A DNA stretch of 64,000 bases from Natronosalvus caseinilyticus (GTDB taxonomy: Archaea > Halobacteriota > Halobacteria > Halobacteriales > Natrialbaceae), in the NCBI RefSeq assembly GCF_017357105.1, contig NZ_CP100395.1, positions 124,001-188,000 on the forward strand. Reading direction: 5' to 3'. The position numbers and the translations under genes were made by a program. Below the pieces are notes generated by a model. It searched no databases and was not told the origin of the DNA. It saw nothing but the letters and a program-made list of their open reading frames with translations. Shown here piece by piece: positions 1-64,000 of the stretch; the stretch's first letter is position 1; the number at the start of each line of letters is the position of its first letter.

Positions 1-989
1 TCGTCGCCCCATTTGACGTCTCGACTCATATGTTCGAGCACTTCGAGATTTTCGACCCCTGCACAAAGGTGCAAACCAGCGGCCGTACTCACACCAGCGT
101 TGGGATTGTGGGGTGCGAACGTCATGTACCTCGATTTGGCAATAGCTGCCGCGTGCTGGAGTTCCTGTAAGCTTCCGTAGTTCGTTAGGTCGGGCTGTAC
201 GATGTCACAGGCTTGTTTGCGAACAATCTCTTCCATCGTCTCGTTATTATAGATGCGTTCGCCGGTTGCGACGGGCATATTGACGTGGTGAGCCACGTCG
301 GCCATCACATCTCGATCTTCGAGTTCGACGGGCTCTTCAATGAACATGATGTCGTATTCTTCGAGAGCATTTGCGACCTCAATCGCCCCACGGCGTGAAA
401 ATCGTCCGTGGCAGTCGAGAGCAATTCCGACATCCCAACCGACCGCTTCCCGAACAGCTTCAAGTAGTTCGGCGACTTCGTCGATCTGATCATTAGTCAG
501 TGAATACTCATAGTGAGCGAACGGGTCGCATTTCAGCGCCGGATAACCCTGCTCTTCGACCGCTTTTTTCGCGTGGCGGGCGTAATTCTCTGGTGTCCGT
601 TCCCCGATATGCCAGCCATTTGCATACACTGGAATTTCGTCATGAACTTTGCCACCGAGCAATTTCCAGACAGGTTCACCGTAGTACTTCCCGGCGATAT
701 CCCAGAGTGCGATGTCGAACGCAGACGCGACGGCGTTAATCAGTTTTCCTGCGCGCCACGCAAATGGATAGCGACGCAATTTCCGGCTGATTTGCTTTCG
801 GTTTAGTGGATCCTCGCCGATGAGGTAGTGCTTATGTGCGTCAGCAGTCGCTTCAAGCGCTGCGGTCAATCCTTCTCCACTGAGCGCTTCACCGACGCCA
901 GTAATTCCCTCGTCTGTTTTGACCTGGACAAAGAACCAGTTACGCCAATCTGCATCGACGACGAACGTCTCGACATCAGTAACTCGCAT
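1..989 (-). CDS. Acid-sugar dehydratase, enolase superfamily (C-terminus cut by window edge)
   Basis: Read on the minus strand from ATG at 989 (MRVTDVETFV); 329 complete codons are present and the gene runs off the left edge. Another in-frame ATG lies at 1004, but the family normally begins at MRVTDVE. Enolase-superfamily dehydratases abstract the proton alpha to the carboxylate of sugar acids. Visible elements are Lys153 (ALKCD), the metal ligands Asp192 in LDCHGRF, Glu219 in IEEP and Glu244 in GER, then Asp267 in QPDLT and His294 in APHNP, which form the usual Asp-His dyad. The D-x-H-G-R motif is that of galactonate/mannonate-type dehydratases, so cytoplasmic Entner-Doudoroff-type sugar-acid catabolism is the likely role. 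The exact substrate cannot be read from sequence. The missing part is the C-terminal few dozen residues. Confidence 0.85.
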   Translation of the reverse strand, partial: MRVTDVETFVVDADWRNWFFVQVKTDEGITGVGEALSGEGLTAALEATADAHKHYLIGEDPLNRKQISRKLRRYPFAWRAGKLINAVASAFDIALWDIAGKYYGEPVWKLLGGKVHDEIPVYANGWHIGERTPENYARHAKKAVEEQGYPALKCDPFAHYEYSLTNDQIDEVAELLEAVREAVGWDVGIALDCHGRFSRRGAIEVANALEEYDIMFIEEPVELEDRDVMADVAHHVNMPVATGERIYNNETMEEIVRKQACDIVQPDLTNYGSLQELQHAAAIAKSRYMTFAPHNPNAGVSTAAGLHLCAGVENLEVLEHMSRDVKWGD

Positions 990-1116
990 ATGAGTACTAT
1001 TCATCAGCCGTTGAAAGAAGTTATGAGTTCTCTTTAGCTCAGTTGATCACTCAAGTGAAAGCGGATCATAGGTCATTTGCTGGTTCGCGTTAGAGGATAT
1101 CGTGTACGGTTATCGA

Positions 1117-1359
1117 ATGTCGAACACAGAACTCTCAGACCTACCCCCGAGCGCTAAACTCGTCTATAAGGTGATTGAATTGGAAGGTGAACTGACCCAG
1201 AAACAGCTCATCGATGAAACTCTTCTGTCTCCGCGTACAGTACGTTATGCATTAGAGCGACTAGAATCGATCGGCGTAATCGAAGAAGAGACGTATTTTC
1301 GAGATGCCCGTCAGAGTCTGTACCGAACCACGAAACCGACTTGCACTGCGTGCGAGTGA
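1117..1359 (+). CDS. Small winged-helix DNA-binding protein (TrmB/MarR-like)
   Basis: An 80-residue protein beginning MSNTELSDLP, divergent from the dehydratase gene. It is almost entirely one winged-helix domain: a first helix (SAKLVYKVIELEG), the helix-turn-helix LTQKQLIDETLLSPRTVRYAL, and a wing ending in DARQSLYR. Short one-domain wHTH proteins of this type are common in haloarchaea and are probably transcriptional regulators. A GTG at 1102 is in frame upstream, but ATG at 1117 gives the usual N-terminus. The divergent position makes the dehydratase a possible target; that is inference only. Confidence 0.75.
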   Translation: MSNTELSDLPPSAKLVYKVIELEGELTQKQLIDETLLSPRTVRYALERLESIGVIEEETYFRDARQSLYRTTKPTCTACE

Positions 1360-1810
1360 GACATCGAACATAAATCAAACATATAACCAAGATGATTGTA
1401 GCTGCACAAGACGACAAAGAGATGAGATTGCCGCGGAAGGCATTGATCCCATCTGTCACCTGTTCGTCCTATTCGCAGAAACTGCGAGATGCACTTATTC
1501 TGGGACATCAGAAAGTGGACTTCGATACGTCGAATCAAGCATGAGCGAACTTCCTAACGAACTTGATATTTCTCACTAGGTCATCCCGAACTGGATTCGC
1601 AGAGAAAGAAAACACGTCCTGAGCGAGTACTGCTTTCAGCCACGACAAATTTTGGGTGGTCGGGAAAATCATCCAAAAAAGTCGTGTAAGCTATAGATGC
1701 CCTCTTATAGGGCGGTACACTATCACTGCTTACGTCACTGTGCAGCCACAGTTGCAATTCTCGGATTAAGTATAGCCGAGGGGTCAACTGGTGTTGATAT
1801 GGGCGGTATC

Positions 1811-2170
1811 ATGATCAACAGAACTATTGAGTTTGACACAGTTCTCGACCTGTGTCAGAGCCGACGTCGTCGCATCGTTCTCGCACTATTCGCGGATCAA
1901 CAGCGGTCATTGACAGTGAACGACCTCATAAAGGCTATCGTCAAACACGATCATCACGAGTCTATCACTGAGGTTTCTGCTGAGGTACTGACACAGATTG
2001 GGATCGAGCTAAAGCACGCACATATCCCGAGGATGGAGGAGGCCGGAGTCATCGAATACAACTCGAAGAGAAAACTGGCGGAACCAACCGATCAGTTTGA
2101 CCAGTTACAACCCTATCTATCGGCCATCATTAATGCCGATCCTGCTCTTGAATTCCCAATTGAGTTATGA
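1811..2170 (+). CDS. DUF7344-type HTH protein
   Basis: A 119-residue protein starting MINRTIEFDT (ATG 1811; ATG 1799 is also in frame). It shows the haloarchaeal DUF7344 layout: LDLCQSRRRRIVLALF (the conserved 'xxRRRxVL' helix), a basic/acidic helix pair, then ELKHAHIPRMEEAGVIEYN, where the conserved 'H-x-P-x-M/L-x-x-x-G-V-I' signature lies. These are small winged-helix proteins presumed to act in transcription. No operon partner is visible. The next gene (tbp) is more than 300 bp downstream. Confidence 0.7.
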   Translation: MINRTIEFDTVLDLCQSRRRRIVLALFADQQRSLTVNDLIKAIVKHDHHESITEVSAEVLTQIGIELKHAHIPRMEEAGVIEYNSKRKLAEPTDQFDQLQPYLSAIINADPALEFPIEL

Positions 2171-2474
2171 TCAGATTTAGCCTTGTACGCACGAACGGTA
2201 CTGTAGCCGTCTGAGCGTAGTTATGCACGACGGCAATGATCGGTCATCTACCAGCACTTAAGATAGAAATGATACTGTAGGATGATGTTTGCGGGTCGTT
2301 GTGATGTAGGGGATGAGAGATTGAGAAGCACTCGCTGATGTCCGACTAATCGTCCAAATACAATGTACCTTCGATAAAGTCCGCGCTGCTGTCATACTGT
2401 CAAATAGTCCGAAGCACTACAGGCGCGGATATAATTTCTCGAATCGTACGATCGTTAAGCCAGCATGCTCGTGT
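2171..2474. other. Intergenic region upstream of tbp
   Basis: About 300 bp between the DUF7344 gene and the tbp promoter. No open frame with haloarchaeal codon use and no RNA gene is apparent. The only assignable element is the tbp promoter at its right end. Confidence 0.5.
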
Positions 2475-2482
2475 TTTTATAC
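2475..2482 (+). promoter_or_regulatory. TATA box of tbp (leaderless promoter)
   Basis: The sequence TTTTATAC is centred about 27 bp before the tbp ATG at 2505. This is the spacing expected of an archaeal TATA box for a transcript starting at or next to the start codon, as is common in haloarchaea. There is no Shine-Dalgarno-like sequence before the ATG, which agrees with a leaderless message. Confidence 0.6.
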
Positions 2483-2504
2483 GATACACAGAAACCGTCT
2501 TGCA

Positions 2505-3065
2505 ATGACAAAGGCGGTCGAAACCATCGAGATTCAAAACGTGGTTGCATCGACCGGAATCGGACAAGAGATAGAACTTGATGCTCTTGGGCAGGATTTG
2601 GATAACGTACAGTACGATCCGGATCATTTCCCGGGACTAATCTATCGACTCCAAGAACCAAAAGCAACTGTTCTACTGTTTCGAACCGGAAAAATAGTGT
2701 GTACAGGCGCAACTAGCGCGGAGAACGCAGACACAGCGCTTCGACTTGTTTTTGAAACGCTACACGATCTCGGGATCGAAATTCCCACTGCTCAGGAGAT
2801 TACTATCCAGAATCTCGTAAGCAATGCGGACCTCAACCAACAGTTGAATTTGAACGCAATCGCGATCGGCCTTGGACTCGAAGCTGTCGAATACGAACCC
2901 GAACAATTTCCAGGATTACTCTATCGACTTAACGAACCCGACTCTGTTGTATTGCTGTTCACGAGTGGAAAGCTCCTAATTACGGGTGTGACAACGAGAG
3001 AAGAAATCAAAGACAGTATTGCTGTTATCATACGCCGATTGGAACGATTAGACATACTGGGTTGA
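2505..3065 (+). CDS. tbp: TATA-binding protein (TBP)
   Basis: A 186-residue protein, the standard haloarchaeal TBP length. It consists of two direct saddle repeats. The first half has IEIQNVVASTGIGQEIELDAL, FPGLIYRL, LLFRTGKIVCTGA; the second has ITIQNLVSNADLNQQLNLNAI, FPGLLYRL, VLLFTSGKLLITGV. TBP binds the TATA box and recruits TFB and RNA polymerase. Haloarchaea often carry several tbp paralogues. The divergent residues of this copy and its location among accessory genes suggest an auxiliary rather than the housekeeping TBP (inference). A tfb paralogue lies 37 kb away in the same window. Confidence 0.95.
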   Translation: MTKAVETIEIQNVVASTGIGQEIELDALGQDLDNVQYDPDHFPGLIYRLQEPKATVLLFRTGKIVCTGATSAENADTALRLVFETLHDLGIEIPTAQEITIQNLVSNADLNQQLNLNAIAIGLGLEAVEYEPEQFPGLLYRLNEPDSVVLLFTSGKLLITGVTTREEIKDSIAVIIRRLERLDILG

Positions 3066-3162
3066 ATTCCATGGTATATTATTGGTCCGTGAGCGCATCA
3101 CAGATGATTTCACCATTAGAAAAGATACGGATCTCGCAACCATCGAGTGTAGATTAGTCTAA

Positions 3163-3489
3163 CTACGACGAGTGGAGTCGATCTGCGAGTTCGGTAACAG
3201 TCTGATACTCTGGTTTCGAGTACGCGATCACACCAACATCGGTGAGTGATGTGGGTTCGTATAACCAGACTTCTTCACAGACGAGTTGCGCACCCGACTC
3301 GAAGTCGAAGACGGCCACTCCTGTTCCGAGAATCGGAATGACGAGGGATTCACAGCTGAGTTCATCGGCTTTCTCGAGTGTATTTCGTGTTGCGTCGCGA
3401 ATGCTCTGAGGGGTCGCCCGGCCGCTCCCGTAGTGAGGCATCGCCGCCGCATGGATCACGTACTCGGCATCAAGGTCGTATGCATCGTT
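3163..3489 (-). pseudogene. Macro-domain (ADP-ribose-binding) protein remnant, 5' end lost
   Basis: The minus-strand frame from about 3489 reads DAYDLDAEYVIHAAAMPHYG, then RATPQSIRDATRNTLEKADE, SLVIPILGTGVAVFDFESGA and a C-terminal helix. This is the second half of a macro domain; G-T-G-V-A-x-F is the ribose/phosphate-binding loop. The first half, including the N-terminal D-I-x loop and the catalytic Asn-Ala-Ala-Asn region, is missing and is replaced by the 3' tail of a tnpB gene in the same frame. The gene was therefore truncated by a transposon end and is probably non-functional. Confidence 0.8.
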
Positions 3490-3576
3490 GACATCCTCCC
3501 CGCCCTGAAGGGCGGGCTTTCTCCTTGTATTTCCGTAACTCCGGGAATTGAGAGTCTGATGTGGCGGTCTGTGCAT
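3490..3576 (-). mobile_element. 3' end of an IS200/IS605-type tnpB element
   Basis: The minus-strand translation gives a tail HRPPHQTLNSRSYGN followed by RRKPALQGGEDV, typical of TnpB C-termini. It is immediately followed by the element's right-end hairpin, stem CCCGCCC / GGGCGGG with loop TGAA at 3499-3516, and the end sequence GAGGATGTC. Only about 85 bp remain and the rest of tnpB is absent. In intact elements this right-end region also encodes the guide (omega/re) RNA scaffold. It fuses in frame to the macro-domain remnant. Confidence 0.7.
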
Positions 3577-3607
3577 ATGTAAGCGGCGGGGTTCGCGAGA
3601 TGCGCCG

Positions 3608-3925
3608 TCAGGATTCGCGCCACTTGTGGCCGCACTCGACGCAGGTGAACAGCCGAAACTCGTAGGAGCCGCCCGGCTTCGGCATCATCTCGTAGTAGGC
3701 CCGGTCGCTGTCGCAGTCGTCCGCCCGACAGGGCTCCTGCATCGTCTCGGTGGAGCCCTGGGTCGCGTCGACCACGGCGGGTGCCCCGTCGTCCCGCTGT
3801 CCATCCTGGGTCGCCATCGCCGCTTCTGCTTGCGAGTCCCGCGGCTCCTCGTTCTCACAGGAGCGACACACCCACGTGTCGTCCTCCGTGTGCATCATCG
3901 AACCACACTCGTCACAGAATTGCAT
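3608..3925 (-). CDS. Transcription factor S (TFS, TFIIS/RPA12-like)
   Basis: A 105-residue protein from ATG at 3925 (MQFCDECGSMMHTEDDTWVC), the usual TFS size. It has two zinc ribbons. The N-terminal one is C-x2-C...C-x2-C (CDEC, CRSC). The C-terminal one is CRADDC...CVECGHKW, preceded by acidic and aromatic residues. TFS stimulates RNA cleavage by backtracked archaeal RNA polymerase. The C-terminal D-E dipeptide of classical cleavage-active TFS is not obvious here; the region reads YYEMMPKPGGSYEFRLF. A regulatory or inhibitory paralogue is therefore possible. The linker is longer and more acidic than in housekeeping TFS. Confidence 0.8.
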   Translation of the reverse strand: MQFCDECGSMMHTEDDTWVCRSCENEEPRDSQAEAAMATQDGQRDDGAPAVVDATQGSTETMQEPCRADDCDSDRAYYEMMPKPGGSYEFRLFTCVECGHKWRES

Positions 3926-4131
3926 ATAAAGGAGGAACACGCGGTGTCGGATATATGTGTTAACTTCCGATCCGTCGTGGATTTCAGGCACCTGCTCATG
4001 CTGACTGCAGCATGACTGCTAAAACACATGATTTAATAAGAATTTCAACAACGTCTAAAATTCAGATGACAATCCACGTCGATTCATGAGGCAATTACGA
4101 GAACAATTTCGGGCAGCAAGCGAGTACTGAA

Positions 4132-5061
4132 TCATTCGATATCTGTCTTAGGGTAGGGAATCGTAATCGTATCTCCATCATCGGGGAGGAATGCATCATC
4201 ACCGAACGTTTCAATCGCTTCATTCTCGAGAGGCGTCACGTTGCTTGCGTATCGCGAGGAGATATGCGTCAAGGCCAATCGTTTAGCACCGGCACGAGAG
4301 GCCACGGTCGCGGCCTGCTGGGCCGTCGCATGGCCCGTTTGCTGTGCTCGGTCAGACCGGTCGTGTGTGAACATCGCATCATGGATGAGTAAATCAGCAT
4401 CTGTTGAAGCTGAAATGACAGCCTCCGTCGGCTGAGTATCGCCGGTATAGACGACGCGACGTCCGGGACGGGGCTCACCAACCACTTGCTCGGGATGAAC
4501 GACGGTTCCATCCTCGAGTTCGACGGAAGATCCTTCATGGAGCTGTTGAAATTTCGGGCCGACAGGAACGCCGAGTTCCTCGGCTCGCTCACGGTCGAAT
4601 CGGCCTTTCCGCTCGTCTTCGATGAGAGCGTAACCGACGGAACGCGTTCGATGGTCTGTTTCGAAAGTTCGGATCGTATACTCCTCGTGCTCGATGACTG
4701 GATTGCCAGGGGGCGCATCATGTATCTGGACGCGGAAGTCCGGTGTCGTCCCCGAGGCATCGAGGAAATCTTCGATATCCCCTGAGGTGCCTGCTGGTGT
4801 GTAGATGTCTAGGGGCGTAGCTCGCTCATTGAAATCTAACGTCTGTAGAAGTCCGGGAAGACCGAGGACGTGATCGCCATGAAGATGCGTAAGACAGATA
4901 GTGGAGATTCCGAAGCCAGTAGAGAAGCGCATCATCTGTCGCTGTGTCCCTTCCCCGACATCGAAGAGAAATCGTTCCCCTTTCCGACGTAACAGGATCG
5001 CGCTCGGGTTCCGCTGTGTCGTCGGAACTGCTCCACTCGTTCCGAGAAAGGTGATCTCCAT
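4132..5061 (-). CDS. rnz: Ribonuclease Z (tRNA 3' endonuclease)
   Basis: A 309-residue protein of the metallo-beta-lactamase fold and the standard RNase Z length. It begins MEITFLGTSGAVPTTQRNPS. The zinc-binding motif THLHGDH is at residues 58-64; downstream ligands appear as the VVYTGDTQPT Asp, the ADLLIHDAMF motif and the TH(I)S region near the C-terminus. It removes the 3' trailer of tRNA precursors. It sits alone between tfs and a divergent membrane-protein gene. This is an ordinary chromosomal-type housekeeping gene inside an otherwise accessory region. Confidence 0.95.
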   Translation of the reverse strand: MEITFLGTSGAVPTTQRNPSAILLRRKGERFLFDVGEGTQRQMMRFSTGFGISTICLTHLHGDHVLGLPGLLQTLDFNERATPLDIYTPAGTSGDIEDFLDASGTTPDFRVQIHDAPPGNPVIEHEEYTIRTFETDHRTRSVGYALIEDERKGRFDRERAEELGVPVGPKFQQLHEGSSVELEDGTVVHPEQVVGEPRPGRRVVYTGDTQPTEAVISASTDADLLIHDAMFTHDRSDRAQQTGHATAQQAATVASRAGAKRLALTHISSRYASNVTPLENEAIETFGDDAFLPDDGDTITIPYPKTDIE

Positions 5062-5252
5062 ATCTCTGACTCGGATACCGAGGCTGAAAGCAACTTCGAG
5101 ATAAGCAGTGTCGGCTTGAAAACCACTACCAGTCGATAATTACTCTTCACCCGTGCCCTATTACTTGATTTCGTGTCATCCGAATCCCTCTCAGAGCGAT
5201 TGGCAGACGTGTAATCGATACAATAATTGGTCCGCGAGTTCAAACACTAGTC

Positions 5253-5930
5253 ATGTCTGGAAAGGCTACGGCCACGTTTGCCCCGCCCAGCAACGGGGAC
5301 GAGTCTGATCCGAGGCTCGGGATCGCGGCGCTAATCCTCGCCGGCGTCCCGTTTTTCGTCGGCGGGATACTCGTTATAGAGGCAGAGACACCACCCTCGG
5401 GCGCCCCGTTGCTCGGGATGCTCAGCCACGCATTCTGGGCACTCGGGATAACGATTCTTGCCTTTGGGGTAGTGGCCCTGCTCCGGGCGATTCCCGAGCT
5501 CAGACGCGGGTTGGCAGGCTACCTGAGCGCCGGTGTCCTCGGACTGGGCGTTCTCAACGGGCTCCAGTGGGTGACCTGGGCGTACGTGGATGTGCGTGGG
5601 GCACGCGAGGCCGAACGCGGCGAACTGATTCTCGATTCGATCGTCGTCCCCTTCGGAGCCGGGCACTTGCTCATGTACGCGATCATCTTGGGGACCGGGA
5701 TCGCGCTGTTCGGATGGGCGCTCCGCCGGACGGAACTCGTCTCTAGGTACGTCGTTGGGGTGGGAGTCGGGCTCGGCGTGCTCACGGTCATCACCGCGCT
5801 CTATCCGCTCCTCTCTGCCGTCGGCGGTGGCTCGGAGGGACACGTGATTTTCGATGTTGCGACGCTGTTACTCCCAGTACTCTACCTGTGGGCAATAGCT
5901 GTGGGTATCACGATGTATCGTCGCAGTTAG
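5253..5930 (+). CDS. Multi-pass membrane protein, haloarchaeal hypothetical
   Basis: A 225-residue protein with a short polar N-terminus (about 20 residues) followed by six hydrophobic segments, roughly residues 22-42, 56-77, 86-108, 130-152, 162-184 and 198-220. Small polar loops separate them. No catalytic or transport motif is recognised. It resembles small haloarchaeal membrane proteins of unknown function (DUF7548-like by appearance). It is transcribed divergently from rnz. The composition is typical of the core genome. Confidence 0.65.
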   Translation: MSGKATATFAPPSNGDESDPRLGIAALILAGVPFFVGGILVIEAETPPSGAPLLGMLSHAFWALGITILAFGVVALLRAIPELRRGLAGYLSAGVLGLGVLNGLQWVTWAYVDVRGAREAERGELILDSIVVPFGAGHLLMYAIILGTGIALFGWALRRTELVSRYVVGVGVGLGVLTVITALYPLLSAVGGGSEGHVIFDVATLLLPVLYLWAIAVGITMYRRS

Positions 5931-5992
5931 CGTGGCGATCGAACCCTCGTTCTACATCGATTGCGCACCGTATAGACTGGATTTCGAGACAG

Positions 5993-6067
5993 TCTCATGC
6001 ACTCACTTGACTTCTTGAACGTGGGTATTTCTATGAGGTCGATGGAGAGCTCAGAGTAACAACCTAA
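5993..6067 (+). pseudogene. Remnant of the small-protein family found intact at 30,619-30,882
   Basis: This plus-strand frame reads ...HAL T stop LLERGYFYEVDGELRVTT stop. The stretch LLERGYFYEVDxELRVT is nearly identical to the C-terminus of the minus-strand gene at 30,619-30,882. An in-frame TGA and the loss of everything upstream show that this is a decayed fragment. Confidence 0.7.
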
Positions 6068-6208
6068 TAGAGTAGCCACGGGCCTTACTCTGACAAATGA
6101 GGATACAGGAATAGGAATACATCCCACTGGTCGGCGACGATAGGCTATTCTGAAGAGAAAAACTTAAGGACTCCATGAAACGCCAAAACACTTGTGTATA
6201 GCGAATAC

Positions 6209-6284
6209 GCTCTGTTGAAACCCCCAGTAGATAACAAGAGTTGACTGCTGAATACAGAGATATACTGCCCGCTGAATGCAGAAC
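6209..6284 (+). mobile_element. Small IS6-end-like element, copy A
   Basis: The sequence GCTCTGTTGAAACCC is followed about 25 bp later by CTGCTGAATACAGAG and then by a second, similar motif, CCGCTGAATGCAGAAC. The same pair of blocks recurs at 8171, 33,629 and, inverted, at 10,333 and 34,501. The leading block resembles terminal inverted repeats of IS6-family elements (IS26 starts GGCACTGTTGCAAA). No transposase is present, so it is either a solo end or a miniature derivative. Confidence 0.55.
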
Positions 6285-6666
6285 TTTTGGCGCAAGTGTG
6301 GTAATATTTGACATAGCATGTAGGTTTATACGGATTTGGGCTGGTATCAATACCTGTCCTGGAGACTCGCCGTGGCATCCTGCATACGATCCAACGGCTC
6401 TCCAGTGACGTACTGAGGCATCGCCTGCAAAACCCTGTCCGACGCCAGGGTTTTTCGATCGGCTGGAAACTTGCAGAGTGATCAATAGCAACTCTGTACT
6501 GACCGACCAACACCCTACGCAAACTGAATCGGATCAAGTGCGACATTCGCGCCTCCAGACCTTGTTTCATGAGGCCAATCGTGGCCGACGATCGGCATTC
6601 GAGCCGACGCGCCGAGGCCGCCATCGAGAACTTGCACTCGAGTGCCAGCGTGGATACTGGGGCGGT

Positions 6667-7178
6667 TCACGATTCGAGATCGTCCGCACTCCACGGGATC
6701 AGATCAGCATCGGCCGGCTGGTACAACGGATGTACTGGATGGCCAGCTTTCGTCGTATCGAGCGCGTGGAAATCGCCCTCGAGGAGTCCAGCGACCTCGC
6801 TGGCCCGCCCCTGGTGCGAGCCATTTGCACCCCAGGCGGCGACGACCATCTCGGCTTCCTCCAGACGATCTGAAGGTGTTCGCCGTTCTCCGGGCCCACG
6901 GGATCGTCGTTCTCGCGAAGAGCGTCGGGGTTGGGGCTTCGAAGTGCGAACAGATTCACCACGACGAGCGAGCCGTATCCCCACTCTTTCGCGAAACCGA
7001 GACAGCGGCGAATCGTCGGATCGTCCTCAGTCGCGTCGGCCGTACTCGGGTTGAGCATGAGAAACGCCAGTGTCGGCTTCGAGGCGTCCCACGTTCGCCA
7101 CAGGCGATAGCGGTAGACGCCGTCGGCGCTGAGAACTGCACCGTTTCGATCGCCTTCAATGAGTGATGAGTCGATCAT
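6667..7178 (-). pseudogene. DUF1643 protein with a frameshift
   Basis: From ATG at 7178 the frame reads MIDSSLIEGDRNGAVLSADG, then YRYRLWRTWDASKP, LAFLMLNPSTADATEDDPT, RRCLGFAKEWGYGSLVVVNL and ALRSPNPDAL. This is a DUF1643 N-terminal two-thirds, with the signature M-L-N-P-S-T-A. After ENGEHLQ (about 6870) the frame breaks. The correct continuation RLEEAEMVVAAWGANGSHQG lies in the other minus frame and runs to a stop at 6667. One missing base explains it. DUF1643 function is unknown; members occur in phages and mobile DNA. The cause is either genuine decay or a sequencing error. Confidence 0.8.
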
Positions 7179-7315
7179 CGTTTTCCCTTCAGATTGTGTC
7201 CTCGTACTTCTAACAACGCCCTCGCAAATAGCGACGTTGATCTCGACGTAAATCAGCTCAAGTCCGAGAAGACTGACCGAACGCATATCAGCGTCTTCCT
7301 CCTATTTTGGACCAG

Positions 7316-7573
7316 ATGGCCACCGCGACACACGACAATGGATCAGAGGGGGTGAAGTTCATTCACGAGGATGACGGCAGCATCACCGCTGTCGACCTCG
7401 AGACGGGTATCGCTTCCTTCGGCGATTCGAAGCCCGAAGCACTAACCATGCTCGCGGACGCGCTTGAGTTGTATGAGGGCGGTGGCGATCCGGTTACCGA
7501 CGAAGATCTCGAAGAGTGGGGACTCGACCTCGACACGGCTGGCGACCAAGAACTCCCTGGTTTTATGCACTGA
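7316..7573 (+). CDS. HicB-like antitoxin-type protein, without HicA
   Basis: An 85-residue protein from ATG 7316 (a TTG at 7307 is in frame). The sequence VKFIHEDDGSITAVDLETGI followed by GDSKPEALTMLADALELYEG matches the partial RNase-H-like fold of HicB antitoxins (strand-strand-'A-x-T-x-x-E-A-L-x-x-L-x-x-A-L'). In haloarchaea such genes are usually followed by a 60-80-residue hicA mRNase gene. Here the next 65 bp are non-coding and then a convergent PadR gene begins, so it is an orphan. It may act as a stand-alone regulator or be a relic. Confidence 0.7.
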   Translation: MATATHDNGSEGVKFIHEDDGSITAVDLETGIASFGDSKPEALTMLADALELYEGGGDPVTDEDLEEWGLDLDTAGDQELPGFMH

Positions 7574-7637
7574 AACTGAAATTCGAAAATAATGGCCTGA
7601 CTATCGCGTCTCCAAACAAATTGGATTCACAGGTTGT

Positions 7638-8018
7638 TCATTCAGCAGGAGGAGTAATCATCTCCCGTACGAACTGGTGATACTCCTCTGCAACCCACTC
7701 GCCTCGACCAGTGAGGGTGTACTCCTTCCGGCGCTTGTCTTTTTCCTTCGTTTGCTTGGTGATCAGTCCAGACTCGACCATCCGGTCGAGGCTCGGGTAC
7801 AACCGTCCATGATTGATGTCTTCCGGGTAGAGGTCTTCGAGGGCGTTCTGGAGGCTTACTCCTTCGACGGGGCCGAATCGGTGGATGAGACAGAGGAGAT
7901 GGGTCTGGAAGGCGGTAAGGTCTGTCGGAATATTATACGTCGAAAATTCAATTGAACCAGTCGATGGAAGGTTCCGGCCGCTTGCCCCCTCCTCGTCTGG
8001 TGGATTTGAATCAGCCAT
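7638..8018 (-). CDS. PadR-family transcriptional regulator
   Basis: A 126-residue protein from ATG 8018 (MADSNPPDEEG), with a polar N-terminal tail of about 35 residues and then a PadR winged helix. The domain reads LTAFQTHLLCLIHRFGPVEG, LQNALEDLYPEDINHGRLYP (PadR signature 'Y-x-x-x-I-x-H-G-R-L-Y-P-x-L-D') and LITKQTKEKDKRRKEYTLTG. It presumably binds DNA as a dimer. It lies convergent with the HicB-like gene. A second, shorter PadR paralogue with the same signature lies at 38,083. Confidence 0.85.
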   Translation of the reverse strand: MADSNPPDEEGASGRNLPSTGSIEFSTYNIPTDLTAFQTHLLCLIHRFGPVEGVSLQNALEDLYPEDINHGRLYPSLDRMVESGLITKQTKEKDKRRKEYTLTGRGEWVAEEYHQFVREMITPPAE

Positions 8019-8170
8019 ATGCTTCCATCCTAGTACCAATGCTTAAAATTCTATGCTTCAATCCAGATTGGACTCGATAGTTATCATGTCTCGCATAGAT
8101 AAAGCAAAGCGATTTGCTGAGATTCTTCGTTTCACTATATATTTTCGTTGTCTCTGCTTTGGGTCAGAGT

Positions 8171-8235
8171 GGCTCTGTTGAAGCCCTTAGAAATTGACAG
8201 GAGGTGCCTGCTGAATACAGAAGATGAGTGCAACA
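8171..8235 (+). mobile_element. Small IS6-end-like element, copy B
   Basis: GGCTCTGTTGAAG at 8171 is followed by CTGCTGAATACAGAAGATG at 8208, the same two-block arrangement as the copy at 6209. An isolated second block (GCTGCTGCATACAGAGGATG) occurs again near 8957-8978, downstream of the next gene. The frameshifted gene at 8323 is therefore bracketed by such ends. No transposase lies nearby. Confidence 0.5.
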
Positions 8236-8322
8236 CTGCGGAATATCCTACTGGTGAGATCAATTTCCCAATCGTCCATCGCGGACAATAGTTAGGTAAA
8301 TCGCTCGCGAACTACGAGTACC

Positions 8323-8816
8323 ATGTCAAACGAAGAAGCGAACGGTCGAACGCCGAGTCGAAATCCGGACCTCGAACGACTCAACCGGCTCATCGGGGAA
8401 TGGGAACTCGAGGTGTCTCTGGATGGGCAAACGTACAGGGTGGACACGTGACATTCGAATGGCTAGAAGACGGAGCGTTCCTCGTACAACGTTCGGAGGT
8501 AAGTGATCTTTCGACATTGCCTCCTGGGTGGGTCGAGAACGCGCCGCGCTCTACCGTCTCAATTATCGGTTTGGACGATACGAGCGAGCAATTTCGGATG
8601 CTCTACGCCGATTCACGCGACGTCTTCCGGATGTACAAGATGAGTTTGAGCGATGAGGTCTGGAGACTGTGGAGGGATGCACCTGAGTTCTCACAACGCT
8701 TCACGAGCAACATCGACGATGACGGCAACGTGATCGAGGGTACGTGGGAATACTCGGACGACGGGGCTGACTGGCAGGTAGATTTCGACGTGACCTACAC
8801 GAGAACTGGAGCGTAG
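8323..8816 (+). pseudogene. DUF1579/lipocalin-like protein with a frameshift
   Basis: From ATG 8323 the frame reads MSNEEANGRTPSRNPDLERL, then NRLIGEWELEVSLDGQT, before going out of frame at about 8432. The adjacent frame continues VQGGHVTFEWLEDGAFLVQR and runs 120 residues to a stop at 8816. Insertion of one base restores one protein of about 164 residues. The order (GxW, strands 'G-H-V-T-F-E-W', 'FLV', repeated Trp/Tyr strands, 'IEGTWEYSDDG') suggests a small beta-barrel as in DUF1579-like or SnoaL-adjacent stress proteins. Function unknown. Decay or sequencing error are both possible. Confidence 0.65.
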
Positions 8817-9080
8817 AAAGCGAAACTTTGGTACCCCCCGAAGGCTGTTACATAGCGTACCCCGTCATCACCGTTTACAAACCGTTCAACGGTGCAAGGT
8901 TCGCGCTGTGTATGCAGCACCAGTTTAGCAGACTACCGTGACACTGTCAGTTCGGGGCTGCTGCATACAGAGGATGAGTTTAGCACGGTACTCTCATTTA
9001 TTCCATATGTGTGGGCCGAAACCAACCGCTACATGCGACTGCTTACTGCGCACATTCAATCTCGGGATCTCAGGACTTTC
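8817..9080. other. Intergenic region with a partial IS-like end
   Basis: No gene is supported here. The only recognisable feature is the half-element GCTGCTGCATACAGAGGATG at about 8957-8978, which matches the second block of the IS6-end-like family. Confidence 0.4.
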
Positions 9081-10046
9081 CTATTTTGATAGAGTCTGAC
9101 GGATACGTTCTACGATTTTTTCCTCATCAGTCATTTCGACTGTTTCTGTCCCGCCATCCCCCATCTTTTCTTTCGAGTCCCACTCATCGTCTTCTCCCTC
9201 TTCGTTCATTTCGCCAGTCGCCTCACCGCCTTCTCCGAACATCCCGCCTACTTCTTCACGAGGTTCGTCGACCATCTCATCACCCTCTTCACGGTCTTCG
9301 ACCATCTCACCACCCTCTTCAAGCATCTCGCCGGTTTCTTCACTCCGTTCTTCGACCATCTCGCCGGCCTCTTCACCACCCTCTTCGACTATCTCGCCGG
9401 CCTCTTTACCGCGTTCTTCGACCATCTCACCCGCCTCTTCACCGCGTTCTTCGACCATCTCACCCGTCTCTTCACTACGTTCTTCGAGCATTTCACCGGC
9501 TTCTTCGACCATCTCGCCGGCCTCTTCACCGCGTTTTTCGACCATCTCACCCGCCTCTTCGAGCACCTCGCCGGCCTGTTCACCGCGTTCTTCGACCATC
9601 TCACCGATCTGTTTGCTTCCCTCTTCGAGCTGATCGTTGAATCCCTCACTGGACTCTCTGATTCGATTGGCGACGTTCTCTGTTGTCGCCTCCGTCTTTT
9701 GTGCTACTTTTTGACCACTCTGCTGGACTTGATCGGCCGCGCTGTGGGTCATCCCCCACGTCCGACCTTTGATCGTGGCAGTGACTCCATGGCCCTGTTT
9801 CAAGGAATCGTCGCCCTCAGAACTGAACTTTTCTTTCACTGGACCAACCCAATCTCGGAGCACGTACCCAAGGCCGATGAGAGTGACTGCATCAATTAGC
9901 CGGGGACGAGATCTCCCCTCATCAGTGGTCTTTCTCTCCTCATCGCTCGTCGCTCGCTCTTCGTGTCTGGGCGTCCCGCCGTGCGTTCTCTCTTCGTGTC
10001 TGGGCGTCCCGCCGTGTGGGGACGGCATATCTGGCTTTCTTGACAT
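9081..10046 (-). CDS. Acidic coiled-coil protein built of 11- and 7-residue repeats
   Basis: A 321-residue protein from ATG 10,046 (MSRKPDMPSPHG). Residues 1-50 are polar and contain a duplicated GGTPRHEER motif. A hydrophobic stretch LIDAVTLIGLGYVLRDWV follows, possibly membrane-associated. From about residue 95 there is an amphipathic helix, then about 11 tandem units of the type GEMVEERGEEA (11 residues) interspersed with 7-residue units GEMVEEA, and finally a Glu/Asp-rich tail. Eleven- and seven-residue periods both suit a continuous coiled coil (hendecads and heptads). The pattern recalls LEA/apolipoprotein-like or phasin-like surface-coating proteins. No enzymatic motif is seen and no function is assigned. 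The near-identical DNA units imply recent repeat expansion. Confidence 0.75.
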   Translation of the reverse strand: MSRKPDMPSPHGGTPRHEERTHGGTPRHEERATSDEERKTTDEGRSRPRLIDAVTLIGLGYVLRDWVGPVKEKFSSEGDDSLKQGHGVTATIKGRTWGMTHSAADQVQQSGQKVAQKTEATTENVANRIRESSEGFNDQLEEGSKQIGEMVEERGEQAGEVLEEAGEMVEKRGEEAGEMVEEAGEMLEERSEETGEMVEERGEEAGEMVEERGKEAGEIVEEGGEEAGEMVEERSEETGEMLEEGGEMVEDREEGDEMVDEPREEVGGMFGEGGEATGEMNEEGEDDEWDSKEKMGDGGTETVEMTDEEKIVERIRQTLSK

Positions 10047-10049
10047 CAA

Positions 10050-10671
10050 ACAATAGAATAGCTCCTATAGACAGTACGCTTTGCCCGGAAGATGCAAGTG
10101 AAAAACAGCGGCTAAATTGCTATCCTTCAAACAGTATGTAACGGATAAGAGAGGGTATGGGTCGCATACAAGAAAGAAACGCGTGTGTTCATTTACGTGT
10201 GTTCATTTCTGGTAGAAGATTGTCTGATCTGAACAGGGGATCGATCTACCGCTGGTTGGCCAATTAGTGAGCAGTACACGCTATGCACCGAGCATTCACT
10301 CTCCCACACTGATTGCCTCTCAGCTCGTGCCACATTCGCGCTGTGAGTTCAGCACGGTCACAGACACCACCATTGGTCAAAGATTTCAACAGAGGCGTTA
10401 GAGTCATTGTGTCAGGACCTTCCAACCGATTCGATTAGAGTGATGAAACAGTCTCCTCGCGGCGTCGATCGAGTTTCCTGTTTCTGGCGCGCGGCCTCTT
10501 TGCTACCGTCTGAATACCACTGGATAGATGATACTGTCTTGCGTCAGAATACTCGCCTGAATACAATTTCCTTACTATTCCTATGTATTAAAACCGCTAT
10601 CTAGCATCCAAGAGAAATACTTCAATAAGATTATCTAAGGTTATTAGTACCGTCGGTAAGATGGATGAATC
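10050..10671. other. Intergenic region before the conjugation-like module
   Basis: About 620 bp without a convincing gene. It contains a 13-14-bp tandem direct repeat (CGTGTGTTCATTT twice, 10,182-10,208) and an inverted IS6-end-like element at 10,333-10,396. The region just before 10,672 is AT-rich and probably holds the promoter of the pilin-like gene. This is the likely left boundary of the module. Confidence 0.5.
10333..10396 (-). mobile_element. Small IS6-end-like element, copy F (inverted)
   Basis: Read on the minus strand, GCCTCTGTTGAAATCT is followed about 30 bp later by GTGCTGAACTCACAGCGCG and AATGTG. The tail AGCGCGAATGT is shared with the copy at 33,629. Orientation is opposite to the copies at 6209 and 8171. 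Confidence 0.45.
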
Positions 10672-11007
10672 ATGCACTATCGACAAGGTATCGCACGATC
10701 CCTGGTCGCCCTGATCGTGTTCACCGCAAGTACAGGCGTCGCTGCCGCCCAACAAAACGAAATCAACAACTCACTCACGCAGATTGAGGAGTTCGTCGCC
10801 ACAACCCTCGGTCAAATCGGCGTGATCGTCTTCCTCGTCGGCGCCGCTGTCTGGTTTGTCTCCAGGCGCAGCGCCGATCGCGCCCAATGGGGCTGGCGCG
10901 GCATGTGGGGTGGCGCCGGGATGATCATCCTCTCGGTGAGCTACAACGTGTTCGTCAGTCTCTTCGAGAACCTCGCCCCGGGGATGATCGTTCCAGTCAT
11001 CCCCTGA
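10672..11007 (+). CDS. VirB2/TrbC-like pilin candidate
   Basis: A 111-residue protein. The N-terminus MHYRQGIARSLVALIVFTAS with GVAAAQQ looks like a Sec signal peptide cleaved after Ala-Ala-Ala. The mature part has a short polar segment, a first membrane helix (GQIGVIVFLVGAAVWFV), a basic loop (SRRSADRAQWGWRG) and a second helix (GAGMIILSVSYNVFVSLF). Two closely spaced helices after a signal peptide, at the head of a conjugation-like operon, is the layout of VirB2-type pilins. It is the first gene of the module. The assignment is by architecture and position, not by sequence identity. Confidence 0.6.
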   Translation: MHYRQGIARSLVALIVFTASTGVAAAQQNEINNSLTQIEEFVATTLGQIGVIVFLVGAAVWFVSRRSADRAQWGWRGMWGGAGMIILSVSYNVFVSLFENLAPGMIVPVIP

Positions 11008-11065
11008 GCATCCTACTTGAGGTGAACCAAGAGTGGGCCGCCGCTCCACCCCATTACACTGATCT

Positions 11066-12901
11066 ATGACGGCCAGTCGTCCCCTCACCGGTCTGGTGCT
11101 TGTCGCCCTCCTCACGCTCCCCGTCGTGAGTGCAGTCACAACGCCAGCCAGCATCGCGCCGGACAACGCAACACGAGCGTTTCTCTCCGATGATCGAGAT
11201 CCAGGTTCCGGATCGCTTCCACCGTTCGTGCTTCCCACTATCGAAGATGTTGTCCGCGAGGAGAACGCCTCCCTGGCAAACATCAGTCGTGTACGTGATT
11301 TCACCTACGCGACGACACAGCCACCGTATCGCGTTGGACCGGATCAACAGACACTCAGCGAGTATCGGCTTGCCCAGTTAGAATCCATCCAGCGCAACGA
11401 CTCGACGAGTCTCTGGCTGCCTGATTCACAGCGCTCGAACGGAACCGTCATCAAAGACGCCCATATCACGATTCTCGGTACAGCGGACGGAGCGCGTACT
11501 CGCATTGGTGCTGGTGAGGAAGCCCACGCTGGAAACACAAGCGAACGACTGCTGATTCCCCGAAACGGGACCGTCCTGACTCACCTCGATTACTCGACCC
11601 GCCTCCCGAATCAGACATGCACCGTCACCGACGACACCAGGACCTGTCTCTCCTATGACCTCCTCGATCAGGAGGTCGATCGGAGCGTCCGAATTGGGGA
11701 GCAGACCTGGGCCAGTAATTCGAAATCACCAGGGCAACTCTAGTACGACGGCGCGAACGCGAGCGAGCCGACGACGATGCAGGTTCGCGCGACGATCAAC
11801 TCGACGGTTGCCGCCACGACGAGTATCTACGTCCGTGACGGCGGCAGCTGGCAGCTATCGAACGCAACCGATGAAACGCTTCAACTCTCGCACACAGTCC
11901 AGGACAGTGAGCGTGTCACTGTTACGACGAACCAGGACCTCAGCGTCACACAGACGATCGTTCGCACTGAGGAGGATATCGACCGAATCGTCCTCACGTT
12001 CGAGGGGGCACAATCGCTCTCTGAGCGTCGACTCTGGAGCTATGCGCAGTTCGACGACGCAGAGGGACGCATCCAGAACGTCTGGGGCGTCTACTCACAG
12101 CGACAATACCTAAATGCGACACGCGGCCATCGCTTGCTTCCAGAATCGTACACTGTCCCCTCGTTATCACTCCGAAACGAGACACGACTTACCCAAACGC
12201 TCACACAGCAGTTCGAAACTGCACAGACGCGCCAGCAGACCGTCGCGTTCCCGAACGTCCTCGAGGTCCAGCTTATCGCGAACCGCCGGCAGCCGACGCT
12301 CGAGTGGACCCAACAGACGGACGCCACATCCGGTCCAGAGATCACGCACCTGGATGGCAGTAATATGTCCGGCAGCGCGGCTCCGCTCGACCGCTATGTC
12401 AATCTCACCTCGGTTTCCCCTCGCGGCTATACGAAGATCGTCATTACGAACGTCGACCAGCCGATCACGGAGGTTCGCGATATCCACAATGATTCGATTT
12501 CGCTGACGACCCAGACCGTTCGCGAGCAGAACGCGAGCCTCTCTACGACGGTTCTCAACGAGACCCATGCCAGAATCCAACTGACGGGCACAGATACTGG
12601 TCAACCGCTGACGAATCGAACACTCTGGCTTCGAGGAGCGGCTCAAGGGCGAGCGACGACGAACGCTGACGGCGCCATCGTCGTCGAGCGGCGAGACCTC
12701 TACGTCACCGCCTCGTTTGCAGGTGTGGCTGACGCCTCCGAAAACGCCTACTACGGGCCAGTGCAGGCTCGAGTCGCGTTTCAGCCGGATCCGTTTGACA
12801 TCTATCAACTCCTGACCAGTCTCGCGGGTGCGCTGGTTTCGGTGATCGCGTTTGTCATCTTCTTCGCACCGTTCGCGTACATGCGGAGGGACACGGGCTA
12901 G
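11066..12901 (+). pseudogene. Exported, membrane-anchored surface protein of the conjugation module, interrupted by an in-frame TAG
   Basis: The frame from ATG 11,066 has a signal peptide (LTGLVLVALLTLPVVSAVTT), runs to TAG at 11,741-11,743, and continues unbroken in the same frame (YDGANASEPTTMQVRATINS) to a stop at 12,901. The total would be 611 residues. Both halves have the same composition: Thr/Asn-rich with many N-x-S/T sequons, as in glycosylated haloarchaeal surface proteins. A C-terminal helix (ALVSVIAFVIFFAPFAYM) would anchor it. The stop is one base away from Gln, Glu, Lys or Tyr codons. It probably belongs to the mating or secretion surface complex. Nonsense mutation, read-through or sequencing error are all possible. 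Downstream genes appear intact. Confidence 0.75.
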
Positions 12902-12972
12902 GGCCCCATCAGACGCTCGAGTGGTGACTCTAACACGCACACAACAGCCCCACAACAACCTCAGAACACACA

Positions 12973-14445
12973 ATGAATGGCTCGAAATACCACGTCCCAA
13001 CCGACGTCGCTCATGACAGCATCGGTCCCGAGATACTATCGGCCAGTCTGCACAGCATTGCGATTCTGTTGCCTGACACGCCCGTAGCTTCGCCTGCCGC
13101 TGTATTCTCCGACTGGATTGCGGACTTTTTCACCTACATCCTGACCGGGATTCTCGGTTTTATCGGTGAACTCGTCGCCAACGGGATACTCACGTTCATC
13201 ATCTTCGATAGTCCCTACTCAGATCCTGGGATGCAGGCAGCTTTCCAGCACAATCTAGATATCTTTCCGCAACTGCTCGTGATCATGTTCATGGCGGGCG
13301 TCGCAACGAAACCGTTCGCCGACCAGATCGAAGTGACGAACTTCATGCTGGTGTGGAAAGCGTTGAAGGTGATCATCTTCGTCGCCGTGGCCCGTCAGAT
13401 CATGCACTTCAGTCTGCTGTTGACGAACGCGCTTATTCGCCATATCTTCACTGCTGACTACGGCGCTGCGTTCGGCCCGGAGGTCTTGCAATCAGGCCTC
13501 GACGGGGTTGCGGCGTCGAGTGCTGGTGCGATCATCGGTGGACTCATCCTGAGTATGGTGTCCGTGGCAGGCATCCTCCTCGCGCTTGGTGTCTTCATCC
13601 TGCGGGAGTTCTTGTTCAATGCGACGTTCATCCTCCTACCTGTGCTCGGAGCAATGTTGTTCCTGGACTTCGGGCCGCTTCGCTACGCGTCGGAGATCTC
13701 GAAGACCGTCCTTCGGGCGACCGCCTACATGCTCCTCGCCGGAATTGTGATGGCTGGCCTCCTGCAGACCGGTGCTGCAGCCGCCGGTGCGTACGCGGAC
13801 ATGGCCGGCCAGGGGGCGACCGCTGCCCAGAGTCAACAAGCGAGTGACCCTGGATTCGGGGAAGTCCTCGAGGCGTACCTCTTCTGGTTGATCGGGCTCG
13901 TCGCCCCTGCACTTGTCGGCATCAAATCAGCGGCGATGGCCGGACTGTCGCCGCGGCGGATCTCCGGACGACAGGGGGCAAAGAGTAAGTCGAGTTCTCA
14001 GGGCTCGTCGACGAACCAGTCGGGGGAGAAGTCGACTCGTGCTGCTCTGATTGAGCAGGCGAGATATGGGGCAGCTGGTGCTGACAGGTGGGCAACTGGT
14101 GGGAAGGGTGGTGCTGCTGTTCAAAAAGCTGGGTCGGCTGCGACACGAACAAAGGGAGCTGTTGGAAGTGCAGCTACGACTCTCCTTTCGGAAAAGAGGG
14201 TCAACGACGCAAAGAAGGGAGGTCAAGCTTTCAAGAAAGGTGGAAAACGTGCGGTTAAGGACGCCAAGTCCGGCACAGACTACGCAACCCGAAATCTTCA
14301 CCAATCGCCCGTTGATTGGGCTGAGGCGGGTTTAGAACGGTATCGGGAGAACCCCGTTGTCGATACGAGCCAAGAAACTAATCCGAAACAACGGGATCTG
14401 AGTGACTTTGCAGACGAGTCAGAGAGTAGGGATCGATCCAAATGA
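12973..14445 (+). CDS. VirB6/TrbL-like polytopic membrane protein
   Basis: A 490-residue protein. After about 45 residues there are at least seven hydrophobic segments between residues 45 and 320 (for example FFTYILTGILGFIGELVANG, LLVIMFMAGVATKP, GAIIGGLILSMVSVAGILLA, AYMLLAGIVMAGLLQTG, YLFWLIGLVAPALVGI). A hydrophilic Lys/Gly/Ser/Ala-rich cytoplasmic tail of about 170 residues follows. This is the plan of VirB6/TrbL proteins, which form the inner-membrane channel of type IV secretion systems. The tail (from about 13,980) has lower GC and more purine-rich codons than the membrane part, a change that continues into the next gene. Confidence 0.7.
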   Translation: MNGSKYHVPTDVAHDSIGPEILSASLHSIAILLPDTPVASPAAVFSDWIADFFTYILTGILGFIGELVANGILTFIIFDSPYSDPGMQAAFQHNLDIFPQLLVIMFMAGVATKPFADQIEVTNFMLVWKALKVIIFVAVARQIMHFSLLLTNALIRHIFTADYGAAFGPEVLQSGLDGVAASSAGAIIGGLILSMVSVAGILLALGVFILREFLFNATFILLPVLGAMLFLDFGPLRYASEISKTVLRATAYMLLAGIVMAGLLQTGAAAAGAYADMAGQGATAAQSQQASDPGFGEVLEAYLFWLIGLVAPALVGIKSAAMAGLSPRRISGRQGAKSKSSSQGSSTNQSGEKSTRAALIEQARYGAAGADRWATGGKGGAAVQKAGSAATRTKGAVGSAATTLLSEKRVNDAKKGGQAFKKGGKRAVKDAKSGTDYATRNLHQSPVDWAEAGLERYRENPVVDTSQETNPKQRDLSDFADESESRDRSK

Positions 14446-14498
14446 ATGTCCACTTGGCCAGACGCATATATCGGGGGAACTCTTAATCTGGGACAACA

Positions 14499-15893
14499 AT
14501 GGACGGTAAAGAACACACTACGTCCACTACCACCGAACGTAGTAGAGACATCTTCCGAGCCGGAATCATTCTGGCAGTCTCCACAGCGATATCCTCAGTT
14601 TGTTACCTACTTGTTCCAATCGGGGTACTTCTAGTGGGTGGTGAATTAGCATCTCACCTTGGTATGCTCGTTCCCTCACTTCTCAGCGTAGTTGCTGTAC
14701 CCCTTACCCCACTGGTAATCGCCATCTCAGTATTCACAGTTATTGACGAAATATTCGGCGAAGATCACAAGGGAATTGATAGAGGATGGTCTCTGGGGAT
14801 TATTATCGGAGCATGTCTCCTGACTCTCATCTGGTTTCTCCCTCTTTGGGGACAGAGCTGGCCTATCCTTGCTGAGAAACTACGTCCACTCCGAGTGTCC
14901 GTTCTGTTTGACGATGCATGGGTGATGGGCCTCACTTGGATCGTATATATTCCAATGATGATGTACGTCAATCTCGGAGCTATAGTTACTGATAACACCA
15001 GTTCCTCTGTTACACAAGAGAGACAACGCGCTGGGTCAAGTTCCGTGGGGGCCTCATCTGATCCCGCCAATCAGCCGACTCAAGATATAGACGGTTTCTC
15101 GAGAGAGGGTACAGGATTTACCTACAACTGGGATTCAGCACCAGATACGGGGTTTGCAGATATTGGTGGGATGGAGTCGCTGAAAACAAATATCGAGCGA
15201 TCAGTCCTCCGACCACTTACTCGGATTGACGAAGCCTATGAGCGGTTCAACGTCTCACCACCGAATGGAATTCTCCTTTACGGCCCACCAGGAACCGGCA
15301 AGACCCTGTTTGCTCGAGCAATCGCCGGCGAACTCGGCCATCCGTATCTCGAGTTATCTGCGGGTGATATCAAATCCCGATGGATCAACGAGTCAACCGA
15401 GCAGGTCAACCAGCTCTTCGCCGAAGCTGAACAGTTCGACCGGTGCGTCATCTTCATCGACGAGATCGATGCCCTGCTCGCTGACCGTGGAAATGACCTC
15501 CACCGAGAGCACGCCCAGGTCGTCAATGAGTTCCTCGCGCATCTGGACGACGAGAACCCGAATTTCCTCGTAATCGCAGCGACGAATCGAGCCGACCTCC
15601 TCGATGAGGCTGCTACACGCCGAGGACGGTTTGACCAGCAGTACGAAATCGGCCTCCCCGACCACGACGCTCGTGAGGCGATCTTCCGCGTACGACTCTG
15701 TGAACTCCCGACCGCTCTTGACGAGGACAACTATCACGAGTTGGCCGAGCGTTCTGAAGGGCTCAGCAGTGCTGACATCGTGGGAATCGTCGACGACGCC
15801 GCAATGCACGCAGCTGAGCGTGATGCCGAGGCAATCACGCTCGCTGATCTTCACGAGTCGTTCCCGAATCGCTTTACGGACAAAGATACCTAA
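14499..15893 (+). CDS. Membrane-anchored AAA ATPase (Cdc48/PAN-like AAA module)
   Basis: A 464-residue protein. The N-terminal third has four membrane helices (about residues 20-40, 48-80, 100-120 and 145-165). A short linker is followed by one AAA domain. FADIGGMESLKTNI precedes Walker A GPPGTGKT (Lys268). Walker B is VIFIDEID (Asp321). Sensor 1 is AATNRADLLD with the arginine pair RRGRFD. The small helical lid (EGLSSADIVGIVDDAAMHAA) completes it. A single membrane-tethered AAA domain suggests remodelling or extraction of membrane proteins, with no protease domain attached. It sits inside the conjugation-like operon but is not a standard VirB protein. Its N-terminal part is clearly less GC-rich than the AAA domain. 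Confidence 0.85.
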   Translation: MDGKEHTTSTTTERSRDIFRAGIILAVSTAISSVCYLLVPIGVLLVGGELASHLGMLVPSLLSVVAVPLTPLVIAISVFTVIDEIFGEDHKGIDRGWSLGIIIGACLLTLIWFLPLWGQSWPILAEKLRPLRVSVLFDDAWVMGLTWIVYIPMMMYVNLGAIVTDNTSSSVTQERQRAGSSSVGASSDPANQPTQDIDGFSREGTGFTYNWDSAPDTGFADIGGMESLKTNIERSVLRPLTRIDEAYERFNVSPPNGILLYGPPGTGKTLFARAIAGELGHPYLELSAGDIKSRWINESTEQVNQLFAEAEQFDRCVIFIDEIDALLADRGNDLHREHAQVVNEFLAHLDDENPNFLVIAATNRADLLDEAATRRGRFDQQYEIGLPDHDAREAIFRVRLCELPTALDEDNYHELAERSEGLSSADIVGIVDDAAMHAAERDAEAITLADLHESFPNRFTDKDT

Positions 15894-15969
15894 CAAATCA
15901 TGAATGCAATGGAAAAACCGACATACTAAGGAAACTATTAACTATCCATCTTTGTAAAGGAACGATTAC

Positions 15970-16356
15970 ATGGAGACCTTCCCCATCGCAGGCCGGATTA
16001 TCAACACGAAGTTGATCTTCGGTCTCACCGCCCGCGAAGCCGGCGAGGTTCTCGTCATCCCGTTTCTCGCCCTCGGCATCGCCCAGAGCCTCGGATTCAC
16101 CGGCACGCTCTTCCTGATTGCAGGCGGCATCGGTCTCACACTTGGCATCCTCATCCTCCTCGTTGCGCCCGCTGGCCAACGGCCGATCAGCTACGCCCGT
16201 GCCGCCGCTGACTACTATCTCTCGTCGAACTCGTACTACAATCGCCGTACTCGACCCGAGGCAGAGACGGCTGTTGTCCAGGACGTCGTCGGCGTCCGGC
16301 AGGAAGGCCTCGACATCGAGACGATCAAAGCTGAACAGGAGACCGAATCGAGGTAA
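15970..16356 (+). CDS. VirB3/PrgI-like small membrane protein
   Basis: A 128-residue protein. Two adjacent membrane helices (AGEVLVIPFLALGIAQSLGF and LFLIAGGIGLTLGILILLVA) follow a short N-terminus with TAREAGE. A soluble tail contains the motif YARAAADYYLSSNSYYNR. PrgI/VirB3 proteins have exactly two N-terminal helices, lie directly upstream of the VirB4 ATPase, and dock it to the membrane. Here it precedes the VirB4-N-like and VirB4 genes. The assignment rests on architecture and gene order. Confidence 0.65.
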   Translation: METFPIAGRIINTKLIFGLTAREAGEVLVIPFLALGIAQSLGFTGTLFLIAGGIGLTLGILILLVAPAGQRPISYARAAADYYLSSNSYYNRRTRPEAETAVVQDVVGVRQEGLDIETIKAEQETESR

Positions 16357-16362
16357 CCGCGC

Positions 16363-17424
16363 ATGGGCTCTTCTTCCTCTGACGAGATTACTGATGGAAC
16401 CGTCGCCGGCAGCGATGGGGAACACGAAATTGACGAGACAGCCAACGCGAACTCTTCACTCGATACTTCAGCCGGACAATCGACGACGAGCGTGTCAGCA
16501 ACTGAGTCGCACTCGACCCCGGATTCCGAGTCACAGAACGATGACCATCCGACTGCCGCGACTCGTAACGGAGCATCGTCGGCAGCACCCGAGTCCGACC
16601 TCGAAGTTCTCCGGGCACTCAATAGATTCCTCGACGACATCGACACCGATCTCCCGACCGCTCGCGAAAGGGCTCGGGCTCGCGACCACTTCGACCTCGA
16701 GAATCGACTCGGCGAGCCCACGACCACTCAGACGAAACTCGGCTTCGATTACGTCCGTGACGACGGCATCGCCGTCGACGAGAACAGCTACATCGGCCTC
16801 CTGAAAGTCCACCCCCAAAACTGGCTCTCGCTCAGTGACCAGGCGAAACGCGACACGATGAGTGCGTACATGTCGTTCCTCATGTCGCTCGAGTCGAGCG
16901 TTGCCGTTCCCTGCTATCCAAAGACGTTCGATCTGACCGGCCATCTCGAGCAGTTCTATACAGCGGGTGCGAGCATGGCTTCACGCGGCCAGACGCCAAT
17001 CCTCCAGTACGGACGCAAATTCTACATCCAGTGGGCCAACACCAACATCGAAGACGAGGATCTCAAACAGCGCGATTTCTACATCGTCACGCGCGTCGAG
17101 GCGGACCAAGTCCACAAGGATCTCGATACAGGAAGCGTGTTGAGTCAGCTCAGGACGCTTCCGGTTATCGGCAGGGTCTGTTCGGGAATCGTCAATCGAA
17201 CGCCACTGGGCGGCTCCCACGAAGAAGCCCGAACCGAACTCTGTATCCGCGAGGTCCGGCAACGCCAGCGTCGGATTACGAACACACTCGGTCGGACTGA
17301 CGTCTCCATCGAGCGTGTTACCGATCGCCAGGAGACGATGGAGATCCTCTATCACTACTACAACCACGTCGATCCGAAGTTCGAGAAATTTTCGCACGCG
17401 ACGAAAACGGAGGGCGAGTACTGA
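16363..17424 (+). CDS. VirB4 N-terminal-domain-like protein of the conjugation module
   Basis: A 353-residue soluble protein. The first 80 residues are Ser/Thr/Glu-rich and disordered. A globular part follows, including ENSYIGLLKVHPQNWLSLSD, YMSFLMSLESSVAVPCYPKT and KQRDFYIVTRVEAD. The pattern (a 'bound to Y-x-G-L-L-x-V...' strand, a long helix, then 'FYIVTR') resembles the N-terminal domain of TraC/VirB4 ATPases that lies before the RecA-like core. No Walker motif is present. Its stop overlaps the VirB4 start by one base (TGATG), so the two are translationally coupled and probably form one complex. Confidence 0.6.
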   Translation: MGSSSSDEITDGTVAGSDGEHEIDETANANSSLDTSAGQSTTSVSATESHSTPDSESQNDDHPTAATRNGASSAAPESDLEVLRALNRFLDDIDTDLPTARERARARDHFDLENRLGEPTTTQTKLGFDYVRDDGIAVDENSYIGLLKVHPQNWLSLSDQAKRDTMSAYMSFLMSLESSVAVPCYPKTFDLTGHLEQFYTAGASMASRGQTPILQYGRKFYIQWANTNIEDEDLKQRDFYIVTRVEADQVHKDLDTGSVLSQLRTLPVIGRVCSGIVNRTPLGGSHEEARTELCIREVRQRQRRITNTLGRTDVSIERVTDRQETMEILYHYYNHVDPKFEKFSHATKTEGEY

Positions 17425-19658
17425 TGGGGCGATTCGACCGCTTCCGCTCGTGGCTTCCTGTGGGGAGTAGCGAACCCAGCATCGATGATATCGACGACGA
17501 GACGTTTGACCGCGCTGCGGAGGTCCTCGAGGCGAACGGCGACGACCTCACGAAGGAGAATATCCGCAAGCAGGCCAGGTACTTGCTCGAAGTCGAGGAC
17601 GTCGACGACGGCGAGCTCCGGCTTGGCGTCATTCAGGACGAAACCGAACAGTCGCTGGCCGACCGTGACGTCATCGCTCCGCGTCAACTCCAGGAGGTTT
17701 CGAACCTCTTCGAGTCGGGCTACATGGTTCGCAACGACCAGTTCGTCCGCACCCTGACCATCCACGGCTATCCCGAGCGAGTTCCACTGGGATGGCTTGA
17801 GGATCTGTACACGACGAACGACCACGTCCGCGTCACCCAGCATATCAGGCCCCGCGATACGGGATCGGTTCTCCGCAAGCTCCAGAAACGCCTCACCCAG
17901 TTGCGAGCCCGACTGCACAAGAAATACGAGAAGAATCAGACCAACACTCACGAAGCCGAGGCTGACCGCGACATGGTCAAAGAGCTCATCTGGGACATTA
18001 TCCTCGGTGAGACGAAACTCTTCGACTTCGCGATCTACATCGAGGTCATTGCGGACACCAAGCAAGAACTCGATGATGCGACCGAACGCGTCATCGAAAC
18101 GGTGGGTGCCGCAAATGCCAAAGCCGTCACGCTGGAGAAACGCCAGATCGAATCTCAGGACGCGCTGGCCCCACTGGGCGACGATCCGATTAAGGCGACC
18201 CAGCTCATGCAGGAGACGGCCGTCGGGACAATGTTCCCATTTATTGAGCCCGCTGTAGCTGACCCGGAGGGTGTCTTCTATGGCTTCGACGGGACCAACA
18301 CGCCCGTTCTGTTGGATCGGTATCGGCTCTCGTCGTATTCGAAAGCGATTGCGGGGAAGATGGGATCGGGGAAGACGTTCGCGGAGAAGCACGAGATGTA
18401 CCATCGCCTGATGATGGATCCCGAGATCGAAATGCTCGTCCTCGATCCGCTCGGGGACTTCGTCGACTTCGCGAACGACCTCGGTGGACAGGTCATCCGC
18501 TTCGGCGGGCAGAACACGGTCAATCCCCTCGAAATCCGGCGCGGCATCGACGACGTCGCGGACGACCCGTTCAAGAAGAAGTTCCGGTCGGTGATGGAGC
18601 TGTTCCGCACCCACTTTTCGGCAGTCGCCGACCAGTCGCTGAGCAAGGAACAGGAGGGCATCCTTCGCCGGGCTGTTCGGCTTGCCTATCTCAAATACGG
18701 AATTACCCCCAACCCGGCGACCCACGAGAATACGAGTCCGACGATACAGGACGTCCTCGAGATCCTGCACGCACTCACGGATGGCGACCAGCCGTCGGAG
18801 TTCCTCGAACTGCACGAGGATGCGGACGAGGAGCGCGTTTGGCCGGAGATCGAACAGCTCGAGACGCGGTTCAGAGAAGCCGACGAGAAATACGCCTACC
18901 AGCTCCTCCTCGGCCTTGAGGCGTTCCAGCACGGTGGCGAGAACGACAACCTGAACGGTCGCACGAACGTCGAACTCGACAATCGGCTGGTCGTCATCGA
19001 CATGTCGATGTTCGCCGACACCGGGCAGGCGCCGCTGTTCATGCATGTGATGTTCGACTGGATCTATCAACGCGCCCAGAGCAGCGACCGACGAACGCAG
19101 GTCACCATTGACGAAGCCCACTACCTGCTACGGCGGGCGGCGACGACGGACATGATCGACCTGTTCATCCGCCACAGTCGCCACTTCAACACGGCGATCA
19201 CACTCATCTCACAGACGGTCGACGAGTTTATCGCGAAGTCCGATAAGAAGTCCGAGGAAGCTGTCGAGAAGGCCCGGAATGTCTACAACCTCTGTGATAT
19301 CAAGCAGATCTTCCACCACGAGTCGGTAAGTAACGCCATGATCGACTTCCACGGCCTCACGCCCTCCGAACAGAACTTCATCGCAACCGCCCAGACTGGC
19401 GAAGATGGCGGCTACTCGGAGTGTTTACTCGCCGTCAACGACTGGACGAAGTCGCTCGCTCTCCACGTGAACGACTACGAGATTCACGTGCTGGACGACG
19501 ACCTCGATCCGTGGAAGTATCTCGTCGATCAGCGGTACATCGACGCCGGCGATGTCGAGTATCTCGCCCAGGAAGGGCGTGTCGACGACTACGAGATACC
19601 GGACTCGCTGCTCGAGGAGGCCGGTGTCCCGACCGCACCACAAGAGGCCGATGACTGA
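17424..19658 (+). CDS. VirB4-type secretion ATPase
   Basis: A 744-residue protein with an N-terminal domain of about 280 residues, including the strand-rich QFVRTLTIHGYPERVPLGWL and a long coiled helix. The HerA/FtsK-type ATPase core has Walker A GKMGSGKT (Lys317), VLDPLGDFVDF, and Walker B QVTIDEAHYLL (about residues 559-569), followed by the sensor region RHSRHFNTAITLISQT. VirB4 ATPases power pilus assembly and DNA transfer at the cytoplasmic face. The gene overlaps both the preceding VirB4-N-like gene and the following coupling-protein gene. That arrangement is the core signature identifying this region as a conjugation or type IV secretion locus. Confidence 0.9.
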   Translation: MGRFDRFRSWLPVGSSEPSIDDIDDETFDRAAEVLEANGDDLTKENIRKQARYLLEVEDVDDGELRLGVIQDETEQSLADRDVIAPRQLQEVSNLFESGYMVRNDQFVRTLTIHGYPERVPLGWLEDLYTTNDHVRVTQHIRPRDTGSVLRKLQKRLTQLRARLHKKYEKNQTNTHEAEADRDMVKELIWDIILGETKLFDFAIYIEVIADTKQELDDATERVIETVGAANAKAVTLEKRQIESQDALAPLGDDPIKATQLMQETAVGTMFPFIEPAVADPEGVFYGFDGTNTPVLLDRYRLSSYSKAIAGKMGSGKTFAEKHEMYHRLMMDPEIEMLVLDPLGDFVDFANDLGGQVIRFGGQNTVNPLEIRRGIDDVADDPFKKKFRSVMELFRTHFSAVADQSLSKEQEGILRRAVRLAYLKYGITPNPATHENTSPTIQDVLEILHALTDGDQPSEFLELHEDADEERVWPEIEQLETRFREADEKYAYQLLLGLEAFQHGGENDNLNGRTNVELDNRLVVIDMSMFADTGQAPLFMHVMFDWIYQRAQSSDRRTQVTIDEAHYLLRRAATTDMIDLFIRHSRHFNTAITLISQTVDEFIAKSDKKSEEAVEKARNVYNLCDIKQIFHHESVSNAMIDFHGLTPSEQNFIATAQTGEDGGYSECLLAVNDWTKSLALHVNDYEIHVLDDDLDPWKYLVDQRYIDAGDVEYLAQEGRVDDYEIPDSLLEEAGVPTAPQEADD

Positions 19659-22600
19659 GAAACGTCGCTATATTCGTATTGAGCCGTCGCGGGAACGCGT
19701 CGACCCATCTGATATCGTCTCTCGGCTGGCAGGCTTGCGAAAACTCCGTACGGGATGGAAAATCAAATACGACCCCCGGAAGAGTCCACCGGCGTTCGAA
19801 TTTCTGGTGCTCACGCAGGGGAGCGACGCGCCGGTCCGGTTCTATCTCGGCGTCGAAGACGAGGAACTGCTCCCCACGCTCGAGTCCGAGCTGCAGACTG
19901 CGTATCCAGCGAGCTACGATATCTACGAGGAAGCCGTCGATCTCCAAACCGAACTCGCCAGCTACGGGAGTGGCGGTGCTGAGAACGACCTGGACGAGAG
20001 TGCTGAGGGAGGCGAGACGGCTATCGGCGATGGGGGCGACGTCTCACTCTCCGATCGGACACCAATTGCTGCCCGCTGGAGCGGCGTCGGTGAGCGAAGC
20101 CGCGACTGGATGACGCCGATCAAGCAGTACTCGCACGTCCAGGAGGAGGCCACTCGCTCGGGCAATCCAGCACGGGCACCACTTGCGGCGGCCGTCGAAC
20201 GGCTCACGGAGGCCACGGCACCTACTGCGTTACAAGTCTTGTTTACTCGGTATAGCAGTTGGCAGCGAGCGGCTGAAGCCCGGAAAAAGCAGATCGAGAC
20301 CAAACACGATGGTGCCCTCCAGTCTGCGCGAACCAGTCTCGCCGATATGGTCTACGGCGCCGATCAGGAGCGCATTCGCGATCGCCGACGTGGTCGTGAC
20401 CCACCACACGTCGGCGAGAGTACCCGGCAGACGTCGAGTGCAGCCAGTGGGGAGGTCGCATCCAGACAGGCGCTCATCGACCAGAAAGGCCCCTCACAAA
20501 CATTTCTCGTAAACCTCCGCGCTGTTTCCGTCCTTCCTGAGGACCCGGGGGAAGCAACGAGGGCGCAGGCGGCAAACAACATTGAAACCCTCGCGAACGC
20601 GTTCAACCACCTCGACGGCTACTTCTACCACCTTGACGGCAGCCCCGTCTCGAAGAGCCTGACGAACATTCGGGACCCGGCTCAGAAGGAGTTGAGTCGA
20701 CTGCTGAACCGATCGTTCAACCAGTCCTGGATGGGGAATCGTCGGCCACAGCTCGTGTTGAACGCGGATGAACTCGCGAATTTTGTGGCCGTCCCGAGTG
20801 GCCAGACGCTGACCACTGAGGGCTCGCGTGGCGCCCGTGGGAAGGAACGACTCCGCCAGCCGCTTCCATTACCCGATCCGGATCGCCTCGAGGATTTCAC
20901 TGGTCCAGGTATGGCGGTCGGGAAGCCACTCCGAAATCGGAGCGAACCCCTGGACGAGCCAGTTCGGATTCCACCGGATCTCTTGACCACGAGCTACATT
21001 CGGGCAGCGTCGACGGGAAGTGGGAAGTCAACAGCCGTACAGGCCGAGATGCTCTCTCTTCACGAGCACGTCGACGGCCCCACCGTTCTCCTCGACGGAA
21101 AGGGTGACGGGATGGCCGAGAACTATCTCCACGCTCACTACGCGAAATACGGGCAGCTGACCGACGTCTACTACTTCAACGCGCCAGAGATGCTGCCGGC
21201 CGTCTCCTTTTTCGATATTCGCCCGGCGCTCGCGATGGGTCGAACTCGTGAGGACGCCGTTCAGGACAAGGTCGAGCACTTCCACGAGATTATGCGATTG
21301 ATTCTCGGCGAGGAACGCCACGAACAGGCGTACGTCGCTAATGAAATCCTCACGTTCCTCATCAAGGCGCTGTTCGATCAGGAATACGGCCAGAACGCGT
21401 TCAGCCTCGAGGACTTGATTCAGACGGTCTTCCGGATGAGCCGGGACAAAACAGTGCCCGAACTCTGCGACGCGAACGCGCATATTGAGCAGTCACTGAT
21501 CCAGAAGTGCCAGGTCGACGAGCGCCAGTTCCAGCAGACGATGGGTGCGGCAGCGAATCGCCTCGACAAACTCGTCGAGCACGAGCACCTCTACCAGATA
21601 TTCACTCACGTCCCTCGGTGGGATGCAGAGGCTGAGGCGTACGTCGGGAACGCGTTCGATTTCCGGGAGTTCCTCGACAAGGACGCCGTCATCCTGCTCG
21701 ATCTGGGTGAGTTCCGCGCCGAATCCCAGCATGCCCTGACGATGATCCTGTTGAGCAATCTCTGGGACGCCGTGCAAGGTCGCCGTGGTGGTGGGCGATC
21801 GTTGAATGGCGATGGTCGTCAACGCGGAGGTGTCGACGATACGATTGTGAACATGATCATCGAGGAGGCCGCAGCGATCGCGACGTCCTCGCTGGTCTAC
21901 GAGCAGTTCATTCCCCAAGGACGGGCCTTCGGTGTGAGTCTCGGTCTAATCCTCCAGTACCCTGAGCAAGTGGCGCAGTACAGCACATCCGATCGAGCGT
22001 ACACAGAGATTCTGAACAACGTCAAGACGAAGCTCATCGGGAATATCGCCACCGACGCGAAACTCGCGGAGTCGATGGCTCACGAGAATTTGAGTCCGTC
22101 CGAGTTTCGCAATCGCGTGAGTCGTCTGCCAGCCGGTGAGTGGATCGGTCAGTTACCGAGCCCCCGCTTTGGGCAAACGGGCCCGGCGCCGTTCTCGCTC
22201 GCGTCACTGCCGATTCCCGACGGCCACCCCGAGAGCGATGCGCCATTGTCGGCCGACGACCGACATCTCTTCGAGGAACAGCAAATTCCCCAGGTGATGC
22301 GGCGAACCCAAGAGGAGTGTAGTCTTCCAGGCCGGATAAGTCAGTTTGCCCGCGAGGAGGTTCGGGATACGTTAGACGAGGTAGGCGATGACGTCGACGG
22401 AGAGCCTGCGATGGCGAGCGGAAGTACAGCCGCCGCTGAAGCGGCTGCCGGTGGTAACCCATTGGAGACCACCTTCTTCGGTGCAAGTAGCACGAGCGAC
22501 GACACAAGCGCGTCTGCGGACCGCGAGACAACGACCGCAACGAACGAGGGCCAAACGCCATCAAATGAGGAGCGCACCATCGGTAGTGCGCCCATGTTCG

Positions 22601-23841
22601 GCGCAGTTGCCGACGAGTCACAGGATGTCGAGGCAGGCCCACAGTCTTCGACTCCAGAGCCGGCAGGTATGGCAACTCGAGAAAAACGGAACGGCAATAC
22701 AGCGGATACGTCGGAGACGACGGAAGCATCGGGTGGGGCGTCATTGCCCGAACACGTCCACCATGACGTGGATGCCGATTGTTACGTCTGTGACCTCTGT
22801 GGAGCCGAGTATACCTCGTCCGAGGACCGGAAGGTCAGTGCGTGCTGTCAGTTTGCGTCAAAAGACGACGTCTTCGTCGCAGCTCGCCGAGCGCGGTCCA
22901 CCGCCGAGAGCTCCAGCGAACTGTTCACGCGACTCGGGAAAATCACCGAACACGCCGAGGCGTACGGTATCGAGGTGACGATCCAGGACTTCGCGTCGTT
23001 GGATGCGTCCGCTGCCGAGGCTGCCACAGCTCCCACCAGCGGGACAGAAGCATCATCTGAACCAGAGCAGGACCCGACCCCCGACAGCTCACCCTCGACT
23101 CGGTTTCAAGAGGCGACAGCGACCATTCCGGATGAGACGCTCCGCGAAGAAGGTGTCACACGTGATGAGGCGGCATTCCTCGGTCTCGTGCTGGATGCGA
23201 TGAACCACCAGCTCGAGGAGTATTCGCTCACGGAGAGTATGACTGTGCTCGAAGAGCCCTTCTCCAATCTTGACGTCGAGACGCTCATACAGAAAGGGTT
23301 CCTCGAAGAACACCGCTCGTTCCGCCAGAAGTACTACACTGTGTTACCGGCTGGCCGTGAGTTTCTGGATCGCTCGCTTGAGGCCAATCCGGGCGTCGGC
23401 GATCTCGGTGAGAAAACCCCACACAAAGCTGGCGTCGTCTTCCTTGAAGCCTGGCTCACCCAACAGGACGACGTCGGTCGAACGGAGATCTACTATCAGC
23501 ATAGGGACGACACAGTCTTCGACGTCGCTGGCTTCGATACCACAGACAACCTCACCTGGGTTGGCGAAGTGGAAACGCCGAGCAATAATCCCGAGGCGCT
23601 GCTCGCAGACTACGAGAAGCTTGCGAACGTCGACGCGGCTGCTGTCTGGGCCTGTGAAGATAAGGCGTTCATTCTGGACGCGATCGAGATACTCACCGAC
23701 GCCGGGAAAGTCGATTTCTCGCTGAGTTCGACCCAGCGGCGGACGATTAGCTCACTTCGTGCAGCAATCGGCGAGTATGACGACCCAGGGATGATGGCCC
23801 TCCACACGTTCCGAAGTCTCGAAGCGGAGGTGTCGGAGTAA
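19651..23841 (+). CDS. VirD4/TraD-like coupling ATPase with zinc cluster and possible nuclease tail
   Basis: A 1396-residue protein from ATG 19,651, overlapping the VirB4 stop by 8 bp. An N-terminal region of about 420 residues contains LVLTQGSDAPVRFYLGVEDE. The motor domain has Walker A ASTGSGKST (Lys459), a conserved LLDGKGDG, then ILLDLGEF and IIEEAAAIATSS (about residue 735), as in VirD4/TraG/TraD DNA pumps. A low-complexity linker is followed by a Cys cluster (C1044, C1047, C1050, then CC). A winged-helix-like segment follows, and finally a C-terminal domain with Asp1291...Glu1306-Val-Glu1308, reminiscent of PD-(D/E)xK nucleases. It is far longer than usual coupling proteins (600-700 residues). 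It may combine substrate recognition with pumping; the nuclease idea is tentative. Confidence 0.85.
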   Translation: MTEKRRYIRIEPSRERVDPSDIVSRLAGLRKLRTGWKIKYDPRKSPPAFEFLVLTQGSDAPVRFYLGVEDEELLPTLESELQTAYPASYDIYEEAVDLQTELASYGSGGAENDLDESAEGGETAIGDGGDVSLSDRTPIAARWSGVGERSRDWMTPIKQYSHVQEEATRSGNPARAPLAAAVERLTEATAPTALQVLFTRYSSWQRAAEARKKQIETKHDGALQSARTSLADMVYGADQERIRDRRRGRDPPHVGESTRQTSSAASGEVASRQALIDQKGPSQTFLVNLRAVSVLPEDPGEATRAQAANNIETLANAFNHLDGYFYHLDGSPVSKSLTNIRDPAQKELSRLLNRSFNQSWMGNRRPQLVLNADELANFVAVPSGQTLTTEGSRGARGKERLRQPLPLPDPDRLEDFTGPGMAVGKPLRNRSEPLDEPVRIPPDLLTTSYIRAASTGSGKSTAVQAEMLSLHEHVDGPTVLLDGKGDGMAENYLHAHYAKYGQLTDVYYFNAPEMLPAVSFFDIRPALAMGRTREDAVQDKVEHFHEIMRLILGEERHEQAYVANEILTFLIKALFDQEYGQNAFSLEDLIQTVFRMSRDKTVPELCDANAHIEQSLIQKCQVDERQFQQTMGAAANRLDKLVEHEHLYQIFTHVPRWDAEAEAYVGNAFDFREFLDKDAVILLDLGEFRAESQHALTMILLSNLWDAVQGRRGGGRSLNGDGRQRGGVDDTIVNMIIEEAAAIATSSLVYEQFIPQGRAFGVSLGLILQYPEQVAQYSTSDRAYTEILNNVKTKLIGNIATDAKLAESMAHENLSPSEFRNRVSRLPAGEWIGQLPSPRFGQTGPAPFSLASLPIPDGHPESDAPLSADDRHLFEEQQIPQVMRRTQEECSLPGRISQFAREEVRDTLDEVGDDVDGEPAMASGSTAAAEAAAGGNPLETTFFGASSTSDDTSASADRETTTATNEGQTPSNEERTIGSAPMFGAVADESQDVEAGPQSSTPEPAGMATREKRNGNTADTSETTEASGGASLPEHVHHDVDADCYVCDLCGAEYTSSEDRKVSACCQFASKDDVFVAARRARSTAESSSELFTRLGKITEHAEAYGIEVTIQDFASLDASAAEAATAPTSGTEASSEPEQDPTPDSSPSTRFQEATATIPDETLREEGVTRDEAAFLGLVLDAMNHQLEEYSLTESMTVLEEPFSNLDVETLIQKGFLEEHRSFRQKYYTVLPAGREFLDRSLEANPGVGDLGEKTPHKAGVVFLEAWLTQQDDVGRTEIYYQHRDDTVFDVAGFDTTDNLTWVGEVETPSNNPEALLADYEKLANVDAAAVWACEDKAFILDAIEILTDAGKVDFSLSSTQRRTISSLRAAIGEYDDPGMMALHTFRSLEAEVSE

Positions 23842-23843
23842 CG

Positions 23844-24740
23844 ATGACCCTCTCTTGGCGAGAGACAACACGAGAGGAACTGCATACCTACTACACGGAG
23901 ACGTTTCCCGAGTACGTCGACGCACTGCCGTCATTCGTTACCGTCGATGGGCCAAAGCAGTACGCCATCGCGTTTCGTGAGGCATACCCAACTCGGAAAC
24001 AGAACGCTCCCAATCGGTCGTTCATCCGTCGTGATACGTGGCACACGAGCGGATCAGGCGACCGGGCAGTACAGCAGTTCGGCTCAATGGAGGACCTCAT
24101 CGAGTTCATCCAGTACCCCGCACAGCACGACCCTGCACAGGGAAGTGCCTACGCACTCGCCGATCCGGACCTCCTGGATCGTCCGGAGCCATGCCCCGAC
24201 GCGGTCTACTATGCGCTCGATCACTGGGAGCGACCGTGGGTGCTCGCAATCGATATCGACGCGAAAGACATCGCCGCACAGCGCGCTTCCCGTGAAACCA
24301 CCGCTGGTGAACCGACCGACGATGCCGAGACTGAGCCGCTTCGAACCGCCGGGATTCTCGACAGCCCGCCTGAGGGCTATCCCTACGCGTTCGACGATAT
24401 CGAGCAGGCCCTCGAGTACGGCTTTGTCGTCCAAGAGATCTTCGAGGACGACTTCGCAGCTGAGGAAACGATGGCCGTCTACTCGGGACAGGGCTGTCAC
24501 GTCTATCTGCTCGATACGGATCGCGAACACCACTACGACGAGCAATCCCGCGAGGTCATCAACGACCTGCTCCTCGACGAATATGAGATCCCCATTGATC
24601 CGGTGGTCACCGCCGACCGGCGTCGCGTGATGCGGTTGCCGTACTCACTACACGCTGATGTCTCGCGAATCGTTCAGCCCATCGACGACCCGGGATTCGA
24701 CTTCCGAACCGAGGCGACGCCCGACTTCCTTGACTCATGA
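23844..24740 (+). CDS. Archaeo-eukaryotic primase (PriS-like)
   Basis: A 298-residue protein starting 2 bp after the coupling-protein stop. It has the three core motifs of the AEP superfamily: a D-x-D strand (VLAIDIDAKD, about residues 133-142), a loop with GQGCHVYLLD (about 215-224), and a late strand DRRRVMRLPYSLHADVSRIV, where R-x-x-x-L-P-x-S-L-H is the signature of small primase subunits. AEP enzymes make RNA/DNA primers and can act as polymerases. The following gene overlaps by 4 bp and looks like a large-subunit partner. A dedicated primase suits post-transfer second-strand synthesis or replication of the element. Confidence 0.8.
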   Translation: MTLSWRETTREELHTYYTETFPEYVDALPSFVTVDGPKQYAIAFREAYPTRKQNAPNRSFIRRDTWHTSGSGDRAVQQFGSMEDLIEFIQYPAQHDPAQGSAYALADPDLLDRPEPCPDAVYYALDHWERPWVLAIDIDAKDIAAQRASRETTAGEPTDDAETEPLRTAGILDSPPEGYPYAFDDIEQALEYGFVVQEIFEDDFAAEETMAVYSGQGCHVYLLDTDREHHYDEQSREVINDLLLDEYEIPIDPVVTADRRRVMRLPYSLHADVSRIVQPIDDPGFDFRTEATPDFLDS

Positions 24741-26242
24741 GCCGAGACACACCCACAGACGACGAGTACACGGCGTATCGAATCGCGGCACTCCCCCGGG
24801 AGGAAGGCGAGTTCCAACTCACACAGCTATTCGAGCGTGGGTATCAGCGGTGGACGGTCGATGGCGAGCAGCAGACGGAGAAGATGCTTGCAGATATCGA
24901 GCGGTTCACCACCGAAGCGTTCGCGCCGAGCACGCGAAAGGAAGCCGCCGAACGCCCCTATGTTGATGATCCAGGCACGCTGGCTGTCCTTACGACGCTC
25001 GGAGCTATCTGTATCATGGATCATCCGAAACTCGAGGATACACCACCCCGTCATCTCGCTCTCCTCGGTGATCTTCGCGAACTCTACGTCAACAATATCG
25101 GGTCGCTCGTTCGCGAGTACGAGGACTGGTCGCTCCACCAGGAGATCGCCGAAACGCTCTACGCGAAAGCGCCCGGCGAGGACGGTGTCCACCCAGGACG
25201 TGTCTGTACGGACATCACGACTCGTCCCGAGTTTGGCGAGGGGTACTGTCTCGAAATCCCACTCGTCGCCGCCTCACGGAAATGTCTGGCACGTACGAAT
25301 AGCGACGAGGGGAAGCAGGGCGAAATCCAGGCCCATGTCGCGGACAATAATCTATACGTTCCCGTCTCGGATTTCATGGCAAAGTACCGTGAGTACGCAG
25401 AGGACGCGTTCGGACGTCTGCTCGCGGTTCAAGAAGAGGTGTTGACGGCGGAACAGCGGAGCTGGCTCATCGCGAACGAATCCGCGATTACGGAGCGCAT
25501 TGACCGCTTTTTCCAGGCCGGACAGACCCACCGCGTGTGGGAGAATTGGAGTCGGCAGAAGCGTGATATCCGGACGATCATTAACGCCGTCAAAGCCACG
25601 GACGCCGACACTGCACAGCTTGATGAGCCTCAGACAGCCCGAGATTTATACGAGGCGCTGGAGGCGTACGAGCCTAACCGGACGTGGGAACAGCGTGCCT
25701 GTGACTCCTTTTTAACGCCACGGAGTCTGGGGAACACCCTGACTGCGATGCAGAATCACGAGAGTGTCTCTGTCGAACACAAGTGGGAGAATCGCTATAC
25801 ACTCACCGAGTACAGCGATGGGGCACGCCCTATACACGTCGACACTCTCGAGAATCTGTTCGAACTGCCCTGTATGGCGGCAATGGACGACCGCCTCCAG
25901 GAGAAGAAGCCCGTCCGAAAGGATCTGTTCAATCTGGTACGCATGGCATGGTGGCTTCCCCAGTATCGAGACACAAGTAAAGACGAATTCATCAGCGACG
26001 TGAAAGACCTGTTCTCGCGGTGGCCCTGGTATGACGAGGAGGTGACCCAGTACCAGATTCGCTACGAGCTCGACAACGACATCGGCGGTGAAATCCCCCT
26101 CCCAATGAATTGTGCGAATGATGATATTCAGCGGTACTGCATCGGGCGCGACCAGTGCCCCTACTCGATATATGGGAGCCTTCCGTTCCCAGAAGAGATG
26201 TACGAGCAGATCGACGCTCAGTCGAAACACTCGCCGCAGTAG
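24737..26242 (+). CDS. PriL-like primase partner with Fe-S-type cysteines
   Basis: A 501-residue protein whose ATG overlaps the PriS-like stop (ATGA). It is mainly helical. The C-terminus carries LPMNCANDDIQRYCIGRDQC (Cys459, Cys468, Cys474) followed by PYSIYGSLPF. An additional candidate ligand Cys lies upstream in ELPCMAAM. Archaeal and eukaryotic PriL subunits bind a [4Fe-4S] cluster through four Cys of their C-terminal domain, and the pairing with a PriS-like gene supports that reading. N-terminal residues 1-130 contain LTTLGAICIMDHPKL, with no known motif. It is the last gene of the conjugation-like operon. Confidence 0.65.
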   Translation: MSRDTPTDDEYTAYRIAALPREEGEFQLTQLFERGYQRWTVDGEQQTEKMLADIERFTTEAFAPSTRKEAAERPYVDDPGTLAVLTTLGAICIMDHPKLEDTPPRHLALLGDLRELYVNNIGSLVREYEDWSLHQEIAETLYAKAPGEDGVHPGRVCTDITTRPEFGEGYCLEIPLVAASRKCLARTNSDEGKQGEIQAHVADNNLYVPVSDFMAKYREYAEDAFGRLLAVQEEVLTAEQRSWLIANESAITERIDRFFQAGQTHRVWENWSRQKRDIRTIINAVKATDADTAQLDEPQTARDLYEALEAYEPNRTWEQRACDSFLTPRSLGNTLTAMQNHESVSVEHKWENRYTLTEYSDGARPIHVDTLENLFELPCMAAMDDRLQEKKPVRKDLFNLVRMAWWLPQYRDTSKDEFISDVKDLFSRWPWYDEEVTQYQIRYELDNDIGGEIPLPMNCANDDIQRYCIGRDQCPYSIYGSLPFPEEMYEQIDAQSKHSPQ

Positions 26243-27065
26243 CCGGAGCGGAACCACCCTATCTATCACAATTCAAACTCACGCTACTACTAGCTAGTTT
26301 GCTACCCGGGTCACCCGTTTTGCAAACACGATTTAGACGTTCTATCCGGTGATAATAGCAACATGAGCCGTTCACTACCCTCCGTTTTCATATAGGATGA
26401 GTAATGATTTTCATATACGATTGGCACATGATTCGAACATCTGACCGCAACTCCACAATCTCCCGGCGAGAGCGTTGAATACGGTGCATATACCATTCCG
26501 TGGGTTCGAAGCCGTTTGCAAACACGATTTGAGGAGGAGAGAACAGCTCTAAGCACGTCTTCAGTATTCTACGCCCGCCATCACTCCACCTGCACTTCGA
26601 AAATCGTCCAAAGAAAAGGTGGGGTACAGGGGGTGGAATGGATGGTGTGTGCAAGGAGTACGAATCAACCAGGTGGCGGCGACTGAAATCACAGACCTAT
26701 CAGTAGTCGTATCTAAACTGAAGCGACGAGATGTGGAGCTGGACTGTAGGTGGTAGGGGAGGCGAGATCCAAAGAAGTGCAGAGGAAATGGCAGCCGGAC
26801 ACGAGCGACATACAGCCGACGTCTTTCCATTGAGATTTATACCACCATTCCGATAGGTGAGTTGTACGTGCTTGGTCTCTGCGCCATTCTGATCGGTGGT
26901 GGCCACAAACGTGAGTTGCGGTGATGACGGCTGGTGCTGGCACCAGGACTGCGTTCCCTCGTCGACTCTTATCAGCATTGTATCATGGCTTGTGGGTCTG
27001 CTGTGTTCTCTGAGAGTTTATCTCGACGACGAGATGTCTGTCACCCCCACGAGGGGTAGACGGAA
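26243..27065. other. Non-coding region after the conjugation-like operon
   Basis: About 820 bp without a convincing gene. It contains a direct repeat TTTGCAAACACGATTT (near 26,319-26,334 and 26,515-26,530) whose core GTTTGCAAAC is palindromic, and two copies of TTTTCATATA near 26,384 and 26,411. Position and structure would fit an oriT, replication or attachment region of the element. No homology supports a particular choice. Confidence 0.4.
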
Positions 27066-27106
27066 TTAACCAACATTGGGGTACACAGTCCCCGGTTGTT
27101 GGTTAA
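27066..27106. repeat. Inverted repeat TTAACCAACA...TGTTGGTTAA, site 1
   Basis: Perfect 10-bp arms at 27,066-27,075 and 27,097-27,106 enclose a second short complementarity (GGGG/CCCC) around TACACAG. It lies about 90 bp upstream of the HTH gene at 27,195. Related inverted repeats occur at 34,627 and 41,552. Confidence 0.7.
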
Positions 27107-27194
27107 CGTCTGTAGCGGTCGTGGCCTGAACACATCGGCACAGGAAACTATTCCCCGAAGGAAGAATTAAATCCTTCGCGCTGCAACTCCAAGT

Positions 27195-27728
27195 ATGTCC
27201 GAAACAGACGCCACCGATGGACCTCCCCCATTCGAGGACGTGTTCGCCAGCGACGACGTCGAACAGCGCATCTACGGCACCATCCTCCAAACCCGTGAGC
27301 CAACGACAGCGAGTGCGATCGCCGACACCGCCAACTGTGATCCCAAGACGGCCCGGAAGTATCTGGGATGGTTCGATGATCTGGGGATCGTCACCCGGCA
27401 CGATGGCCATCCGGCCACCTACGAACGGAATGACGCGTATTTTGAGTGGCGACGCATCAACCAGCTCGCAGCCGACCATTCCGTCGAGGACCTGCAGGAA
27501 CGCGTTCGTGAGCTGACGACGCGCATCACCGAGTACGAGGCGACGTACGACGCCGCGTCACCGGCCGCAGTCGACGCCGTCGCCGCCGCGGAGGGCAGCG
27601 ACGAGCGGACCATCGACGACGTGTACAGCGACCTCGCCGATTGGACGACCGCCCGCAAGGAGCGCGAGCGCTACGAACGCGCCCGCCAGCAATGTGTCGG
27701 CGCCGACGGCGAACAAGCCTCCGGGTAA
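27195..27728 (+). CDS. HTH regulator, DUF7342-like antitoxin candidate
   Basis: A 177-residue protein. Residues 20-75 form a winged helix: DVEQRIYGTILQTREPTTAS, then ADTANCDPKTARKYLGWFDD and LGIVTRHDG. A following helical segment contains YFEWRRINQLAADHSVEDLQ, and the C-terminus is acidic and helical. This organisation is common in haloarchaeal DUF7342-type regulators encoded directly upstream of TumE-like proteins. The partner gene starts 8 bp downstream, so the pair is probably one operon. It likely binds DNA and may neutralise or regulate its partner. Confidence 0.7.
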   Translation: MSETDATDGPPPFEDVFASDDVEQRIYGTILQTREPTTASAIADTANCDPKTARKYLGWFDDLGIVTRHDGHPATYERNDAYFEWRRINQLAADHSVEDLQERVRELTTRITEYEATYDAASPAAVDAVAAAEGSDERTIDDVYSDLADWTTARKERERYERARQQCVGADGEQASG

Positions 27729-27736
27729 GACCAGCG

Positions 27737-28171
27737 ATGGTGCCGCCAGCAGGCGATGGGAGCAGCCCTGCCCCTATCGACCGTCCAATCCTCGAGTTTC
27801 TACAGACACGTTTCCAGGCTACGAACCAGGTCGAACAGGCGACCATCACAGACGCCAGCGGCCATCTCGAACTTCACGTCTCGTTCGCATCGCCGTACTA
27901 TCCAGCGATCGTCAATGAGGCGACTCTGACTGTCCGCTGGTACACGAACGACGACTTCAAAATCCACTATCGAGAGGTGCATCCCGAAAGCGCCTGGGAG
28001 TGCCGGTGGGACCGCCACCCGAACCCCCATAATACGCGAGACCATTTTCATCCCCCACCGACCGCCCCGACGCCCGGCGACGATGCCTCGTGGCCAGCCG
28101 ATCATCGCGACGTAGTTGCGCTTGTCCTCGACGAGATCGAAGACCGGATTGCGGAACTGTGGGACAAGTAA
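27737..28171 (+). CDS. TumE-family (DUF6516-like) toxin candidate
   Basis: A 144-residue protein from ATG 27,737. It contains ILEFLQTRFQATNQVEQATI, LTVRWYTNDDFKIHYRE, WECRWDRHPNPHNTRDHFH, PPPTAP and a C-terminal helix LVLDEIEDRIAELW. The RHPNPHN-x-x-x-H-x-H cluster is the family hallmark and could form a catalytic or metal site. The family is named as the toxin of a toxin-antitoxin pair. I rely on remembered family sequences for that name, and toxicity is not shown here. Confidence 0.6.
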   Translation: MVPPAGDGSSPAPIDRPILEFLQTRFQATNQVEQATITDASGHLELHVSFASPYYPAIVNEATLTVRWYTNDDFKIHYREVHPESAWECRWDRHPNPHNTRDHFHPPPTAPTPGDDASWPADHRDVVALVLDEIEDRIAELWDK

Positions 28172-28266
28172 GAAGCGCCGTTGGAATCATAGTCTTTGAC
28201 TCTGGTGAAGCGCTAGACGGCGCGGACTTGATCCGCCAGAACTAGTCAGACCGCTGAACAAGCATC

Positions 28267-28471
28267 GTGAGTTCCGCCCCCTCGATCACGCGCGCATAAC
28301 GCGCGACTCGATGCGGCTCTCTACGGCCAGCGAGCCCTGTCTAAGACCATCTTTTCTGTGATCAAGCGCACGCTCGGCGACGCCGTGCGTGCGCGATCCT
28401 GGTACCGCGAGTTCCGTGAAATCGTCCTGATGAGTGTCGGCTACAACATCAAGAGGGCCATCAAACAGTAA
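28267..28471 (+). pseudogene. IS5-type DDE transposase C-terminal remnant, copy 1
   Basis: The plus-strand frame reads RAHNARLDAALYGQRALSKT, then SVIKRTLGDAVRARSWYREF and REIVLMSVGYNIKRAIKQ stop. This is the C-terminus of a haloarchaeal IS5-type transposase ('A-R-L-x-x-x-L-Y-x-Q-R...ETV...W-x-x-x-F-R-E'). The position that is normally the catalytic Glu (S-E-T) reads S-K-T. Upstream parts of the gene are missing. An inverted copy of 187 bp with about four mismatches lies at 30,402-30,588. Confidence 0.75.
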
Positions 28472-28792
28472 AACCAACCGCAGTATGGCGATTCACCACG
28501 GCCCTCTGGAACGATCTCGACTGCCATCCTGAGGAACCCAACGGGCAAATCGATTGGACGGTCTCGAAAAGCTAGCGAGACACAAAACCCGGCACAGTAT
28601 AGCGATTCAATAGAGTCAACTAAATAGAAATAGTTGATTTGAAGTTAAAATATCATCAAGTCTATATCGCTCAGATCTTGATTTCATAGGAATCACTACT
28701 ATCTATAACTAATAAATTCATAGGGAAGAGTTTATAACGGTATTATTAACGACGTAGTACTATTTTAAGTGTTTTCTAGCCAAAATTATTAT
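28472..28792. other. AT-rich non-coding region at the left of the Tat-protein island
   Basis: About 320 bp. The first 100 bp look like transposon-flank debris. From about 28,610 the composition drops sharply to AT-rich, marking the start of a foreign segment that extends to about 30,370. No gene is seen. Confidence 0.5.
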
Positions 28793-28810
28793 ATTATTTG
28801 ATCAAATAAT
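28793..28810. promoter_or_regulatory. 18-bp perfect palindrome, operator-like
   Basis: ATTATTTGATCAAATAAT is self-complementary over all 18 bases and ends 9 bp before the ATG at 28,820. It overlaps the place where a leaderless transcript would start. A homodimeric repressor binding here would block transcription of the two-gene island. No regulator gene is inside the island. Confidence 0.55.
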
Positions 28811-28819
28811 CGTGGTGTG

Positions 28820-29842
28820 ATGGAGAAAAACAATCCAACACGGCGGAAGATGTTGAAGATGGTCGGTATGTCGAGTGCATTAGGGGCGACTGGTACTGTG
28901 GCAGGCTATGAAGGTGATGAGAGGGAAACTACTACCCTCTCCATGGAAGGGTCAGATATTGAGTCGCTTACATTAGATGAACCAGAATGGACTGTCACAA
29001 ACACGAACAAATATGGTGGAATCACGATCGCTCTAACTGTCGGGTATTTCGGGAGTCAACCTCAAGAACGATGGGTCCCTGACCCAATGAGACAAGAAAC
29101 ACGTTATGCCCACTTTTTTGAAGCATCTATGTGTGCAACTTGCACAACTTCGTCTGGCAGGACATGCTATGACATAAGCAATCAGGCTTTCGATACTTTA
29201 TTTTATGGAGGTTCAGAAAATAATGTAACCCCTGTCGCAGCAGCTACTGCTTGGCCGGAACCGTCAGGAGGTAATTGGGATAGCGCTTATGAAGCTTTGG
29301 TAGATGAGGTTGTTGGCGCTGTTTCAGATATTGCCAGCGTCTATTACGGAACTCAAGCAGTTCTGGATGCCTACGATGAAGTACCGTTTGACACAAACGC
29401 TCGTGATCAAATTGTTTTTGAACAGCCTTATAGTTTCACGAGTCGGTATCAAGCAAATCACCAGGTTAATTTCCAAGCAGATCAAATTCCGGGAAGTGAT
29501 GGGATGGTTGACATCCTAAGTGTTGTCAGCAGGGACACAATGTGGTCCAACTCCACGGTGGTATATGTTTACCCTGACAGTGATGATATTGGGAACGTGT
29601 CCCCAAACCCAAGCACCTATAATACAACATCTGAGACTATGATTGACGCTTATGATCGGATGTCAGATAAGGAGTTGAAGGATCATAATCTTAAACGCAT
29701 TTACCCATCGGAAGTTCCTGAGAAAGTACGGCGGAATACTCCATTTGAGCTTACACCAGGTAAACCCACCTACGTAACTAGTTTTGATATGGATGTTGCA
29801 TTAGCCGATAAAAGACGGGAGGAATTCTATCAAGACTTTTAA
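28820..29842 (+). CDS. Tat-exported protein of unknown function in an AT-rich island
   Basis: A 340-residue protein from ATG 28,820 (a GTG sits directly before it). The N-terminus NNPTRRKMLKMVGMSSALGA is a twin-arginine signal (RRKML) with a hydrophobic core ending at GTVAG. No lipobox is present, so it should be secreted as a folded soluble protein. The mature part is Tyr/Asn/Thr-rich and contains a Cys cluster CATCTTSSGRTCYD (about residues 105-118) and no recognised enzyme motif. Codon use and GC content differ strongly from the neighbours, pointing to recent transfer. A Tat lipoprotein gene follows after 25 bp. Confidence 0.7.
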   Translation: MEKNNPTRRKMLKMVGMSSALGATGTVAGYEGDERETTTLSMEGSDIESLTLDEPEWTVTNTNKYGGITIALTVGYFGSQPQERWVPDPMRQETRYAHFFEASMCATCTTSSGRTCYDISNQAFDTLFYGGSENNVTPVAAATAWPEPSGGNWDSAYEALVDEVVGAVSDIASVYYGTQAVLDAYDEVPFDTNARDQIVFEQPYSFTSRYQANHQVNFQADQIPGSDGMVDILSVVSRDTMWSNSTVVYVYPDSDDIGNVSPNPSTYNTTSETMIDAYDRMSDKELKDHNLKRIYPSEVPEKVRRNTPFELTPGKPTYVTSFDMDVALADKRREEFYQDF

Positions 29843-29867
29843 TATAGTTCCCGTATTATAGAGAATA

Positions 29868-30338
29868 GTGAAGCGAAGAAGAGTACTTGAAGGCTTTTCG
29901 ATTGGATTGGGCACTAGTCTTTCTGGGTGTACATATTTCTCTCAAGGAAATTCCCATCAACTTTGGTTCATCCGTATCTTTAATAGCAGCGTCACATCTG
30001 ATTCTATTGAAGTTCGCGTGAGTAGAGATGAAGAGGTGGTATTTGAAGAGCAATATGAAGAAATACCTAGCTTTCGTGAAGATAATGGTGATAAGCAAAA
30101 TATTCGTCTTATAAGCGACGGCTGGGAACCGTCAAAAGGTGTGTATAAGATCGAGTATAAGATTCCAGATATGAGTAAATTGAAAGAAAGAGGAATTGAA
30201 CAAGAGAATGAAGAAAATATAGGAATTGACCTGCACATCCTTGGTGGTGGAATGACGGGGAAAAGTGTAAGCGTAAATATTCTGGAATTTGAATCGGAAC
30301 AGCAAGTCCAATATTTTCTCAGAGGTATAGATAGTTAG
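29868..30338 (+). CDS. Small Tat lipoprotein paired with the exported protein
   Basis: A 156-residue protein with a GTG start. MKRRRVLEGFSIGLGTSLSG followed by Cys is a Tat signal with lipobox L-S-G-C, so it should be lipid-anchored on the outer face of the membrane. The mature domain is strand-rich (HQLWFIRIFNSSVTSDSIEV, VVFEEQYEEIPSF, KGVYKIEYKIPD), suggesting an immunoglobulin-like or similar beta fold. Same AT-rich composition and same operon as the 340-residue secreted protein. A secreted effector with a surface-anchored partner is one reading. Confidence 0.65.
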   Translation: MKRRRVLEGFSIGLGTSLSGCTYFSQGNSHQLWFIRIFNSSVTSDSIEVRVSRDEEVVFEEQYEEIPSFREDNGDKQNIRLISDGWEPSKGVYKIEYKIPDMSKLKERGIEQENEENIGIDLHILGGGMTGKSVSVNILEFESEQQVQYFLRGIDS

Positions 30339-30401
30339 TTTATTTATATAAAACCACGATTAAATCATCATACGGCGTTGGTTTTCCAAGCTCACAGCAC
30401 G

Positions 30402-30588
30402 CTTGATGTTGTAGCCGACACTCATCAGGACGATTTCACGGAACTCGTGGTACCAGGATCGCGCACGCACGGCGTCGCCGAGCGTGCGCTTGATCACAGA
30501 GAAGACGGTCTTAGACAGGGCTCGCTGGCCGTAGAGAGCCGCATCGAGTCGCGCGTTATGCGCGCGTGATCGAGGAGGCGGAACTCAC
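30402..30588 (-). pseudogene. IS5-type DDE transposase remnant, copy 2 (inverted)
   Basis: The reverse complement matches 28,267-28,453 with about four differences over 187 bp and gives the same peptide (ARLDAALYGQRALSKTVFSV, WYHEFREIVLMSVGYNIKRA). It then diverges to a different C-terminus. Together the two inverted copies bracket the AT-rich two-gene island. Confidence 0.75.
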
Positions 30589-30618
30589 ATAGTATGTTTC
30601 AGACCGCAACTATCAAAG

Positions 30619-30882
30619 TCAGTTTTCCGGCTCTGTCACACGAAGTTCATCGTCGACCTCGTAGAAGTAGCCTCGCTCGAGTAGCCGAGCGAGCGCATAG
30701 TTCGCATCTTCAGGTCCAAGAGCCAGTTCATCGGTTCCAAGAAGGATCTCGAGCGCTTGCTCTCGAGAGATCGACTGTATGTCTTCTTGATCGTCTGCAT
30801 TGAGACTGTGCGTATAAAGGACGTCGTACGCGTCAAGAATCCACTCCGACAGTGGCGCTCGTGGGTCGGTGCTGTCGTTCAT
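30619..30882 (-). CDS. Small haloarchaeal protein, possible winged helix
   Basis: An 87-residue acidic protein from ATG 30,882 (a TTG at 30,912 would add 10 residues). The sequence PLSEWILDAYDVLYTHSLNA, DIQSISREQALEILLGTDEL, DANYALARLLERGYFYEVDD, ELRVT suggests helices followed by a wing-like hairpin, as in a small winged helix. No named family is recognised. A decayed homologue of its C-terminus is found at 5993-6067. Confidence 0.6.
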   Translation of the reverse strand: MNDSTDPRAPLSEWILDAYDVLYTHSLNADDQEDIQSISREQALEILLGTDELALGPEDANYALARLLERGYFYEVDDELRVTEPEN

Positions 30883-31100
30883 CTCGTCTTCGTATCTGTA
30901 TCTTGGTTTCAAGTTGCTTAAGAATGTCCACTTTGGGAGTAGAGCTGGCTTCGCAGAGCAACGAACGGACTCGAGAAGGCCTTTCGAATGAACGACTTCC
31001 GTTCCAGTCAGTCCCTGTTCTCCCTATCGATCACCCGCCCGGAACTCGTTTTTTCGCGCCTGAAGGGTGAGGCGTAACTCAGTGTGCCTCGAGATCACTA

Positions 31101-31664
31101 ATGAGTACTGATCAGCCGCTCCAGAGCGAATCGCATCGAGGCGACCAACTTGACCAGACGAACACGAACGGCCGGGATCGCAGTTATCCAGGTGACGTTG
31201 CCCGTCTCAACGGACACGAACTCGTCGCCATCGACGAGTGGCTTCCCGGAAATGAGCCATCGCCGTATGAGATCGATCTCACAGAGGGCTCCGAATACCG
31301 CACCCGCTACTGGCACTGCAGAAAATGCGGGCAAGAACGCAACCGTCGCAACGACTTCACCAGCCTCTGTACGGATCCACAGCCACCGACTCCACTCGAG
31401 GCAGGCGGCTACTCGATCGACGAACCACGAACCCGTCGGGCACTGAGCGAGGATATGGACGTTCGCTTCGCCAGCGTGGGCCCAACCTACGAGGTCGTCA
31501 GCGAGAGCGGGAACATCTACACAGTCGATGTCGAGGTGGAGACGTGTACTTGCCCGGACTGTGAACAACGCCAGCCTGCCGGTGGCTGTAAACACCTCAG
31601 ACGCGTCGACCTCGAGATTCGGACGGGACTGGTCCCAGCCCCAGATGGAACGTTCAATCGCTAA
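31101..31664 (+). CDS. SWIM zinc-finger protein
   Basis: A 187-residue protein. A first Cys pair lies in WHCRKCGQERNRRNDFTSLC. The SWIM motif C-x-C-x(n)-C-x-H reads CTCPDCEQRQPAGGCKHLRR near the C-terminus. SWIM domains bind DNA or proteins and occur in haloarchaeal mobile regions as short stand-alone proteins. The last 33 codons are repeated, in degraded form, at 32,890-32,991. It is followed by an HTH/partner gene pair on the same strand. Confidence 0.75.
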   Translation: MSTDQPLQSESHRGDQLDQTNTNGRDRSYPGDVARLNGHELVAIDEWLPGNEPSPYEIDLTEGSEYRTRYWHCRKCGQERNRRNDFTSLCTDPQPPTPLEAGGYSIDEPRTRRALSEDMDVRFASVGPTYEVVSESGNIYTVDVEVETCTCPDCEQRQPAGGCKHLRRVDLEIRTGLVPAPDGTFNR

Positions 31665-31736
31665 CCTCTCACTCTCGGATATCACGAATCGCTCTCAATC
31701 TATAAGTGTATGGGCCCCATATCTGCTTCCAAGATC

Positions 31737-32264
31737 ATGGATAACTGGACTGAAACGATGACTGCTCGAGATCGGATCGAAGCCGTTGCCCTCACGCTCC
31801 GTGAGCCGAGGTCGGTCAACTGGATCAAAGAGCAAGCAGAGGTTGGTTCCTGGGAAACAACGAAATCCCAACTCGAATACCTTACTGATGCAGGCCAGCT
31901 TACGACCGTCGAGATAGACGGCGATACGCGCTACAAGATCGATCCAATGCGAGCGTACCTTGATCATATCCAAGAGCTTGTCGTCGAGAATACGAAAGAC
32001 GAGCTTCGAGACGAACTGGAGGCAATCGCCTCAGAAATTTCGGAGTGGAAGCGCGAATACGATGTTGATTCACTGCAAGGACTCGAGGCATCGCTTGGGG
32101 AAGAGTTCCCTCCAGAAGAGGTCCGGGACCGACGAAAGGTGATCACCTACTGGGAGGAAAATAAGCACCATCGCCAGCTACTCACCAACGCACTTGGGCT
32201 ATACGACGATCTTTCGGCGCAGGATTACGGTTCAAATTCAAGCAACCCTCAGCACGCCGATTGA
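31737..32264 (+). CDS. HTH regulator (DUF7342-like), first gene of a two-gene operon
   Basis: A 175-residue protein from ATG 31,737 (another ATG at 31,710). Winged-helix segment: TARDRIEAVALTLREPRSVN, IKEQAEVGSWETTKSQLEYL, AGQLTTVEIDGDTRYKIDP. A long helical region follows (ELVVENTKDELRDELEAIAS) and the C-terminal helix is acidic. The layout parallels the gene at 27,195, and it too is followed at once by a small partner gene (start 2 bp after the stop). A transcriptional regulator or antitoxin is likely. Confidence 0.65.
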   Translation: MDNWTETMTARDRIEAVALTLREPRSVNWIKEQAEVGSWETTKSQLEYLTDAGQLTTVEIDGDTRYKIDPMRAYLDHIQELVVENTKDELRDELEAIASEISEWKREYDVDSLQGLEASLGEEFPPEEVRDRRKVITYWEENKHHRQLLTNALGLYDDLSAQDYGSNSSNPQHAD

Positions 32265-32265
32265 G

Positions 32266-32718
32266 ATGGGGCGGTTCACTAGCGGTGGAAACCCGTACGA
32301 CAAGCGACGTGTCTATCAACGAATTCACCAGCGACTGAGTACGCAATCGGAATTTTCCGACGTCCAGTATCTTCCGTCTCGAAACCGCCCTCGCGAGATT
32401 CACACCGTTGTCGACGTTGAACGGTTTCTTGATCACTCGTATCGGTCACCAACTGCTCGAGTCGAAATTGAATTCATATTCCGTCAGGACTGGAACCACT
32501 ACTGGATTCAGTGGGTCGAACCAGAACGTGGCTTTTCCTGCGGATGGCATCAGGATAATACTCACACGGACTTAGGCCACTGCCACTTTCAGATCGATTA
32601 TCCGAATGGTTCGGTGGATCGAGAAAAGGCTGTGTTTCTGGATACCCACCCGCTATCAGTCTTCGAAACTCGTCTGCAAAGTCTGCCAGAGAAGCTTGCT
32701 GAACTGTCTTTCGAGTAG
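32266..32718 (+). CDS. Partner protein of the HTH gene (TumE-like position, unknown family)
   Basis: A 150-residue protein from ATG 32,266. It contains YDKRRVYQRIHQRLSTQSEF, ARVEIEFIFRQDWNHYWIQW, RGFSCGWHQDNTHTDLGHCH, FQIDYPNGSVDREKA and a C-terminal helix LSVFETRLQSLPEKLAEL. The central W-I-Q-W...W-H-Q-D-x-x-H...GHCHFQ cluster, which lies after two strands, is analogous to the RHPNPHN...HFH cluster of the TumE-like protein at 27,737. It is plausibly the toxin-type member of a second pair. No function is demonstrated. Confidence 0.55.
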   Translation: MGRFTSGGNPYDKRRVYQRIHQRLSTQSEFSDVQYLPSRNRPREIHTVVDVERFLDHSYRSPTARVEIEFIFRQDWNHYWIQWVEPERGFSCGWHQDNTHTDLGHCHFQIDYPNGSVDREKAVFLDTHPLSVFETRLQSLPEKLAELSFE

Positions 32719-32804
32719 TTACCAAAATATCTTTCAGGACTCTCTACGCGTTTGTTCCAACATCCTATTGGCGATCTTCTTACCTATAATATCAACTTAG
32801 ATAT

Positions 32805-32881
32805 CTGAAAGAGAGGGCGCTAAGCCCCTCTCTGTTCGTGCGGCGCTCGCTAAGGAAGGGGCTTAGCGCCCTCTCTTTCAG
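32805..32881. repeat. Perfect 24-bp inverted repeat (long hairpin)
   Basis: The arms 32,805-32,828 (starting CTGAAAGAGAGGGCG) and 32,858-32,881 (ending CCCTCTCTTTCAG) are exact reverse complements, separated by 29 bp. Its right arm abuts the truncated SWIM gene tail at 32,890. It could be a solo element end or a recombination hairpin. It is too long for an ordinary archaeal terminator. Confidence 0.8.
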
Positions 32882-32889
32882 CTAATTTC

Positions 32890-32991
32890 GAACAACGCCA
32901 GCCCAGTGGTGGTTACAAGCATCTCAGACGCGTCGACCTCGAGATCCGGACCGGGATCACTCCCGCCCCGGATGGGACGTTCAACCGATGA
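32890..32991 (+). pseudogene. 3' remnant of a SWIM zinc-finger gene
   Basis: The frame reads EQRQPSGGYKHLRRVDLEIR, then TGITPAPDGTFNR stop. It matches the last 33 residues of the SWIM protein at 31,101-31,664, with Cys replaced by Tyr at the third ligand. The 5' end is cut by the 24-bp hairpin. Confidence 0.75.
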
Positions 32992-33153
32992 CTGAGAGGT
33001 GAGCTGGTCGTCCGCTCGAGACAGTTTATCACCCCCGAGAGGGGTGCGGGGGCTCGACTGAAGCCGCTCGCAGACATCCATGCGATCAAGCAACGTAGCA
33101 CCAGCGTCGCCAGATGCTAAGACGACTCGGTTCCTGAAGCGAGGGATCGCCAG

Positions 33154-33309
33154 ATGACCAGGTGTACCGAGTGTCAAGTACCGACCTGTACGAGACGTAC
33201 CCGCGACCGGGCTGGATACGTTGGCCGGTTCTGTTCGGCCAGCTGTGAAGTCCGCTACGAGCACCTGCAGGCAGACACTCGAGACGCAGCGCAGGAGGAC
33301 GCGTACTGA
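33154..33309 (+). CDS. 51-residue zinc-finger protein
   Basis: ATG 33,154 to TGA 33,307-33,309. The protein begins MTRCTECQVPTC, continues GRFCSASCEVRYE and ends TRDAAQEDAY. The pattern C-x2-C-x4-C...C-x3-C suggests a small zinc-binding fold of the kind used in DNA or protein contacts. Its stop overlaps the ATG of the next small gene (TGATG), and that gene in turn overlaps a third. Coupling supports it being real despite its size. Confidence 0.55.
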   Translation: MTRCTECQVPTCTRRTRDRAGYVGRFCSASCEVRYEHLQADTRDAAQEDAY

Positions 33310-33509
33310 TGCTCGAGCAGATCGACCACCGAGGCAAGCGCTTCACGATCGAAGACGACGACGTCGACGACGATCGATTCTCCGTACGTCGTCGACGGGC
33401 AGCTGCCCTCGAACGACAGGCCCAGCGAGAACGCCGCGAACTCGAGCGGGCGAAAGCGGTCGCAGGTCCAGACGGGGCGAAGCCCGACGTCGAAGTGCTC
33501 GACCGATGA
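33309..33509 (+). CDS. 66-residue charged helical protein
   Basis: MLEQIDHRGKRFTIEDDDVD is followed by RFSVRRRRAAALERQAQRER and a basic helical tail. It is mostly a charged amphipathic helix. No family recognised. It overlaps the preceding and following small genes by 1 and 4 bp, giving a three-gene micro-operon. Confidence 0.55.
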   Translation: MLEQIDHRGKRFTIEDDDVDDDRFSVRRRRAAALERQAQRERRELERAKAVAGPDGAKPDVEVLDR

Positions 33510-33655
33510 CGCCAGCGAATCCTGAGCCACAGTACGTCCCTGCGTTCGACCGATCTGAGTGTCGAGATGCGACGGCTAACCATCGTACTCAGTGCAGTCG
33601 CTCGATGGAAGCAGATCCCTGTCTTTTCGGTTCTGTTGAAATCCATCAACCCTGA
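33506..33655 (+). pseudogene. Small gene truncated by an IS6-end-like element
   Basis: ATG 33,506 (overlapping the previous TGA) reads MTPANPEPQYVPAFDRSECR, then DATANHRTQCSRSMEADPCL. Its last nine codons (FGSVEIHQP) come from the element that starts at 33,629. The natural C-terminus is therefore lost. The two or three Cys may have been part of a zinc site. Confidence 0.45.
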
Positions 33656-33690
33656 TAAGAACTGCGTGCTGAATACAGAGCGCGAATGTT
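33629..33690 (+). mobile_element. Small IS6-end-like element, copy C
   Basis: GGTTCTGTTGAAATCC is followed about 25 bp later by GTGCTGAATACAGAGCGCG and AATG. It has the same layout as the copies at 6209 and 8171, and its end resembles the inverted copy at 10,333. It has disrupted a small coding gene. Confidence 0.55.
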
Positions 33691-33852
33691 TCACGGACTG
33701 AGGAGGGATCAACGCGGAAAGTCAAACGCTCAATACAGGTGACTCAACTACTGTTCCATCTAAGGAGCAAGCGAATCAGCTACCCACGCCAGTTCTACGC
33801 TATTAGTTATTTATCCGAAATATATAATATGGCTTAAATGGCATATGCAATA

Positions 33853-34401
33853 ATGATCAGCAGACGGGAGTTAATTGGTATCTCCGGGAGCGCGCTGGTG
33901 AGTAGTACACTGGCAGGCTGTCTTTCGGATTCGGACACGGTTTCGGCTGACTTGCTGCAAATCAAAGCAATCACTGTCAGGTGGCGTCACGAGAACCATT
34001 CGTATTCGGATCACATTCTCCGACTATTCTCCGATGGAGAAAGCGAGATCACTGGGCTCGTAGCGACGGAGTACGGTAACGTCGTCTCTTCACCCGTAGA
34101 GGTCACCGTTTCTGACGAGTTCCATGAAACGTTAGAAGGTGAATTTGAGACCGTTCGCTATGCGATTGGAGTCTGTGGCGACGGATTCAGCTCCGACGCC
34201 GACAATCACGGTTGCCTAAACGCACCAACGTCCAGAGAGGATTTCAATAGTGTCCAGTTTGGAGATCAATCAGAGGTCGAGGTAGCCGATAATCATAATC
34301 ACATTGATGTTCAGGACGTCAAGAGGGGCGACGTTGAAGACTGGGACACGGATATTAGCGAATTTGAATGGAGTGAGCGACACGCAGAGCACGGACAATA
34401 A
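33853..34401 (+). CDS. Tat lipoprotein, haloarchaeal
   Basis: A 182-residue protein from ATG 33,853 (ATG 33,838 is also in frame). MISRRELIGISGSALVSSTL followed by AGC is a Tat signal with lipobox. The mature part is strand-rich (LQIKAITVRWRHENHSYSDH, VEVTVSDEFHETLEGEFETV), with an acidic, His-rich C-terminal region containing HNHIDVQDVK. It is preceded by an AT-rich TATA-like stretch (AATATATAATATG). It resembles haloarchaeal small lipoproteins of unknown function and sits between two IS6-end-like elements. Confidence 0.65.
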   Translation: MISRRELIGISGSALVSSTLAGCLSDSDTVSADLLQIKAITVRWRHENHSYSDHILRLFSDGESEITGLVATEYGNVVSSPVEVTVSDEFHETLEGEFETVRYAIGVCGDGFSSDADNHGCLNAPTSREDFNSVQFGDQSEVEVADNHNHIDVQDVKRGDVEDWDTDISEFEWSERHAEHGQ

Positions 34402-34500
34402 GTAACGAACAGGTTGCCACTGCCTTATCTGGCATACGTTCAGTACGCACGTATAGTGATCGGATGGTTCACGGCTTCCGGTGTGAAATAAGCGGTGGCG

Positions 34501-34573
34501 TCATGCTGCACTCATCCTCTATATTCAGCACAACGATTCAAACTTATCACTCACTGAGAGTTTCAACAGAGCC
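34501..34573 (-). mobile_element. Small IS6-end-like element, copy D (inverted)
   Basis: On the minus strand GGCTCTGTTGAAACTC is followed by TGTGCTGAATATAGAGGATG and AGTGCAGC. It faces copy C at 33,629, so the Tat lipoprotein gene between them is flanked by inverted ends about 0.9 kb apart. This may be a composite or mobilised cassette. Confidence 0.55.
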
Positions 34574-34626
34574 TTTCTTTCGGGGTTTGTGTTCTCTTCT
34601 GCAGTTCTGCAGACGGGGCGACTGTT

Positions 34627-34669
34627 TTAACCAACAAACCTCGCGAGATGATCCCAAACCGTTAGTTAA
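34627..34669. repeat. Inverted repeat TTAACCAACA family, site 2 (imperfect)
   Basis: TTAACCAACAAAC on the left faces CCGTTAGTTAA on the right, with one or two mismatches in the right arm. It is related to the perfect sites at 27,066 and 41,552. Confidence 0.55.
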
Positions 34670-34779
34670 GTTCTTGAGTTCAGAGTCCTGCTTCATTCTC
34701 CTCACCTGTTCCCGACGATGAGTCTGTCGGCGCCGCGAGGCGCGAGGCGCGCTCGAGAGCGTGCCGAGATGTGAGTTCC

Positions 34780-35070
34780 ATGACTGATCCAGACATCCTT
34801 GACGATAGATCAGCCGATCACGAGCGATTCGAAAGCGAACTTCTCGCACAGGATCGGGATGCGGCCCGGATATCGACAGTGGGCGTCGACGAGACGGCGG
34901 CGCGACACCTCGTCAGTGACCTCGTCGACGACGGTGTCGTGACAGCAGTCGCCGAACAGCGAGTGCTGGTCCACGAGCCTAGCGGCGAAGCCTTCGACTC
35001 GATTCGGCAGTTGGCTGTCTTCCATCGTGGGTGGACAACTGGCCGTGATGCCGACGAGGAGACGTCGTAA
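34780..35070 (+). CDS. Small haloarchaeal accessory protein
   Basis: A 96-residue acidic protein starting MTDPDILDDRSADHERFESE. It contains ARHLVSDLVDDGVVTAVAEQ, RVLVHEPSGEAFDSIRQLAV and FHRGW. The helix-turn-strand rhythm hints at a winged-helix fold. No family name is recognised. Its stop overlaps the start of the next gene (TAATG), so the two are coupled. Confidence 0.6.
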   Translation: MTDPDILDDRSADHERFESELLAQDRDAARISTVGVDETAARHLVSDLVDDGVVTAVAEQRVLVHEPSGEAFDSIRQLAVFHRGWTTGRDADEETS

Positions 35071-35396
35071 TGCAGCAGACGCTTTCGGGATGTGCGTTCT
35101 GCGATGCGCTTCCCGGGTCGGAGCGTGGCGCCGCCTTCACCTGGGGTAAAGACGAGCGAGTTTCGCATCCGATCTGTGTTGACTGTGCCGTCCAGAAGCA
35201 TCCTGATCCCGGCGAGCGTGATCATCACGCCTGTGATAGCTGTGGACTCGTCGTCGAAACGCTCACTGCACTCACGCGATTTCGTGTCGAACTCGGGCAT
35301 CTCGAAGGGCCCTTGCAGCTGTGTGCTCGCTGTAGCCCCGGTGGCCCCGCGACGTATTGGACACGGGACTTCGAGACACATGTCGTCGATGAATAG
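35070..35396 (+). CDS. Zinc-ribbon protein (DUF7558-like)
   Basis: A 108-residue protein with four Cys pairs: CAFC, CVDC, CDSC and CARC. It reads MQQTLSGCAFCDALPGSERG, AAFTWGKDERVSHPICVDCA, DHHACDSCGLVVETLTALTR and FRVELGHLEGPLQLCARCSP. The double zinc-ribbon plan matches a haloarchaeal family frequent in plasmid and integrative-element regions, which I recall as DUF7558. It is probably a small nucleic-acid- or protein-binding factor. Coupled to the gene at 34,780. Confidence 0.65.
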   Translation: MQQTLSGCAFCDALPGSERGAAFTWGKDERVSHPICVDCAVQKHPDPGERDHHACDSCGLVVETLTALTRFRVELGHLEGPLQLCARCSPGGPATYWTRDFETHVVDE

Positions 35397-35488
35397 CCCG
35401 ACCAGCCCACTCCCAGTAAATCAGCGAGCCCGAACCGGCTCAGAAATACGTCGGTACATCTAATACATACAGCGACAAAGCAATACAC

Positions 35489-35854
35489 ATGCCCATCGAC
35501 ATCGAGACGTTCGAATCTTCCCCCGAGGATCGCCTCCAGCACTCCGGGGAGACGAACGCCGATCGCGTCATGCGGTTTCTCGCTGCCCATCCCGATCAGG
35601 CGTTCACCCAGAGCGAGATTCGAGATGCGACCGACGTCAAAGCGGGGAGCATCAGCGTCGTCCTCTCTCGACTCGAGGATCGGGGACTCGTCCGGCATAA
35701 GGGCAACTACTGGGCGCTCGGTGAAGATGACGACGTCGCGGCGCACACCAACATGCTCGAGAGTACGCGGGCGGCTAATGACCGCTTCGGCGAGGAAGAC
35801 ATGGACGAGTGGTTGGAGCACGCGGTCGACGACGAGGACGAGGCGACTGAATGA
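35489..35854 (+). CDS. MarR-like HTH antitoxin of a MazF/PemK pair
   Basis: A 121-residue protein. The winged helix is RVMRFLAAHPDQAFTQSEIR, DATDVKAGSISVVLSRLEDR, GLVRHKGNYWAL. An acidic C-terminal tail follows (ESTRAANDRFGEEDMDEWLE). The tail is the type of disordered segment that binds and inhibits a toxin. The stop overlaps the start of the PemK/MazF-like gene (ATGA), the standard coupling of type II toxin-antitoxin modules. Autoregulation through the HTH is expected. Confidence 0.8.
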   Translation: MPIDIETFESSPEDRLQHSGETNADRVMRFLAAHPDQAFTQSEIRDATDVKAGSISVVLSRLEDRGLVRHKGNYWALGEDDDVAAHTNMLESTRAANDRFGEEDMDEWLEHAVDDEDEATE

Positions 35855-36195
35855 GCTATCAACGCGGGGACGTCGTCTGGGGACCGGATCCGTTCAAGTC
35901 GGGTGAGAACCCGCGTCCGTGGCTGATCCTGAACAATGACACACACCCGTTCGGCGACGAACAGTATATGACGGTCACGCTGACGACAACGCCCCATGAC
36001 GAAACGGTCCCAATCGAGGATTCCGACTGGGTAGAGGGCGGGATGCCACGCCAGAGCTACGCCTCGCCCTGGTCGGTTGCGTCACCGAAGCACGCTGCAC
36101 TCATCCGTCGACAGGGTCGTCTCGATGAATCATTCGTCCAGACCGTCATCGACGAACTGGAGACGTATCTCGACCCGCCAGCCGACGCTCGATAG
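35851..36195 (+). CDS. MazF/PemK-family toxin (mRNA interferase type)
   Basis: A 114-residue protein. MSYQRGDVVWGPDPFKSGEN and PRPWLILNNDTHPF carry the PemK/MazF start ('G-D-V-V-W...P-R-P-W-L-V-L'). Then come YMTVTLTTTPHDETVPIEDS and the late strand SYASPWSVASPKHAALI, corresponding to the conserved S-x-x-x-P-x-x-x-x-T/S region. The family cleaves RNA in single-stranded sites. It overlaps its HTH antitoxin gene by 4 bp. Confidence 0.85.
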   Translation: MSYQRGDVVWGPDPFKSGENPRPWLILNNDTHPFGDEQYMTVTLTTTPHDETVPIEDSDWVEGGMPRQSYASPWSVASPKHAALIRRQGRLDESFVQTVIDELETYLDPPADAR

Positions 36196-37001
36196 CAACT
36201 GACTGGATCACGACTGGGCCCGACGCTCCGCCGACTACAGAGAAGTGACTGAGAAGGCCCCGATTGCGTGTTGGTCAACGGTGTTCGTTACGGGATGACC
36301 GCTGACTAGGTTCTGAAGATCTTGACTGTGAGTGGTGACCGATAGCATCATCTCCGAAAGCCCTCGGCCGCTCGGCATTCCGCGACCCACGCTGCGCGCC
36401 TCATTCTTGCGGTGCTTACGGGGTCGGGGGACGATCGAGACGGCCTCGCCCTTTCTGAGTCCACCAGGGCGGTGGTTGGTTCGCCGAGCGATGAAGCCGA
36501 TTGACCAGTGGTACGTACCGGCCCGTCCCGCTCGCCGCGTTCCGCCCTCCGCGTCGCTCGCGACCGACCATTCCGGGCATGCGGGCGCTCTCCGCACCGT
36601 CCGCGCCCGTTCCGGGCTAAAGTGAATCTGGTCTCGACGCCAGCATTAAGCGCGTTTTCGGTTGCGCCCCTCGCGGGCTTTCGCGTTCCAGCGCTTTGGG
36701 CCGTTCCGCGCGGCGAGCCACACTGCGACTCGCCGTGCTCACGACCGTCGCCCTGGACACGGACCCGCAGTCCGGGCCGGACACGAGAAACGGCTTAAAG
36801 CTGGCCGCTCGCTCCGGGCGGGTCGGCACGCGGTGCTGGATGATTGTCCGCCTCAGGCGCGCTCTCGCTCGCGCCCAGGGGGCGCTCGCGAAGGCGCAAG
36901 CGAGAGCGCGCAGATGGTTCTGTCGGGCGGTGTCGTCGGAAAACCGCGATGTAATGGCATCGCGGTGTCGGACGCTGAGCGCCTTCAGGAGCTGAACTCC
37001 A
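36196..37001. other. Long untranslated or non-coding region before the OB-fold gene
   Basis: About 800 bp of very GC-rich sequence. Long frames exist on both strands but have Arg/Ser/Pro-rich, non-haloarchaeal composition, so none is called. Two stem-loops lie close to the downstream gene: arms of about 18 bp at 36,857-36,911, and the perfect CCGCGATG/CATCGCGG stem at 36,943-36,964. A structured 5' leader or replication-related site is possible. Confidence 0.45.
36857..36964 (+). repeat. Two consecutive stem-loops upstream of the OB-fold gene
   Basis: The first pairs GCGCGCTCTCGCT plus GCGCC with GGCGC plus AGCGAGAGCGCGC around 36,875-36,892. The second pairs CCGCGATG with CATCGCGG around TAATGG (36,943-36,964). 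They end 37 bp before the ATG at 37,002. Confidence 0.6.
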
Positions 37002-37898
37002 ATGTCGAGTAAGAACGTCTTTGGTAATGAGGTTTCGGTCGATGAACAGGCATTCGAAAAAGCAGACGAAGCAGAAGTCGATGAAGATGGGTTCGAGGTC
37101 GTTGACGAGACACCTGAGTTCCAGGCGACGGTGCAGATGGAGATCCAGGCGAAAGTCGATGCGAACCACCCGGATGGGATGATCGACACCAGTGACGAGC
37201 GGATTCGAGGTGTGACCCTCGAACAGGAAGAGCGCATTCGAGCGCGGGAGGCCGAGCTCGAGCGCATCAGTGCCCAGGCCGAACTGGGGACGCAGAACGG
37301 TCGGGAACAACGGACGCGAGACGTCGCGGCGAAGCGCAGCGCTGAGCGGCGTACAGCGTTCCAGAAACGGGCAGCGAGCGTGGATCCGATGGCGGACCCG
37401 GAACGAGACGATCCTCGTGCAGAACTCACGCAGGAGCAGCTGGCGGCGGTGAACAGACAGTCGATGCGGCTGGCGGAGAAGCTGGACGGCTGGTCGCGAG
37501 CGGCGATCGGCCGGCGACTGGCCGAAGCCGTGGTCGGTGGGAAGGACCTGATGGGTGCGGTCGTCGGGGTGTTCGAGGAACTGGAGACGGCACCAGGACA
37601 GGTGGTTCCAATCGGGAAGCTCGAGGAGATTGGTCGCAAAGAGGTGAGCATTGAGGGTCGTGTGACGGTCCTGTGGGAGAGCGACTCGTCGGCGATTCAG
37701 CAAGTCGGGCTCATCGAGGACGAGAGCGGGCGAACGAAGCTGACTGTCTGGGAGAAATCGAACCAACCCTGGATCGAAGAAGGCGAACGTGTGCGGATTC
37801 ACGGGGCGGCGAAGAACTGGTACAACGGGCGCGTCTCCGTGGCCCTGACCGGGTGGAGCACCGTTATGTTCCCAGAACGCGGTCGGTGGTGGGAGTAG
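37002..37898 (+). CDS. RPA-like OB-fold nucleic-acid-binding protein
   Basis: A 298-residue protein. The N-terminal half is acidic and helical (FEKADEAEVDEDGFEVVDET). A basic Arg/Gln-rich helical region follows (RSAERRTAFQKRAASVDPMA), then LAEKLDGWSRAAIGRRLAEA. The C-terminal third is an OB fold: EVSIEGRVTVLWESDSSAIQ, QVGLIEDESGRTKLTVWEKS, GERVRIHGAAKNWYNGRVSV. This is the arrangement of haloarchaeal single-stranded-DNA-binding (RPA-type) accessory proteins of plasmids and integrative elements. Part of this gene plus its 3' flank is duplicated with an internal deletion at 39,305-39,533. A T-run (CCCCTTTTTT) just after the stop could terminate transcription. Confidence 0.75.
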   Translation: MSSKNVFGNEVSVDEQAFEKADEAEVDEDGFEVVDETPEFQATVQMEIQAKVDANHPDGMIDTSDERIRGVTLEQEERIRAREAELERISAQAELGTQNGREQRTRDVAAKRSAERRTAFQKRAASVDPMADPERDDPRAELTQEQLAAVNRQSMRLAEKLDGWSRAAIGRRLAEAVVGGKDLMGAVVGVFEELETAPGQVVPIGKLEEIGRKEVSIEGRVTVLWESDSSAIQQVGLIEDESGRTKLTVWEKSNQPWIEEGERVRIHGAAKNWYNGRVSVALTGWSTVMFPERGRWWE

Positions 37899-38082
37899 CC
37901 AGAGCAACGGCCCCTTTTTTGCTGATGGGTAGCGGTCACCGCCACCTCCCACCACCTCCACGTTCCGGGCTGCTCACGGCGCTCAAGGCGCCGCTTCGCT
38001 GCCGGGCTTTCGCTAAACCTGTCATTGACAAATACTTTCAGCATCCCATGCCTTTAATTGGGCTTCTTACAAAGTATCGACA

Positions 38083-38364
38083 ATGTACGACCTGACTGGA
38101 TTCCAGCGTGACCTCTTATATGTGGCCGCCGGACTAGACGAACCGCATGGACTCGCGATCAAGGACGAACTCGAGAACTACTACGAAAAAGAGATCCACC
38201 ATGGCCGTCTCTATCCGAACCTTGACACTCTCGTCGACAAGGGGTTGATCGAGAAAGGTGAGGCCGATCGTCGGACGAACGTCTATTCCGTGACGCGCCG
38301 CGGACGTCGTGAGATCGAAGATCGACGACACTGGGAAGACCAGTACGTTGGAGACATTCTGTAA
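38083..38364 (+). CDS. PadR-family regulator, short
   Basis: A 93-residue protein that is little more than the PadR winged helix: YDLTGFQRDLLYVAAGLDEP, LAIKDELENYYEKEIHHGRL, YPNLDTLVDKGLIEKGEADR, RTNVYSVTRRG. The Y-x-x-x-I-x-H-G-R-L-Y-P-N-L-D signature is intact. Short PadR proteins of this type are frequent in haloarchaeal accessory DNA. The longer paralogue at 7638 shares the motif. No adjacent target gene is evident. Confidence 0.85.
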   Translation: MYDLTGFQRDLLYVAAGLDEPHGLAIKDELENYYEKEIHHGRLYPNLDTLVDKGLIEKGEADRRTNVYSVTRRGRREIEDRRHWEDQYVGDIL

Positions 38365-38868
38365 CCTTAGTGGAGTCCGTTCGATAAAGCTACCGCGTCA
38401 TCTCATTACCTATCCGCCATCTCAACGCTGACCGTGCAGTTGTATTGTGAGACCCACTGATGGCCAGCGGTCTTCTCTGTTCTTCGACGACACCGATGGC
38501 ATAGATCCGACGTTCACAAACTAGAGGAGTCGCTTCACGACCGTCTCGAATCGCCCAATGAGGGTCACAAGGACGCTCGCGAACGCGAAATATTGAGGGA
38601 ATCGGTCGATTCATTATCCCGACAGGAAAAGACTGAAACGGGTCCAACCTTCCCAGACAAGCCAGAGGAACCAACCACCACCTCGGACCCATCTCTCATC
38701 CATCCGGACTCACGCCTCAAGACCGACGAGGCCGTGGTGATCGACCGCGGCACGAAAACGAAATACGTCACGCCCGCGAGCGCTAACGCCGACGTTCCCT
38801 ACGTTTCCGGAACAATCGACGACACATCGACCGGCATATACTTCGAGTTCCACACTGACTGCCATGTC

Positions 38869-39264
38869 ATGGCACGGAAACAGATCGCTCCAGACGGGCT
38901 CATCGACGCCTCGAGCATCGGCTACAGTCATGGCATCGTCGTAGACGGCACCCTCTTTATGTCAGGGCAAGTCGGTTGGAATGAGAAATTCGAACTCGCT
39001 GGGGAAGATGTTACAAGCCAGACGTTCAAAGCGTTCGAGAACGTCGAAATACTCCTCGAAGACATCGATCGATCACTGGCTGACGTGACGAAGGTGACCG
39101 CGCACATCGTCGAGCTACAAACGAACCGGGACGCGTTCTTCGAGGTGTGGAACGAGGTATTCGCCGATCCACCGTATCCCTGTCTCACGCTCCTCGGACC
39201 ACAGCAGCTCGCTCAGGACGGGTTACTCGTCGAACTCGAGGTCGAAGTTCCGGTTGAGGACTAA
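38869..39264 (+). CDS. RidA-family protein (YjgF/YER057c)
   Basis: The RidA domain begins at ATG 38,869 (MARKQIAPDGLIDASSIGYS) and is 131 residues. It contains HGIVVDGTLFMSGQVGWNEK, TSQTFKAFENVEILLEDIDR, SLADVTKVTAHIVELQTNRD and PYPCLTLLGPQQLAQDGLLV. RidA enzymes hydrolyse reactive enamine/imine intermediates; the catalytic Arg normally found in the 'R-x-x-v/x-V' strand is replaced here by the P-C-L-T-L-L-G stretch, so the member may be non-canonical. The frame stays open upstream to TTG 38,593 and adds 92 polar residues (including GTKTKYVTPASANADVPYVS) unlike RidA. That segment is probably a remnant of another gene fused in frame. Confidence 0.75.
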   Translation: MARKQIAPDGLIDASSIGYSHGIVVDGTLFMSGQVGWNEKFELAGEDVTSQTFKAFENVEILLEDIDRSLADVTKVTAHIVELQTNRDAFFEVWNEVFADPPYPCLTLLGPQQLAQDGLLVELEVEVPVED

Positions 39265-39304
39265 ATTAGAGATAGTTACTCGCGTTTGGAATCGAGAGCT
39301 AATG

Positions 39305-39533
39305 TCGATGCGGCTGGCGGAGAAGCCGGATGGCTGGTCGCGAACGGCGATTGGCCGGCGTCTGGGTGAGACCGTAGTCGGTGGGAACGACATGATGAGT
39401 GCAGTCGGTGGTGGGAATAGCCGGGGTGACGCCCCCTTTTTTGCTGATGTGTACGCAGTCACCGCCACCTCCCACCACCTCCACGTTCCGGGCTGCTCAC
39501 GGCCAATGGCCGTTGTACTGCCGGGCTTTCGCT
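39305..39533 (+). repeat. Deleted partial copy of the OB-fold locus
   Basis: The segment 39,305-39,415 repeats about 37,461-37,571 of the OB-fold gene (MRLAEKPDGWSRTAIGRRLG). It is then joined directly to a copy of the gene's last bases and 3' flank (GTGGTGGGAATAGCC, the TTTTTTGCTGATG stretch, CCACCTCCCACCACC, GGGCTGCTCACGG, GCCGGGCTTTCGCT) corresponding to about 37,880-38,014. About 310 bp of the original are missing at the junction. No functional gene remains. Confidence 0.8.
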
Positions 39534-39631
39534 ACCCCATAAGTCCGTGCCACCGCTGTCCGTGTGGTGTTTGTTTGCCCCAGAGTGGCTGAGGGGCATC
39601 CTGAGAAACGCATCGCCCCCTCGTGAGCATC

Positions 39632-40609
39632 ATGGCAACTAGAGAGATTTACAAAACGGCGTTCGACGAAGACGTCCAGACTGAGACTGAATCGAACCAA
39701 TGCCCTGAGTGCGACGGTCAGGTCACCACCAATGCTATCGAAACCATCTGTGAGGACTGTGGGCTCGTCATCGACGAGCAGCGGATCGATCACGGTCCGG
39801 AATGGAGACCCCACGATCAGGACCAGCGAAAGCGGATGGGGGCTCCACTTACAGCGGCACGTCACGACCGAGGGCTATCGACGGAAATCGGTCGCCGGAA
39901 AGATGCGAACGGGAACGAACTCTCTGGGCAAAAGCGCCAGCGGCTAGCCCGAATGCGGCGTGAGCAGTCTCGTGGGCGGTTCCACTCGAAAGCTGAGCGG
40001 AATCTCGCACACGGCCTGGGTGAAGTTCGAAGAATCGTGAGCACACTCGAGTTCACAGAATCGGTTCGCGACCAGGCGTGTCACTTGTTCCGGAGTGCAC
40101 AGAACGAAGACCTGCTTCGAGGCCGATCGATCGAGGCGATGGCGGCAGCGAGCGTCTACGGGATCTGTCGCTGTAACGGTCTCTCACGAACGCTCGAGGA
40201 CATCGCCGATGCGGCACGGGTCGAGCAGTCGAGAGTCAGGAGTGCCTACAAGACGCTAAACAGAGAACTCGGACTCCCGGCCCAGCCCGTTCGCCCGGGC
40301 GAATTCATTCCCCGACTTGCGTCGGAACTCGACGTCTCTGACTCTATTCGACAGCGAGCTCGGAGGTTAGCGGAAGAAGCTGAATCAACAGATGCCACAA
40401 CGGGCGTTCGGCCATCAGGATTTGCAGCGGCCTGTCTCTACAAAGCCGGGCGCGACGAAGGTCGGTGGCTGACGCAGACGGAGGTCGCGGAAGCTGCGAA
40501 CGTCACGACCCCGACCATCCGGTCACATCAAGACACACTGGCTGAACTGGTCCCCGAAGCGTCTGACTCGGAACGTTCAGTCTGTACTGGATGTGGGGCT
40601 GATGTTTAA
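39632..40609 (+). CDS. tfb: Transcription initiation factor TFB
   Basis: A 325-residue protein from ATG 39,632 (GTG 39,623 also in frame). The N-terminal zinc ribbon CPECDGQVT...ICEDCGLV is followed by the B-reader/linker region EWRPHDQDQRKRMGAPLTAA and RHDRGLSTEIG. Two cyclin-like repeats follow (SVRDQACHLFRSAQNEDLLR, IEAMAAASVYGICR; SIRQRARRLAEEAE, FAAACLYKAGR, VAEAANVTTPTIRSH). TFB bridges TBP-DNA and RNA polymerase. An unusual C-terminal CTGCGADV adds an extra Cys pair. Haloarchaea have many TFB paralogues; this one, in an accessory island, is probably an alternative factor. Confidence 0.95.
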   Translation: MATREIYKTAFDEDVQTETESNQCPECDGQVTTNAIETICEDCGLVIDEQRIDHGPEWRPHDQDQRKRMGAPLTAARHDRGLSTEIGRRKDANGNELSGQKRQRLARMRREQSRGRFHSKAERNLAHGLGEVRRIVSTLEFTESVRDQACHLFRSAQNEDLLRGRSIEAMAAASVYGICRCNGLSRTLEDIADAARVEQSRVRSAYKTLNRELGLPAQPVRPGEFIPRLASELDVSDSIRQRARRLAEEAESTDATTGVRPSGFAAACLYKAGRDEGRWLTQTEVAEAANVTTPTIRSHQDTLAELVPEASDSERSVCTGCGADV

Positions 40610-40645
40610 AAGTGAAGACGAAAGAACGTGCTGGTAGACGTCCCC

Positions 40646-41530
40646 ATGACCGACCGTTACGCTGATTTCGAGGAACTCCGACCGCTTGGCGAGGCGACGC
40701 AGATTCCCGACCATGAACTCGCCAGAGACCGTCGTTGCGAGCCCTTTCGAGACCGAACTGAGGAGACACTCGCGGAATATCCAGACGACTCAACCGCTAC
40801 AATGAACGAGTGTGCTTCCTGTGGCGCGTCGATTCCTGCCAGCCAGACCAGGTGCCGGTTCTGCCTCATGAATCATCTCGGTGAATCCACCGACGAACAG
40901 CAGCCCGCAGACCTCGAGTGGACACTGCTTCACGTCGTCCATCTGCTCGTCGAGGCCTCAACCGACTATCACGCCCTCGCGAAGGGCGCTGCGGCAGCGA
41001 CTCTCCTCGCGAAGCCCGACAGGGATCCAGCCGTCGATGATTGCCAGCTGATCTACGATTTCGACGACGCGCCTGCAGCGCAGTTGACCGACCAGTGGCC
41101 CTCCCTACCCGACGCCGTACGGGCTACCTCCGAACGTGGTGAACAGCTGCTTTCGGTAGCTCGTGAGCGGACAGTCTGGAAAGCGACGACGACGTCGCCA
41201 AATGGAGGGGTTCACACGACGTTTCTGTACGACGAGGAAGGACACGGCGTTCGTGGCGAAGCTCGGCTTACAAGCCTGCTTGAGAGCACCGAGAACGACG
41301 TTTGGTTGACACCAGCAATTGCGCTCCAGCGCGCCGTTGACGACGAGCATTCCGAAGATCGGCAACCCAGCGTGCCCTCGAAAACGCGACTTGACTGCCG
41401 CACGTGCGGTCAAAAGACTATGCATCCGTTTCAGGAGTTCGAGGATGTCCCAGATGAGACGTGGTCTGCCCAGCCGGTGTGGGGGTGCCAGATGTGTCAG
41501 TCATCTCGTCACGGACCAAATCCTCCCTGA
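40646..41530 (+). CDS. Zinc-ribbon protein of the haloarchaeal 'biosurfactant protein 1' type
   Basis: A 294-residue protein from ATG 40,646 (MTDRYADFEELRPLGEATQI). The N-terminal part has the zinc ribbon CASCGASIPASQTRCRFC. A helical middle follows (LLHVVHLLVEASTDYHALAK) and the C-terminus has CRTCGQKTMHPFQEFEDVPD with a second CQMC pair. Similar haloarchaeal proteins carry the database name biosurfactant protein 1, but the double zinc ribbon and the C-x2-C-G-x-x-T-x-H element point rather to nucleic-acid or protein binding. It follows tfb on the same strand by 36 bp and could be co-transcribed. Confidence 0.6.
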   Translation: MTDRYADFEELRPLGEATQIPDHELARDRRCEPFRDRTEETLAEYPDDSTATMNECASCGASIPASQTRCRFCLMNHLGESTDEQQPADLEWTLLHVVHLLVEASTDYHALAKGAAAATLLAKPDRDPAVDDCQLIYDFDDAPAAQLTDQWPSLPDAVRATSERGEQLLSVARERTVWKATTTSPNGGVHTTFLYDEEGHGVRGEARLTSLLESTENDVWLTPAIALQRAVDDEHSEDRQPSVPSKTRLDCRTCGQKTMHPFQEFEDVPDETWSAQPVWGCQMCQSSRHGPNPP

Positions 41531-41551
41531 AATACTCAGCAGAAGAGTACC

Positions 41552-41592
41552 TTAACCAACAACAAACGTAGGCATCCGAAGTTGTTGGTTAA
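41552..41592. repeat. Inverted repeat TTAACCAACAAC...GTTGTTGGTTAA, site 3
   Basis: Perfect 12-bp arms (41,552-41,563 and 41,581-41,592) with a 17-bp loop, 22 bp after the stop of the previous gene. Third member of the family found at 27,066 and 34,627. Confidence 0.75.
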
Positions 41593-41893
41593 GACTGGTG
41601 CAGGATCTGGCGGAGACATCAGCGCACCCGGCCAAGGTGCATTTGAATGGAGGTATCGAGAGACGATGAATGAACCCTGGGCTATTGACCGAGCTATAGA
41701 CAAATCTGAGATAGTGGGGTTCTCGACCGAACAATTCAACCTTTGGACCAGTCCGCACTCAACTAATCTATTTCGTGAGTGCGGACGATTAGGTAGACTA
41801 CCTCTTACTCCAAATTATAGAAGACCATGAACAGTGAAGTAACTCCTCTCTTCAAGAATAATCCTGTTCCCCTAGAACATTAATAGTGTCAGT
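41593..41893. other. Intergenic region upstream of the cas operon
   Basis: About 300 bp with no convincing gene. It includes a short direct/inverted motif ...GTCCGCACTCAACTAA...TTTCGTGAGTGCGGAC... near 41,751-41,787, a possible hairpin of about 12 bp. It ends at the cas promoter. Confidence 0.4.
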
Positions 41894-41961
41894 AATACTT
41901 ATATATCCTGCAAATAATTATCGACTCGTCTTGTGATACCGACTAACAGAGGGAGGCCGTG
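41894..41961 (+). promoter_or_regulatory. cas operon promoter and ribosome-binding site
   Basis: A TATA-like CTTATATATCC is centred near 41,900, and a strong Shine-Dalgarno GGGAGG (41,951-41,956) lies 5 nt before the cas6 ATG at 41,962. Unlike many haloarchaeal genes, this first cas gene therefore has a short leader with a ribosome-binding site. The downstream cas genes overlap and can be translationally coupled. Confidence 0.6.
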
Positions 41962-42768
41962 ATGCGAGTGCTCGTACATCTCCGTGCACGAGCAGACACG
42001 ACCTACCAGAACGACTACCACCACAAGCTTCGTGGTCGGATCTGGAACGCACTCGAAGGAACAGAGCATGAAGCGGTTCACGACACGAATGAGCCGCCTG
42101 GGTTCTCGTTCAGCAACCCATTCCCACCGCAGGACATGTCTGAAGGTGACCAACGGACCCTTATTGTCTCAGCGCCACAGGAAGAGCTTCTCTCGGTGAT
42201 CGCAACGGATCTCCAAGAAAACCCCGAACTGAACGTTGGGGAAATGCCGTTTACCGTCCAGGGTCTCTCGGCCATCACGCCAGATGTCGGTGAACCGGGA
42301 AGCAGCGGGACGATCGGGACAGGGACCGGACTACTCGTCCGGATCCCACCGTGGCGCTGTGAGGACTACGGGATCGATAACCCAGGCGAAGAGGCAGTAT
42401 ATTGGCGCCCGGAGCACACAATCGAACCACTCCGCGAACAGCTTGAGGCGAATCTGGATAAGAAATACAGCCTGTTCGGCCCGGAATACCTCCCGGGTCC
42501 AAGCGAAACCAACGGTGACCTCTTTGATGGCTACGAACTGCTGAAAACCTTCGCCGTGCCATTGCAGGTAACAACGGACCAGAGGCTAACGTACGTACTC
42601 TCGAAATGGCAGTTCGATTATACGGTCCGCAATGATGATCATCGACGTCATCTCAACCTCGCACTGGACTGTGGACTCGGCGAGCGGAACGCGCTGGGGC
42701 TGGGATTCTGCAATCTTACCGAGAAACGCGATCCGTACGGAAAGCCAGCGCCAGAGGTGCATGGATGA
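41962..42768 (+). CDS. cas6: Cas6 crRNA-processing endoribonuclease
   Basis: A 268-residue protein (GTG 41,959 also in frame). The ferredoxin-like N-terminus MRVLVHLRARADTTYQNDYH carries the usual conserved His/Tyr region. The C-terminal glycine-rich loop LDCGLGERNALGLGFCN is the Cas6 hallmark. Cas6 cleaves the repeat RNA to release crRNAs of the downstream array. It is the first gene of the type I-B operon and overlaps cas8b by 4 bp. Confidence 0.92.
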   Translation: MRVLVHLRARADTTYQNDYHHKLRGRIWNALEGTEHEAVHDTNEPPGFSFSNPFPPQDMSEGDQRTLIVSAPQEELLSVIATDLQENPELNVGEMPFTVQGLSAITPDVGEPGSSGTIGTGTGLLVRIPPWRCEDYGIDNPGEEAVYWRPEHTIEPLREQLEANLDKKYSLFGPEYLPGPSETNGDLFDGYELLKTFAVPLQVTTDQRLTYVLSKWQFDYTVRNDDHRRHLNLALDCGLGERNALGLGFCNLTEKRDPYGKPAPEVHG

Positions 42769-44915
42769 GTCTTCTTCCGGAGCCTTCGATGTTCAATGAA
42801 CGCTATGGAGATGATGCAAAACTGGCGAGGAAACTCCCCAATCGACCGATCTCCTCGCTCCGCGATCTCCAATATGTATACGGGCGATTGTACACGCTTG
42901 CGACCGCCGGTGGAGGCGAGTACGCGGCCTATCTCACGCCGGAGAAGTCGACCGACCTGTTCGACGAGCCCGAGAGCCTGCTCTATCTCCGGGTCGACCT
43001 AAGTGGGGACGAACCGGGCCTCGATCCCGATAGGCCAGTCGGCGTTGAACGATACGGAGAGGGGAAGGTCGAAGCGGTCGCCCATTCGTGGTATGACTCC
43101 GCGCGGGGGTTCGACCACAGCGTCACACATCGTACAGGCAAGAACAAGGAGCCCGAGAAGGTCGCAGAGTACCTCCACGAGCGACTCACCGCGTGGGCGG
43201 TCGACGACGTGATTCAGGACGCCGCAGCCGACCACGAGGACGGCTGGATCATCAACGAACTCGCTACTCTTGGCGAGACGGAGAATATCCGGGAACGGAT
43301 TGAGACTGCCATCGATGAACAGCTCGACGGCAAGACGACGGCGCTCACGACCGTGGCGGTCAAAGTCGAGCCGGACGGCAAGTTTCTCCTCCCGGGCAAG
43401 GCGAGCCCGGTGTTCAATGAGGCGATGCGGGCGCGAAAGCAGGCGAAACTCGTTTCAAAGGGAGAGGCCACCGACTCTGTAGGCGACGCGACCGACCTCG
43501 TAACCGGTCACTCCGGGCCAGCTGTCGGGACTGCCGAAGACCCGCTGAACTACTTCCTCGGCAAGCAACTCGAGAAGTTTCCAGGGTTCGACCCAGACCA
43601 GGCGTGGCGAACCCACCCAGTATCGGAGGACGTCGCGGTGACGCTGATGAACGCAAGCACGTTCGTCGACGCCTGCGACTACTACACGATGGGTGCGAAC
43701 GTCTACTACCTCCCGTACTTCTTCGGACGGCTCGGTCCGGAAGACGCGCGGGACCTCTATCAGGTACTCTACGAGCTCGTTCACGCTGAGGATATGACGC
43801 CGATCGAAAGCGCCTACCGGAGCTACCAAGATACCCCGCGCCTCCAGGAAGTGGGCAAGCGGTTCCGCTTCTACGTCGCCGCGGTGATGGAACACCAGAC
43901 CAAACGCTTCGACGTCTTCGGCGACAGCATGGACGGGACGCTGTTCTCGCCTGTCGAACTCACGCGAAAACACGAGCAGGTGCTCCAGTCGTGGCTGTAC
44001 GATGCGGAGGGCGACGCCGACCATCCCGATCCTCGGCTTCGGGCCGCGTTCCCGACACCGGACAACTGGGACATCTTCGTCTCGGAGGAGTCAACACTGC
44101 TCAGTACCCTCGCCACGGGGTGGTACTTCGAACAGACGTTCGCTACGGGCGATGACGACGCCAGTGCCGATGATTACCGAATCCGAGCACTCGTTGCCGT
44201 GCTCTCAGGTGAGCCACTCGACGTCAAAGCTGTACTTACCGAGTACGTCGACCGGCTCCTGGAGGACGAAGGTGAGGAGTTCCCGAGTTTTCGTGTGGCC
44301 GCACAGTACACGCAGCTCTGTGCACTCGCCGACGCTGGCCTGCTGACCGGGCGTGAAGCGTACGAACCAGTCGCGGAACCACTGCAGTTGACAGACGATC
44401 ATCCAACAAACGACATGTACTCAGACACACCAGCCCGAGCCGACGGCGGGAACGTCGCCGGGGCGCGGGAGACAAAGCTCGAACAGTTCCTCGATCAGAC
44501 ACCGGCTCTCGACGAGGAGCAGCCCGAACGACGTGGCAGCTTCCTCCTCGGCGCGCTGGTCGGCCAGGTGACTGGCTACCAGCAGGTGAGCGAGGGGCGC
44601 TCGACCACACTGATCGATCAGTATCCGATCAAAGCCGTCACCGAGTCAAAGCTGAAGCGACTCGCCAGCGACGTGTTGAACAAGAACGTCGTCTACTCCA
44701 GGGAGAACAATATGGCCGGAACGATGTACCGTGAGGTCGTCGACCGTCTGGTGACGACCCTACCCCGGATCGACATCGACGGCGACTGGGAACTCGACAC
44801 GACCGACCTCCGATTCTACTACTCGCTCGGGGTCGCCTACGGGATGAACAACTGGGCGAGCAGCGACGACGAACAGGCCGACGACCAGCCCACAGCCACC
44901 CAGGAGGAAGCATGA
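42765..44915 (+). CDS. cas8b: Cas8b large subunit of the type I-B Cascade
   Basis: A 716-residue protein beginning MSLLPEPSMFNERYGDDAKL, with ISSLRDLQYVYGRLYTLATA and repeated acidic and aromatic segments typical of the haloarchaeal Cas8b (Csh1) family. Near the N-terminus LYLRVDLSGDEPGLDPDRPV appears, and AARDLYQVLYELVH-like helices lie centrally. Cas8b recognises the PAM and helps recruit Cas3. Sequence divergence is normal for this subunit, so position between cas6 and cas7 adds weight. It overlaps both neighbours by 4 bp. Confidence 0.92.
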   Translation: MSLLPEPSMFNERYGDDAKLARKLPNRPISSLRDLQYVYGRLYTLATAGGGEYAAYLTPEKSTDLFDEPESLLYLRVDLSGDEPGLDPDRPVGVERYGEGKVEAVAHSWYDSARGFDHSVTHRTGKNKEPEKVAEYLHERLTAWAVDDVIQDAAADHEDGWIINELATLGETENIRERIETAIDEQLDGKTTALTTVAVKVEPDGKFLLPGKASPVFNEAMRARKQAKLVSKGEATDSVGDATDLVTGHSGPAVGTAEDPLNYFLGKQLEKFPGFDPDQAWRTHPVSEDVAVTLMNASTFVDACDYYTMGANVYYLPYFFGRLGPEDARDLYQVLYELVHAEDMTPIESAYRSYQDTPRLQEVGKRFRFYVAAVMEHQTKRFDVFGDSMDGTLFSPVELTRKHEQVLQSWLYDAEGDADHPDPRLRAAFPTPDNWDIFVSEESTLLSTLATGWYFEQTFATGDDDASADDYRIRALVAVLSGEPLDVKAVLTEYVDRLLEDEGEEFPSFRVAAQYTQLCALADAGLLTGREAYEPVAEPLQLTDDHPTNDMYSDTPARADGGNVAGARETKLEQFLDQTPALDEEQPERRGSFLLGALVGQVTGYQQVSEGRSTTLIDQYPIKAVTESKLKRLASDVLNKNVVYSRENNMAGTMYREVVDRLVTTLPRIDIDGDWELDTTDLRFYYSLGVAYGMNNWASSDDEQADDQPTATQEEA

Positions 44916-46033
44916 GCGACAACGCATACGCCGACGACAGCTACGAGCCCGTGACGAACCGTTCCGAGATTGTCTTCTGCTACGATGCCGTCGACGCAAA
45001 CCCCAACGGCAACCCACTGAGCGGGGCGAATCGCCCACGTATCGACCCCGAGACTCAGCAGGCGATCGTGACCGACGTCAGGCTGAAGCGCTATCTGCGT
45101 GACCAGCTCGACGACGACGGTCACGGCGTGTACGTCCAGAATGTGAAAAACGAAGCTGGTGAGCAGTCGTCACGTGAAGACCTGCTCGAATCTCGCCTCC
45201 GGGGTCTCGAGCCCGAGGACTGGGACTTCGACGATCTCGACGACGAGGACGAGGCCAAGCTCCGGGAGGAGGTGTTCGGAGCATTCCTCGACAACAGCGC
45301 CGACGTTCGGTATTTTGGCGCGACGATGAGCGTCGACATGAAAGGGAGCTACGAACCGTTCGCTGAACACCTCCCGGACCACTTCACCGGCCCCGTCCAG
45401 TTCTCACCTGCGAAGACGCTCCACCCCGTCACCGAAAACGAGGAGTACAACAGCCTCACCAGCGTCATCGCGACCGGAGAGGGCAAAGAACAGGGTGGGT
45501 TCGACCTCGACGACCATCGTATTCAATACGGTTTCATCGCGTTCCACGGGCTGGTCGACGAACACGGAGCGGCCGATACGAAGCTTTCCACAGCAGACGT
45601 TGAGCGTCTCGACACGCTGACGTGGCGCGCGATCAAGAACCAGACTATCAGTCGGAGCAAAGTCGGCCAAGAGCCCCGGCTCTATCTCCGCGTGGAGTAC
45701 AAGGACGAGAGCTTCCACCTCGGTGGGCTAACGCGGGATCTCGACATCGACGAAGATCGCTCGGTACCCACCGACGAACTCCGGAATGTTCGGGAGTTCA
45801 CGCTCGACGGGACCGAGCTAGTCTCCCGACTGGACCGCCACGACGACCGCATCGCTCGCGTTCGCGTCGTTGCGAGCGACGTACTCGACGTGACCGTCGA
45901 CGATGAGACCTACACGGCCGGCGACGAGGTCGGCGAACACGGCTTCTACGACGTCCTACGTGGGGCGGTGGGCGACGATATAGTCGAGGTCGTCAACGTC
46001 TACGACGAGGCCGCCGCCACGATGCCAGAGTGA
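44912..46033 (+). CDS. cas7: Cas7 backbone subunit (Csh2 type)
   Basis: A 373-residue protein with the Cas7 core: EIVFCYDAVDANPNGNPLSG, RIDPETQQAIVTDVRLKRYL, DVRYFGATMSVDMKG, GPVQFSPAKTLHPVTENEEY and the thumb region. Cas7 polymerises along the crRNA spacer and measures the target. The ATG overlaps the cas8b stop (ATGA). Strongly conserved and diagnostic of type I-B in haloarchaea. Confidence 0.95.
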   Translation: MSDNAYADDSYEPVTNRSEIVFCYDAVDANPNGNPLSGANRPRIDPETQQAIVTDVRLKRYLRDQLDDDGHGVYVQNVKNEAGEQSSREDLLESRLRGLEPEDWDFDDLDDEDEAKLREEVFGAFLDNSADVRYFGATMSVDMKGSYEPFAEHLPDHFTGPVQFSPAKTLHPVTENEEYNSLTSVIATGEGKEQGGFDLDDHRIQYGFIAFHGLVDEHGAADTKLSTADVERLDTLTWRAIKNQTISRSKVGQEPRLYLRVEYKDESFHLGGLTRDLDIDEDRSVPTDELRNVREFTLDGTELVSRLDRHDDRIARVRVVASDVLDVTVDDETYTAGDEVGEHGFYDVLRGAVGDDIVEVVNVYDEAAATMPE

Positions 46034-46824
46034 TGTCCCAAGAAACACTCGAAGGCTGGGCCGACGAGGATGACACCCTCCCGGAGACGTGTCTCTCCTT
46101 CGAACTCCGCGGAGAGTGGGGCCACTTCCGACGCGTCGAGGGGAACATCGTCAAACAGACCTACCGGATTATCCCGCGGACGACCGTCGCCGGCCTCGTT
46201 GCCGCGGTACTCGGGCTAGAGCGGGATAGCTACTACGAAGCGTTCGGCCCTGAAGTCTCGTCGATCGCAGTGGAGGCAATCGAGGAGCTTCGGACGATTA
46301 ACCTGCCACAGAATACGCTCTCGACGGCTAAGGAACACATGACGACGATGCCCAGCCGCGGGCACGCACGCATCTCGATGCCCGACCCGACGAAACTCCG
46401 ACAACAGCACAACTACGAAGTGTTAGTCGAACCCGCCTATCGGGTTGATCTTCGACTCGCAAACGACGAACTTCGTACCCGTTTTCGAGACCACCTCCGT
46501 AACGGTACTGCCTACTACCCACCGAGTCTCGGGCTCTCCGAGCATCTTGCAGAGATCACGTATCTGGGCGAGTTCGACGTGACTCCACGTGAGCGCGAAA
46601 CCACCGAAGTGGATTCCGCGGTGCTCGAGGCGGTCGACAACGTCGAACTGGCGCCAGAGACCGAGATCAAAGTCGAACGGTCGCCCGCGTTCATGGCGGC
46701 CGACGAAGATGGCCGGACGACGACAGCGTTCCAGTCGATCGCATACGCGACCAGGACGGAGCCGATTCTGGTACAGAACGTCGAGACCCACGAAGTCGAC
46801 GGCCGCCGAGTGATGTTCTCGTGA
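46033..46824 (+). CDS. cas5: Cas5 subunit of the type I-B Cascade
   Basis: A 263-residue protein from ATG 46,033 (TGATG overlap with cas7). The N-terminus TCLSFELRGEWGHFRRVEGN and RTTVAGLVAAVLGLERDSYY contains the typical 'F-x-L-x-G-x-x-x-H-F-R' and 'P-R-T-T-x-x-G-L' motifs of Cas5h/Cas5b. Cas5 binds the 5' handle of the crRNA. The C-terminal half, with EIKVERSPAFMAADEDGRTT, is as usual for the family. Confidence 0.93.
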   Translation: MSQETLEGWADEDDTLPETCLSFELRGEWGHFRRVEGNIVKQTYRIIPRTTVAGLVAAVLGLERDSYYEAFGPEVSSIAVEAIEELRTINLPQNTLSTAKEHMTTMPSRGHARISMPDPTKLRQQHNYEVLVEPAYRVDLRLANDELRTRFRDHLRNGTAYYPPSLGLSEHLAEITYLGEFDVTPRERETTEVDSAVLEAVDNVELAPETEIKVERSPAFMAADEDGRTTTAFQSIAYATRTEPILVQNVETHEVDGRRVMFS

Positions 46825-46843
46825 ACCGTCGGAGGCCGTAGCC

Positions 46844-49537
46844 ATGGTCGAGTTCACGGAACGACCGTCGCACGAAGACCCTGACGGAAAACCAATCCCG
46901 CTCGACAGACATCTCTACGATGTTTGCGAGCGGGTAGGCTGGCTCATCCCCGATGACGCCAGGACACCTGCAGGGGATTCGCTCGTCGAATTGGTAGAGG
47001 CGGTGGCACTGATACATGACTTCGGGAAACTGACTGCGTGGTTTCGCGACCATCTTCTCTCGGACAGTGACGGTAAACCGGACGGACCGAAGCACCACGC
47101 ACCGATTTCAGCGCTGCTCGCATACTACGTACTGGAATCTCGAGAGTTCGATGAAACCGATTGTCTCCTCGGCTTTCTCGCCGTTGCGAGACATCACGGC
47201 CGCCTCCCCGACGCGGTCGACTACGTTCATCGGGCGGGCATCGAACAGTCCGGCCGAATCCAGACGCTCTACCGGTCGGACGTGCGCAGCCAGGCGGCGC
47301 ACATCGACGAAACCGTCCCCAAGCTAGCGAGTGTGCTCGTCGAACGGGCGACAAACAGCAACGGCAATTGGAACGAGTTCCTGGAACGGCTCTCCCGTCC
47401 CGAATCGGCCACCGAACTCGGATGGCTCGCAGAGGGAGCCTGTAGTGGCCGGCGTCTCCGCCCCGCTCCGGAGAAACTTCCATCTGGCTTCTACGAGTCG
47501 GTGCTTCAAGTCTGGAGCGCGCTCGTTTTTGCCGACAAGGCGAGCGCAGCGAGCCTGACGACAGGAGTCGAGGTAGGGAAGGATGCCTACCGATCAACGT
47601 CACCCGAACGACAGGCGATCGACGACCACATCGCCGATATCCGAGCCGAGAACGCCACTTCGGACCTCGGTTCACGCACGGAACGACTGAACGGGCGACG
47701 CGAAGAGGCTCGGCAAAAGGTCCGAGACCGCGCAGCCGAGTTCGTTGCCGATGATCGACGCGTCGCGACCCTAACGCTCCCCACAGGAATGGGGAAGACG
47801 CTCACTGGGTTGGATGCCGCTCTGACCGTCCTCGAAGAGACCGGTACTGCGTCGACCACGGGCATAAAGGAGGGGCGTCTCATCTATGCGCTGCCGTACA
47901 CATCGATCATCGATCAGGTGGCAGACGAGAGCCGTGAGCTGTTCGAGGAGAGCGACGGGGACGAGCGGATCACAGTTGACCACCACCTCGCGGAAACGCT
48001 GGTTTCACCGCCGGAAACCGCCGAGGAAGTCGCCGACGATGCCGTCGAGAACGTCGCCGCCTTGCTGGGAGAGAGCTGGCGCACGGGGATGGTCGTAACG
48101 ACGTTCGTCCAGCTATTCGAGAGCCTCACCGGCCCGACAAACGCCCGTTCGATGAAACTCCCATCGTTGTACGGGAGCGTAGTCGTTCTTGACGAGCCGC
48201 AGGCGCTGCCCCTGGAGTGGTGGCCGCTCGTGGATCGATTAGTGGAACTGTTGACCGAGGAGTACGGCGCGTCAGTGATCACCATGACAGCTACACAGCC
48301 CAAACTACTTTCTGCTGGAGATCAGGAGCCATTCTCGCTCGTTTCGGATCCCGATCCGTACTATGCGGAACTCGACAGACTCGATTTCGCACTCCACCCG
48401 TCCGCGGTCGCAATGCTTCCCGGCTGGGATGGAGAACAATCGGACACCGATGGGGGTGCCGAGCAGGGATCCCTCTCGTATGATCGAGCTGGCGAACTCG
48501 TAGCAAGACGAGCCGAGGACGGCGACTCCGTACTGACGATATGCAACACGATTGATAGCTCGAGGGAACTTACTGAGGCAGTCGCCAACCAAACGGCGAT
48601 ACTGAACGTCAATGAGATGTACGCTGAGCAACTCGACGCTACGGAGCACCGGACCGATTCAGTCCGCCCCGAGAAGACGCTTGCCGACGCGGTTCGTCAA
48701 CGTCATGAGAGGGAACCATTATTAATACATCTCACAACACGACACCGGCCATGTGATCGACGCCACCTCATCGACGTCGCGACCGATCTCGCCGAGGCAG
48801 GCGAGCCGGTACTGTTCATCTCCACTCAGCTCGTCGAGGCCGGCGTCGACGTGAGCTTCGACGAGGTGATCCGCGATTTCGCACCGATGGACAGCCTGGT
48901 GCAGGCTGCGGGCCGGTGTAATCGATCGTACGATCGTGCTCGCGGACGCGTGACGGTCTGGCAGCTTTCGCCACCGCCGAACCGTGAGATGACGCCGGCC
49001 AGCGCAGTATATGGTCGCGGAGAGAGTCTGACAAAGCTGACGGGGCAAGCGTTGGCGACGGTATACGATGGCGAGCCGATACCTGAACCGGATGTGACTC
49101 GGGACGCCGTCGATCACTACTTCGAGTTACTCGAGCAGCGCGATGTCGGCGCCGACGAGTACGTCGATTACTTGGAGCGGGCAGAAGCCGAACAGCTCAG
49201 CAAGCTCTCGCTGATCGACCAGCGTCCTGCCGTCGACGTGATCGTGACGAGAACCGCTGAAGAACGGAAGACGGTAGAGGAGATCCGACGGATGTTCGCC
49301 GAGTATCGCTGGGACAAGCTCAACGACCTCGTCGAGTCGACCGCCGACTGGCAGGTCTCCATTCCCGTCTACCCCGGCGACAACGAGACGATAGAGAAAC
49401 TCAGTGCGTGTGAGCCGTTGTTCTCGGGTGCCGATCGGCTGGTGCTGGACGGTCGTCCGGGACGGCACAACGGCTACTTTGACGCCACCGACGGCGTCGT
49501 CATCCCCGATACCAGCGTGGAGGCTCGATTGTTGTGA
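46844..49537 (+). CDS. cas3: Cas3 HD nuclease-helicase
   Basis: An 897-residue protein. The N-terminal HD nuclease has LIHDFGK (His58-Asp59) and the later ARHHGRLPD. The helicase has Walker A LPTGMGKT (Lys318), motif VVLDEPQALP (Asp450), TMTATQP (motif III), and STQLVEAGVDVSFDEVIRDF, followed by QAAGRCNR (motif VI). HD is fused N-terminally, as in most type I systems. It degrades Cascade-marked DNA. It begins 19 bp after cas5 and ends overlapping the GTG of cas4. Confidence 0.96.
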   Translation: MVEFTERPSHEDPDGKPIPLDRHLYDVCERVGWLIPDDARTPAGDSLVELVEAVALIHDFGKLTAWFRDHLLSDSDGKPDGPKHHAPISALLAYYVLESREFDETDCLLGFLAVARHHGRLPDAVDYVHRAGIEQSGRIQTLYRSDVRSQAAHIDETVPKLASVLVERATNSNGNWNEFLERLSRPESATELGWLAEGACSGRRLRPAPEKLPSGFYESVLQVWSALVFADKASAASLTTGVEVGKDAYRSTSPERQAIDDHIADIRAENATSDLGSRTERLNGRREEARQKVRDRAAEFVADDRRVATLTLPTGMGKTLTGLDAALTVLEETGTASTTGIKEGRLIYALPYTSIIDQVADESRELFEESDGDERITVDHHLAETLVSPPETAEEVADDAVENVAALLGESWRTGMVVTTFVQLFESLTGPTNARSMKLPSLYGSVVVLDEPQALPLEWWPLVDRLVELLTEEYGASVITMTATQPKLLSAGDQEPFSLVSDPDPYYAELDRLDFALHPSAVAMLPGWDGEQSDTDGGAEQGSLSYDRAGELVARRAEDGDSVLTICNTIDSSRELTEAVANQTAILNVNEMYAEQLDATEHRTDSVRPEKTLADAVRQRHEREPLLIHLTTRHRPCDRRHLIDVATDLAEAGEPVLFISTQLVEAGVDVSFDEVIRDFAPMDSLVQAAGRCNRSYDRARGRVTVWQLSPPPNREMTPASAVYGRGESLTKLTGQALATVYDGEPIPEPDVTRDAVDHYFELLEQRDVGADEYVDYLERAEAEQLSKLSLIDQRPAVDVIVTRTAEERKTVEEIRRMFAEYRWDKLNDLVESTADWQVSIPVYPGDNETIEKLSACEPLFSGADRLVLDGRPGRHNGYFDATDGVVIPDTSVEARLL

Positions 49538-50082
49538 GTGACGGCCCCGTCACTCGGCTGTTGGCGACAGCTCGAGGCGACGCCGTCGACGATCCGTTCC
49601 GCGTCACCGGAGTGATGATGCAGTACTACTACGTCTGTGAACGCGAGCTCTGGTTCGAGAGTCGGAACATCGAGATCGACCGAGAAAACGCGAGCGTCGC
49701 CCGGGGAACTCGTGTCGACGAATCCTCCTACGGCGAGCGTACACAGGAGAATCTGCGGTTGGGGATGATCTCCCCCGACTTACTCGAGGACGGACGGGTG
49801 GTCGAGGTGAAGCCTTCCTCGGCACTGACTGAGCCGGCCCGCATGCAGCTCTCGTACTACCTTTGGTACCTTGATCGAGTGATGGACGTACAGCGCGAAG
49901 GCGTATTGGCGCATCCAACCGAACGCCGACGTGAGGAAGTATCGTTAGACGAGGATCGACGCGAGAAAGTCGAGTCGGCGATCCGTAGTATTCACGCAAT
50001 CGTGACCGCGGAGCGTCCACCGGAAGCCACCGAGAAGCCATACTGTGAGTCGTGCGCCTACTACGACTTCTGTTGGGTCTGA
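49534..50082 (+). CDS. cas4: Cas4 nuclease for spacer acquisition
   Basis: A 182-residue protein with a GTG start overlapping the cas3 stop (GTGA). It is a RecB-type nuclease: GVMMQYYYVCERELWFES (first Fe-S Cys), LLEDGRVVEVKPSSALTEPA (E-V-K of the D-E-K active site), QLSYYLWYLDRVMD (the QxxxY motif), and the C-terminal CESCAYYDFC providing the remaining Fe-S cysteines. Cas4 trims prespacers with PAM selection. The stop is 2 bp before the cas1 start. Confidence 0.94.
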   Translation: MSDGPVTRLLATARGDAVDDPFRVTGVMMQYYYVCERELWFESRNIEIDRENASVARGTRVDESSYGERTQENLRLGMISPDLLEDGRVVEVKPSSALTEPARMQLSYYLWYLDRVMDVQREGVLAHPTERRREEVSLDEDRREKVESAIRSIHAIVTAERPPEATEKPYCESCAYYDFCWV

Positions 50083-50084
50083 TC

Positions 50085-51077
50085 ATGGACAGGAACTACC
50101 ACATTTTTTCAGACGGACGCATCGAACGAAGCGAAGACACGGTCCGACTGGAGACTATCGACGGTGAGAAAAAACACATTCCCGTCGAGCATGCCGAAGC
50201 AATCTACCTCCACGGACAGATCGACTACAATACGCGGCTGATGTCGTTTCTCAACGACCATGGTGTCGCCGTACACGTCTTCGGCTGGAACGATCGCTAC
50301 GCGGGGTCGCTGATGCCTGAACGCGGCCAAACGAGCGGGCGAACCGTTGTCGAACAGGTCCGGGCATACGACGACCCCGAGCGACGGCAGACGATCGCCG
50401 CCTCGTTCGTCCGCGGCAGTATCCACAATATGCGGACGAACGTCACATACTACAACAGTCGGGACTACGACCTCGGAAGAGTCCTCGAGGACCTGGATGA
50501 CGCGGTTTCACGCATTGACAGCACGAAGGATATCTCAGAACTCATGGGCGTCGAAGCGACAGCCCGCCGGGCGTACTACCGAACGTTCGATACGGTGCTC
50601 CCCGACTCGTTCTCATTTGACAGCCGGGAGTACAACCCACCGCCGAACCCCGTGAATGCGCTCATCTCGTTCGGGAACAGTCTGGTATATGCTAACTGTG
50701 TGTCGGCGATCCGGGCTACTGCGCTCGATCCCGCAATCAGCTATCTCCACGAACCCGGAGAGCGACGCTACTCCCTCTCACTTGATATCGCTGACCTGTT
50801 CAAACCGGTGTTGACGGATCGGCTACTATTCCGGTTAGTCAACCGGAGACAGATCAGCCGTGATGATTTCCGGAATGAAGTCGGTTCCTGCCTCCTCAAC
50901 GAAGCTGGACGGACAACGTTCCTGAAGGAGTTTGAACAAACGCTCGAGCGAACAGTTGAACACCCAGAACTGAACCGGAAGGTAAGCTATCAGTATCTGC
51001 TCCGGCTCGAGGCGTACAAGCTGAAAAAACACCTATTGACTGGCGAGCCATACGAGCCGTTCAAGCGGTGGTGGTAG
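50085..51077 (+). CDS. cas1: Cas1 integrase
   Basis: A 330-residue protein from ATG 50,085 (MDRNYHIFSDGRIERSEDTV). Catalytic residues are visible as Glu157 (GVEATARRAYY), His222 (YLHEPG) and Asp234 (SLSLDIADLFKP). Cas1-Cas2 inserts new spacers next to the leader. The upstream in-frame extension to 50,052 lies inside cas4 and is not used. The stop is immediately followed by the cas2 ATG. Confidence 0.96.
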   Translation: MDRNYHIFSDGRIERSEDTVRLETIDGEKKHIPVEHAEAIYLHGQIDYNTRLMSFLNDHGVAVHVFGWNDRYAGSLMPERGQTSGRTVVEQVRAYDDPERRQTIAASFVRGSIHNMRTNVTYYNSRDYDLGRVLEDLDDAVSRIDSTKDISELMGVEATARRAYYRTFDTVLPDSFSFDSREYNPPPNPVNALISFGNSLVYANCVSAIRATALDPAISYLHEPGERRYSLSLDIADLFKPVLTDRLLFRLVNRRQISRDDFRNEVGSCLLNEAGRTTFLKEFEQTLERTVEHPELNRKVSYQYLLRLEAYKLKKHLLTGEPYEPFKRWW

Positions 51078-51338
51078 ATGTACGTTATCGTCGTCTACGA
51101 TATGGAGGCCGACCGCACCCACCTAATGCTGAAACTATGTCGTCGGTACCTGATCCACGTCCAGAATTCAGTGCTTGAAGGTGAGATTTCGGAGGGCGAT
51201 TTGACGACGATGAAAGGGAAGATAGACGATCTACTGCAAGAAGGAGAATCGGTAGTGATCTACGAACTCTCCTCAGATAAGCTATTGAACCGTTCGGTGT
51301 ACGGCGATGACCCGACCGAAGACAGTCGGTTTCTCTAG
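51078..51338 (+). CDS. cas2: Cas2 adaptation protein
   Basis: An 86-residue protein, the usual length. The first strand YVIVVYDMEADR carries the conserved Asp, and RRYLIHVQNSVLEGEIS the Cas2 'V-Q-x-S-V-x-E-G' motif. It forms the central dimer of the Cas1-Cas2 integrase. Last gene of the operon, 100 bp before the first repeat. Confidence 0.95.
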   Translation: MYVIVVYDMEADRTHLMLKLCRRYLIHVQNSVLEGEISEGDLTTMKGKIDDLLQEGESVVIYELSSDKLLNRSVYGDDPTEDSRFL

Positions 51339-51438
51339 CTGATGTCGACCCCCGGGGGATCCAGGAGGATTGCGGGTCGACAGAAATAGTGAAGTGAATT
51401 CCGTGGATAGAGAGGATATGGTGGTCAAATTCACCATG
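51339..51438 (+). promoter_or_regulatory. CRISPR leader
   Basis: About 100 bp between cas2 and the first repeat. It contains a near-palindromic GTCGACCC...GGGTCGAC pair (about 51,345-51,382) and AT-rich sequence just before the array. Its location next to cas2 and before the well-conserved repeats marks the integration end of the array. The array is transcribed on the plus strand away from the cas genes. Confidence 0.65.
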
Positions 51439-54400
51439 GATTCAGACGTACCCTTGTGGGGTTGAAGCGTGAGGACGTAGATGTGCTCCGGATCGTCTGG
51501 GCGATTCAGACGTACCCTTGTGGGGTTGAAGCTCGAGGCCGACGTCGAGGACGAAGCAGAAGGGACGGATTCAGACGTACCCTTGTGGGGTTGAAGCAGT
51601 CGGATCTGGACGCCATCGTCGGTCTCGACGGCGATTCAGACGTACCCTTGTGGGGTTGAAGCGGCTCGTGGCTGGTCACACTCAACAGCGTCCCGGTGAT
51701 TCAGACGTACCCTTGTGGGGTTGAAGCGACGGGAGCTCGTGATTGCCATCCTCGTCGACGAAGATTCAGACGTACCCTTGTGGGGTTGAAGCGCCGAGAG
51801 GGCGAGGCCGCCGACGATCGCTACGCGCTGATTCAGACGTACCCTTGTGGGGTTGAAGCACGGTCGGAACACCTCGGCAGATTTTCGCCTCGGCGATTCA
51901 GACGTACCCTTGTGGGGTTGAAGCCGAGCGACGCCGACTCCAACCGGCCCGTCCAGTCGGATTCAGACGTACCCTTGTGGGGTTGAAGCCGGAAGTGTAC
52001 GAGATGGTCATCGAGGAGGTCTGCGGATTCAGACGTACCCTTGTGGGGTTGAAGCGATTGATGCAGGGTCCGGCGAAACCATAGAATCGGGATTCAGACG
52101 TACCCTTGTGGGGTTGAAGCGACGAGGAACTCAACGAACCGCAAGGCGCCTACGAGATTCAGACGTACCCTTGTGGGGTTGAAGCCAAATTGTCGCCGTC
52201 GCCAGCTTGTCGGAATCGCTGATTCAGACGTACCCTTGTGGGGTTGAAGCGAGATTCGACCGCCTATCAAGCGCGCCGACGGGTTGGATTCAGACGTACC
52301 CTTGTGGGGTTGAAGCGTCGAGTACAACACCTACAGCCTCGAGGACGCCCGCGATTCAGACGTACCCTTGTGGGGTTGAAGCCGAAAGACGAGATGCGGG
52401 AGAACGGATGGGATCCCGGATTCAGACGTACCCTTGTGGGGTTGAAGCCCGACGACAGAGGTCTTTATCTGGTACACTGACGACGGATTCAGACGTACCC
52501 TTGTGGGGTTGAAGCCCGACGACAGAGGTCTTTATCTGGTACACTGACGACGGATTCAGACGTACCCTTGTGGGGTTGAAGCCGCGACAGCGTATCGTCC
52601 GAGGCACGCCCGGAGAGATTCAGACGTACCCTTGTGGGGTTGAAGCGCGTGACGGTCAAAGGCGGCGCTCGATCGAAGACCGAGATTCAGACGTACCCTT
52701 GTGGGGTTGAAGCGACGCCCTCTCGTGGCTCGATGATGTCCTCGACACGATTCAGACGTACCCTTGTGGGGTTGAAGCTCGCGCACGAAGGGCGGCCTCC
52801 AGGCGAAGGACTAGATTCAGACGTACCCTTGTGGGGTTGAAGCAACGGCCTGGGCGCCTCACTCCGACTCCGGGTCACGGTGATTCAGACGTACCCTTGT
52901 GGGGTTGAAGCGGCCGGCCCTGTCACGGTAAGCGACAGAGTGGTCGATTCAGACGTACCCTTGTGGGGTTGAAGCGCACTCAGGGCACTGCCAGACGGAG
53001 ACGACGTCAGATTCAGACGTACCCTTGTGGGGTTGAAGCGCCACATTGACTCGAGTGACAGCACGCTCCTGACCGAGATTCAGACGTACCCTTGTGGGGT
53101 TGAAGCTTCCGACCCGTTCGACGCCCTCTCGTGGCTCGATGAGATTCAGACGTACCCTTGTGGGGTTGAAGCGTTTGCCTCAACTCAGCATACACGACTC
53201 AAAATGACGATTCAGACGTACCCTTGTGGGGTTGAAGCGTCGAGGAAGGCGAACGCGAACGGATTACCGAGTGGATTCAGACGTACCCTTGTGGGGTTGA
53301 AGCGGTCGCGAACCGATCACGCCGATACTCCCGACGAGGATTCAGACGTACCCTTGTGGGGTTGAAGCCTCCGGAAGGAGTTTCCGGAAGTGTACGAGAT
53401 GGTCGATTCAGACGTACCCTTGTGGGGTTGAAGCGAGTCAGTCCGTCGCGGATCGAGGCGCTATGTAGAGGATTCAGACGTACCCTTGTGGGGTTGAAGC
53501 GCGTGACGGTCAAAGGCGGCGCTCGATCGAAGACCGATTCAGACGTACCCTTGTGGGGTTGAAGCTACTACCGTCACAGACCCACGCTCGGAAGCGGGCA
53601 GATTCAGACGTACCCTTGTGGGGTTGAAGCGAGCCTACGACAGACGTGATCTACACCGCGAGCGTCGGATTCAGACGTACCCTTGTGGGGTTGAAGCTCG
53701 ATGTCGAGTGCGTCCAGGACGATCTGCCGGAGCAGATTCAGACGTACCCTTGTGGGGTTGAAGCACCACTCAGGTCCCGGCTAAGGTAGACTCTCCCGCG
53801 ATTCAGACGTACCCTTGTGGGGTTGAAGCCCCAACCCGTCTCGCGTCGTCGATAAGGTCCTCGTGGATTCAGACGTACCCTTGTGGGGTTGAAGCACACT
53901 CGTTAGTGACCGGCCCGAGCCATATCTTCAAGATTCAGACGTACCCTTGTGGGGTTGAAGCATAGGCTACCACCCTCTGGCAGTGCGAGAGAGTCGATTC
54001 AGACGTACCCTTGTGGGGTTGAAGCAAGCTCTCCGTCAACGAGGACCGCGTTATCCCGCGATTCAGACGTACCCTTGTGGGGTTGAAGCCCGATGTCGTC
54101 GACGATCTCCTCGAGGAGCGCGGATTCAGACGTACCCTTGTGGGGTTGAAGCCTCGAGGGCCGGCTTGTTGCCGATCTGATCGAGAGGATTCAGACGTAC
54201 CCTTGTGGGGTTGAAGCGACCTCGAGGACGCCCTCCTGGGTCGCGACGTCGACGAGATTCAGACGTACCCTTGTGGGGTTGAAGCCTGGCCGCACTCGGT
54301 CGACGTGAGATTGATCCCCAGGATTCAGACGTACCCTTGTGGGGTTGAAGCACAGATAGCGCAGTACAGCGTCGTCATTCGAACTTCGATTCAGACGTAC

Positions 54401-57400
54401 CCTTGTGGGGTTGAAGCGAGCGATTGCATGAGGCGATGGAGTTGGCAGAGGGATTCAGACGTACCCTTGTGGGGTTGAAGCCGCTGTCTCGAAGGCGCCC
54501 GGCCCCCCGTCGACTCAGGATTCAGACGTACCCTTGTGGGGTTGAAGCTCAATAAGCCAATCTATTGCGACCGATATTCGCTGAGATTCAGACGTACCCT
54601 TGTGGGGTTGAAGCTTGCGGACCATCTCGCGATCCGCTTCATCGCGCCAGATTCAGACGTACCCTTGTGGGGTTGAAGCTCTGACTCGCCAGTGCAGTAT
54701 TTGCACCAGCTAACGGATTCAGACGTACCCTTGTGGGGTTGAAGCGACGTCCACCACTGCAACCGGCTCCGGTGGGACAACCGATTCAGACGTACCCTTG
54801 TGGGGTTGAAGCCCACCTCGAACCTACGGAGGGCGCGTGCGATGAGCGATTCAGACGTACCCTTGTGGGGTTGAAGCCACGCGAGTTCCTGGCGAACGCC
54901 CTCCTCGCCGTAGATTCAGACGTACCCTTGTGGGGTTGAAGCGCGTAGTCGGCGTTCCAGGCCGCACCGCACCGCGCGGATTCAGACGTACCCTTGTGGG
55001 GTTGAAGCCGGGTTGCGTCGATAGGTACGCGACGACCGCCTCGGATTCAGACGTACCCTTGTGGGGTTGAAGCAGCCTATTTATATACCCCTCCATAAAC
55101 TGTATGGCGCGATTCAGACGTACCCTTGTGGGGTTGAAGCATCGTGACCACTCCTCGAGGTCGACGTCGTCGGGGATTCAGACGTACCCTTGTGGGGTTG
55201 AAGCTCTGACTCGCCAGTGCAGTATTTGCACCAGCTAGATTCAGACGTACCCTTGTGGGGTTGAAGCGACCTCATCTTCGATCGTTCCGTAGCGGTCGGT
55301 CGATTCAGACGTACCCTTGTGGGGTTGAAGCCTGCAGCGGCCTCCTTCGCCTGGCCGATCGCGATGGGATTCAGACGTACCCTTGTGGGGTTGAAGCTCT
55401 TCCCTGCAACGTAGACGCTCGGTCGCTCAGTGATTCAGACGTACCCTTGTGGGGTTGAAGCGCTCGAGCGACGCTCATCGATCGCACACCTCCGGATTCA
55501 GACGTACCCTTGTGGGGTTGAAGCGGTCGCATCCGTGACGTTCAGGTTACGTCTGCCGAGATTCAGACGTACCCTTGTGGGGTTGAAGCCTCCATGATAC
55601 GGTCGTCGTCCCAGCCCTGGTCGAAGATTCAGACGTACCCTTGTGGGGTTGAAGCGTCATTATGACGTTCTTATGCGCTCACTAACGGGCGATTCAGACG
55701 TACCCTTGTGGGGTTGAAGCACGGAGAAACTGACGTCTCGGTTCACTCCCGAGCGGATTCAGACGTACCCTTGTGGGGTTGAAGCCGAAAGACGAGATGC
55801 GGGAGAACGGCTGGGATCCCGGATTCAGACGTACCCTTGTGGGGTTGAAGCGTCCGGTTCGTCAGTCACAGTGGGGTCACCTAATCAGATTCAGACGTAC
55901 CCTTGTGGGGTTGAAGCATCATGTCGACGCGCTGGCCTTCGATCTCTTCGCGGATTCAGACGTACCCTTGTGGGGTTGAAGCCTCGTCAGCATCGAGGTA
56001 CTCCCGCGTTCCGAACTCGATTCAGACGTACCCTTGTGGGGTTGAAGCCCCCATCGATCCACGCTCCTTGAGGCGATCTTTCGCGATTCAGACGTACCCT
56101 TGTGGGGTTGAAGCGCGATCGTGATCGTCGGCGCGTGGTACGTCCTCGCGATTCAGACGTACCCTTGTGGGGTTGAAGCTCGAAGGTTGCGTCAGGGTCT
56201 ACGTGAATGTGAACGGATTCAGACGTACCCTTGTGGGGTTGAAGCATCGCGAAATCGAGGAGCACTCGATTCGCCTCTGCGATTCAGACGTACCCTTGTG
56301 GGGTTGAAGCGAGACGTCTGTCGGGAGCGCATCGATCGCAGTCACCGATTCAGACGTACCCTTGTGGGGTTGAAGCATCGCGACACCTCCGAGCCGTGGG
56401 CCGATACCGGATTCAGACGTACCCTTGTGGGGTTGAAGCCTCGCAGGGACAGCCGCAGCGCTCACGGTCGGCGGATTCAGACGTACCCTTGTGGGGTTGA
56501 AGCCCCCGAGGAGAGACCGAGGAGGACGCAGACGGCGAGATTCAGACGTACCCTTGTGGGGTTGAAGCGGCGGGATCATGACCTACCTCCTCTGGGCCCG
56601 CCGGATTCAGACGTACCCTTGTGGGGTTGAAGCCGGTTGTCGATGTCCCCCGTCTCCGAGATCGCGAACGATTCAGACGTACCCTTGTGGGGTTGAAGCG
56701 TGATTTTCACGTCATCGCATTCGAGAGTGCTGAAAGATTCAGACGTACCCTTGTGGGGTTGAAGCGGACGAGGCGCCGCAGCGGGCGCCGGGGCAACCGT
56801 GATTCAGACGTACCCTTGTGGGGTTGAAGCGTTATCCATGTCTGTTGGTCCGGGGATCGCGACGCGATTCAGACGTACCCTTGTGGGGTTGAAGCGCTGA
56901 CGAGGACTCGTCAGGAGGCGGTGGAGGCGGATTCAGACGTACCCTTGTGGGGTTGAAGCGTCGACAAAACCGGGACGAAAACCGCGAGCTTCTGATTCAG
57001 ACGTACCCTTGTGGGGTTGAAGCAGGAGGCGAACCACAGTGACCGCCGATCGAACCCCGATTCAGACGTACCCTTGTGGGGTTGAAGCTCCGTATCAGAG
57101 ATAGCATACTTCTCCCGCAGAGATTCAGACGTACCCTTGTGGGGTTGAAGCGAGTAGCCGATTTCCGAGAGCCAGCGCCGAAGCTAGATTCAGACGTACC
57201 CTTGTGGGGTTGAAGCGGACACTGAGATCACCCGAAGACCCGCTCTTGGATTCAGACGTACCCTTGTGGGGTTGAAGCGCGGCGACTCCATCAGCGAGCC
57301 GACGTCGACGAACTGATTCAGACGTACCCTTGTGGGGTTGAAGCATAGGAGTCTCAGGGTGGTCTCGAGAGGCCGACTCGGATTCAGACGTACCCTTGTG

Positions 57401-59031
57401 GGGTTGAAGCCAGGGGTTCAAACCGATGAACGCCTATCTCGCTGGATTCAGACGTACCCTTGTGGGGTTGAAGCATCCACGTCCCCGAGGGCGTCGGCAT
57501 CCACGATCTCGATTCAGACGTACCCTTGTGGGGTTGAAGCGAAGGGTGGTCTCGAACGTCGAACCCTGGGGGTGAGATTCAGACGTACCCTTGTGGGGTT
57601 GAAGCCCACGATCGACCCCGTGAGCGTCGATGGTGACTACGGATTCAGACGTACCCTTGTGGGGTTGAAGCGTTCAGCACGAACACAGAGGGGCTGATAC
57701 CGGTCGGATTCAGACGTACCCTTGTGGGGTTGAAGCAACGACAGCGACCCGTCCCAGTGCTCGACGCCCGAGATTCAGACGTACCCTTGTGGGGTTGAAG
57801 CTACCCAACTGATGCCCCAACGGTCGGAAACGTCGAGATTCAGACGTACCCTTGTGGGGTTGAAGCACACCATCCTGACCGTACTCATCGCCGTATCGCT
57901 GGATTCAGACGTACCCTTGTGGGGTTGAAGCGTCATTCCGACTCCGTGAGACCGCCCCTGAGTCGATTCAGACGTACCCTTGTGGGGTTGAAGCGCGTGC
58001 AGAAACCCGTCTCCACAGCTCTAGATCGACGATTCAGACGTACCCTTGTGGGGTTGAAGCGGCTCGCGGAGTTGAGCGACTACGCCGGCGCCGATCGATT
58101 CAGACGTACCCTTGTGGGGTTGAAGCACGACGAGGTAACAGATCATGCCATGGACCGCCTGAGATTCAGACGTACCCTTGTGGGGTTGAAGCCCCGTGTA
58201 CAGGTCCTCGTTGGTCCCGTTCGGGGGATTCAGACGTACCCTTGTGGGGTTGAAGCGAAGAGATCGTCGTCGAGATAGAGGAACATTTGAGATTCAGACG
58301 TACCCTTGTGGGGTTGAAGCCGTCGGATCGCCTGGTCCACGGCGAGAAGGCGACGATTCAGACGTACCCTTGTGGGGTTGAAGCGCGATCGCGCTGATCC
58401 AGGGCGGAGACGATCCCGTGATTCAGACGTACCCTTGTGGGGTTGAAGCGAATCGCCGCCGTCCGTTGCTGCAACTAAGGACGTGATTCAGACGTACCCT
58501 TGTGGGGTTGAAGCTGAATGGGTTTACTCGACAGTGCACAAAACGCGTGGATTCAGACGTACCCTTGTGGGGTTGAAGCGGTTCTACAGTCGAATGGGTT
58601 AGCTCCAGCGGTGGATTCAGACGTACCCTTGTGGGGTTGAAGCGAACTCTTGCTCGAGGGCACCCGGCGGATGGACGCGATTCAGACGTACCTTTGTGGG
58701 GTTGGAGCCTCCGATCATGATAACCACACGTACAAGGCCGTGATTCAGACGTACCCTTGTGGGGTTGAAGCCTCCCCCGTTAACGGTTGCAGCGTCGACC
58801 TCGCCATGATTCAGACGTACCCTTGTGGGGTTGAAGCCGTGTAGGAGGTTTTCCCTCGCTCGAGTGACTGAGATTCAGACGTACCCTTGTGGGGTTGAAG
58901 CCACAAGCTCACCGCCGGCGAACTCTGCCCCGAGAAGATTCAGACGTACCCTTGTGGGGTTGAAGCGCCGTCTACGGACTTCGCGGAACTGATCACCAGG
59001 TGGTTCAGACGTACCCTTGTAGAGTTGAAGC
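51439..59031 (+). CRISPR. Type I-B CRISPR array, about 117 repeats
   Basis: By eye I find 117 copies of a 30-nt repeat that begins GATTCAGACGTACCC and ends TTGTGGGGTTGAAGC, with spacers of about 33-38 nt (mean period about 65 bp). This gives 116 spacers. The repeat closely resembles other haloarchaeal type I-B repeats (GTTTCAGACG...TTGAAGC). All but two copies appear identical. The repeat at 58,679 has two changes (CCTTTGTGG, TTGGAGC). The last one at 59,002 has three (GGTTCAG, TGTAGAG), as expected at the trailer end. Several spacers are duplicated or overlap each other (see findings). The leader is on the left. Confidence 0.98.
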
Positions 59032-59223
59032 TACGAACGACTCCTACCACGACCCCTCTAACTGGGGACGAAGTACAGCGAGGGTTCGATTACCCCGACT
59101 GTGGCTATGAAGCCCGCTCGAGGATCGTCTACGGCGCTGAACGGAGAGGTCTCAGAACGTTCAGAATAGTATTTTTTCTCAGGCAGGAAGGGGTGGCCCG
59201 AGTCATATGGGCCAGGTTCACAG

Positions 59224-59619
59224 ATGAGTATCGAAGTCATTGACCGCCACAGCGAAGCACTGTTTGAATTCCTCTGGTGTCCAGTCTGCGGGCACGAGGT
59301 ATTCAGCCACATTCCCTTCGAGGGAGTGTTCTGCAAGAATTGCAACACGCGGGTCGAGTTCCAGGAACCCATGGAAGATCGTGGCTACGAAGATGCCGTC
59401 CTCGCCTGTTTCGATACAGACACGGCCTGGAATCTCCACATCGTCGAGAAATTGCGTCGCGACCTTCCCGATGGATCCGCCCGGATGAAAATTCTCGGCT
59501 CGCCGTACGCCTACGAGGTCGATTGGTGGAGTCCGGAGCCGGGTGACGAATGGGAGGCGGTCGAACGTGGTGAGTTCGACGATGCCAATGAGCCAGAAGA
59601 GGTGTCGCATCTGGCGTAG
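59224..59619 (+). CDS. Zinc-ribbon protein, haloarchaeal DUF7567-like
   Basis: A 131-residue protein. MSIEVIDRHSEALFEFLWCP and VCGHEVFSHIPFEGVFCKNC form a zinc ribbon (C-x2-C...C-x2-C). The remainder includes EDAVLACFDTDTAWNLHIVE, KLRRDLPDGSARMKILGSPY and YEVDWWSPEPGDEWEAVERG. The family recurs in haloarchaeal plasmids and integrative elements (recalled as DUF7567) and its function is unknown. It is the first gene after the CRISPR array. Confidence 0.7.
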   Translation: MSIEVIDRHSEALFEFLWCPVCGHEVFSHIPFEGVFCKNCNTRVEFQEPMEDRGYEDAVLACFDTDTAWNLHIVEKLRRDLPDGSARMKILGSPYAYEVDWWSPEPGDEWEAVERGEFDDANEPEEVSHLA

Positions 59620-59786
59620 CGGAATTCGATTCCTCAGCGATTGTGAGATCGTTGTTGTTGCGCCAGTAAGGGGCACCGGCGCACACGCGCCGGGGAGTAT
59701 CGATGTCAACACGGAGTCAACTCGATTCGTCCAACGAGTCGAACCGAATCCCAGAACAGACAAGTCGAACGTCCGTGATCGGATCA

Positions 59787-60066
59787 TGCAAGTCTACGTC
59801 GTGGAACTGCCAACACAGAATCCATTCGACGAACCCGCCGAGTGGGCCGGATACGCTGGCCGGAGACTGATTCGTACGCCGTTCGACGCGTTCTGGAACG
59901 GGTATATGATGCGATTCGAGAGGAATCGCAGAGCGTTCGAGAAGGGGCAGACAATGCCGATGAACTCCTGCGAGAGTTCCAGGCGCTTCGAGACGCAGCG
60001 AAGCCTCAAACGCCAGGACGACTGACCATCACCTACGAACGATACGACGACACATTCGAGGCCTGA
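59787..60066 (+). pseudogene. Small acidic protein gene, apparently frameshifted
   Basis: The frame from ATG 59,787 begins well (MQVYVVELPTQNPFDEPAEW followed by AGYAG), then becomes basic and atypical. The neighbouring frame from about 59,860 reads ETDSYAVRRVLERVYDAIRE, ESQSVREGADNADELLREFQ and ends TITYERYDDTFEA at 60,066, with normal haloarchaeal composition. One indel near 59,860-59,868 would join them into about 92 residues. Family not recognised. Confidence 0.5.
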
Positions 60067-60243
60067 TGTCGCAAACCACCGTCACGAGCGACCTGACGAC
60101 TGCTGGATGCACGCGTTTAGCCGTGTCGTCCTAACTGGACGAACTCGACCAATGTTCGTCCGTCTGCACAAGGGACAAGAGACGAGAGACGAGTGGGTAG
60201 CGCCACTCGGAACCGACTACCATCATTGGAGACATCGATCCGA
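60067..60243. other. Short intergenic stretch, nothing recognised
   Basis: A convergent gap between the frameshifted small gene and the CBS gene. No terminator or RNA is evident. Confidence 0.3.
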
Positions 60244-61452
60244 TTACCCGCCAAGCCACCAGCCATAGAGCTGTGCCTGCTCGTCAGTGTCGGGATGCTT
60301 CTTCGACTGGCCGTAGGTTTTCCCCTTGAGGAGTTGACGTTCGACAGCGTTCGCTGCGAGACGGAGGGCGTGGGAAGCACCGTACCCCTCCCCATCGGCA
60401 GTGAAGTAGCCGCGGTCGGTGACCAGTCGAATCCGTGCCAGCACTAGCGGCACACCCCGGCTCTGTTCCTTGTGCTCCTGCAGTTCGATGCTGGCCTTGA
60501 TCACGCTCATCTCACCGTACTTCGAGGTCATGCGCTCGATCAGCGCGGAGACGTCGTCGTAGTCCATCTCCTCCAGCAGGTCGAGCCCGAACACCTGCAC
60601 GGCGTTCCGGTCATCGCGCTCCCAGGTGAGCGCCTCGATGACGTCCGTTTTCGTGATGATACCGATCGGCTCGTCGGTGTCGTCGGCCGTGACGACGAGT
60701 GAGGAGATTCCTCGCTCGAACATCGTCTCGACCACCCCGTCGAGCGGTGCGTTCCGCTCTACTGTCACGACTGCGTCGGACATCAGGTTCCGTACCGGGA
60801 GATCGAGCATCCGGTCGGCGTCGCCCTCGCGTGCGCCGAATCCACCACGGTTCTGCCCGCCACCGCCGCGGCCACCGAAGCCGCTCGACGAACCACCTTG
60901 GCTCTTGTTGCCGCCTCGCGTCGTGAACTCGATGACGTCGTACAGGCTCAGCAGTCCCACGAGGTCGTCCCCGTCGACGACTGGGAGATGGGCGATCCCA
61001 GCGTCCCGAAGCATATTGAGCGCTTTTCCGATCGAGGTTTCAGGGGCCGCACTGATCAACTCCGTTGTGTAGGCATCGTCGACGGTCACTGCGGCGAGAA
61101 ACGGACGGACAGCCTCGAGGACCGCATCGCCGGTCACCACACCGACAACACGATCGTCATCGAGTACGGGGAGTGTTTTGGCGCCGCTACCGATCATGAG
61201 CCGCGCGACCTCGCGGACATCCTCGGTGCGCTCGACAGTTGGGACGTGCTGTGCCTGTGAGCTAACCTTCGCAGACGGCTGGTTGGACGACGATGCCAGC
61301 TGTCGGCGGCTAACGACACCGCGATACTCGTCGCCGTCTGTTACGATGACGGCATCAAGTTCCTGATTCTCGAACGCCCCGGCGACCTTCGAGAGCGGTG
61401 TGCCGATGTCGAACTCCGTGAATTTTGGGGAGAGGATCTCAGATATATCCAT
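60244..61452 (-). CDS. Four-CBS protein with RaiA/HPF-like C-terminal domain
   Basis: A 402-residue protein. There are four CBS motifs in two pairs. The first pair is residues 1-120 (LDAVIVTDGDEYRGVVSRRQ, KTLPVLDDDRVVGVVTGDAV). The second pair spans about 125-285 (IAHLPVVDGDDLVGLLSLYD, ISSLVVTADDTDEPIGIITK), interrupted by a Gly/Ser-rich linker (GNKSQGGSSSGFGGRGGGGQ). The C-terminal 110 residues (YDDVSALIERMTSKYGEMSV, KASIELQEHKEQSRGVPLVL, ALRLAANAVERQLLKGK) resemble the ribosome-hibernation RaiA/HPF fold. CBS pairs sense adenine nucleotides, so an energy-responsive ribosome-associated role is plausible (inference). The gene looks like core genome. Confidence 0.8.
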   Translation of the reverse strand: MDISEILSPKFTEFDIGTPLSKVAGAFENQELDAVIVTDGDEYRGVVSRRQLASSSNQPSAKVSSQAQHVPTVERTEDVREVARLMIGSGAKTLPVLDDDRVVGVVTGDAVLEAVRPFLAAVTVDDAYTTELISAAPETSIGKALNMLRDAGIAHLPVVDGDDLVGLLSLYDVIEFTTRGGNKSQGGSSSGFGGRGGGGQNRGGFGAREGDADRMLDLPVRNLMSDAVVTVERNAPLDGVVETMFERGISSLVVTADDTDEPIGIITKTDVIEALTWERDDRNAVQVFGLDLLEEMDYDDVSALIERMTSKYGEMSVIKASIELQEHKEQSRGVPLVLARIRLVTDRGYFTADGEGYGASHALRLAANAVERQLLKGKTYGQSKKHPDTDEQAQLYGWWLGG

Positions 61453-61565
61453 GTGTGATGTCCTAGTAGAAGGGTTGCTGGACGGTTATGGTTGTTCCAC
61501 CCCCTAATCATTCTGTCCGAGCCAGCCTAAGTAACAATTTCCTGATATTCGATACAGAGTTGGAG

Positions 61566-61952
61566 TTAACATGAGTAAGGGAATGTGATGCCTTCTGATT
61601 CGATTATTATTTGAACGTCTTCCCCATCGCGTGAGCAAATGTCTACGTCGGGGTCATACTCGTGTCTTATCTCGTCTTCGCCATTTAGCGAGACGACAAG
61701 GTGGTCAACGCGATCTTCGACACCCCGTGATTCGTCAGAATGTCCTGCCGGCAACGAGTACGAGTGGTCGAGTAACAGGGAGTCATCCGTCGCATAGACG
61801 GCTATTTCGAGGGAAATTTGTTGATCAGTATTGTTACTCGGGATGATTTCGACAATCGTCCCTTCTCCACTCTGTTCCCCGCCGACACCGAGACAACCAG
61901 ATATGACAATACTGCTCCCAAGAGCGGTGGATAGGAGGGAACGTCGTTTCAT
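61566..61952 (-). CDS. Tat lipoprotein, small
   Basis: A 128-residue protein from ATG 61,952. MKRRSLLSTALGSSIVISGC is a Tat signal with lipobox I-S-G-C. The mature domain has strand-like segments (GTIVEIIPSNNTDQQISLEI, AVYATDDSLLLDHSYSLPAG) and two further Cys (DICSRDGED; terminal PYSC), probably forming a disulfide. It resembles the small Tat lipoproteins at 29,868 and 33,853 in layout but not in close sequence. Outer-face membrane anchor, function unknown. Confidence 0.7.
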   Translation of the reverse strand: MKRRSLLSTALGSSIVISGCLGVGGEQSGEGTIVEIIPSNNTDQQISLEIAVYATDDSLLLDHSYSLPAGHSDESRGVEDRVDHLVVSLNGEDEIRHEYDPDVDICSRDGEDVQIIIESEGITFPYSC

Positions 61953-62458
61953 GCGCAAAACTCCTATTGTGATGGATAAGTGACTTTTCATTACCTGAAA
62001 GATTCGCACGCCTACTTATCGGTCAGTTCAGCGCTAGCGTGACGGAATCAACGAGTTCTCCATGAGAGACACATCCTCGGAGTCAGTCATCTCGTTTCTG
62101 ACAAGAGTCGAGTAGTTCATCTAGTGTGTGCTGAACTCGGGCGTGACTGTGACGTGTGGTGAGAACTAATTTACGGAAGCCGGTGATCGCTCAGTACGGG
62201 TGATTGGATGATCGTTATTCCGCTAACCGTTGTGTACCATGCCATGCTACTTTCCTCGTTGTGGTCCATATTCTGGCCAGAGAATGGCTATTGATCCGCC
62301 TACCTCCAAGGCAGAGGTAGCACTAGCGCTCAACACGCCCTACAAAGCGCATACCGGAACGGTGTAGAAGTCGCTAATAGCGGCTACGAGCAAATTCATC
62401 ATGATGACTCCCACGCCAAGTATAACCGAGTCCAACCCTACGCTGAGACGTGGATACT
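61953..62458. other. Intergenic region, no gene supported
   Basis: About 500 bp between divergent genes. It contains short IS-like debris (GTGTGCTGAACTCGGGCGTG near 62,125) related to the second block of the IS6-end-like family, but no complete element. Promoters for the two divergent genes presumably lie near its ends. Confidence 0.35.
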
Positions 62459-62722
62459 ATGACATCGACTGAGTCGGTTCAGCGGCGATATGATTGGTCG
62501 AATATGGAGCCGAGCATAGCCGTCATCGATGCGCTTGCATCCCTGGAAGACGTACGGCCAGTTAACCTCTCAGACGAAATAGGCGGTACTCTATGTGATT
62601 TTGTTGATCCGGAAGCGCTTGATGCACTCGTTACCGACGAGAACGCCATATCGATTTCGTTCACGATCACTGAGTATGAGGTGCACATCGACGAAGATAA
62701 GTTGCAAGTCTATTACGAGTAA
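62459..62722 (+). CDS. HalOD1-type output-domain protein
   Basis: An 87-residue protein from ATG 62,459. YDWSNMEPSIAVIDALASLE, DVRPVNLSDEIGGTLCDFVD, PEALDALVTDENAISISFTI, YEVHIDEDKLQVYYE matches the haloarchaeal HalOD1 domain ('W-x-x-x-x-P-S-x-A-V-x-x-A-V...L...I-D-P-x-A-L-D-x-L'). HalOD1 occurs alone or fused to sensor domains and is thought to be a signalling output module. It stands alone here. Confidence 0.8.
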   Translation: MTSTESVQRRYDWSNMEPSIAVIDALASLEDVRPVNLSDEIGGTLCDFVDPEALDALVTDENAISISFTITEYEVHIDEDKLQVYYE

Positions 62723-63023
62723 GAGATCTACTGGAGATCTCAGCAGCCAGTTCGCAGATCTACTGAACGGCTGGATCGTTGGCTTCGATGTGAAACAAAC
62801 AAAGTCGTTGTGCTAAACTTATCCTCTATACCTCACACACAACTTCTGATAGCATTTCGGCAGTTCGTTGTGACTCTGCGAGATACAGGGCGCATATCTC
62901 GCACAACAGTCCCAGAGGAATGCGATATATCGGCCTGATCAACACCGGTCTGGTGACGTACGGTCATTTCTGAAAAGTCGCGATTACAACCGTCAATTCT
63001 GCTGATAAAGGCTGGTGTTTTGT
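62723..63023. other. Intergenic region with degraded IS-like end
   Basis: About 300 bp. GTTGTGCTAAACTTATCCTC at about 62,808 resembles the block GTGCTGAATACAGAGGATGAG in decayed form. No gene is supported. Confidence 0.35.
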
Positions 63024-63539
63024 TCACTCACACCGCTGAACAGCCGTTATGAGTTGGCTTTTTGGAAGCCACTCGTCAGAGAGGGTGGGAAGGTCATCTC
63101 GGTTGCCAAACTGTTGGTAATGGTCTCGAAGACGATTCTCTGACCGCTCATGTCGGTCAGTATCGACCTCTGTATTTTCAATACCCTTCTCGAGTGAATG
63201 GATTCTGTGTGCGAGTCCCATCAGTGGTCGAGCCGCTGCGGACTCTTTGAAGAGAATTGCGTCCTCGGTCTCTCTGGAGATGCGTCCAACGAACATCGTG
63301 GGTGTGGTTCTGTCCGCGACTCCAACCTTCTCGTCGGCCAACCAATCTGGAAGTTGAATAAAAAGCTCGTCGGTGCCAAGAAGCCCCAACAATTGCCATA
63401 GTTGCCGGGTTTTCTGTTCGTTGAGAAGCCCCCGTTCCCGGGCTTCTCCGAGAGAGATATCGTAGTCAGTGAGGGTATCTGAATGCCACGCACGAGCAAA
63501 TGAGTCGTAGTCGGCGTATTCGGTAATCAGGTCATTCAC
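63024..63539 (-). CDS. Hypothetical haloarchaeal protein
   Basis: A 171-residue protein with a GTG start at 63,539 (MNDLITEYADYDSFARAWHS). Recognisable segments are SLGEARERGLLNEQKTRQLW, LGTDELFIQLPDWLADE, VADRTTPTMFVGRISRETED and AILFKESAAARPLMGLAHRI, with an acidic composition. No family motif is recognised. The central segment with FVGRISRETEDAI could be a beta-rich domain. It is divergent from the debris to the right. Confidence 0.55.
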   Translation of the reverse strand: MNDLITEYADYDSFARAWHSDTLTDYDISLGEARERGLLNEQKTRQLWQLLGLLGTDELFIQLPDWLADEKVGVADRTTPTMFVGRISRETEDAILFKESAAARPLMGLAHRIHSLEKGIENTEVDTDRHERSENRLRDHYQQFGNRDDLPTLSDEWLPKSQLITAVQRCE

Positions 63540-63733
63540 TCCGACTCAAGAGGGAGTGCAAACACATAAAGATTCCACCGATTCTGACAGCTGTTCTGAT
63601 TAGAGACTGCGAAATACCCAGAGTCGTCGTGCTGAACTCATCCGCTGGATCTCGCACGCTATTCCTGACAGAATTCGAGTTGTTCATACTACTCTGCTGC
63701 ACTCAAAGCGCGTAGTCAACAGATCGAGATCTC
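63540..63733. other. Short intergenic region with IS-like end
   Basis: GTCGTGCTGAACTCATCCGC (about 63,628) is another degraded copy of the IS6-end-like second block. Nothing else is recognised. Confidence 0.35.
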
Positions 63734-64000
63734 TCAAAAACGGGTTAACCGAATTGTTCGTCCCCCTTTCACATAGCTCCATGGAAGGGTTTCCCAGCCA
63801 GTATAACATCGTTCGAGTAATGGCGACTGCGGGCTACCTTTACCGTTCCATTCGATCAGCTCCTCCTCGGCACCGTGTTCGCACAACTCCCGGGCGTGAG
63901 GGTTAAACTGGAGCGACTGATCCGGAAGTCCATTTCCACTCAGTGGGAGTACGAAACGCTCGAGCCGTCGAAGGGATTGACCCAGCAGAGGGCAGTCGAT
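63734..64000 (-). CDS. C-terminal part of an unidentified protein (cut by window edge)
   Basis: An open minus-strand frame of 88 residues entering from the right edge and ending at TGA 63,734-63,736. It reads IDCPLLGQSLRRLERFVLPL, SGNGLPDQSLQFNPHARELC, EHGAEEELIEWNGKGSPQSP and ends GGRTIRLTRF. The composition is coding-like but no family is recognised. The start lies outside the window. Confidence 0.45.
   Translation of the reverse strand: MDCPLLGQSLRRLERFVLPLSGNGLPDQSLQFNPHARELCEHGAEEELIEWNGKGSPQSPLLERCYTGWETLPWSYVKGGRTIRLTRF

Follow-up and report, generated by a model that had tools for sequence, protein, structure and literature searches.

The closest described relatives of the CRISPR-Cas locus analysed here are the plasmid-borne type I-B systems of Halobacterium hubeiense (pSTJ001), Halobacterium sp. 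DL1 and Salarchaeum sp. JOR-1. All three share 80-81% DNA identity with it over 94-97% of the cas operon in the same gene order, as well as a conserved leader and a near-identical repeat, which, however, starts with GTTTCAG in place of the GATTCAG found here. Their arrays hold 44-55 spacers compared with 116 in ours, their hosts belong to another family, and no spacers common to this array and the three plasmid systems were found. H. hubeiense carries a separated pair of spacers with the same start and different lengths, as our array does, and Salarchaeum carries tandem identical duplicates reminiscent of our sp16/17. The type I-B system of Haloarcula hispanica, known from primed adaptation to HHPV-2, is alike in its cas1-8 content, TTC PAM and leader-end growth (PMC3936756). 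In that system 94% of newly acquired spacers have a TTC PAM, priming is required, and several spacers are taken from one virus with acquisition ongoing despite immunity (PMC3936756). Acquisition was observed experimentally in H. hispanica, whereas here we reconstruct it from the completed array and infer priming as the route of re-acquisition from protospacer location and strand.

Spacer re-acquisition is uncommon in general, and array-evolution models take it as very rare. Applied to CRISPRCasdb, SpacerPlacer counted 8 re-acquisitions versus 695 duplications among 24,090 spacers (PMC11472070), a catalogue in which, like here, tandem duplications are common and re-acquisitions are recognised. 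Set against those 8 in 24,090, the one array described below contains three separated same-protospacer pairs and two overlapping pairs, although the rates are not strictly comparable, as length-variant and overlapping pairs were perhaps counted differently there.

The array and its cas operon

The locus lies in the window, i.e., the whole 64-kb stretch of DNA that was analysed, on a 230-kb replicon of a 4.2-Mb genome assembled in 2 contigs (G000:C2 carries the window). A recount of the array gave exactly the repeat number and boundaries of an earlier note made from the letters of the window (Table 1), with spacers of 32-38 nt. The 30-nt repeat belongs to the haloarchaeal family Rfam RF01337 (CRISPR-DR24; 115 matches over the gathering score), and its exact form, GATTCAGACGTACCCTTGTGGGGTTGAAGC, is present in 115 of the 117 repeats, the others having 2 mismatches (at 58679) and 3 mismatches (terminal repeat, at 59002). 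The whole genome contains the same 115 exact copies, all from the array; no copies outside the array were seen within the window at up to 7 mismatches, and no CreTA-type degenerate ectopic repeat near the cas genes was seen in the rest of the window at up to 10 mismatches. The description of the array as very large is true in size, but such a size is ordinary for the family, where 10 of the 42 genomes having the same repeat type contain at least 100 repeat copies.

Upstream of the array, the operon order is cas6-cas8b-cas7-cas5-cas3-cas4-cas1-cas2, with every gene above an NCBIfam cut-off. This gene content bears out the earlier type I-B call. The locus is a standard, canonical type I-B CRISPR-Cas of haloarchaea, whose kind is well described, and a complete Cas4-Cas1b-Cas2 adaptation module adjoins the array. 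The array is polarised, with the leader at one end and a degenerate repeat at the distal end. Because the 100 bp from cas2 to the first repeat are conserved in the three Halobacterium/Salarchaeum plasmid systems, the leader can be placed at the 51439 side, and low-numbered spacers are therefore the newest; growth would take place at this cas2-side leader end. The operon region (42000-51400) is ~80% identical over 97% to Halobacterium plasmid operons of another family, and congeners are without this repeat, which suggests that the cas operon may have spread between families on plasmids.

Table 1. Features of the CRISPR-Cas locus, in window positions
Feature	Positions	Strand	Profile or basis
cas6	41959..42768	+	TIGR01877
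cas8b/csh1	42765..44915	+	TIGR02591
cas7/csh2	44912..46033	+	TIGR02590
cas5b (Cas5h)	46030..46824	+	TIGR02592
cas3, HD + helicase	46844..49537	+	TIGR01596, TIGR01587
cas4	49534..50082	+	TIGR00372
cas1b; start possibly in-frame ATG at 50085	50052..51077	+	TIGR03641
cas2	51078..51338	+	TIGR01573
leader, entry end for new spacers	51339..51438	+	conserved with three Halobacterium/Salarchaeum plasmid systems
CRISPR array, 117 repeats / 116 spacers	51439..59031	+	recount and Rfam RF01337
sp9, start inside sp30 protospacer right after TTC	51990..52025	+	
sp15, A at 52408 the single difference from sp67, silent in one frame	52383..52418	+	
sp16 + sp17, adjacent identical 37-nt spacers (sp16 52449-52485, sp17 52516-52552)	52449..52552	+	
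sp19, 37 nt, start same as sp32	52647..52683	+	
sp20, start inside sp26 protospacer right after TTC	52714..52748	+	
sp26, older overlapping partner of sp20	53107..53142	+	
sp30, older overlapping partner of sp9	53369..53404	+	
sp32, 35 nt, older copy of sp19 protospacer	53501..53535	+	
block with sp44, sp49, sp53, sp54, all matching RepA gene of NZ_CP084478.1	54286..54978	+	
sp50, 36 nt, start same as sp58	54680..54715	+	
sp58, 33 nt, older copy of sp50 protospacer	55205..55237	+	
sp67, older variant of sp15, C at 55811	55786..55821	+	
sp116, oldest spacer, matches NZ_CP084478.1 on other strand, TTC PAM	58967..59001	+	

Six related spacer pairs

All spacers were compared pairwise, with shuffled spacers as a control. 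The best pair score was 14 for shuffled spacers versus 20-37 for six related pairs, the three duplicates listed in the earlier note scoring 33-37. Their coordinates and their 2- and 3-nt length differences proved exact to the base, and the check proposed there (extracting spacers, allowing length differences, comparing flanks) confirmed these duplicates, found the flanks of the separated copies unshared and added three pairs, sp15/sp67, sp26/sp20 and sp30/sp9. sp19 and sp32 have 35 nt in common, but sp32 ends 2 nt earlier on the 3' side, where sp19 carries an extra 'GA'; sp50 and sp58 have 33 nt in common, and here sp58 ends 3 nt earlier on the 3' side, where sp50 carries an extra 'ACG'. sp15 and sp67 represent the same 36-nt protospacer and are identical at 35/36 positions; the one A/C difference lies at the wobble position of a Gly codon in an open frame (KDEMRENGWDP), where it is silent, as expected from sampling two related viruses. 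The last two pairs overlap: sp20 opens with the 23 nt that close sp26 (shift 13), and sp9 opens with the 20 nt that close sp30 (shift 16). A peptide likeness between sp16 and sp34 (PTTEVFIWY / PTTDVIYT) was judged by eye to be a coincidence.

For the adjacent pair sp16/17, the best reading is that a single repeat-spacer unit was duplicated in tandem, via slippage or recombination between repeats. We compared it with 1,234 spacers from 19 other haloarchaeal loci of several species, the pair counts also including the array of the window. Of 13 pairs of repeated spacers in adjacent positions, 11 were identical, compared with 2 of 8 separated pairs (Fisher p = 0.018; p = 0.024 once triples were collapsed), baseline counts that are small and pooled across species. 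The relatives contribute 10 adjacent identical pairs and two separated yet identical pairs (G126, G021), and triples occur; the remaining separated pairs differ by length, one base, or start. The high share of identical adjacent pairs supports the duplication by recombination that had been suggested for sp16/17. Had one prespacer or protospacer been integrated twice in a row, the copies would also be adjacent, and adjacent re-acquisition occurs, since sp33/34 of G019 are adjacent with unequal length; nevertheless, exact equality in most adjacent pairs, together with the triples, fits slippage better than a variable 3' cut, and we regard successive integration as an unlikely origin of sp16/17. 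In a relative, a 129-spacer array (L137, G111:C1) with two repeat variants (last base C/A) contains three separate tandem identical duplications.

In the separated duplicates the neighbouring spacers differ between the copies, and the lack of common neighbours argues against block duplication. The best reading of sp50/58, sp15/67, sp20/26 and sp9/30 is that each pair was acquired independently, from one element or from related ones; sp50/58 is the clean case, with an extra 'ACG' that is not repeat-derived. sp19/32 is probably a re-acquisition too, but this pair alone could reflect dinucleotide slippage, because the extra 'GA' abuts a repeat starting with 'GA'. The earlier proposal of independent acquisition with different trimming is thus supported, with the reservation that sp19/32 alone fits slippage as well. 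An already-recorded target would appear to have been re-sampled at least three times in this array, and probably five; clustering of the re-acquisitions in time is suggestive only (p = 0.057).

The PAM and the spacer ends

TTC lies right before the start of sp20 inside sp26 and right before the start of sp9 inside sp30. It makes up 1% of the trinucleotides in these spacers, which gives a probability of ~1e-4 for finding it by chance in 2/2 overlapping pairs; the one overlapping pair in G019 also has TTC before its inner spacer (1/1). Such pairs reveal the PAM from the array itself, without any known virus. External protospacers (element-type matches) have TTC at the 5' side in 7/8 cases (sp25, sp29, sp49, sp53, sp54, sp94, sp116) and CTC for sp44, and confirm a TTC PAM.

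The opposite end of the spacers is variable. All five same-start, unequal-length pairs (2 here; sp90/99 and sp33/34 in G019; sp11/15 on pSTJ001 of H. hubeiense, the closest relative system) vary at the PAM-distal end only. Among 1,199 pooled spacers, C at -3 from the 3' end reaches 43% versus 30% background (p = 3e-21), an excess which indicates that the PAM-distal cut is itself sequence-selective; in this array alone the values are 34% versus 32%, i.e., no clear preference. The pooled excess agrees with a sequence-tuned PAM-distal cut that has reportedly been described for H. hispanica, in 2017 work on I-B spacer size. We propose that Cas4-Cas1-Cas2 anchors the 5' end of each spacer to the TTC PAM, with the result that re-acquired spacers would share their start base, and that the PAM-distal end would be cut 33-37 nt away by a loose ruler, giving unequal lengths. 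The separated pairs would be independent re-acquisitions, drawn each time from one element or from a close relative of it.

One may instead attribute all duplicates to recombination between repeats, by block duplications with later deletions and minor slips at the ends of spacers. That tandem duplication is frequent is plain from sp16/17 here and from the adjacent identical pairs of relatives, it dominates CRISPRCasdb (695/805 duplication candidates; PMC11472070), and sp19/32 may be a dinucleotide slip. However, the separated duplicates are without common neighbours, their length change is PAM-distal in 5/5 pairs, the additional bases of sp50 do not come from the repeat, the sp15/67 difference is a silent change, and duplication cannot yield overlapping spacers shifted to the next TTC, which makes an origin of every pair by recombination quite improbable. 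Misassembly of this 7.6-kb repeat-rich region, judged here from the assembly alone, would be most plausible for sp16/17. Misassembly makes exact copies, though; it does not shorten a copy by 2-3 nt, introduce a silent mismatch or shift an overlap to the next TTC. Patterns of the same sort are present in independently assembled genomes, and this genome has only 2 contigs, so that we give an artefact next to no credence. Tandem unit duplication together with PAM-anchored re-acquisition, probably primed, in a canonical type I-B locus is, in our judgement, very probably the correct reading.

Targets and a possible role for priming

The protospacer counts are lower bounds, as the DNA searches across many genomes mostly kept just the two top-scoring candidates of each genome, and family-wide searches omitted some spacers. 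sp29 (34/35), sp25 (35/37) and sp94 (32/35) matched related haloarchaeal genomes, and five spacers matched Natrinema sp. DC36 plasmid unnamed6 (NZ_CP084478.1, 33.9 kb), namely sp44 (33/36), sp54 (32/36), sp53 (30/35), sp49 (26/35) and sp116 (26/35); a reversed-spacer control gave no protospacer matches. sp44, sp49, sp53 and sp54 all lie in one gene and on one strand, and the protein of this gene has 30.6% identity to RepA of virus SNJ1. The protospacer of sp116 is located 0.5-1.6 kb from those in the rep gene, on the opposite strand. This arrangement fits priming by sp116 because in H. hispanica acquisition downstream of a priming protospacer yields mainly opposite-strand spacers (PMC3936756); 4/4 rep-gene spacers are on the predicted strand relative to sp116, although four events carry little weight. 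Re-acquisition probably took place in primed adaptation, with a resident, possibly mismatched spacer already targeting the element, which would account for sp15/67, for overlapping spacers at neighbouring TTC and for the sp44-54 cluster on one rep gene. Renewed sampling of a region for which a matching spacer is already present is how primed adaptation works.

The SNJ1-RepA-like gene of NZ_CP084478.1 (L065 7496-9160) is annotated hypothetical, and the plasmid also carries several integrase/recombinase genes and ParA; it is possibly a virus-like or integrative plasmid. No relatives of its RepA protein were found in either collection searched. The idea that sp50/58 target the CxxCTG motif of the RepA C terminus was unsupported across four RepA homologues.

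For the related pairs themselves, the sp30/sp9 union (52 nt) alone stands out in an order-wide genome search with the duplicates: it is contiguous in genome G355 at 79% identity, within a small ORF that matches PHROG 26393, and the sp30 site there is preceded by TTC. Phage collections gave no convincing DNA protospacer for array spacers, nor did a plasmid collection for the duplicates and their neighbours; IMG/VR degenerate-pattern scans with the six pairs gave nothing, except for 7 contigs with the loosest pattern, and a genome-collection pattern scan gave none for sp15/67. The earlier note had suggested a search against viral and plasmid sequences; the exact source element of the six pairs was not found in the phage, plasmid, IMG/VR and genome collections, and the protospacers of other spacers came from the searches of related genomes. 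Weak 20-30 nt matches to actinobacterial phages were taken as chance, and numerous genome matches of sp20/26 were rejected, as they look like common GC-rich coding sequence.

Spacer sp29 (53304-53338) matches an S49 (SppA-like) peptidase gene (L070 11144-11178, TTC PAM) on a 20.8-kb contig from a draft genome of another genus, where PHROG profiles include a head maturation protease; the matched gene may be of chromosomal or of viral origin. sp114 (58838-58871), the third oldest, matches a chromosomal class I/II aminotransferase gene of this genome (L185, G000:C1:572872) at 30/34 positions and the aminotransferase gene of two congeners (L163, L164) at 31/34, with mismatches at wobble positions and GGC, not TTC, as 5' flank; it was probably taken from a relative's chromosome or is a tolerated partial self-match. 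A spacer of relative G137 (L144) matches 28 nt of sp108 (58450-58484) with few mismatches on the opposite strand; the two arrays would thus have sampled the same kind of element.

The system is of a known kind, and its record of re-sampling is unusually easy to read. Spacers that vary in length, have diverged silently or overlap represent re-sampling that might escape a count based on the identity of whole spacers. They offer a cheap, database-wide route to measuring how often natural arrays re-acquire a target and by what rule the PAM-distal end is cut. It is tempting to speculate, tentatively and with the balance still somewhat against it, that natural haloarchaeal arrays record, in their single spacers, repeated sampling of TTC-anchored sites with a loose 3' ruler preferring C(-3), and that re-acquisition is commoner in this lineage than models assume. 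If true, re-acquisition rates, priming history and target divergence would be readable from finished genomes.
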